This document shows positions 1 to 33,211 of a DNA stretch of 33,211 bases, piece by piece. Location of the stretch: positions 1 through 33,211 of the forward strand of contig JAQGHS010000774.1 of assembly GCA_028291605.1 (NCBI GenBank), given 5' to 3'. Position 1 is the stretch's first letter; each line of letters begins with the position of its first letter. The notes beneath the pieces were generated by a model. The model was not told the DNA's origin. It searched no databases and saw nothing but the letters and a program-made list of their open reading frames with translations. The position numbers and the translations under genes were made by a program. This DNA is from Planctomycetaceae bacterium (lineage in GTDB: Bacteria > Planctomycetota > Planctomycetia > Planctomycetales > Planctomycetaceae).

Positions 1-34
1 CGCGGCACAACGCGGGTTAACCTGGGCGTTAGGC
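1..34 (+). repeat. Right half of an integron attC-like site (truncated by window start)
   Basis: cgcggcacaacgcgggttaacctgggcGTTAGGC; R' core GTTRRRY at 28-34; same right-half block recurs at 1600-1638, 2221-2249, 3130-3160 and 5351-5387. Confidence 0.75.
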
Positions 35-50
35 AGCTAAGAAAGACTGG

Positions 51-545
51 GTGCTAATGGACGATACCTCGTTTCTTGAACGGATTCGATCATCTCCGGG
101 CGATGCGGTGCTTCTTCGAGAATATGCCGAATGGTTAACAGAACACGACGACCCGCGCGGTGGATATCTGACCGCGGAACTTGATCTTCGTGACACTGAA
201 ATGCGGCTCCTTCAGCTGAGGTCCGCTGTAGGGAAATTCGCTGCTCATCGAGGACTCGATGCCAACTGGCTCGATCTAGTCGTGCCACTCACGGTAAGGT
301 CGCCAATGCGGGGGACGTTCTACGCCGCGCCTGCACCTGATGAGTCTCCATTTGTCAAGATCGGTGACATATGCCATCCGGAAACGATTATCGGCATCAT
401 CGAAGCAATGCACGTGTACAACACGATTCCCGCCGGACATTACGGTGTCGTGTCTGAAGTGCTTGCGTCAAGCGGGTTACCTGTTGCCTACGGTGATCCT
501 CTGGTACAACTAACTCGACCGCCAAGTCTCTTGTCCGGTGGGTGA
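51..545 (+). CDS. Cassette ORF: TIGR02996-like N-terminal domain fused to biotin carboxyl carrier (BCCP)-like domain lacking the biotinylated Lys
   Basis: N-term FLERIRSSPGDAVLLREYAEWLTEHDDPRGGYLTAELDL resembles TIGR02996; C-term RSPMRGTFYAAPAPDESPFVKIGD...IIEAMHVYNTIPAGHYGVVSEVLASSGLPVAYGDPLVQL aligns with BCCP where EAMKMMN is expected. Confidence 0.8.
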   Translation: MLMDDTSFLERIRSSPGDAVLLREYAEWLTEHDDPRGGYLTAELDLRDTEMRLLQLRSAVGKFAAHRGLDANWLDLVVPLTVRSPMRGTFYAAPAPDESPFVKIGDICHPETIIGIIEAMHVYNTIPAGHYGVVSEVLASSGLPVAYGDPLVQLTRPPSLLSGG

Positions 546-552
546 ATGTGCC

Positions 553-655
553 GCCTAACACAATCGGTTCAACCCGACATTGTTCCGCGGTCGGGTCTAA
601 CGTGTTTATCAACATCGCTCGCGTGGCACAACGCGGCTTTACCTGGGCATTAGAT
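553..655 (+). repeat. attC-like recombination site
   Basis: R'' GCCTAAC (553-559), L'' ggttcaacccgac, inner palindrome around ccgcggtc...gctcgcgtggcacaacgcgg, right core ATTAGAT (649-655, deviates from GTTRRRY). Confidence 0.75.
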
Positions 656-669
656 CGCGACTCAACCGA

Positions 670-1185
670 GTGTTCAGCTACGAATATCGCTGTGATCTCT
701 GTGATTATTCCGGTTTTGCGAGCTGGGGAAATCCGGGCTACTACGTCTTTTCCGATGGGGAGCGAATGCCGGCTCGCACCCAGCCAGTGTGGTGCAAGTC
801 GTGTTCCACGATGACCCTTGCAGAAGATATTCCGCCCGTCACATCTTTGGCCGACAGGATTCAGCAACTTCACAGCCGCACGCTTTCCGACGAAGAATTA
901 CAGTTCATCGCCGACCTCAACGACTCTTTGGAAGTGCACATCCAGAGATGTCTGGATCAATGCCATTTGATGATTGCACGATTCCAGGACCGCCACATTC
1001 CCAATCGATGTATCGAGTGCGGAGGTCATGATTTCATGCTACTTCAGACCGACGAGGGAATGATGGTTGACGCGTTTCCTCATCCAGAATGCGCTGGGAT
1101 GATACGGCAGAAGAGTCAGTCGCACTGTATCCCGTCTCACGGTTTCCTGCTGGACGCACAGGGCAATCGCATTCGCGAGACTTAA
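670..1185 (+). CDS. Cassette ORF: zinc-ribbon-like hypothetical protein (GTG start)
   Basis: MFSYEYRCDLCDYSG...WCKSC and later RCIECGGHDF Cys pairs; FmdB-like N-terminal look; lies between two attC-like sites. Confidence 0.6.
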   Translation: MFSYEYRCDLCDYSGFASWGNPGYYVFSDGERMPARTQPVWCKSCSTMTLAEDIPPVTSLADRIQQLHSRTLSDEELQFIADLNDSLEVHIQRCLDQCHLMIARFQDRHIPNRCIECGGHDFMLLQTDEGMMVDAFPHPECAGMIRQKSQSHCIPSHGFLLDAQGNRIRET

Positions 1186-1189
1186 GCGA

Positions 1190-1243
1190 TCGAACGGTTC
1201 AACGCGACGTGTGCCGTGGGCGAGTCTACGGTAAAATCAACAG
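1190..1243 (+). repeat. Decayed attC-like site, left half only
   Basis: tcgaacggttcaacgcgacgtgtgccgtgggcgagtct matches left-arm block; no right half or GTTRRRY follows before the next ORF. Confidence 0.5.
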
Positions 1244-1250
1244 GCAAATA

Positions 1251-1535
1251 ATGCATTTCACCTGCTTCACCACTATCAAGGACTGCGTGTACCTCAAACA
1301 GGTCAGTGCCCTGGACCCGCCCTCGGCTGTGCGGCAAGCAATCGGTTCTTTGCCGTTTCATGATGGTACTGGACCGTTTGACGACGAACTGGAATGGTTG
1401 CAACAGGTCTGTGGAGGCGAAGCCGTGGTGACAATGCATCCCGTTGGGCACTGCAAGAATACATGGCTCTGGCTGGAAGGTTCGCGTTACGAGCCGCAAT
1501 ATCTTACATACGCAGTTCAAACCGATATGAAATAG
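1251..1535 (+). CDS. Cassette ORF: hypothetical protein (94 aa from ATG 1251)
   Basis: MHFTCFTTIKDCVYLKQVSALDPPSAVRQAIG...LEGSRYEPQYLTYAVQTDMK; track start 1089 overlaps the upstream gene and the attC remnant. Confidence 0.5.
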   Translation: MHFTCFTTIKDCVYLKQVSALDPPSAVRQAIGSLPFHDGTGPFDDELEWLQQVCGGEAVVTMHPVGHCKNTWLWLEGSRYEPQYLTYAVQTDMK

Positions 1536-1545
1536 ACGTATCTGT

Positions 1546-1638
1546 GTCTAATGAGCGGTTCAACCCGACGTGTGTTGCGGGGGATTTCGATATATCATGT
1601 CACCTGTGGGCGCACGCGGGTTAACCTGGGCGTTAGGC
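1546..1638 (+). repeat. attC-like recombination site
   Basis: R'' GTCTAAT (1546-1552), gcggttcaacccgacgtgtgttgcggg ... gcgcacgcgggttaacctgggc, R' GTTAGGC (1632-1638). Confidence 0.75.
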
Positions 1639-1649
1639 GGTGTAATGAA

Positions 1650-2171
1650 ATGGCCAAACTGGATTTTAGACGCCGCTTCCTCGCGGGCTTGCCCGCTATT
1701 CCGGCTGAACTCGGACTTCGGCTTGATGAATTCGTCCAATTTGACACGTCCACAGTGCATCTGCTCGACTCGGAAGATGCCACCTTGTTGCTTGCTCAGG
1801 GATTGCCACATGACGCTTCGCCATTTCTGAGCTTTGAAGCGTATTCATCGGAGCAACTTGACAGCAGATTCGAAACATTCGGTGTCTCGAAGTCGTACTT
1901 TCCAATCGGTCACAACGGTTCCGGGGATGTCTTGGCAATTGATCTGAATACTCGTGAGGTAGTTTACTTCAACCACGATCTCGAGGACGCTCGCGTCTTT
2001 GTCAATTCGTCCCTGATTCAGTTCCTGGAATGCCTTTGCATCTTTCAAGAACACCTCACACAAGAAACAATGGCCAGTTGTTTGGCTGATATTGCCACAT
2101 CAGATCATAAGGCTACCGCTCCTGGAGCATTGTGGCACAATGAAGTTGGGAATGAAGTCCTGGACGAATAG
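1650..2171 (+). CDS. Cassette ORF: SUKH-superfamily (SUKH-4-like) immunity protein homolog
   Basis: LLLAQGLPHDASPFLSFEAYSSEQL...KSYFPIGHNGSGDVLAIDLNTREVVYFNHDLEDARVFVNSSLIQFLECL matches the SUKH pattern (iG.dg.Gd.laiD..t..V....hd); ATG 1650 lies just after the R' core. Confidence 0.65.
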   Translation: MAKLDFRRRFLAGLPAIPAELGLRLDEFVQFDTSTVHLLDSEDATLLLAQGLPHDASPFLSFEAYSSEQLDSRFETFGVSKSYFPIGHNGSGDVLAIDLNTREVVYFNHDLEDARVFVNSSLIQFLECLCIFQEHLTQETMASCLADIATSDHKATAPGALWHNEVGNEVLDE

Positions 2172-2190
2172 GACAGCGAAGCAAATCAGT

Positions 2191-2249
2191 GCCTCACAAG
2201 CGGTTCAACATCGCCCGCGAGACAATGCGGGTTAACCTGGGCGTTAGTC
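2191..2249 (+). repeat. Short attC-like site (59 bp)
   Basis: GCCTCAC (2191-2197) aagcggttcaacatcgcccgcgagacaatgcgggttaacctgggc GTTAGTC (2243-2249); cores slightly degenerate. Confidence 0.6.
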
Positions 2250-2273
2250 CTCAACGTTTCTAGAGAGTTTCTT

Positions 2274-2930
2274 ATGCCCGAATACTCGCACACACTGATT
2301 CCCGGCCGGGTCGATTTCGTTCCTGAGCCCAAGCAGGTTGGTTCCTTCCTTTCGTCGCTCGCCACGATCGGCGCGGCGCCCCTGAAACCGGCGTTCGTTG
2401 TCTCGATGCCGTCTGGAAAAGTGCGGACTTTCAAGAACCCCATCTCGGGCATAATGCAGACGTTTGCAGGACGCGAGTCAGAAGAGCTCGACGACCTCAC
2501 CGCTGTGGCGGGCGCGTTGAAACGGCTCGAGGACTACGACGTCTCTGTCGCGGGAAAGGGACCGCCCAAGTTGAAGGCGTTCACCTTCGACTTCAAAGGG
2601 AAATACGACTTTTTTGTTCGATGCTGCCTGCGTCCGGAGGTCGTGTCGATGTCAGACTGGCACGACGAGGTTCCGATCGAGCGGAAGGTCGAAAGTTTTG
2701 GACAGCAATGCAGTCCAAAAGATCGTCTGGGCATCTATCTCAACCCGAACACACTTGAAGTTATCGAAGTACCCAACGCGGGTTGCGCACGATTTTGGAT
2801 TGAGTTCGAATACGGCAATCTCTTTCCGTCAATCAAAGACCGGCTGGATCTGATAGAGCCAGCGATTGCGGAGGTGGCCGAGAAGGAATTCGCTATCAAG
2901 TTCGTTCAAGGATGTCACTGGGGCGCATGA
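2274..2930 (+). CDS. Cassette ORF: hypothetical protein (218 aa)
   Basis: ATG 2274 shortly after attC core; long uninterrupted ORF, family not recognised. Confidence 0.65.
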   Translation: MPEYSHTLIPGRVDFVPEPKQVGSFLSSLATIGAAPLKPAFVVSMPSGKVRTFKNPISGIMQTFAGRESEELDDLTAVAGALKRLEDYDVSVAGKGPPKLKAFTFDFKGKYDFFVRCCLRPEVVSMSDWHDEVPIERKVESFGQQCSPKDRLGIYLNPNTLEVIEVPNAGCARFWIEFEYGNLFPSIKDRLDLIEPAIAEVAEKEFAIKFVQGCHWGA

Positions 2931-3060
2931 GGCCCAAACAAAGTGATGTGCTTGATCGAGCCCCTCGGTGAATTACTGACCTCTTTCAGTCAAGGCCAAC
3001 CGGCTTCGTTACTGGGAGGTCGTTCTGAAATATCGCTGATAAGACTGACACAAAGTAATG

Positions 3061-3160
3061 GCCTAACCAGGAGTTCAACCCGGCATTGTGCCGCGGGCGG
3101 GTTTGAGGTGTAATCAATGTCACTCGCGCGGCACAACGCGGTTTAATTTGGGCGTTAGGC
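3061..3160 (+). repeat. attC-like recombination site (best-preserved, 100 bp)
   Basis: R'' GCCTAAC (3061-3067), gttcaacccggcattgtgccgcgggcgggt ... actcgcgcggcacaacgcggtttaatttgggc, R' GTTAGGC (3154-3160); both cores match consensus. Confidence 0.85.
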
Positions 3161-3469
3161 GTGGGAGGTATTTCGGTGGTTCAGGAAGTTGTCTTTCGCT
3201 TCATGCCGAGTTTGCTTGGCAGTTTCGATGAGCCAGATCCAATTCCGCACCTCGCCGGAGTAATCCTGCTCCAGCACGGTGAGGCACTGGTGGGAAGTTG
3301 GGACGCAGAATGTTGCGGGTTCATCCATCCCTCTAATCAGAATGAATTGGCCGCAAATGCGTTGGAAGCCGTCTTGGCTGCATACCCGGACGTTGATTTA
3401 AAGAGCGACACGTTGCGTATATTCACTTGCCCGCCGATCCTCATCGCACGGTACGACTTTGGCACGTAG
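3161..3469 (+). CDS. Cassette ORF: hypothetical protein (GTG start abutting attC; alternative GTG at 3176)
   Basis: ORF begins immediately after R' core; 102 aa, no family recognised. Confidence 0.5.
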   Translation: MGGISVVQEVVFRFMPSLLGSFDEPDPIPHLAGVILLQHGEALVGSWDAECCGFIHPSNQNELAANALEAVLAAYPDVDLKSDTLRIFTCPPILIARYDFGT

Positions 3470-3483
3470 CCATGGCGAGCGGT

Positions 3484-3580
3484 GCCTGACAAGCGGTTCA
3501 ACCCGACATTGTGCCATGGGCGGGTTTGGGGTGTAATCAATGTCGCTCGCGCGGCACATGCGGTTTAACCGGGAGTGGCA
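3484..3580 (+). repeat. attC-like site with decayed right core
   Basis: GCCTGAC (3484-3490) aagcggttcaacccgacattgtgccatgggcgggt...cgctcgcgcggcacatgcggtttaaccgggagtggca; near-identical to 3061-3160 but GTTAGGC is lost. Confidence 0.7.
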
Positions 3581-3581
3581 G

Positions 3582-4241
3582 ATGTCACGTAACATACTGG
3601 CAATAGTGGTCGTATTTGGGTCCGTCGCATTCGCGGCCGATCTGTCGGAGAAGTGGCAGAAACGACTGGATTCTGCGGATGGCATCTATCAAGCGGCAAA
3701 GATGAAGGCAGACAACGCGCGGTTCTACGCGATGCAAAAGGCGAATGCTGACCGTCTGAAGTTATTGAAGACGGCGCTGGCCGATGCGACTAAAGCGGGG
3801 GATTTCGATGCCGCGACGGCCATCAAGGAACGAGTGGCTGCTGTCGAGACAGATGTCGTCGGATCGCGTCCCAAGCCCAAGAATACTGTCAAGATTGCAG
3901 GACACGAATACGCCCTGGTCGAGGAAAAAGCAACCTGGCATGTCGCCAAACAGATCTGCGAAGAGATGGGAGGGCACCTGGCCACGATCAACTCGCAGGA
4001 TGAGAGCCGTCAGTTACTCGCCCTGTGCAAGACTTTCAGTGTTGATGTATGGATGGGAGAAACAGACGAGAAACAAGAAGGCAAATGGCAAGGCGTTGAT
4101 GGATCGACTCTGATGGCCGACTTCTCTCCAAGTAACGGCGGTGGCTTCGAGCATTACATGTTCTACGAAGATAACCTCGGCAACTGGGATGATGGCAATG
4201 GCGGCGTACGGCTTGCGTTTGTTTGCGAATGGGACAACTGA
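3582..4241 (+). CDS. Cassette ORF: secreted protein with C-terminal C-type-lectin-like domain
   Basis: MSRNILAIVVVFGSVAFA signal peptide; HEYALVEEKATWHVAKQICEEMGGHLATINSQDESRQLLALC...VWMGETDE..EGKWQGVDGS...FEHYMFYEDNLGNWDDGNGGVRLAFVCEWDN; ATG 3582 rather than 3540, which lies inside the attC. Confidence 0.75.
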   Translation: MSRNILAIVVVFGSVAFAADLSEKWQKRLDSADGIYQAAKMKADNARFYAMQKANADRLKLLKTALADATKAGDFDAATAIKERVAAVETDVVGSRPKPKNTVKIAGHEYALVEEKATWHVAKQICEEMGGHLATINSQDESRQLLALCKTFSVDVWMGETDEKQEGKWQGVDGSTLMADFSPSNGGGFEHYMFYEDNLGNWDDGNGGVRLAFVCEWDN

Positions 4242-4385
4242 TGTGGCACCATCCGCGGTGTAGTAGCGCAGCGTGCTAGAACGACTCGTTGGATGTGTAT
4301 TCCGCTTCAGGGGTAAAGGTCCGTCAGGTGGCAATCGAAAAGCAAATTGTCAGCCGTCTGAAATTCACTACAGCATTATTCGAGT

Positions 4386-4646
4386 ATGACTTTGATGAAC
4401 CAATGGATCAGCAAGATTGCAATCGCGTTTGTTGCAGTGGTTGCCGGTTCCATCATCTTGATGTGGTATCGCGTTTCTTATCTTGCAGTAGACCCGGGAC
4501 TTGAACAAGGCATTCAAACCGTCGTGAAACGAAATCCCACTCTCCAGCCTATGCTCGATCGAGCGATGTCCGACGGCAGACTCACGATGGCGGAAGCCAA
4601 TGCGATCATCAACGCAGCCGAGAAGTTAAAAAAAGCGGCGAAGTGA
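4386..4646 (+). CDS. Small membrane-anchored hypothetical protein (86 aa)
   Basis: One N-terminal TM segment (ISKIAIAFVAVVAGSIILMWY) then a soluble helix-rich tail; ATG starts at 4386/4395. Confidence 0.5.
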   Translation: MTLMNQWISKIAIAFVAVVAGSIILMWYRVSYLAVDPGLEQGIQTVVKRNPTLQPMLDRAMSDGRLTMAEANAIINAAEKLKKAAK

Positions 4647-4709
4647 ACTGGCCTGGTTCTTGGCGGCGTTCGCGTACGATGAATCATTCTCATTCTTTGA
4701 TGGCCAAGT

Positions 4710-4741
4710 GCCGCTTCCCTATTTCACCTGGGCGTTAAGGC
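4710..4741 (+). repeat. Decayed attC-like right half
   Basis: ccgcttccctatttcacctgggcGTTAAGGc; retains CCTGGGCGTTA block, left half not recognisable. Confidence 0.45.
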
Positions 4742-4744
4742 ATC

Positions 4745-5293
4745 ATGATTCCAGTCGGCTATCTGGCGATGCATGTGATTCATTGCCCTGAGTCGCTCGA
4801 TGGTGCGAGCGTGGCAGGCGTGTATTCCGTCAGCGGTTGCCTATCCAAGGACTTTGCGGACTACGTCAATTACTGGAAGCACAATGGCTACTGGTTCTTC
4901 GATTCACCGAAGATCATTCAGGACCTCGCGACCGCGAACGGGATTGATCTGACGGGAACGACACTGTTTTTCTACGAACTCTATGAGTTGCAATTTGATG
5001 ACGCCGTAAACACATGGACGCCGATTTCTTCGGATCCATCATTTCCGACGCAGATTGTGCTCCCCAACTGCAAAACACTGGAAGGCTTTGACGTCGTAAC
5101 ATATTCTTGTGGAACGACGGCCGAATGTTCCCCGTTGTCCTGCAATGCATTGGCGACGGAGTTAGAGTCAAATCAACATTGCCTGATGGAGTCGTTCGAA
5201 CGCGCGAAGCAGTTAGTTGAAGGCGGCAAATTCCGGAACTCCGAACCAGGACCCTTTCGGGTCATTTCCGTGTATTCGACAATATGGCCGTAG
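4745..5293 (+). CDS. Cassette ORF: hypothetical protein (182 aa)
   Basis: ATG 4745 directly after attC right half; uninterrupted ORF ending at the next attC-like element. Confidence 0.65.
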   Translation: MIPVGYLAMHVIHCPESLDGASVAGVYSVSGCLSKDFADYVNYWKHNGYWFFDSPKIIQDLATANGIDLTGTTLFFYELYELQFDDAVNTWTPISSDPSFPTQIVLPNCKTLEGFDVVTYSCGTTAECSPLSCNALATELESNQHCLMESFERAKQLVEGGKFRNSEPGPFRVISVYSTIWP

Positions 5294-5294
5294 C

Positions 5295-5387
5295 AAGTGG
5301 TTCAACCCTGACGTGTGCCGCAGTCGGGTTTGGGGTGTAATTCAACATCACTCGCGCGGCACGGGTTAAATAACTTGGGCGTTAGGC
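5295..5387 (+). repeat. attC-like recombination site
   Basis: gcaagtggttcaaccctgacgtgtgccgcagtcgggtttggggtgtaattcaacatcactcgcgcggcacgggttaaataacttgggc GTTAGGC (5381-5387); R'' not well conserved. Confidence 0.7.
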
Positions 5388-5390
5388 GGA

Positions 5391-6110
5391 GTGGAGGATG
5401 ACAGAGTGGGTGCCAGTGGATGGACATATTTTACTCCCTATCAACCAGAGGCGTCTGCTGCATTGCAGGAGTTGCAACGCCAGGTATTTGCTTCTGGGCA
5501 ATATAAACGGCCGCAAACGGGCCCGGAGCTACTCAATCAAATCCAGCAATACAATCCTGCGGAAATCCACCGTAAAACGGCCGAGAGTTACCGACGTCTG
5601 CCTGGTGCTGGCGACTCGGCCGAGATTCAAACGATGATTGCTCGGTGCGAGCAAATGGCGGCGGCCGCAGAAGCCATTTGGCCTCGGACCTGCCGCCTGG
5701 TTGAAGCAATGAAAACCGGCGACACAAGCCAGTTGGCTGCCGACGAACTCCGCGAATTCAGCCTGTACCCGCAACTTCTCAAGCTATCTCCTAGTTTGAG
5801 CCGTAAGCATCGCAAACCGCATCGTCCGGCGAAGAGTATCGAAGAACTGCGTGAACAAGCAGGAGAGGATGGAACGCACTCGATACTCGATATCCTTCGG
5901 ATCTCCAAGAAGAGAAACCATGCGACAGCGTCCCCTCTGTCAGAGAAACTTCTCAATCAACATTTCGGCACAGTCGAGCCCAGTCGGGAGCAGGTCGAAA
6001 CGAATGACTTGACCTTCGCGGAAGCGCTCAACTGGCAGGCGGTGTTCTTCGCTGTATTTCATGCTGGCGAGCCAGCCGAATGGGCTTTTATAGGCAGTTC
6101 CGGAGACTGA
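5391..6110 (+). CDS. Cassette ORF: hypothetical protein (239 aa; GTG start, alternative in-frame GTG at 5406)
   Basis: Starts 3 nt after the R' core; ASGWTYFTPYQPEASAALQELQRQVFASGQY...; no recognisable attC downstream. Confidence 0.65.
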   Translation: MEDDRVGASGWTYFTPYQPEASAALQELQRQVFASGQYKRPQTGPELLNQIQQYNPAEIHRKTAESYRRLPGAGDSAEIQTMIARCEQMAAAAEAIWPRTCRLVEAMKTGDTSQLAADELREFSLYPQLLKLSPSLSRKHRKPHRPAKSIEELREQAGEDGTHSILDILRISKKRNHATASPLSEKLLNQHFGTVEPSREQVETNDLTFAEALNWQAVFFAVFHAGEPAEWAFIGSSGD

Positions 6111-6212
6111 CGCAGAATCGATTCGCGTTCGGTGACGGAGTGGATGCAATCTTGTTCCGTCGTCAGCCATCGACACACCACGCCCTCGAAACCAAAACTC
6201 AAGAGCACATTT

Positions 6213-6953
6213 TCATTGTGTCGACTTGGTCTTATGCAATTTGTACAACTGTGCGACATCCTGCCACTTCAGTTCATTTGAGTGCCTGAAGTGGACGACA
6301 GCATGGCAGTTCGGACACAAGGGGATCAGATCCGCCACAGGATTGAGTAGATAGGTGCCGCCTTTTTGAGATACTGGGACGATGTGATGAACCTGAATCA
6401 AGCCTTCAGCATGCTCGCCGTAATGATCCTTAAAGATAATTCCACAGGCTTGGCATTTGGGAATCTTGTAGTGCCGTAGGCAAAGCTCTTTTGCCTTTGG
6501 GTCCCTTTCATACTTTCTAATTGTTGCTTCATAAGTTGCGCCCTCTTTGAATGTTAAGTAAGTCGGTATGAGGGGCCTTTGTGAAAGTTTGGGTGGTTCC
6601 GCGGGTTTCGTGTTTGTTTCTGTCGGAATAACATATGGTTCATTGATGTTATCGAGGTTCAAACACTGTAATTCCCGGAATCGATATCCATTTCTGTCGT
6701 CGTAATGCGCCTTGACGACACGGCGAAGTATTACGCGAGCATCAGATTGCTTGTTGATCTCATAAAGGCCGTCTCCGACCATTTTAAATAAATTGGGGTT
6801 TGATCCCATTTCAGATCTAAGGGACTGAGCTGGTGTCTCCTTAAACGAACAATACTTGCGCGTCAAAATCCGATTGGTGATGTCATCGAAATAGTGCAGG
6901 GGTGTGTTTCTGGATTCCCACAATACCACAAGGCACGCTTCAATATGTTGCAT
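6213..6953 (-). CDS. HNH endonuclease with N-terminal HARE-HTH-like winged-helix domain
   Basis: C-term CQACGIIFKDHYGEHAEGLIQVHHIVPVSQKGGTYLLNPVADLIPLCPNCHAVVH is HNH (McrA-like); N-term VLWESRNTPLHYFDDITNRILTRK...KETPAQSLRSEMGSNPNLFKMVGDGLYEI resembles HARE-HTH. Confidence 0.75.
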   Translation of the reverse strand: MQHIEACLVVLWESRNTPLHYFDDITNRILTRKYCSFKETPAQSLRSEMGSNPNLFKMVGDGLYEINKQSDARVILRRVVKAHYDDRNGYRFRELQCLNLDNINEPYVIPTETNTKPAEPPKLSQRPLIPTYLTFKEGATYEATIRKYERDPKAKELCLRHYKIPKCQACGIIFKDHYGEHAEGLIQVHHIVPVSQKGGTYLLNPVADLIPLCPNCHAVVHFRHSNELKWQDVAQLYKLHKTKSTQ

Positions 6954-7091
6954 TAGAACTTTCCAAATCAGGGTCGATTATTGAGGATAACGTGATTGTC
7001 CCTACCCCCAAACTTCCCGTCGAGTGTAGTGCAAAAACGCGGGAACCACTTCCGCAAGGAGGCGTAGGTTCTGAGTACGTCACGCTCGGCC

Positions 7092-8489
7092 TCATCGCTT
7101 GTGGGCAAGGAATGCGTTCGACAACGCCTCCGCAGCCACCGGGTTCGATTGGAAGTGTTGGTGAACGTAGCTGGCCAGGATATTCCCTTTGGAAAAACCG
7201 CCGGGACGCTCTCCGCCTCCACGGGAATCTCGCAGACTGTACGGTCGGTGCCAGGCTCCGAGCTCAAAGGGTTCGACGATTTCTGAATAGTGGAATTCAT
7301 GACCGCGTAGCTGTGTGCCTGGTGGTCCAAACAATGTTTCTTCCGCAGACGTGGTGGCCGTGTATCCGAGTCGTTTGCAGCGTTCCAGCATGCGGGTTGA
7401 GAACGGTAGTAGTCCCACCATGGGCCAGGCCTGACTGCTCCGGTCAATAACTGTCTGGGCCAGATACATCATGCCGCCGCATTCGGCATAAATCGGCTTG
7501 TCGGTGGCGGCGAAGCGCGCGATTGATTGCAGCATGGACTCGTTGGCGGATAACTGCTGCGCGTGTTCTTCCGGGTAGCCACCTCCCAGGTACAGACCAT
7601 CAATGTCTGGCGGAAGTTCGGCGTCACGTAAGGGTGAGAACTCGACGATTCGCAGGCCGAAGTTTTGCAACAGTTCCAGGTTGTCGGGGTAATAGAAACT
7701 GAAGGCTTCGTCCATGGCGACCGCGACCGTTCCGCGGCAGTCTGCCAATCGGCCCGGCTGCGTTTCCCCAGACGACGAGCTGATCGCCGCGGCCGGAGTC
7801 GAATGCTGGCTGGCGAGTTTGTAGAGGGCGTCCATGTCGATTTGCTGTTGCACGGCAACGCCCAGTGCGTCGGTCACCGATTCGCCTGGAGCATTCAATC
7901 GGGGTGCCTTCAGGCCCAGGTGTCGAGACGGTAGTGCGGGGAAAGAATCTCGTGAAAACCAGCCTGCCAGATCGCATAAACCCGCGCCGGTTAAGGCCTC
8001 TTGCAACATCGACGCGTGGCGGCTGGAACCGCAGTAATTGGCGATGACGCCTGCGATGCGACAAGCGGGTTCGAATTCGGAAAAGCCCTTGATGCCGGCA
8101 GCGAATGACCGGCCCGCGCCGGTCGCATCGGCGACCAGCAGGACCGGCGCATTCAACAGCGATGCGATCTCGGCGGTACTGCCTTGCAGGGCTGTGGTGG
8201 ACGCCCCGTCAAACAGGCCCATCACCCCTTCGATAATCGCGATATCGGCGTCGCACGTTTTTTGTTCAAACAGACGTTGAACGTATTCTGGACTGAGCAT
8301 CCAGGTGTCGAGATTGTAGCTCACACGACCGGTCGCCAGGCGATGCCAGCTGGGATCGAGGTAGTCGGGACCGACTTTGAATGGCTGCACCTTGAGGCCG
8401 CGGGACCTCAATGCTGCCATCACACCCAGCGCAATCGACGTCTTGCCCACACCGCTGCGAGTTCCCGCAATAACCAGACGTGGAACCAA
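7092..8489 (-). CDS. cbiA/cobB: (Hydrogeno)cobyrinate a,c-diamide synthase
   Basis: MVPRLVIAGTRSGVGKTSIALGVMAALRSRGLKVQPFKVGPDYLDPSWH; GATase domain with YLGGGYPEEHAQQL, YAECGGMMYLAQ, SYVHQHF. Confidence 0.95.
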   Translation of the reverse strand: MVPRLVIAGTRSGVGKTSIALGVMAALRSRGLKVQPFKVGPDYLDPSWHRLATGRVSYNLDTWMLSPEYVQRLFEQKTCDADIAIIEGVMGLFDGASTTALQGSTAEIASLLNAPVLLVADATGAGRSFAAGIKGFSEFEPACRIAGVIANYCGSSRHASMLQEALTGAGLCDLAGWFSRDSFPALPSRHLGLKAPRLNAPGESVTDALGVAVQQQIDMDALYKLASQHSTPAAAISSSSGETQPGRLADCRGTVAVAMDEAFSFYYPDNLELLQNFGLRIVEFSPLRDAELPPDIDGLYLGGGYPEEHAQQLSANESMLQSIARFAATDKPIYAECGGMMYLAQTVIDRSSQAWPMVGLLPFSTRMLERCKRLGYTATTSAEETLFGPPGTQLRGHEFHYSEIVEPFELGAWHRPYSLRDSRGGGERPGGFSKGNILASYVHQHFQSNPVAAEALSNAFLAHKR

Positions 8490-8610
8490 TGCCTTCCCCT
8501 TTTATTCGCGTTTGACTTCGATGAGATTCTCCGCCGGATGATACTCGATTTCGGTCAGGCGTCGAGCAGGTGGCGCAGCGCCCAATGGTATTCACTTTGT
8601 GGTTGAACTC

Positions 8611-8689
8611 GTGAGCGGCACGGCGCTAGCCGCCGGTTCTTCCAGGGAAATCGACGCACAGAACCGGTGGCTAGCGCCATTCCGCTCAC
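8611..8689. repeat. Long intergenic inverted repeat (family A)
   Basis: gtgagcggcacggcgctagccgccggttct (8611-8640) vs agaaccggtggctagcgccattccgctcac (8660-8689), imperfect 30-bp arms. Confidence 0.85.
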
Positions 8690-8813
8690 AGAGTATGGTC
8701 TCACGTTTTGGTTCGTGCGGCGACGTCAAACGGACGGGGAAAATGCGGAAAATATCGGCCAATTCACCAATCGGTTGATTCTGTGGATCGCTCGCGGTAG
8801 ACTTCGTCCTTGA

Positions 8814-8988
8814 AATGGGTGCTTGCCTGAATCGTGAGATTTTGGCGAGAGAATAGGGAAGACGGTTAGATTCCGTCGCGGTCCCGCCGCTGTAACCGGG
8901 GACGAACGCTACATAAACCACTTCAGGCAACTGCCTGCGGGAAGGCGTAGCTAGTAGGCCGATCCGGGAGCCAGAAGACCTGCCCATT
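8814..8988 (+). promoter_or_regulatory. Cobalamin (B12) riboswitch
   Basis: agggaagacggttagattccgtcgcggtcccgccgctgtaaccgggg...ccactt...gcgggaaggcg...ccgggagccagaagacctgcc, including a B12-box-like AGCCAGAAGACCTGCC; candidate P1 AATGGG (8814-8819)/CCCATT (8983-8988). Confidence 0.93.
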
Positions 8989-9031
8989 GTCACTGTTGCG
9001 AAGAGTCGTGCTCGGTTGAGGTACGGACGCA

Positions 9032-9181
9032 ATGATGAGGGCACGGCATTGGGCCGGCCTTCTTTCTGTTGCTTTTGTAGCGTGTCACTACGCGCCTGTA
9101 TTGCTGCGCATCTGCGGCACTCAGCTCTCTCCCCCGGCATTTGCTCTTCGCTGTCCAATTCCTGGCGTTCGAAACGCCTGA
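9032..9181 (+). CDS. Possible small leader ORF (49 aa) between riboswitch and DUF1559 gene
   Basis: ATGATGAGG...TGA encodes MMRARHWAGLLSVAFVACHYAPVLLRICGTQLSPPAFALRCPIPGVRNA; hydrophobic N-terminus; ends 23 nt before ATG 9205; below the ORF-track length cutoff. Confidence 0.3.
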   Translation: MMRARHWAGLLSVAFVACHYAPVLLRICGTQLSPPAFALRCPIPGVRNA

Positions 9182-9204
9182 AGCGTGGCAACGAGGAAAT
9201 TGCT

Positions 9205-10314
9205 ATGAAAAATGGTCGCTTGAGCTGGTTGTGTTTGGTCTCTGTTCATGGTCGTCAAACGCAGGGATCAATAGATTGCAAGACGTCGCTCGACACTGTA
9301 AGTGGGACGAAACCGCGTCGCGGTACGACTCCTTCTCGCGGGTTCACTCTGATTGAACTGCTGGTGGTGATTGCGATTATCGCCGTGCTGATTGCCCTGT
9401 TACTGCCGGCCGTGCAGCAGGCGCGCGAGGCGGTCCGCCGTGTCCAATGCAAGAATCATCTGAAACAGATTGGATTGGCGTTACACAGTTATGAGTCGAC
9501 GCATCGCTTCTGGCCTGAGCAGTCGGGTACGCCGCAACCGGGGCCGCTTTACAAGATGCCGATGAGCAGTTGGATGACGTCGGTCCTGCCCTATCTGGAT
9601 CAGGCCAATCTTTATCGGGGATATGATTGGAGTCGCGACTGGCACGACGTTGCCAATCTGGCCGTCGTCACGATGAACGTGCCTGTCTATAATTGCCCCT
9701 CCGCACCGATTCGTGAGGGGTTTGAGTATACAGTTCTGGTCACTTATGCAGACCCCGTCACCACGACGGCGACATTGGGGACACGCACGTTTTATTACGG
9801 CGCCACGACCGATTACACAAATGTGGGCGGTATTGGCACGAATTTGAACAATACTCTGACACAAAAAGTCACGAATCCGGGGACTAGCGGCATCTTAATG
9901 TCGAACGCGGTGTCGTTGGCGGCAGTCACCGATGGCCTGTCCAATACGATTCTTGTCGCTGAGTGTGCTGGCCGGCCCAATCTGTACCAACGCGGAATGC
10001 TGGTTCCAGACGGGACGACTCCGAAGACCTGGAGTGGTTCGTCGACAAAACCGTTTCCCGTGGGCGGAGTCTGGGCGAGCCATAACAAAGGGTTCTTGAT
10101 CGATGGGGCTCTGGCAAACGGTTACACTACCAGTACCCCCGGTGTGGCCTCCGTGAACTTTTCGAACGACAACGAGATCTACGCCTTCCATCCCGGGGGA
10201 GCGAATGTGTTGATGGCCGATGGATCGGTGCGCCTGGTCGCGGAATCAATGTCTCTGCAAGTGCTGTGTGCGATGGCCTCCCGTGCGGGCGGCGAAGTCG
10301 TGTCAATGGATTAA
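9205..10314 (+). CDS. DUF1559 domain protein with type II/IV prepilin-like N-terminal methylation motif
   Basis: SRGFTLIELLVVIAIIAVLIALLLPAVQQAREAVRRVQCKNHLKQIGLALHSYES ... IYAFHPGGANVLMADGSVRLV; gaggaaa RBS before ATG 9205. Confidence 0.92.
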   Translation: MKNGRLSWLCLVSVHGRQTQGSIDCKTSLDTVSGTKPRRGTTPSRGFTLIELLVVIAIIAVLIALLLPAVQQAREAVRRVQCKNHLKQIGLALHSYESTHRFWPEQSGTPQPGPLYKMPMSSWMTSVLPYLDQANLYRGYDWSRDWHDVANLAVVTMNVPVYNCPSAPIREGFEYTVLVTYADPVTTTATLGTRTFYYGATTDYTNVGGIGTNLNNTLTQKVTNPGTSGILMSNAVSLAAVTDGLSNTILVAECAGRPNLYQRGMLVPDGTTPKTWSGSSTKPFPVGGVWASHNKGFLIDGALANGYTTSTPGVASVNFSNDNEIYAFHPGGANVLMADGSVRLVAESMSLQVLCAMASRAGGEVVSMD

Positions 10315-10341
10315 GAACCCCTGACAAAACCGGTTGTGGGA

Positions 10342-10377
10342 AGTTCAGAACCGCAAACTTTCAAGCGGTTCTGAACT
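10342..10377 (+). terminator. Perfect 13-bp hairpin downstream of DUF1559 gene (possible terminator, no clear U-tract)
   Basis: AGTTCAGAACCGC (10342-10354), 10-nt loop, GCGGTTCTGAACT (10365-10377). Confidence 0.6.
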
Positions 10378-10496
10378 GATGCAGAGGTTTTGTTAGAGTT
10401 TATAAGATAGAAAACCGATCCGCGCCGCATGACGTTGCCTCGCAATCTGCGATGTCAGGTCTCGACTCTGGACCATGTGAAAGCAGGCTGACTCAG

Positions 10497-11138
10497 ATGG
10501 AATTGTATGAAGCCATCTATGGCCGTCGCGACGTCCGTCGATTCCAGGCAGAGCAGATTGCTGATGACGTGCTGGCTCGAATCCTGGATGCTGCTCACCA
10601 TGCCGGTTCAGTGGGCTTCATGCAGCCCTGGAATTTTATCGTGGTTCGCTCGCTGGACGTGCGCCAGCAAGTCTACGAGCTGTTTACCCGGGAAAATGCC
10701 AGGGCCGCAGAAAACTATACTGGTGAGCGGCGCGAGTTGTATGACTCGCTGAAGCTCGCGGGGATCCTGGAAGCGCCGGTCAGCGTGGCGGTCACCTGTG
10801 ATCGGAGTCGAAATGGGCCCGCTGTGCTCGGCAAAAACAGCATGCCCGAGATGGATCTCTACAGTACCTGTTGTGCCATTCAGAACCTGTGGTTGGCGGC
10901 TCGCAGTGAAGGGATCGGCGTCGGCTGGGTGAGCATCCTGGATCCCACGCTCGTGAAGCCCTTGCTGGGTATTCCCGACGACATTGTGCTGGTCGCCTGG
11001 CTGTGCCTGGGGATTCCCGTCCAGTTCGACGATCGTCCGATGTTAGAGACTGTGGGCTGGGAGAAACGATTGCCGCTGGAAGAAGTGGTCTTCGCGGAAC
11101 GCTGGCAAGAGCGCTGGGCCGCTGATTCCTCAAAGTGA
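10497..11138 (+). CDS. bluB: 5,6-dimethylbenzimidazole synthase
   Basis: MELYEAIYGRRDVRRFQAEQIADDVLARILDAAHHAGSVGFMQPWNFIVV...EMDLYSTCCAIQNLWLAARSEGIGVGWVSILD; nitroreductase-fold BluB signature. Confidence 0.93.
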   Translation: MELYEAIYGRRDVRRFQAEQIADDVLARILDAAHHAGSVGFMQPWNFIVVRSLDVRQQVYELFTRENARAAENYTGERRELYDSLKLAGILEAPVSVAVTCDRSRNGPAVLGKNSMPEMDLYSTCCAIQNLWLAARSEGIGVGWVSILDPTLVKPLLGIPDDIVLVAWLCLGIPVQFDDRPMLETVGWEKRLPLEEVVFAERWQERWAADSSK

Positions 11139-11218
11139 ATTTCCATGACGCAGTATTTCCTACGTACGACAAATGACCAACTTCCATTCGCAATCGTGCG
11201 AATGCAGAGGGCGAGCCC

Positions 11219-12763
11219 ATGACTGGTCGCGTCCTGATGATCCAGGGTACGAGTTCCTCTGCAGGCAAAAGTTTGCTGGTGGCGGCGCTCTGCAGGATCT
11301 TCGCGCGACGTGGTGTTCGAGTCGCGCCGTTCAAGTCGCAAAACATGTCCAACAACGCGGCTGTTTGTGCGGACGGCGGAGAAATCGGACGCTCGCAGGC
11401 TTTTCAAGCATTTGCTGCGGGGATCGCGCCCACGGTCGACATGAACCCGATCCTGCTCAAGCCCGAGGCCGAGGTTCGATCGCAGGTGATTGTCAACGGG
11501 CGTCCCTGGAAGTCCCTCGACGCACGACAGTATTTCAACACGAAGCAGGCCCTGTGGCCGATCGTTACTGCAGCCCTGGATCGGTTGCGCAACGAGTACG
11601 AATTGGTTGTGATTGAAGGTGCCGGAAGTCCCGCCGAATTGAATCTGCGCGATGTGGAAATCGTCAACATGTCGGTGGCCCGGTATTGCCAGGCTCCCGT
11701 GCTGCTTGTCGGCGACATCGAGCGTGGCGGTGTGTTCGCCCAATTGCTCGGGACATTGTGGCTGCTCGATGACGACGAACGAACACTCGTGCAGGGCCTG
11801 TTGATTAACAAATTTCGAGGCGATGTGTCGTTGTTCGATGCCGGCCGGACGATGCTTGAGCAACGGGGTGGTGTTCCGGTCCTGGGAGTCATTCCCTGGG
11901 TCAGTGCGCTGAACCTGCCTGATGAAGATGCCGAAGTGCTGAGTCGGGTGTCCAACGGTTCCGCCCGGCCGGGGGACATCGACATCGCCGTGATTCGCCT
12001 GCCACGAATTTCTAACTTTGATGACTTTGATCCCTTGGCGACGGCCGCGGGTGTCCGACTGAGATACGTCGAATCGGTATCGCAGCTTGGACAGCCGCAC
12101 GCGGTCATCCTACCGGGAACCAAGAGCACGATGTCGGATCTGGACTGGCTGCGGCAAACGGGACTCGCCTCACGAATTGTGGAGTTGGCCGCGGTCGGAA
12201 CTCACGTCGTCGGAATCTGCGGCGGATATCAAATGCTGGGCCGGATTCTGCGCGATCCGGAACTGGTCGAGTCTGACGTCGAGCAAATGTCGGGACTGGG
12301 GTTATTGCCCACGGTGACAGTCTTTCAGACAAGCAAAGACACCAATCAGGTTCGCGGTGTGATTCGCGACGACCGCAATTGTCCCGGTGGTCTTGGTCAG
12401 GTCGTCGAAGGGTACGAGATTCACATGGGGCGGACATTCGGCGGCCGGCCCTGGCTGGAACTGTCGCGTTCCGAGGACGAGCTTTCTGCGGTATCAGACG
12501 GGGCGGCGTCGGACGACGGGCGGATCTGGGGCTGCTATCTGCATGGACTTTTTGGCAACGACGGTTTCCGGCAGTGCTGGCTAAAGTCGCTGAGAAAACA
12601 TAGTGAGTCAGAATCCCCGCTCAGCCAGCCGATTGAGCCAATCGGTGAGTTTGCGAATGCAGTGGAGGCCTCGTTGAATCGTCTCGCGAATCAGGTGGAG
12701 GAGGCTCTCAATATGGAGCGACTGGAACAAATCGTCTGGAATCAAGCAGGAGTCCTCCAATGA
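11219..12763 (+). CDS. cobQ: Cobyric acid synthase
   Basis: MTGRVLMIQGTSSSAGKSLLVAALCRIFARRGVRVAPFKSQNMSNNAAVC...; GICGGYQMLG and GYEIHMGRT motifs. Confidence 0.96.
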   Translation: MTGRVLMIQGTSSSAGKSLLVAALCRIFARRGVRVAPFKSQNMSNNAAVCADGGEIGRSQAFQAFAAGIAPTVDMNPILLKPEAEVRSQVIVNGRPWKSLDARQYFNTKQALWPIVTAALDRLRNEYELVVIEGAGSPAELNLRDVEIVNMSVARYCQAPVLLVGDIERGGVFAQLLGTLWLLDDDERTLVQGLLINKFRGDVSLFDAGRTMLEQRGGVPVLGVIPWVSALNLPDEDAEVLSRVSNGSARPGDIDIAVIRLPRISNFDDFDPLATAAGVRLRYVESVSQLGQPHAVILPGTKSTMSDLDWLRQTGLASRIVELAAVGTHVVGICGGYQMLGRILRDPELVESDVEQMSGLGLLPTVTVFQTSKDTNQVRGVIRDDRNCPGGLGQVVEGYEIHMGRTFGGRPWLELSRSEDELSAVSDGAASDDGRIWGCYLHGLFGNDGFRQCWLKSLRKHSESESPLSQPIEPIGEFANAVEASLNRLANQVEEALNMERLEQIVWNQAGVLQ

Positions 12764-13380
12764 CAACTGAAGACAGTGAAGCGCTGGCACACAAGGAAAA
12801 GATGGTCCGTCGCGACCAGGCATTTGAAGAGCGACAGGCCAAGGCGACCCGCGAGAAGGGGTTGCTGATTGTTCACACGGGGGCTGGCAAGGGAAAGACG
12901 ACCGCAGCGCTGGGAATGGTGTTTCGTGCGTTGGGAAACGGGATGAAGGTCGGCATCGTGCAGTTCATCAAGGGGGCGATGGAAAACGGTGAATCGGCTT
13001 TCATTGAGAAGCTGCGTTTGCAGGGAATGCCGATCGAACTGTATACGCTGGGCGATGGCTACACCTGGAAAACGCAGAATCTGCAGCAGGACATTGCGTC
13101 TGCCAGGCGTGGATGGGACAAGGCGGTGGAATTGCTGCGTGACCCCTCGTTTGACATGGTGGTTCTGGACGAAATGAACATTGTACTGAAATACGAATAC
13201 CTGCCTCTGGATGAGGTTCTTGCGGAATTGGCGGCCAAACGGGAAATGTTGCACGTCATTATTACTGGACGAAATGCCAAGGCGGGTTTGATCGAAGTCG
13301 CGGACCTGGTCACTGACATGACGCAGATTAAGCATCCGTATCGCTCGGGCATCAAGTCGCAGCGCGGGATCGAATTCTAA
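12760..13380 (+). CDS. cobO: Cob(I)yrinic acid a,c-diamide adenosyltransferase
   Basis: KGLLIVHTGAGKGKTTAALGMVFRALGNGMKVGIVQFIKG...VVLDEMNIVL...VIITGRNA; ATGA overlap with cobQ. Confidence 0.95.
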   Translation: MTTEDSEALAHKEKMVRRDQAFEERQAKATREKGLLIVHTGAGKGKTTAALGMVFRALGNGMKVGIVQFIKGAMENGESAFIEKLRLQGMPIELYTLGDGYTWKTQNLQQDIASARRGWDKAVELLRDPSFDMVVLDEMNIVLKYEYLPLDEVLAELAAKREMLHVIITGRNAKAGLIEVADLVTDMTQIKHPYRSGIKSQRGIEF

Positions 13381-13394
13381 AAGGTGGTTGCAAC

Positions 13395-14438
13395 GTGAGT
13401 CTCTCGTCCAGCGACATCTGGCAACATCTCAATGGCCTCACCAAGCCGCCTGGCAGCTTGGGACGGTTGGAAGAGCTCGCTGCGCGGTTGTGCGACATCC
13501 AACAAACTCTGTCCCCGCAAACTTCGCCGCGACGGCTGGTCATTTTTGCTGGCGATCATGGCGTGGTGAGTGCCGGCGTAACGGTCTGGCCTTCGGCGGT
13601 GACGAACCTGATGTTAGTCAACATGTGTCAGGGAGGAGCCGCTTCAACAGTTCTCGCAGGACAGTCCGGGACAGAAGTTGTGCTCGTGAACGTAGGCGCG
13701 ATTGACGATCCGATTACCGAACCGCCCACAGCGAATTCTGGGGTTCGTTACCGCAGTCGTCGCGTTTGTAATGGAACACGGAACCTGGCGATTGAACCTG
13801 CACTCACCGTGGATGAATTCCAGCAGGCCTGGATGATTGGTGAAGACGAGGCCCGTTCCGCTGTGGAATCCCAAGTGAAAGTCGTGATTGCTGGGGAGAT
13901 GGGAATCGGCAATACGACGCCTGCATCCTGCCTGGCGATGCTGTTGGCGGATGTCCCGCTCGACAATGCCGTGGGACAGGGGGCCGGAGCGAATGAGACC
14001 TCCCTGAGCCAGAAGCGGAATGTTGTCGAGCAGGCAGTCGCGCGAGCTCGTGAAATCTGGGAACGTGATCCCGTCGCCGCAATCGCTTCCGTTGCGGGGC
14101 TGGAGATTGTGGCGATGGCCGGCTTTTTCGTTGCGGCCCACCGTCTTGGATTGACCATCATCCTGGATGGAGCCGTGGCGAGTTCGGCCGCTTTGATCGC
14201 TGAACATCGATCACCGGGTGTGTCGCGATCCATGATCGCAGCACATCTTTCGACCGAGCCGGCGCATCGGGCAGTCCTGGAACGTTTGAGTCTGACCCCG
14301 TTTCTCGATTGGAACATGCGATTGGGCGAGGGGACCGGTGCATTGTTGCTGCTGCCGCTACTCGATGCCGCCTCGGCAATGATTTCCAAGATGGCAACGC
14401 TGGAGAGTTTTGGCATCAGTCCAAAGGTGACCTCGTGA
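13395..14438 (+). CDS. cobT: Nicotinate-nucleotide--dimethylbenzimidazole phosphoribosyltransferase
   Basis: LTKPPGSLGRLEELA...FAGDHGVVSAGVTVWPSAVTNLMLVNM...GEMGIGNTTPAS...LEIVAMAGFFVAA...DGAVASSAAL. Confidence 0.96.
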   Translation: MSLSSSDIWQHLNGLTKPPGSLGRLEELAARLCDIQQTLSPQTSPRRLVIFAGDHGVVSAGVTVWPSAVTNLMLVNMCQGGAASTVLAGQSGTEVVLVNVGAIDDPITEPPTANSGVRYRSRRVCNGTRNLAIEPALTVDEFQQAWMIGEDEARSAVESQVKVVIAGEMGIGNTTPASCLAMLLADVPLDNAVGQGAGANETSLSQKRNVVEQAVARAREIWERDPVAAIASVAGLEIVAMAGFFVAAHRLGLTIILDGAVASSAALIAEHRSPGVSRSMIAAHLSTEPAHRAVLERLSLTPFLDWNMRLGEGTGALLLLPLLDAASAMISKMATLESFGISPKVTS

Positions 14439-15286
14439 CCGAACAATCGACAATTTCTGAACACGCGGCAGTCCCGCAGGTGCACCCCGTTCCGGCAGAA
14501 CAGTGGGGGGAATGGTCCGCGTTTTTGACGGCGGTGCAGTTCCTGACGCGAGTGCCGTTGCCGTTCTCGGAACCGGTCTCGGCCGCCGTGCTGTCGCGCT
14601 GTCCGGTCTATTTTCCGTTAGTGGGGGGATTGATCGGTGTTGCGACATCGGTGGTCGTCGGCGTCGCGGGCTTGTTCTGGCCAGTTTGGTTGGCGGTGAT
14701 CGTCGCACTCGCAATCGAAGCCCGGCTGACGGGAGCGTTTCATGAAGACGCTGTCGCCGATTTCTGCGATGCCTTCGGTGGTGGCTGGACGCGAGACGAT
14801 GTGCTGCGAATTCTGAAAGATAGCCGGATCGGCTCGTACGGAGCCCTGGGACTGGGAATCGCTGTCGCGTTGCGAGCTGGTGCCATGCTGGAAATCATTC
14901 AACAAGTGGGTCGGCACAACTGGCTCGTGTGGGGTTCCGCAATTGTGGCCAGCTGTGCCATTGGTCGCTTCGTGATCGTCTTGGTCATGGTCCGGGTGCC
15001 GCCTGTCTCGTCCCGAGAAAGTTTGTCTCGCGACATTGGTCGTCAGTTGAAATTGCGAGATTTGCTCACCGCCTCCGTCTGGATGTTGCCCCTCGTATTG
15101 CCCTTCATCATTCAACTGCCGCTACAGGCTGCCATATGCGTCGTTGCGCTGGTCGCGATTGTGATGTGGTTCATGGCGCTGGTGCGGCGTCGGCTGGGAG
15201 GGATCACCGGTGATTGCCTGGGCTGTATCGGCTACGGTTCCATGGTCGTCGTTCTGCTGGCGACAGCGGCGAGGTGGAATCCATGA
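14435..15286 (+). CDS. cobS: Adenosylcobinamide-GDP ribazoletransferase (cobalamin synthase)
   Basis: AVQFLTRVPLPF...YFPLVGGLIG...GAFHEDAVADFCDAFGGGWTRDDVLRILKDSRIGSYGALGL...GGITGDCLG; GTGA overlap with cobT. Confidence 0.94.
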   Translation: MTEQSTISEHAAVPQVHPVPAEQWGEWSAFLTAVQFLTRVPLPFSEPVSAAVLSRCPVYFPLVGGLIGVATSVVVGVAGLFWPVWLAVIVALAIEARLTGAFHEDAVADFCDAFGGGWTRDDVLRILKDSRIGSYGALGLGIAVALRAGAMLEIIQQVGRHNWLVWGSAIVASCAIGRFVIVLVMVRVPPVSSRESLSRDIGRQLKLRDLLTASVWMLPLVLPFIIQLPLQAAICVVALVAIVMWFMALVRRRLGGITGDCLGCIGYGSMVVVLLATAARWNP

Positions 15287-15864
15287 CATTGAAGATCTCA
15301 ATCCCCACCTTAATCGTTGTGCGACATGCCCCGGTTGACCAGAAGTACCAGGGAGTTTGTTATGGACGCACTGACGCCGTATTGGGACCGGAAGGGGAAC
15401 AGCTGAGCTACGCTGTGGCCGAGGAACTCGCCGCCTGGGGCAATGCGACTATTGTCCATAGCGGGCTGCAACGTACGCGATTTCTGGCCGAGCGACTTGC
15501 CGCGCAGCTTGGATGTTCTGCCACGACCTGCGAAGCCCTCCAAGAGCGGGACTTTGGCACCTGGGAGCTGCAGCCCTGGAATGACATTCACGCCCAGCAT
15601 GGTGACGAAATGCTGCGCATGGTTTCCGAACCCGAGACGTATCGTCCCGGGGGAGGCGAAACGACGTATGAAATGCGGGATCGTGTGGTGCAATGGTTTG
15701 AATCACTCCCCAATGCAGACCTGACCATCGCGGTGACTCACGGAGGTCCGATCGCGGCCCTGCTCGGATCGCAACGGCGATTACCAGTCACTGATTGGAT
15801 GGACCTGATTCCCCGTTGCGGACAAATCGTGCCGATCCACAAACGGGCTACCGAACAGGAGTGA
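15283..15864 (+). CDS. cobC: Histidine phosphatase family protein, probable alpha-ribazole phosphatase
   Basis: TLIVVRHAPVDQKYQGVCYGRTDAVLGPEG...VHSGLQRTRFLAERLA...FGTWE...VTHGGPIAALL; ATGA overlap with cobS. Confidence 0.85.
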   Translation: MTLKISIPTLIVVRHAPVDQKYQGVCYGRTDAVLGPEGEQLSYAVAEELAAWGNATIVHSGLQRTRFLAERLAAQLGCSATTCEALQERDFGTWELQPWNDIHAQHGDEMLRMVSEPETYRPGGGETTYEMRDRVVQWFESLPNADLTIAVTHGGPIAALLGSQRRLPVTDWMDLIPRCGQIVPIHKRATEQE

Positions 15865-15867
15865 TTC

Positions 15868-16470
15868 ATGGCACACATTGCACTGATTTTGGGAGGCGTG
15901 CGGAGCGGCAAGAGTGGCTTTGCACAAGACCTGGCTCAGAAAATGAGCGGGGACGATGTCCTGTTTGTGGCCACGGCCGAAGCCGGCGATGCCGAGATGT
16001 CGCGTCGCATTCAGATCCATCGGACGTCGCGGCCGGCTGCCTGGTCGACGCTGGAAGTCGCCCAGAATGTGGGGGCCTCGCTGCAGCGATATCAGCAGAG
16101 CGGCCCGCAGCACCGGACGGTGCTGATTGATTGCTTGACGCTGCTGGTTAGTAATGTACTGCTGAGTTGTGAGGAACAAGCCGACCCAGCCATTGCCGAG
16201 CAGCGCGTGGCTGTGGAGATACAGGGCCTGCTGGCTGCCTGCCTGCATTGGCAAGGAACGGTGATCATCGTGTCGGGAGAAGTGGGCCTCGGTGTGGTTC
16301 CAGAATCTGCGCTCGGGCGACAGTACCGCGATCTATTGGGATGGGCCAACCAGGCAGTTGCAGCGCGATCAAATGCCACGTACCTGCTGGTTGCGGGGCT
16401 TCCGATAGAACTTAAGTCGCTGGCCAACAGTGTTGAGCAAGCGGCCTCGAAATTGAAAATGCTCAGGTAA
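15868..16470 (+). CDS. cobU: Adenosylcobinamide kinase / adenosylcobinamide-phosphate guanylyltransferase
   Basis: IALILGGVRSGKSGFAQDLAQ...FVATAEAGDAEMSRRIQIHRTSRPAAWSTLE...VSGEVGLGVVPESALGRQYRDLLGWANQAVAA. Confidence 0.94.
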   Translation: MAHIALILGGVRSGKSGFAQDLAQKMSGDDVLFVATAEAGDAEMSRRIQIHRTSRPAAWSTLEVAQNVGASLQRYQQSGPQHRTVLIDCLTLLVSNVLLSCEEQADPAIAEQRVAVEIQGLLAACLHWQGTVIIVSGEVGLGVVPESALGRQYRDLLGWANQAVAARSNATYLLVAGLPIELKSLANSVEQAASKLKMLR

Positions 16471-16472
16471 TC

Positions 16473-17582
16473 ATGAAACAACCAATATCCATACGATTGA
16501 TGCGGCGATTGATCAATCTTAATGTGTACCGCGCAATTTTCGGGGCCATCGTCCTGACAGCCGTCGGTTGCCAGCAGAGTTCGCCGCCCCCCGTGTCGCA
16601 GCCTGTGTCACCGCCAGTGTCACAGCCTGTGCAGCCTGCAACCACCGCGGCAGTCTCCAAGACCGTCGATGCACCCAGCCTCGCGGTCGCGACTAAGTTT
16701 CCTTATGAAGTGACTGATGGATTGGGACGCAAGGTGATTCTTGCGAAGATCCCGCTGCGAATTGTCTCCTTGTCGCCGAAGAATACGGAGATGCTGTTTG
16801 CCGTGGGGGCGGGCGATCAGACCGTCGGTACGACGACTTATTGCAATTATCCGCCAGCCGCTGCCAAGATCGAAAAGGTCGGCGGCTTTTCCGCTAAGAG
16901 TCTGAGTCTCGAACGCATTGTGAGTTTGAAGCCGGACCTGGTTCTCTCCGTGGGCGACTTGCATGTGCCGATCATTCAGGAATTGGAGCGGCTGGAAATT
17001 CCAGTCGTGGCCTTCTCGGCCGATTCGTTTGAAGGTCTGTTCAAGGACCTGCAACTCCTGGGACGCATGACCGGACACGAAGGTGAAGCTTCAACCCTGG
17101 TCAACAAGCTGATCGAGCGTGTGGATCGGGTCAAGGAAAAGGCGCAGACCATCCCCGACAAAGAGCGACTGACTGCCATGTATTATGTTTGGGGGGACCC
17201 CCTGACTGGGGCCGGTCCAATCTCGTACTTTGGCGAGATGATCCAATTCTGCGGTGCTGTGAACATTGTCGAAGACACGTCAACTCGCTTTCCCAAATTG
17301 ACGATGGAAGTGTTGCTCACCAAGAATCCCGATGTCATAATCTCGTCTACTAACCACTCTGATCTGATTTCACCCAAGGTCGTCGACTCACGGCCAGGTT
17401 GGGGCCGGCTAAAAGCTGTGCAGGAGAAGCGCGTCTATCTCTTGGACGGAGGCCTCGTCTCGCGGTGCACTCCACGAACGGTCGATGCACTGGAGCTCAT
17501 GGCACATCTCGTGTATCCCACCTACTTCGCGGCACCCCGCGAGGAATCGAAGAGCGATCACGCGAATGGACCACAACGATGA
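16473..17582 (+). CDS. btuF: Cobalamin ABC transporter substrate-binding lipoprotein (BtuF-like)
   Basis: Lipobox LTAVGC, Pro/Val-rich linker, RIVSLSPKNTEMLFAVGAGDQTVGTTTYCNYPPAAAKIEKVGGFSAKSLSLERIVSLKPDLVLS. Confidence 0.88.
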   Translation: MKQPISIRLMRRLINLNVYRAIFGAIVLTAVGCQQSSPPPVSQPVSPPVSQPVQPATTAAVSKTVDAPSLAVATKFPYEVTDGLGRKVILAKIPLRIVSLSPKNTEMLFAVGAGDQTVGTTTYCNYPPAAAKIEKVGGFSAKSLSLERIVSLKPDLVLSVGDLHVPIIQELERLEIPVVAFSADSFEGLFKDLQLLGRMTGHEGEASTLVNKLIERVDRVKEKAQTIPDKERLTAMYYVWGDPLTGAGPISYFGEMIQFCGAVNIVEDTSTRFPKLTMEVLLTKNPDVIISSTNHSDLISPKVVDSRPGWGRLKAVQEKRVYLLDGGLVSRCTPRTVDALELMAHLVYPTYFAAPREESKSDHANGPQR

Positions 17583-18598
17583 AGCGGTCCGTCGTCTGTT
17601 TGCCAATCCTGTCGGTCGTCCTCCTGATTACGGCGTTGCTGAGCCTGGGGGTGGGGGCGGTGACGATTGCGCCGGGCCGCATCCTCCAGATCCTGACGGA
17701 GCACAGCGGAAACGCAGTCCCTGCCACCGAATTGACGATCATCTGGGAACTCCGTTTACCGCGACTGCTGCTGGCCTGCTTTGTCGGTGCCGGACTGGGG
17801 ATGGCAGGCGCCGGTTATCAGGGACTCTTTCGCAATCCCCTGGCCGACCCGTTCGTCATTGGAGCCTCCAGCGGTGCGGCGCTCGGTGCGACACTGGCGA
17901 TCATTAATGGCTGGCAAGGTCACGTTCTGGGCCTCGCGTGCATCCCTGCGGCTTCACTCATTGGGGCGTTAGGGGCAGTGGCGATCGTCTATAGCATCGC
18001 GACCGTGGGACGGCAGATTCCCATGGTCTCGCTGCTGCTGGCAGGTGTCGCGCTCAGCAGTATGTTGGGTGCGATTGTCTCGTTGCTCATGTTCCTGCAT
18101 GAAGAAAAGTTGATGACGATCTTCAGTTGGCTCATGGGAAGTCTATCCGGTCGCGGTTGGCCCGCGCTCTGGTCAACCGCTCCACTGATTCTGATTGGCG
18201 GTTTAATCTTGTGGATGCATTCCCGCGCGCTGGATGCATTAACGTTTGGCGAAGAATCAGCCGCCTCACTGGGGCTGGGAATCCGTCGACTCCGTGCGAC
18301 CATCGTCCTGTCAGCGAGCCTGATTACTGCGGCGAGCGTCGCGGGCGGTGGCATCATCGGGTTTGTTGGGTTGATTGCCCCGCACATGGCGAGATCGCTG
18401 GTAGGGGCACGGCACGCCCTGGTCATTCCCATGAGCGGCCTGCTGGGTGCCCTGCTGCTGCTGTTGGCAGACGATGTAGCCCGCACGATCGTGGCGCCCT
18501 CCGAACTGCCGGTGGGAATTGTCACGGCCCTGATGGGTAGTCCCTTCTTTCTCTACTTGTTGAAGACTCGACAGAGAGAATTGGGGGTGGGACAGTGA
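17579..18598 (+). CDS. btuC: FecCD/BtuC-family ABC transporter permease
   Basis: LRLPRLLLACFVGAGLGMAGAGYQGLFRNPLADPFVIGASSGAALGA...GGIIGFVGLIAPHMARSLVGARHALVIPMSGLLGA; ATGA overlap. Confidence 0.93.
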   Translation: MKRSVVCLPILSVVLLITALLSLGVGAVTIAPGRILQILTEHSGNAVPATELTIIWELRLPRLLLACFVGAGLGMAGAGYQGLFRNPLADPFVIGASSGAALGATLAIINGWQGHVLGLACIPAASLIGALGAVAIVYSIATVGRQIPMVSLLLAGVALSSMLGAIVSLLMFLHEEKLMTIFSWLMGSLSGRGWPALWSTAPLILIGGLILWMHSRALDALTFGEESAASLGLGIRRLRATIVLSASLITAASVAGGGIIGFVGLIAPHMARSLVGARHALVIPMSGLLGALLLLLADDVARTIVAPSELPVGIVTALMGSPFFLYLLKTRQRELGVGQ

Positions 18599-19404
18599 AC
18601 ACTCTTCACGCGAAGGACATCACGTGTGGCTACGACCAGCGGAAGGTGTTGGAATCGCTGTCGCTGTCGGCCACTGCCGGTGAAGTCCTGGTACTGCTGG
18701 GACCGAACGGCGCGGGCAAAACGACGCTGCTGCGAGCGCTGGCCCGATTCCTGCGTCCGATGTCTGGTACCGTCTTGCTGGACAATCAGGATCTTTGGAC
18801 CTTAAGGCGGGAAGCAGCGGCGCAGCGGATTGCCCTCATGCCCCAGAGTGAACGTCGTGATTGGCCGCTGACCGTGGAAGAGTCCATCCAACTGGGACGT
18901 GCCCCACACCGCGGCTGGTACGTTCCCTTCAATGCGGAAGATGCCCTGATTGTCGAGTCGGCATTGGCCAGTACCGGGTTGCTGGAATTGCGCGAGCGAC
19001 CCATTACTGAACTGTCAGGTGGGGAATGGCGGCGGATGGTTTTTGCCCGTGCCTTGGCTCAACAGGCGAACGTGCTGCTCCTGGACGAACCCACCGCGGG
19101 ACTTGACCTGAAATACCAGCACGAAGTTCTGCGGCTGGTTTGCGACCTCGCGAAGAACCGGAATTTGACTGTCGTAGTGACCCTGCACGATCTCAACCAC
19201 GCGACGCTCTACGGCAGTCGGCTGGCGGTCGTCGCGGAACATACGATTGTGGCCGTCGGGGCTCCGCAGGATGTGATGACGGTGGATTTGATCGAACGAG
19301 TGTTCGGAGTCCATGTGACGATTGTCCCCCATCCGGTCTATGGAACACCGATGGTCGTGCCGCTCATGGAAAAGGCCACTGCAGCGGAGAACGGCACATC
19401 ATGA
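18595..19404 (+). CDS. btuD: ABC transporter ATP-binding protein (BtuD-like)
   Basis: LLGPNGAGKTTLLRALARFLRPMSG...LSGGEWRRMVFARALAQQANVLLLDEPTAGLD; GTGA overlap with btuC. Confidence 0.93.
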   Translation: MNTLHAKDITCGYDQRKVLESLSLSATAGEVLVLLGPNGAGKTTLLRALARFLRPMSGTVLLDNQDLWTLRREAAAQRIALMPQSERRDWPLTVEESIQLGRAPHRGWYVPFNAEDALIVESALASTGLLELRERPITELSGGEWRRMVFARALAQQANVLLLDEPTAGLDLKYQHEVLRLVCDLAKNRNLTVVVTLHDLNHATLYGSRLAVVAEHTIVAVGAPQDVMTVDLIERVFGVHVTIVPHPVYGTPMVVPLMEKATAAENGTS

Positions 19405-20348
19405 GTGCCATGCAGTGCCAGATCCTGGTGCTTGGAATTGCGGTGCTCCTGGACCTCTGCCTGGGAGAGCCGCCGACGGTTGTGCATCCCGTGGCGTGGA
19501 TGGGGTCCGCCATATCTTTTGTTCGCCAGCGAGCATCCAAACAAGGACGGTTGTGGCCCTTCCTGACCGGCCTGCTGCTGATGGTCGTCGGCATCGGGGG
19601 GATAGTGGTGGGAGGCATACTACTACTTCGCGTGCTCGGAATGCTTCCGCAATCTGTCCAGATCCTTGTATCAGCCATGTTACTGAAGACGACATTTTCC
19701 ATTCGCGGCCTGCTGAACGCCGGCCGCGAAGTGCAATCTGTCCTGGCGGCGGGGGATCTCCCCGAGGCACGCAAACGACTCAGTTGGCATCTTGTCAGCC
19801 GCGATACATCGTCGTTGAATGAATCCCAGGTGGCCGCAGCCACGATTGAGTCGCTCACCGAAAACACGAGCGATTCCATTGTTGCTCCGCTGTTAGCTTT
19901 TGCGATCGCTGGTCTACCGGGGGCCCTGGTCTATCGCTATATCAATACTTGCGACGCGATGCTCGGCTATCGCGATCCCGAACGGGAATGGTTGGGCAAG
20001 TTTCCCGCGCGGTTGGATGATCTGGTGAATCTGATTCCCGCCCGTATCACGGCGATCCTGCTGATCGCCGCAGGCTCATTGATGTTGCATGACCCCGCGC
20101 GGGCGATTTACGTCTGGTTTCGCGATCGCAAGCTGACGGCCAGTCCCAACGCCGGACATCCCATGAGCGCGGCCGCCGGAGTCTTGTGCGTCGAGCTGGA
20201 AAAGGTCGGCCATTATCGTCTCGGGGCCGGCTTCCGCCTGCCGGATTCGACCGATGTGTCACGCGTCCGACGACTGTTACTCCTGTCCACAGTACTGGCC
20301 TGTGTGAGTCTCATCGGGTTGATCATCGTCGTGAACGGAGCCCATTGA
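19401..20348 (+). CDS. cbiB: Adenosylcobinamide-phosphate synthase
   Basis: LDLCLGEPPTVVHPVAWMGSAISFVR...ESLTENTSDSIVAPLLAFAIAGLPGALVYRYINTCDAMLGYRDPEREWLGKFPARLDDLVNLIPARI...SPNAGHPMSAAAG. Confidence 0.94.
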   Translation: MSAMQCQILVLGIAVLLDLCLGEPPTVVHPVAWMGSAISFVRQRASKQGRLWPFLTGLLLMVVGIGGIVVGGILLLRVLGMLPQSVQILVSAMLLKTTFSIRGLLNAGREVQSVLAAGDLPEARKRLSWHLVSRDTSSLNESQVAAATIESLTENTSDSIVAPLLAFAIAGLPGALVYRYINTCDAMLGYRDPEREWLGKFPARLDDLVNLIPARITAILLIAAGSLMLHDPARAIYVWFRDRKLTASPNAGHPMSAAAGVLCVELEKVGHYRLGAGFRLPDSTDVSRVRRLLLLSTVLACVSLIGLIIVVNGAH

Positions 20349-20350
20349 AA

Positions 20351-21436
20351 ATGCTCTCTCCCCGACCGGAAGTCCTGGCACTCTCAGAAGTCATTCATGG
20401 TGCATTGAATCACACTGAACTGGCCGCACTCGGGATCGATCCCGCCTCGGTTATTGATTTCAGTGCCAGCGTGAATCCCTTCGGACCGTCGCCGCGAGTC
20501 ATTGAAGCGATCGCCAATTCGCAGATCCATTGTTATCCCGACCGCGACGCCACGGAATTTCGCCAGGCCCTGGCGAGCCACCTGGGTGTCCCGAAGGATT
20601 GCCTGATCGCCGGCAACGGAAGTAGTGAACTATTATACTTAATCGGGCTGGCCTTCCTGCGTTCAGCCGATCAGGTCTTGGTTGTCGGACCGACGTATTC
20701 CGAATACTCACGCGTGGCTCAATTGATGGGGGCGACGGTGAGTTGTTGCCAGGCCAGCCCGCGGTCCGGTTTTCAATTTCCCACCCGCTCACTCGAGGAA
20801 TCAATACGAGCCCTCCGCCCCAGAGCTGTGTTTGTGTGCCACCCGAATAACCCGACCGGGCAATTGACACCGACCGCAGCAATTTATCTGTGGGCCGACG
20901 AATTCCCGCAGACCTTGTTCATCATCGACGAGGCCTACATCGAGTTCTCGCCCGACGCCCAATCCTTTACGAAATCAATTCGCGACAACATCGTGGTCCT
21001 GCGTTCCATGACCAAGGCCCATGGACTGGCGGGACTTCGTCTGGGCTATGCTGTGTCGACACCCGCAGTGATCGACCTGCTGGCACGTGTCCGTCCGCCT
21101 TGGAGCGTCAGCACGATCGCGCAAAATGCGGGAATCGCAGCGCTGCAAGACTCGACCTATCTGCAGCGCGCCCTGGCGAGTCTCGCCGCTGAAAAAACAT
21201 TGTTGGAGGAGAGACTCGCCGCACTCGGCGCAATGACGTTTCCGTCGGAAACTCACTTCTTTTTGATTCGCGTCGCAAATGCGACCGCGACTCGCCAGCA
21301 ATTACTCAACTCCGGGATCCTCGTTCGGGACTGCACATCGTTCGGAATGCCCGGGTTCCTGCGAATCAGCCCACAGACTCCACCCCAAAACACATTGTTT
21401 TGCGAGGCCTGGAAGCAACTCCCAGTGGGTTGCTAG
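20351..21436 (+). CDS. cobD: Threonine-phosphate decarboxylase-like PLP aminotransferase (CobD/CobC family)
   Basis: IHGALNHTELAALGIDPASVIDFSASVNPFGPSPRVIEAI...GNGSSELLYLIG...VCHPNNPTGQL...IIDEAYIEFSPDAQSF...VLRSMTKAHGLAGLRLGY. Confidence 0.9.
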   Translation: MLSPRPEVLALSEVIHGALNHTELAALGIDPASVIDFSASVNPFGPSPRVIEAIANSQIHCYPDRDATEFRQALASHLGVPKDCLIAGNGSSELLYLIGLAFLRSADQVLVVGPTYSEYSRVAQLMGATVSCCQASPRSGFQFPTRSLEESIRALRPRAVFVCHPNNPTGQLTPTAAIYLWADEFPQTLFIIDEAYIEFSPDAQSFTKSIRDNIVVLRSMTKAHGLAGLRLGYAVSTPAVIDLLARVRPPWSVSTIAQNAGIAALQDSTYLQRALASLAAEKTLLEERLAALGAMTFPSETHFFLIRVANATATRQQLLNSGILVRDCTSFGMPGFLRISPQTPPQNTLFCEAWKQLPVGC

Positions 21437-21484
21437 ATGGTTGAACAAGCCGCGTCATCGTCCGATGTGTCTTCGCTGGCGCTT

Positions 21485-22594
21485 TCATAATCCCACTGCC
21501 ATGACCCACGTCAGACTTTTTCCAATGTCGTAGGTTTCGATCCGAGTGAGCATTCCGGTCTCGGGGTCACACTCATAGAGCGCGAGCTTGCCTGTCCCCT
21601 CACCCGCTCCGAAGACAAATTGACCGCCGGGAGAGATGTCGAACGAACGGGGAGTCTTTTCCGTCGGTGACCGTCTGATGGCGGTCAATTTCCCCGCCTC
21701 GTCAATCGAGAACCCGGCCAGGCTGTCGTCCCCGCGGTTGGAGACCCAGACGAATTTTCCATTGGGGTGAACTTTGACTTCGGCTGTCGAGTTGCCTCCC
21801 TTGAAGCCGGCGGGCAGAGTCGACAGCGTCTGTAACGGTTTCAGTCCGGTTTGCGGATCAACCTGATACGCAGTCACGCTGCTGCCACTTTCATCCGAGG
21901 TGAACGCGAGATTCTTCGTCGGATGAAAAGCGAGATGTCGCGGACCGGCTTTCGCTGCTCCACCCGGAGCTCGCCCGATGTCCGTCAGCGTGCCCGTTTT
22001 GTCGTCGAATCGAAATTGGTAGACGGCATTGGGAGCGACGTGCGGTACGTACACGATTGTGTTCTCGCGACTGACGGCGATGCTATGAGCGGTCTGAGCG
22101 GTGTCGATTGTTTGTACGGCCGGACTCGCAATCGTGCCGTCGGCGTTCAGCTTATGGACGACCACTTTTCCGCCGGAATAAGACGCCGTTAGCAACCATT
22201 TCCCCGACCGATCGGTCGCAACAAATGCCGCATTGGAACCCTCGGCCAACGAGACCTCATTGAGCAGTTTCAAACTTCCGGTCTCCGGATCGATTTGAAA
22301 ACTGCCAATCTTGTTGGTGCTGCGCAGAGACCCGTATAGATATTTCTTCTGTGGGTCGACACACAACGCCCCGGGTGCACCACCCACAGTGAGCGTCTGG
22401 ACGGCGTTCAATTTCTTCGCCTGCGAATCGAGCTGGAAGACCTGAATCTGCTGTTCGGGGGATTTTGAAACATAGACAAAAGTGCGACCTTTTTCCTGCG
22501 CCTCAACTAACGTCCCCACCGACAATGCCGCGCACATGATCCATCCCACGCCAAGTATTTTCACTAAACCTGCCGAACGGAGAAAGTGTCTCAT
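21485..22594 (-). CDS. Secreted lactonase-family beta-propeller protein (6-phosphogluconolactonase-like)
   Basis: N-terminal signal peptide; repeated blades (GAPGALCVDPQKKYLYGSLRSTNKIGSFQIDPETGSLKLL..., GPRHLAFHPTKNLAFTSDESGSSVTAYQVDPQTG..., EVKVHPNGKFVWVSNRGDDSLAGFSID). Confidence 0.9.
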   Translation of the reverse strand: MRHFLRSAGLVKILGVGWIMCAALSVGTLVEAQEKGRTFVYVSKSPEQQIQVFQLDSQAKKLNAVQTLTVGGAPGALCVDPQKKYLYGSLRSTNKIGSFQIDPETGSLKLLNEVSLAEGSNAAFVATDRSGKWLLTASYSGGKVVVHKLNADGTIASPAVQTIDTAQTAHSIAVSRENTIVYVPHVAPNAVYQFRFDDKTGTLTDIGRAPGGAAKAGPRHLAFHPTKNLAFTSDESGSSVTAYQVDPQTGLKPLQTLSTLPAGFKGGNSTAEVKVHPNGKFVWVSNRGDDSLAGFSIDEAGKLTAIRRSPTEKTPRSFDISPGGQFVFGAGEGTGKLALYECDPETGMLTRIETYDIGKSLTWVMAVGL

Positions 22595-22620
22595 GGTCGG
22601 GACCCAATTCTAAGGATGTG

Positions 22621-22665
22621 CGGTAGAGATATTTGTGCTGTCGCCACGCTTGCCAGATCGAGGGA
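22621..22665 (+). repeat. Solo arm copy of dispersed repeat family B
   Basis: cggtagagatatttgtgctgtcgccacgcttgccagatcgaggg; matches 25809-25851 and the left arm at 26810. Confidence 0.7.
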
Positions 22666-22685
22666 ATTTAATATCCGTCCGACAA

Positions 22686-22934
22686 TCATCGCCAAGTTCC
22701 CAGATGAATCGCCGGCCGTGTCCCCACTCGCATGGCATAGGGCAGGCGCGAGGGATGCGTGCGCCGTGCAGCTTGAATGGCTTCGCTTAATGTCTTCCCG
22801 AGAAAGTATTCACCAGAAACCGGTTCGATCGCGACGAACTCACCATCGTGCCCGGGCTCAAGCAGCGACCGCAGCCGATCGGCATAGATTTTTTCAGCCG
22901 CCTGAATCAGTTCGAATTGAACCGCACTGACCAT
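22686..22934 (-). CDS. Small conserved-type hypothetical protein (82 aa)
   Basis: MVSAVQFELIQAAEKIYADRLRSLLEPGHDGEFVAIEPVSGEYFLGKTLSEAIQAARRTHPSRLPYAMRVGTRPAIHLGTWR resembles a widespread uncharacterised small family. Confidence 0.6.
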   Translation of the reverse strand: MVSAVQFELIQAAEKIYADRLRSLLEPGHDGEFVAIEPVSGEYFLGKTLSEAIQAARRTHPSRLPYAMRVGTRPAIHLGTWR

Positions 22935-23252
22935 ACTGCAACTCCGGAAAGACGCTCTCGTATAACTGGCATTCAACTAGTTTAAGCAAAGTCACCTTCT
23001 CCGGGAAGTTCTTCCAGACAAACTTCTTGGCCAATTCTTGCGGCGAACAGGTGACCTTACCCCTTTCCTCCTTCCACTGTTGGGCGGAACCGCTGACAAA
23101 TTGTGCCTCTAATTCGCTTCGCTCACACAAGTTTGAAAACCTGATGTGCCACCCCGCGAACTCGCGCCCATTCTTTGAAGTCTTTGACATCCAGTAATCC
23201 GCTCCACCTCGCGCGTTGTTACGCGTCGCTCCGCGACTGGTGTGAAAATCAG

Positions 23253-24590
23253 TTACTGGGGAAAGCACTTTCCGAACGCGACCAGCAGTTTGAGTGGGCC
23301 GGCGAGCCGAATCTTTCGCCGCAGCAGGGCCCAGACGATGTTCTTTTCCTTCCTCAGAAAGCCGATCCACGTTTGCGAGTCAGCGGTCACGCGCAGATCG
23401 GGCTGGCCGACATGCCCCTCCTTCACGCTGAGCTGTTGTTTCCGGATTACGACGGTGGCCTGCCGCTGCTCACGACCAGTGAAGGTGAAGTGGAAAGTGG
23501 CGTTCAGTCCCGCCGACTTGCCTGGCTGGAAGACGTTCGACATTCCCCTGAGAAAAACCTCGATGGTGTTCGGCCGCAGGCTGTGGCCCACATGCTTGAT
23601 CTTTTTGTGGGGAAATCGTTTGGCGACATGTTCCTCGGCGTCGGAGTTTTTAGTGACGTAAATCGTCTCCTCCTTCTCTTGCAGCGGCCGCACGATTTCC
23701 TTGAGATGTGTCTTCCGATCGGCGAGGAACGGCCCAATGACGTCCTCCCCGGCCGGGCAGACCGCCAGGCAGTATGCGGCTTTGTAGTTCGCCCCGAAGG
23801 ACAGACTCTGCCACATCGAGGCCGACTCGGCATCGCTGACGCGACCGCGGTAGTCGCGGGCGCTGCTGCTGTCGGCCACCTGCTCGACCCAATCGGTGAA
23901 GCCCCCCATGAACTCGCGGTAGTTATGGGTGTAGCAGGCCGAGAAGTTAAAATCTCCCTCCGGCGAGATGGCTCCCACAGGACATGCGGCCACGCACAGT
24001 TTGCATTCCAGACAAGGGTTGTAGCTGATCGGCTGGCTCGACTCGGAAACCTCGGCATCCAACAGGATGGTCCCCAACAGGATGAAATTGCCGAACTTCT
24101 CGTGGATCACGTTGCGGTGAATGCCCATCATGCCCAGCCCTGCAGCCACCGCGACCGGTTTGTGAGACACGATCCAGACCTTGCCGGGGAACCGGTCCAT
24201 CTCCATCGGGAAGCCCATCGCCGGGTTCAGTGCTCGGAGCCCCCTGACTTCCAGAGTCTGAACCACGCTCCGGGCAATCTCATTGACCTCATCCCCGCTA
24301 TGGTGGAACTCGGTGTTGGAGACCGAGCGAGCCGGTGTCCGAATGGCCTCGCGATTCATGCGAACCACGAAGCTGATCAGCGTCCTGGTGTGGGGGAACG
24401 CCTTCAAAATGTCGTCGCGCTGATCGTCCAAAGCGGGTCTGCCGATCTCGACAAATCCTACGTCATCAGCACCAGCATCGAGGACCAGTTGCTTCAGCCA
24501 TCCGGCATCCAGCGACTCGCCCTGCGACGGAACGGAGGGTCCGGCTTTGAGGTGCATCCGCTGCACGGTCGGGTGATCTTCAAGCTTCAT
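23253..24590 (-). CDS. 4Fe-4S (QueG / reductive-dehalogenase-like) protein with C-terminal SCP2 sterol-carrier-like domain
   Basis: CLECKLCVAACPVGAI ferredoxin motif, AAYCLAVCPAGED second Cys motif, LGMMGIHRNVIHEKFGNFILLGTILLDAEV (QueG-like); C-term VFQPGKSAGLNATFHFTFTGREQRQATVVIRKQQLSVKEGHVGQPDLRVTADSQTWIGFLRKEKN = SCP2-like. Start moved to ATG 24590 (AAGGAG RBS); track start 24614 lies in the operator. Confidence 0.82.
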   Translation of the reverse strand: MKLEDHPTVQRMHLKAGPSVPSQGESLDAGWLKQLVLDAGADDVGFVEIGRPALDDQRDDILKAFPHTRTLISFVVRMNREAIRTPARSVSNTEFHHSGDEVNEIARSVVQTLEVRGLRALNPAMGFPMEMDRFPGKVWIVSHKPVAVAAGLGMMGIHRNVIHEKFGNFILLGTILLDAEVSESSQPISYNPCLECKLCVAACPVGAISPEGDFNFSACYTHNYREFMGGFTDWVEQVADSSSARDYRGRVSDAESASMWQSLSFGANYKAAYCLAVCPAGEDVIGPFLADRKTHLKEIVRPLQEKEETIYVTKNSDAEEHVAKRFPHKKIKHVGHSLRPNTIEVFLRGMSNVFQPGKSAGLNATFHFTFTGREQRQATVVIRKQQLSVKEGHVGQPDLRVTADSQTWIGFLRKEKNIVWALLRRKIRLAGPLKLLVAFGKCFPQ

Positions 24591-24601
24591 GGCTGCTCCT
24601 T

Positions 24602-24615
24602 GTTGTATATGCAAC
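24602..24615 (-). promoter_or_regulatory. Putative MarR operator, copy 1 (upstream of Fe-S/SCP2 gene)
   Basis: GTTGTATATGCAAC, near-perfect palindrome; same core as 25196-25209. Confidence 0.65.
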
Positions 24616-24633
24616 TATCTGGGTAAATAAAAA

Positions 24634-25089
24634 TCACCGTGTCGCATTCGCCTGGCTGACTCGCTGCATGGCCTGGTTCAACTGCTCCACGAACCCGGCC
24701 CCCAGAACCTTCTTAACCTGCTGTTGTGCCTCGCTCCAAGCGGGAATCGCTTTTTCCAGAAGCTGGCGTCCCTGTGGTGTCAGTCGAAAAGGCTGCGAGC
24801 GGCCATCCTCGTCGGGCACAACTTCCAGCCAGCCACGAACCTTCATTCGTTCGACGTTGCGGCTGAGGGTGGAAACGTCGAGATGCAGGTGTTCGCAAAC
24901 TTCAACGGGGCGAGCTATACCCATCTTGGCGGCGGCGACCAGGATGTTCATCTGGCTCACCTTCAGGTCAAGCGACCGCAGGGCGTCGTCGTAGATATTG
25001 GTGATGACGCGATTTAGCATGCGCAGCCGAACGGCAACGCACTCGCTGGCGACCTTGTCAATCATCGTTTGCATCTGCTCGGCTCCCAC
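24634..25089 (-). CDS. MarR-family transcriptional regulator (GTG start)
   Basis: LRSLDLKVSQMNILVAAAKMGIARPVEVCEHLHLDVSTLSRNVERMKVRGWLEVVPDEDGRSQPFRLTPQGRQLLEKA winged HTH; GGAGG 6 nt before GTG 25089. Confidence 0.9.
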   Translation of the reverse strand: MGAEQMQTMIDKVASECVAVRLRMLNRVITNIYDDALRSLDLKVSQMNILVAAAKMGIARPVEVCEHLHLDVSTLSRNVERMKVRGWLEVVPDEDGRSQPFRLTPQGRQLLEKAIPAWSEAQQQVKKVLGAGFVEQLNQAMQRVSQANATR

Positions 25090-25105
25090 TTCATGCCTCC
25101 TCGGA

Positions 25106-25180
25106 TTAGTCCGCGATCAGTTTGCGTGCCACAGTCTTCCCGATGTTGCCAACGCCGAGAATGCCGACTTTTATGATCGT
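25106..25180 (-). pseudogene. 5' remnant of an NAD(P)-binding Rossmann oxidoreductase gene (F420/NADP-oxidoreductase-like N-terminus)
   Basis: Minus-strand translation TIIKVGILGVGNIGKTVARKLIAD* : GxGxxG dinucleotide-binding start, then stop after ~24 codons; no ATG (ACG at the expected position). Confidence 0.6.
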
Positions 25181-25195
25181 TTCTCCCTACGGCTA

Positions 25196-25209
25196 ATTGT
25201 ATATGCAAC
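25196..25209 (-). promoter_or_regulatory. Putative MarR operator, copy 2 (upstream of remnant + marR)
   Basis: ATTGTATATGCAAC followed by tatc, as at 24602-24619. Confidence 0.65.
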
Positions 25210-25498
25210 TATCGGTTTGTCAAGAGGCAGCCCGTGATCTCACAAGAGGGAATCCGAATCCGGGCCAGGCCACGGGTTCTCTGAACGTGTATGAGCAAAG
25301 CGAATTCGAGGATGTTTGGTTGGTGACTCTCCCCCCGCACGCAGTTGGCTCTGGTGTTGAGTGTGATTGTGTCGGTTGGAATTCTGGGTATCATGCGGGC
25401 GTTGTTCGCGTGGAGTGCGTCACAGAGGCCGCTGCCTAGCGGATCAACTCCGAGTGACCCCGTACCCGTTCCTGACACGTACTCCGAAGGATTGAGCC

Positions 25499-25762
25499 AT
25501 GCGCAAATCGGCAGTTCTGTTCTTGTTGATGTTGGCTGTGATGGCGGTGGCGTTGCACTCCCCAAATGAATCGACCCTGGGGCAGGTTAAGCAATCAGTT
25601 CCGATTCCAAAGTGGGAATACATGGTCGTCTCGGGGGACGCGTTTCCTACCCGAACGGCGGTGCTTTCGATGCAGAACCGATTCAATGAACTGGGGAAAG
25701 AGGGGTGGGAAATCTCCCTGGCGATACGCGAAGGATTCGTCTTCAAGCGGACTGTGAAATAA
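25499..25762 (+). CDS. Small secreted DUF4177-like protein
   Basis: MRKSAVLFLLMLAVMAVALHS signal peptide; KWEYMVVSGDAF...MQNRFNELGKEGWEISLAIREGFVFKRTVK. Confidence 0.65.
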   Translation: MRKSAVLFLLMLAVMAVALHSPNESTLGQVKQSVPIPKWEYMVVSGDAFPTRTAVLSMQNRFNELGKEGWEISLAIREGFVFKRTVK

Positions 25763-25808
25763 TCGCCGTTCACTAGGACGGAGCATTCAGATCCCCGCGT
25801 GCAAAGCG

Positions 25809-25851
25809 ATAGAGATATTTGTGCTGAAGCCACGCTCACCAGAGCCTGGAG
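25809..25851 (+). repeat. Solo arm copy of dispersed repeat family B
   Basis: atagagatatttgtgctgaagccacgctcaccagagcctgga. Confidence 0.7.
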
Positions 25852-25902
25852 ATCCACCAACGAAAGCTCAACGGCTACCCATCATTCCGATAGTGAAGTC
25901 TG

Positions 25903-26772
25903 TCACTTCTTTCCCGCTACGAACTTTTCGGCCTGCGGATCCCAGGCAATCTTTTGTTCACGTTCCTGATCCAGGAGTGACCTCCAGTACCGATCAAACT
26001 TCGTCTGGCGTTGCTGTTCGTCGTCCTGATCGTTGTATTCTGGCCAGGACTTCGGAACCTCAGGCGACATGCGATACGCGTGGGTCCGAATGGATGTGGT
26101 GGCTTGACGACGGGTTTCCGCATCAAGTCTCCTGAACTTGGGAGACGTTAAGAGCGCTTCGGCCGCAGCCAAGGGGGACTGTGACGGAATCAGCGGCGTC
26201 GTACGCATGATACTGTTCCGGCGCACCCACTCGATGTGTGATGCTGGATGTTCCTCCTGCCCACCAAAAAAGGTGCCATGTCCCACCATAAAAGGAATAT
26301 CGTTGATCAACTCGAGCGGTTCGAGGGGCCAGAGAGATTGATCGCGAGAATCATTGTCCAGCAAGAAGACCGCAATGGCCGGTGAGGGATTTCGTCGAGC
26401 GGGATCTGCAGGTTCAAATAGCAGCCGAACAATCCAGAATACGATTTTCGGTTCGTCGTAAGCAGATCTCCGTCTGTCGAAAGGAGGTCTTATTGATGTC
26501 CATGCCAGGTATTCTTCCAGCCTGGCCAGAGCCTGTTCCTTACCCAGCCGTTGCAACGCGTTCACGGCTCGGATGACATCCAAACCCGTGGCGGACGACG
26601 AATGCGGGCCGTGACCCCATGGCCAGCCACTGGCGCGATAGATCAAGTCCGCTTCCGGCGAGAGCTTCGGCCGTGGTTCAACCTCTCGCCTGCGTTTTTC
26701 TTGAGCTTGCTGCGTGCCTGGTCGCGTCAACAGGATCAAGCCGAGGCAAGTCGAAATCAGGATCAGTCTCAT
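25903..26772 (-). CDS. Secreted hypothetical protein
   Basis: MRLILISTCLGLILLTRPGTQQAQ signal peptide; 289 aa uninterrupted ORF, no family recognised. Confidence 0.7.
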   Translation of the reverse strand: MRLILISTCLGLILLTRPGTQQAQEKRRREVEPRPKLSPEADLIYRASGWPWGHGPHSSSATGLDVIRAVNALQRLGKEQALARLEEYLAWTSIRPPFDRRRSAYDEPKIVFWIVRLLFEPADPARRNPSPAIAVFLLDNDSRDQSLWPLEPLELINDIPFMVGHGTFFGGQEEHPASHIEWVRRNSIMRTTPLIPSQSPLAAAEALLTSPKFRRLDAETRRQATTSIRTHAYRMSPEVPKSWPEYNDQDDEQQRQTKFDRYWRSLLDQEREQKIAWDPQAEKFVAGKK

Positions 26773-26791
26773 GAGATTATCTTCTCCGTGC

Positions 26792-26935
26792 GTCCGGCCC
26801 GACTAAGTAGACCGGCAGAAATATTTATGCTGTAGCCACGCTCGCCAGAGCGTGGGAATCCATGGTAAATCGCCCACGTTCTGGCGAACGTGGCTACATA
26901 GTTATTTCTGGGCTCCTACTTAGTGGGGCCGGCTA
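26792..26935. repeat. Full-length imperfect palindrome, dispersed repeat family B (MITE-like)
   Basis: Left arm gtccggcccgactaagtagaccggcagaaatatttatgctgtagccacgctcgccagagcgtggg; right arm reverse-complements to ccggccccactaagtaggagcccagaaataactatgtagccacgttcgccagaacgtgggcg. Confidence 0.8.
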
Positions 26936-26973
26936 TCAATTGGCGATTCCGGGAGAGATTCTACTAAGTCCCT

Positions 26974-29175
26974 TCAACGTTTTTTCTTTAACGCTTCATT
27001 CGCGACAGAGCGGACTTCCCAATCCGTCGATTGAGCCACCTCCCGCAATACGGCGATGGCCTCGGGGGTCCCGACCGCTACGAGCGTTTCGATGGCCTGT
27101 CTGGAATAACCCAGACGGGGCTGGCGTGCCCATTTCACGACAAACGACAGAAACGGTGCACCGTCGGCTTTCAATTCAGAAATGGTGTGAAAGCCATAAG
27201 CGAGATCAACGAAGCGTCCGGACTTCTGAGGTTCAAACAGACCCTTTAACTCGTGCTCCAAAGGCCCGCGATTTTGCGTGATCCGATAGATGGCGGCTGC
27301 GGCCCGCAGACGGATGCCGACGTCGGCATTCTGGAGATGTTTCTCGATCTCCGGGATGACCGGTTTGCCTTTATCTCCCATTTCCGCCAGCCGGTCCATT
27401 GCCGCTTGGGTGAATTTGATATCGCGTTCGGAGATCTGGTGCAGATAGAACGGAATGAGCAACTCGTGGTAAGCCTTGAATGGTCCCATTTGCTCCAGTC
27501 CGACGGGCACGTTGACTTGCCGGTCCTCGAACGCCTTGACGATCAAAGTCGCAGTTCGCCGAGGTTTTCGCGAGACACGGATCAGGGCTCGCAGGCATTC
27601 ATCGGCTTCACCACGATGCCCCGTCAGCAGTCCTTCTTCCAGCGATGCGATCGTTTCGGCAGAATGCAAATCGAGGGGAATGGTAAAGGCCGCGATTTCC
27701 TCCAGGGAGAGGCCCACATTCCAGAGGGCGGGTTCGGCGATATCGGCGGCCATCGGTCCCAGTCCGGCCAGGGTTTCAGCGACCTGCGATTTATCTCGAC
27801 CTTCAGACTTCCGCAGCATGTCCAGCAGTCGCTGCTTGAGCGACACGGCGCGCGGACCCATCTGCACGATCCCGTGCAAAGCAGTTTGTTGAATGTTCGG
27901 ATTCTTACTGGACAACATTTTCTCAATTGCTGGCAGGGCATCGACGTCGAACTCGGTCCAGGGCGAGTCCTGATTGATGATGAGCGGCTTGTTCGTGCGC
28001 TCGACGATGGTCTCGATGAGTTGCAGGCAGCGTGGTGCATCGTGCGTGATGCGCCAGAGCGTGATCGAGGATAATTCCGCGAGCACGGCAATCCGCCCCG
28101 AGTTGTCATCCGCTAACGGATTGTCCGTGTTTGATTTGGCGACCTTCTTCAACCGGACGTATTCATCGAGCGCCCCGTTCGCCGTTGCGATGACATTTGG
28201 TGCCGCCGTGGCACCTGCCGCTCCCAGCAAGGCCAAACGCTCCACCGCCAGAATCCGGGCTTCAAACTGTGGATGCTGCAGGCATTCGACCAACAGCGGG
28301 AGGTCAGCCGGATGGGGTGGGCCGATGTGCCTCAATGCTGCCTCGGCGGCCTCACCCAGCAGAAACCGCTCGTCATCCGCGGGGCCGATGGGATAAGCTT
28401 TGATGATCGCCGGGATCGCTCGGCGAGCTTCGATTCCGTAGTTGGCCAGCGCTGCGGCGGCGGGAGCACCGACTCCCGGACGAGACACCGCCTGCATCAA
28501 TCCGGCAATGGCGGCTTCCGGATCGGCGTGATTCGTTTGCAGCGCCCGGACCGCCGCGACTCCGACGGCAGGTTCCGCATCCGTCAGCAGCGACACGATG
28601 CTTGGTATGGCGGTTTTTCCCATGTGCGACAAAACGCGAGCCACCGCTGCCCGGACTCGCGGTTCGGAATCTTTGGCCAGAGTCTCGGTTTCGGTCACGT
28701 CCAGTCGCCGCAATCGACCGAGAACCTCAGTGGCCCCGGCGCGGACGAGTCTTGACTTGTCTCGTAATAATCCGCGTGCTGCCCCGACCGCCGGATCACC
28801 CATCGCAGTCAGAGCATCGATGGCCCCCGCTCGAATCCAGTGTCGGCGGTCGTCTAGTTTCTGGCACAACACGGGGACTGCAGGAACCGCCCGTGAGCCG
28901 AGTTTCGCCAACGCACGCAACGCGACTTCCGGCTGGCCGTACTTGTCGGCCTCGATCAGCGCGACGAGCAATCGCACGAGCTCGGTAATATCACCCTGGA
29001 GCTCAGTATCCTTCGCCGCTTCAATGGCGATCGCGACTCGGTCCAAGTCCCGGCTGCGCACCGCCTCGAGCAAACTGGGGCCCTGCACTTCTTGACCGTG
29101 GCCATTCGTCAAACAGATCGATAGACAGATTAAAAAGATGACACATGTCATTCGGGAATGCGGCAAAACAATCAT
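26974..29175 (-). CDS. Secreted HEAT-repeat protein (733 aa)
   Basis: N-terminal signal (MTCVIFLICLSICLTNGHGQ) and many tandem HEAT-like units (LRALAKLGSRAVPAVPVLCQKLDDRRHWIRAGAIDALTAMGDPAVGAARGLL...). Confidence 0.88.
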   Translation of the reverse strand: MIVLPHSRMTCVIFLICLSICLTNGHGQEVQGPSLLEAVRSRDLDRVAIAIEAAKDTELQGDITELVRLLVALIEADKYGQPEVALRALAKLGSRAVPAVPVLCQKLDDRRHWIRAGAIDALTAMGDPAVGAARGLLRDKSRLVRAGATEVLGRLRRLDVTETETLAKDSEPRVRAAVARVLSHMGKTAIPSIVSLLTDAEPAVGVAAVRALQTNHADPEAAIAGLMQAVSRPGVGAPAAAALANYGIEARRAIPAIIKAYPIGPADDERFLLGEAAEAALRHIGPPHPADLPLLVECLQHPQFEARILAVERLALLGAAGATAAPNVIATANGALDEYVRLKKVAKSNTDNPLADDNSGRIAVLAELSSITLWRITHDAPRCLQLIETIVERTNKPLIINQDSPWTEFDVDALPAIEKMLSSKNPNIQQTALHGIVQMGPRAVSLKQRLLDMLRKSEGRDKSQVAETLAGLGPMAADIAEPALWNVGLSLEEIAAFTIPLDLHSAETIASLEEGLLTGHRGEADECLRALIRVSRKPRRTATLIVKAFEDRQVNVPVGLEQMGPFKAYHELLIPFYLHQISERDIKFTQAAMDRLAEMGDKGKPVIPEIEKHLQNADVGIRLRAAAAIYRITQNRGPLEHELKGLFEPQKSGRFVDLAYGFHTISELKADGAPFLSFVVKWARQPRLGYSRQAIETLVAVGTPEAIAVLREVAQSTDWEVRSVANEALKKKR

Positions 29176-29570
29176 GATGGAATGGCACCGCAGTGAATGT
29201 CGTGTGGCCGAGTCAGTATGCGAAGGTCAGGCGTGCATCAAGGTTGTACACCCCTTTGACTCCTCATGATAGCTTGTGAAGACGATCGTATGAATCGGAA
29301 TCGACGCCTTGCTGATTCGCATTCAGGAATTCCCAAGTTGAGGGGGCAACAGGCCCACGGATCACGTCGACTGGATGCTCCGCGTCGGCGTGTCGGAGCG
29401 AATAGCTCGGCACCCGCTGGACTTGGACGTTCTTACCAAACACAATAGCCGCGATGCTCTGGATGTAAGAAAACACCATCGAGAACGACCACCAGGCTGT
29501 CGACGTGAGCTGCGACAGTGACGCAGAATGGCCACGTGAGACGTTGTTTTGCCAAGGAAAGGGCCGGTCT

Positions 29571-30800
29571 ATGAGTTTAGGAATCGAACTCTCCCGTCGC
29601 GATTTGCTGCGACATGCCGCGTTCGCCGGCGGGTCCGTCCTGGTTTTTGGCTCCGTACCCTCGGTGCGTGCCGCGTCCACTTTGCCCGCAGTCAAACCTG
29701 AGGACATTCAGCTCGATCCGCGGCGTCTGCAGGTGGCCTACGATCTGCTGGAGAAATGGACGACCGGTCCGAATGCTCCGGTTCCCGGTGGGGCGATTCT
29801 GGTCGGCCGCTTCGGGAAAACGGTGACGCCGCGGTTCTTCGGACGCCAGGGACCCGAACCTGATGCCGAGCGAATTCGTGACGACGCCATGTTTTACATG
29901 GCGTCGGTTACCAAGCCGGTGATCTTTATGGCGGGCATGCTGCTCGTGGAACGCGGACAACTCAATCTGAGCGATCGGGTCACACGCTATATTCCCGAGT
30001 TCACCGGCAAGGATAAGGACAAGGCACAGGTCCTCCACCTCTTTACGCACACGTCGGGGCTCCCGGACGAATTGCCACGCAACGGGGAGTTGCGGAGTCA
30101 ACAGGCACCGTTGGCAAAATTCATTGAAGAAGTCATCAAGACCGATTTGCAGTTCGCACCGGGCACCCAGTTCAGCTATTCCAGTTCGGCAACGATCCTC
30201 GTCGCCGAGATCGTGCAGCGGCTTTCCGGTAAATCGATCCGCGATTTCGTGCGGGATGAAATCATCACGCCCCTGGGGCTGAAGTCGACGGGGTTGGGAT
30301 CACAAGGATTTGCTCGCGAACGGCTCGTACGCACGACCGTGCCAGACTACCAGGTCGGCAGCCCGGGAAATTGGAATACCACGTATTGGCAGGAGTTCGG
30401 TTCGCCAGCGGGCGGACTGTTCAGCACGCCCGCGGATTATGCGGTGATCTGTTCCCTGATGCTCGGCGGCGGCAAGTGGGGCGATGTCCGGCTCTTGTCG
30501 CCTGCGACCGTTCGCATGATGACCACGAACCGGTTGAACGATCTGCCCGACCTGCCAGAGCCAGTGCGCCGCACGCAGCCGTGGGGGCTTGGCTGGCGAC
30601 AGAACCACCTGGGCACAGCCGACAGTTGGAGCGACCTACTGAGCCGGCGGGTCTTCGGTCACACCGGGTCGGCAGGCAACGTCGTCTGGATGGACCCGGA
30701 AACTCAGGGGTTTTGTATTGTGTTGACGAATTACCTGCGCGCAAGAGCTCCCTGGCGTCTGGTGCATTTGTCAAATGCCGTCGCCGCGGCGTTTGTGTAG
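29571..30800 (+). CDS. Serine hydrolase, class-C beta-lactamase family, Tat signal
   Basis: SRRDLLRHAAFAGGSV Tat-like signal; MASVTKP (SxxK), YSSSATILVAEIVQRLSG, HTGSAGNVVWMDPETQ. Confidence 0.9.
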   Translation: MSLGIELSRRDLLRHAAFAGGSVLVFGSVPSVRAASTLPAVKPEDIQLDPRRLQVAYDLLEKWTTGPNAPVPGGAILVGRFGKTVTPRFFGRQGPEPDAERIRDDAMFYMASVTKPVIFMAGMLLVERGQLNLSDRVTRYIPEFTGKDKDKAQVLHLFTHTSGLPDELPRNGELRSQQAPLAKFIEEVIKTDLQFAPGTQFSYSSSATILVAEIVQRLSGKSIRDFVRDEIITPLGLKSTGLGSQGFARERLVRTTVPDYQVGSPGNWNTTYWQEFGSPAGGLFSTPADYAVICSLMLGGGKWGDVRLLSPATVRMMTTNRLNDLPDLPEPVRRTQPWGLGWRQNHLGTADSWSDLLSRRVFGHTGSAGNVVWMDPETQGFCIVLTNYLRARAPWRLVHLSNAVAAAFV

Positions 30801-30826
30801 GTTGGATCTCAAAGGAACATTTCAGC

Positions 30827-31948
30827 ATGAGTCGCTCTATCATCATTGCCGTTTTGAGTTTGGTGTCGGCGCTGCCGTTGGCGGTCGCGGAAGATGTCCG
30901 CTTGCCGCGGAGTTCGCCCGAGTCCCAGGGTGTATCTTCGAAGGCGATTCGCGAGTTCATCGATACGGCGAATCAGAAAATCGATACGTTGCACAGCTTC
31001 ATCCTGGTGCGCCATGGGCACGTTGTCGCCGAGGGATGGTGGAAGCCCGAAACGGCCGATAAGCCGCATGTGCTGCATTCGCTCAGTAAGAGTTTTTGCT
31101 CCACCGCAGTGGGACTCGCCGTCGCTGAAGGAAAGCTGAGTATCGATGATCCGGTACTGAAGTTCTTTCCGGAAGATGTACCCGAGAAGCCATCGGACAA
31201 GCTGAAGCAGATGCGCGTTCGAGATCTGCTGACGATGTCGACGGGACATGAGACCGAGCCGAAGTTCACCCCAGAGGATTCCTGGGTGAAAACGTTTCTC
31301 GCGCATCCGGTGCCGCATAAACCGGGGGCCCATTTCCAATACAATTCGCCCGCGACCTACATGCAGTCGGCCATCGTGCAGAAGGTCACGGGCCAGACCG
31401 TGCTGGAGTTTTTGAAACCGCGCCTGTTTGAACCGCTGGGCATCGAGAACCCGACCTGGATGAACAGCCCGCAGGGAGTTTCGACTGGCGGCTGGGGCTT
31501 GATGCTGCGCAGCGAAGACATTGCCAAGTTCGGGCAGTTATATTTGCAAAAGGGAAAGTGGAATGGCAAGCAGCTCGTGCCCGCCGCTTGGATCGAGCAG
31601 GCGACCGCGAAACAAGTCTCGAACGGCAGCGACCCCGCTCGCGATTGGGATCAGGGCTATGGGTTTCAGTTTTGGCGTTGCCGACATGGAGCTTACCGCG
31701 GCGACGGAGCGTTCGGACAGTTTTGTATTGTGCTGCCGGAACAAGACGCGGTCATCGCCATCACCGCTGATACCAGAGACATGCAGGCCGAACTGAATGT
31801 GGTCTGGGACAAGCTACTGCCGGCGTTCCAGGCGGCCGCGCTGCCGGCTAACGTTGATGAAGAAAACCTGCTCAAAGCGGCGCTCGCCAAGCTTGTTGTT
31901 CCGGAAAAGCACACCCCAAATACACTCAAGTTACCGGGGACGAAATAA
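30827..31948 (+). CDS. Serine hydrolase, class-C beta-lactamase family, secreted
   Basis: Signal peptide MSRSIIIAVLSLVSALPLAVAE; HSLSKSFCSTAVGLAV (SxxK), YNSPATYMQSAIVQKVTG, GDGAFGQFCIVLPEQDAV. Confidence 0.9.
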   Translation: MSRSIIIAVLSLVSALPLAVAEDVRLPRSSPESQGVSSKAIREFIDTANQKIDTLHSFILVRHGHVVAEGWWKPETADKPHVLHSLSKSFCSTAVGLAVAEGKLSIDDPVLKFFPEDVPEKPSDKLKQMRVRDLLTMSTGHETEPKFTPEDSWVKTFLAHPVPHKPGAHFQYNSPATYMQSAIVQKVTGQTVLEFLKPRLFEPLGIENPTWMNSPQGVSTGGWGLMLRSEDIAKFGQLYLQKGKWNGKQLVPAAWIEQATAKQVSNGSDPARDWDQGYGFQFWRCRHGAYRGDGAFGQFCIVLPEQDAVIAITADTRDMQAELNVVWDKLLPAFQAAALPANVDEENLLKAALAKLVVPEKHTPNTLKLPGTK

Positions 31949-31952
31949 TCCC

Positions 31953-32099
31953 CGTGGGATAGGCATCCTGCCTGTCGATCGCGAAGCGACAAAGCAGTGA
32001 ACCAAGAGACTATGTCAATCATAGCGGCGATCGTAGGATGAATGGACTTCGGGTTTGTCGCATCAGGCGACAAAAGACAGGCAGGATGCCTATCCCACG
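31953..32099. repeat. Long intergenic inverted repeat (family C), perfect 24-bp arms
   Basis: CGTGGGATAGGCATCCTGCCTGTC (31953-31976) vs GACAGGCAGGATGCCTATCCCACG (32076-32099). Confidence 0.9.
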
Positions 32100-32138
32100 A
32101 CGAAGAATCCTAATCATTTTAACATCTCAGGAAATATC

Positions 32139-33011
32139 ATGAAATCTGGTCTAGTGGGCCTAATCTTTTTGTTGTCGTCAGTCTCTGCGTTTGCCGAGCT
32201 GCCGAAGGATATTCCGACCGCGATTCCGTTATGGAGCCAGGGGGCTCCGGGTTCTGAGGCTCGCGCGAAGGAGATGGAAGACTTTGTCGGAGACAATTGC
32301 GGCAATGTGCATAACCCGACGCTCACGCCGTATGTGCCCGAGCGTGCCAAGGCCACGGGCACCGCTGTCATCATTTGTCCGGGCGGAGGACATTCCAAGC
32401 TGTGTCTGGGGCATGAGGGCTATGCGCTGGCCGAATGGTTTCGAGATCGGGGCATTGCGGCATTCGTGTTGAAGTACCGGCTCGCTCGTGAGAAGGGGAG
32501 CACTTACACGATCCAGGAGCATGCGATGGCGGACACTCGAAGGGCATTGCGATTGGTTCGCAGCCGCGCTGCCGAGTGGCACATCAAGAGCGATCGAGTG
32601 GGCATTCTCGGGTTCTCGGCGGGGGGCGAACTCGCTGCGTATGCGGCCATGAAGAACGATCCCGGCCAGAAGAATGCGGCGGATGTCATCGAGCAACAGA
32701 GCTGCCGGCCCGATTTCCAGGCACTCATCTATCCGGGGAGTTCAGGCAGCTTCACTGCCGAGGCTGGGATGCCTCCGGTGTTTATTACGGCTGGATACGG
32801 TGACCGGCCCGATATCTCCGAAGGGATGGCGACACTCTACCTCAAGTACAAAGCGGTCAAGGTCCCCGCGGAACTGCTGCTGTTCGCCAATGCGGGCCAC
32901 GGGTTCGGATATCGCCACAATGTCAAGCCCAGCGCCGCCGCTCGCTGGCCGGAGCGATTCACAGAATGGCTGACCGACAGCGGCCTGCTGGACGTGCAGG
33001 AAACAAAGTAG
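32139..33011 (+). CDS. Secreted alpha/beta hydrolase (esterase/acetylxylan-esterase-like)
   Basis: Signal peptide MKSGLVGLIFLLSSVSAFAE; AVIICPGGGHSKLCLGHEGYALAEWFRDRGIAAFVLKYRL; nucleophile GFSAGGELAAY; NAGHGFG His. Confidence 0.9.
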   Translation: MKSGLVGLIFLLSSVSAFAELPKDIPTAIPLWSQGAPGSEARAKEMEDFVGDNCGNVHNPTLTPYVPERAKATGTAVIICPGGGHSKLCLGHEGYALAEWFRDRGIAAFVLKYRLAREKGSTYTIQEHAMADTRRALRLVRSRAAEWHIKSDRVGILGFSAGGELAAYAAMKNDPGQKNAADVIEQQSCRPDFQALIYPGSSGSFTAEAGMPPVFITAGYGDRPDISEGMATLYLKYKAVKVPAELLLFANAGHGFGYRHNVKPSAAARWPERFTEWLTDSGLLDVQETK

Positions 33012-33034
33012 CGCTTCGTCAAAGCTAGGAATTG

Positions 33035-33108
33035 GGGTGCCACTGGCGCTGCCAGTGCTTTGCCGGACAGCCGAACGACTATCGGCACTGGCAGAGCCAG
33101 TGGCACCC
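33035..33108. repeat. Long intergenic inverted repeat (family D), 24-bp arms with one mismatch
   Basis: gggtgccactggcgctgccagtgc (33035-33058) vs gcactggcagagccagtggcaccc (33085-33108). Confidence 0.88.
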
Positions 33109-33115
33109 TACGCCG

Positions 33116-33211
33116 TTAACCCTTTTCCCGTTGAATGAAAGAAGTCTTGATGCGATTGAGGTTTGTGGTCATATCTTCCGTTACCACACGAGTCGATAGG
33201 ACCCCTCTCTC
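33116..33211 (-). CDS. Possible C-terminal end of a minus-strand CDS running off the window
   Basis: Open frame ...ERGVLSTRVVTEDMTTNLNRIKTSFIQREKG* from the window edge. Confidence 0.3.
   Translation of the reverse strand, partial: ERGVLSTRVVTEDMTTNLNRIKTSFIQREKG

Follow-up and report, generated by a model that had tools for sequence, protein, structure and literature searches.

The first 5390 or so positions (perhaps 6110) of the stretch of DNA analysed here, hereafter the window, very probably constitute a planctomycete chromosomal integron cassette array, whereby this confidence applies to the assignment as an integron cassette array and not to its continuity with the integrase-bearing contig C277. 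The window (positions 1-33211) is contig C740 of a planctomycete draft genome of 9.10 Mb, which is split into 1049 contigs and is 87% complete. An integron-type attC array in a planctomycete had been proposed in an initial annotation made from the sequence alone, and this proposal was substantiated by seven sites detected with covariance models as well as by a matching integrase encoded in the same genome; the coordinates and the layout of open reading frames (ORFs) given at that time proved to be right.

The attC sites of the window

For attC detection two covariance models were used, the first (R1) based on the bottom strands of six sites, five from the window and one from C277, and the second (R2) on 79 attC sites. 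The unfiltered R1 search of the window returned six sites scoring between 107.5 and 27.9 bits, these scores being in part a matter of construction, as five of these sites belonged to the model. With R2 seven sites were identified within positions 1-5390 (E 1e-28 to 3e-6), the addition being a site at 1-34 (31.9 bits), which is truncated by the contig start. In the rest of the 33 kb window R1 revealed nothing above 15 bits except the opposite strands of the same palindromes. All detected sites lie in a single orientation on the forward strand, in agreement with the shared orientation noted initially, and they separate unrelated ORFs of the same strand.

Contig C740 begins inside an attC repeat, of which the 3' part (L' arm and GTTAGGC right core) is retained at positions 1-34. 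The site at 553-655 (R1 89.8 bits) possesses an insertion beside its left core and a right core changed to ATTAGAT, while that at 1546-1638 (74.1 bits) has an intact right core and a decayed left core. At 2191-2249 a short site is found the central part of which is missing (R1 27.9 bits, R2 32.9 bits), followed by the best preserved site of the window at 3061-3160 (R1 107.5 bits), in which both cores are intact. The right core is lost from the site at 3484-3583 (90.1 bits), and the last site at 5288-5387 (84.5 bits) combines an intact right core with a lost left core. Next to these seven sites two remnants are visible, neither of them significant: the left half of a decayed site at 1185-1274 (GGTTCAACGCGACGTGTGCCG; R1 12.8 bits with E 0.21, which by itself is not significant) and a right end at about 4707-4741 (TTCACCTGGGCGTTAAGGC), which was recognised by sequence inspection and missed by the model. 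Sites and remnants taken together account for the "at least nine copies or partial copies" counted initially. The attC layout with both cores, ascribed at that time to 3061-3160 and 1546-1638, was found for the former, but the left core of the latter reads GTCTAAT and does not conform to RYYYAAC.

The cassette ORFs

All ORFs between the sites are encoded on the forward strand, as derived from the ORF list and a Pfam scan. ORF 1 (51-545) combines a TIGR02996-like N-terminus, the match of which remains below the cut-off (22.8 versus 29.05 bits), with a BCCP-like biotin/lipoyl carrier domain (PF00364, E 3.2e-12). Without a Pfam family are ORF 2 (670-1185, 171 aa), ORF 3 (1251-1535, about 94 aa), ORF 6 (3161-3469, 102 aa), the start codon of which abuts the preceding attC site, and ORF 8 (4745-5293, 182 aa). 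ORF 4 (1650-2171) encodes a SUKH-family (SMI1/KNR4-like) protein (PF14435, E 3.7e-9), and ORF 7 (3582-4241) combines an N-terminal hydrophobic stretch with a C-type lectin domain (PF00059, E 6.1e-14). A further small ORF (4386-4646, 86 aa) with a hydrophobic stretch is a probable cassette ORF. The last attC site is followed on its 3' side by ORF 9 (5391-6110, 239 aa), which is either the last cassette, having lost its attC site, or the first chromosomal gene; downstream of it no attC match was obtained in the window with R1.

For ORF 5 (2274-2930, 218 aa) searches of family genomes revealed patchy homologues, the ORF being found in 4 of 150 genomes, the source genome included. In the congener G006 a homologous fragment was identified, and an attC-like site (30 bits) lies a few bases past its stop codon. 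No match was obtained in the congeners G005 and G007, and around the copy of genome G086 (63% identical) no attC site of this model was found. This patchy distribution fits cassette movement, without proving it.

The integrase locus and the genome-wide attC set

That no integrase was in view, as stated initially, holds true for C740 but not for the genome, as an intact integron integrase resides on contig C277 (1223-2212). As C740 is one contig of a 1049-contig draft and the integrase gene (intI) lies on C277, the absence of an integrase from the window is considered an assembly effect. The encoded 337-aa tyrosine recombinase scores 416 bits with the integron integrase model TIGR02249 (cut-off 265), among solved structures it is closest to the integron integrase 2A3V (IntI4; aligned residues 5-337, E 2.2e-84), and both TIGR02249 and the 2A3V alignment document the IntI-specific insert. 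To the right of the divergent intI a putative Pc promoter (TTGACA-N17-TAGCAT; 0.2 matches expected from shuffles) is located, and a GTTAGGC motif resembling an attI core lies between the intI side and nine attC sites. The latter belong to the attC family of the window and have both cores intact throughout; the first of them, whose arms are very similar to those of the window sites, folds as bottom strand with -30 kcal/mol (z -5.9). By eye, similarity around GTAGTGCAAAAGCGCGGGAACCAC was also noticed between window positions 7020-7080, beside a CobB-like gene, and L001 1020-1110, beside the C277 intI.

Contigs C506 and C764 hold integrase-like matches that might have represented additional IntI proteins; these were rejected, since both score below the TIGR02249 cut-off. 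Each adjoins an ORF whose sequence suggests an IS91-type transposase, and for both reasons the two were taken as IS-associated recombinases; on C764 this pair adjoins three intact attC sites. Tyrosine recombinase ORFs beside ORFs resembling IS91-family transposases were observed at L040 1894-4195 and L058 22-1562.

About 97 further attC sites were found elsewhere in the genome by the same two models; a lack of covariance-model hits, named initially as evidence against an array, was not observed. The total amounts to at least about 104 sites on 19 of the 1049 contigs, a lower bound obtained from R2 matches with E <= 0.01 on the contigs examined, after removal of opposite-strand duplicates and of one partial match on C569. 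The orientation of the sites is uniform within each contig. Adjacent sites enclose 85 cassettes with a median spacing of 632 bp, and in 80 of these the longest ORF is carried by the array strand. In the alignment of 79 sites 90.6% of the cells are paired, with covariation only slightly above that of shuffles. A scan of 80 cassette proteins yielded few Pfam matches, the 25 families listed including DUF1559, SUKH, glyoxalase, YcxB, TPR, ankyrin, immunity protein 22, C-type lectin and biotin/lipoyl domains; the glyoxalase/bleomycin-type match is one to a broad superfamily, and no drug-resistance gene is claimed.

It might be argued that the repeats are dispersed palindromic elements of the REP or MITE type which lie between small genes by chance, as such elements do exist in the genome (GTGAGCGGCAYGGCGCTAGCC, for example, has 164 matches). 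This reading is contradicted by the clustering and orientation of the sites, since repeats occurring throughout the genome, which the initial annotation had named as evidence against an array, were not what was found: the sites keep to about 19 of 1049 contigs with one orientation each. Moreover, their spacing is cassette-sized with ORFs on a single strand, and they lie next to an integron integrase and show, besides R and L boxes, the integron core GTTRRRY, so that a chance arrangement of such elements is hardly credible.

The remainder of the window and related genomes

Outside the array, window positions 8611-8689 hold a palindromic, REP-like dispersed repeat (GTGAGCGGCACGGCGCTAGCC ... inverted copy), the half-site of which has 164 matches in the source genome (79 forward, 85 reverse; at most one mismatch), the reversed control pattern having none. 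A repeat of about 100 bp (10309-10406) recurs with up to 96% identity at many places in the genome and in the congeners G006 and G007. At 8800-9001 a cobalamin riboswitch (106.5 bits) was identified among B12-related genes, preceding a DUF1559 gene; it was the sole match of the Rfam search, in which attC was not matched. In congeners a DNA search with the flank of this cobalamin locus matched nothing beyond short pieces of dispersed or conserved sequence, and a search of a plasmid collection found no similar DNA.

That C740 was mis-binned and originates from another integron-bearing planctomycete was considered in view of the CobB-like gene of the window, which was found in no other family genome (61 searched, none of the other 60 having it). 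This origin is improbable, given that the dispersed repeats of the window recur in the same genome and in congeners with identities of up to 96%, and that the attC consensus of the window is common to the C277 sites.

Among 59 genomes searched, 17 (the source genome included) encode an integrase above the TIGR02249 cut-off. The attC type of the window also occurs in the congeners G005, G006 and G007 and is abundant in G038, which represents another genus of the same family. Integrase and array were found on a single contig in G007 (intI at C2:88253-89242, attC sites at C2:75249-86046) and in G038 (intI at C28:43132-44079, with more than 20 attC sites to its left).

Site decay and the organisation of the array

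Both consensus cores are kept by all nine sites of C277, by 3/3 on C764, 2/2 on C705 and 6/8 on C790; the corresponding figures are 1/7 for the window, where only 3061-3160 qualifies, 0/12 for C366 and 0/6 for C886. Bottom-strand DNA folding was clearly better than that of shuffles for window positions 3060-3159 (z -3.2) and 5290-5387 (z -2.2) only, those folds starting at 553, 1543, 2189 and 3484 not being clearly better. Folding of the three segments highlighted initially hence supported 3061-3160, but neither 553-655 (z -1.4) nor 1546-1638 rose clearly above shuffles. The folds of the C277 site and of 3060-3159 agree with the attC structure of paired R and L boxes and an extrahelical base, those of several decayed window sites do not. 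As both cores persist in one of seven sites and most folds do not exceed shuffles, many window sites are probably not recombinogenic at present. The decay of most window sites points to the window being either an old distal array end or a separate CALIN (an attC cluster that has no integrase of its own). For contigs other than C277 the distance from the integrase is deduced, as C277 is the only one known to adjoin intI.

According to the established integron mechanism, the C277 integrase would bind attC sites as folded bottom strands, excise the cassettes in circular form and reinsert them at attI, adjoining the Pc promoter. As reinsertion takes place beside Pc, fresh cassettes would remain near the integrase, and old ones would drift outwards and lose their sites. 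Window positions 1 to about 5390 (perhaps 6110) would be the far end, already in decay, of a chromosomal integron cassette array, which we infer to be physically joined to C277 and to offer its attC sites to the C277 integrase.

As a refinement of this reading, the chances are even that the window array is a separate CALIN belonging to the same integron system, which the C277 integrase would serve in trans or which was abandoned; physical continuity with C277 has about the same likelihood. Both alternatives named in the initial annotation, a sedentary integron extending upstream and a CALIN, remain live, with the same attC type adjoining the C277 integrase. The genome contains several independent array ends, and in the congener G007 attC clusters are likewise found on contigs without an integrase match (e.g., C3:132927-144245). 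The stronger decay of the window sites as compared to those of C277 would fit a CALIN, but the distal ends of a single large array would be decayed too. Contig C740 carries attC sites without an integrase, as a CALIN does, but its start falls inside an attC site, and contig breaks at many array-piece ends leave room for one long array. Several array blocks border ordinary-looking genes, namely HNH and CobB-like genes in the window, glycoside hydrolase, ion-channel and ATP-synthase alpha/beta genes on C366, hydrolase and transporter genes on C735, and amidohydrolase and DUF1501 genes on C6; together with the IS91-like pair on C764 this suggests that either one array was broken by insertions or several arrays exist. 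It is conceivable, though somewhat short of an even chance, that one planctomycete integrase maintains several physically separate arrays in one chromosome, that is, a complete integron accompanied by several CALINs that share its attC type, the extent of site decay reflecting how old each block is.

Known systems and significance

The system resembles the superintegron of Vibrio cholerae in that intI is divergent from the array, an attI-like core and a Pc-like promoter are present, and more than 100 sites bound cassettes mostly of unknown function. It differs in its planctomycete host, in the scattering of its sites among several array blocks of a draft genome, in the marked site decay outside the integrase contig, and in that no toxin-antitoxin family is among the Pfam matches listed. 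With a CALIN the window shares attC sites and cassettes without an integrase on the contig; it departs from one in that an integrase with the matching attC type exists in the same genome and that the contig starts inside a site. By phylum and kind of element it compares to the planctomycete integrons, for which the Rhodopirellula baltica intI and a Planctomycetes attC model serve as examples (PMC8352920).

Reports of integrons in Planctomycetes go back to at least 2008 (PMC2426708), and R. baltica was one of the species in which integrase control was studied (PMC3108266). An attC covariance model for Planctomycetes appeared in Commun Biol in 2021 (PMC8352920). As integrons of this phylum are already in the literature, the window element is of a familiar kind. 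The large chromosomal integrons of V. cholerae and V. vulnificus reach 179 and 301 cassettes, respectively (PMC11023631). The array described here is notable for its size and for its uneven site decay, intact sites adjoining the integrase and worn ones residing on other contigs. The functions of its cassettes are mostly unknown, those recognised comprising SUKH-type, immunity-22-like, glyoxalase-like, ankyrin and lectin domains. With at least about 104 attC sites, a large cassette reservoir is added, in a planctomycete host far from the Vibrio models.
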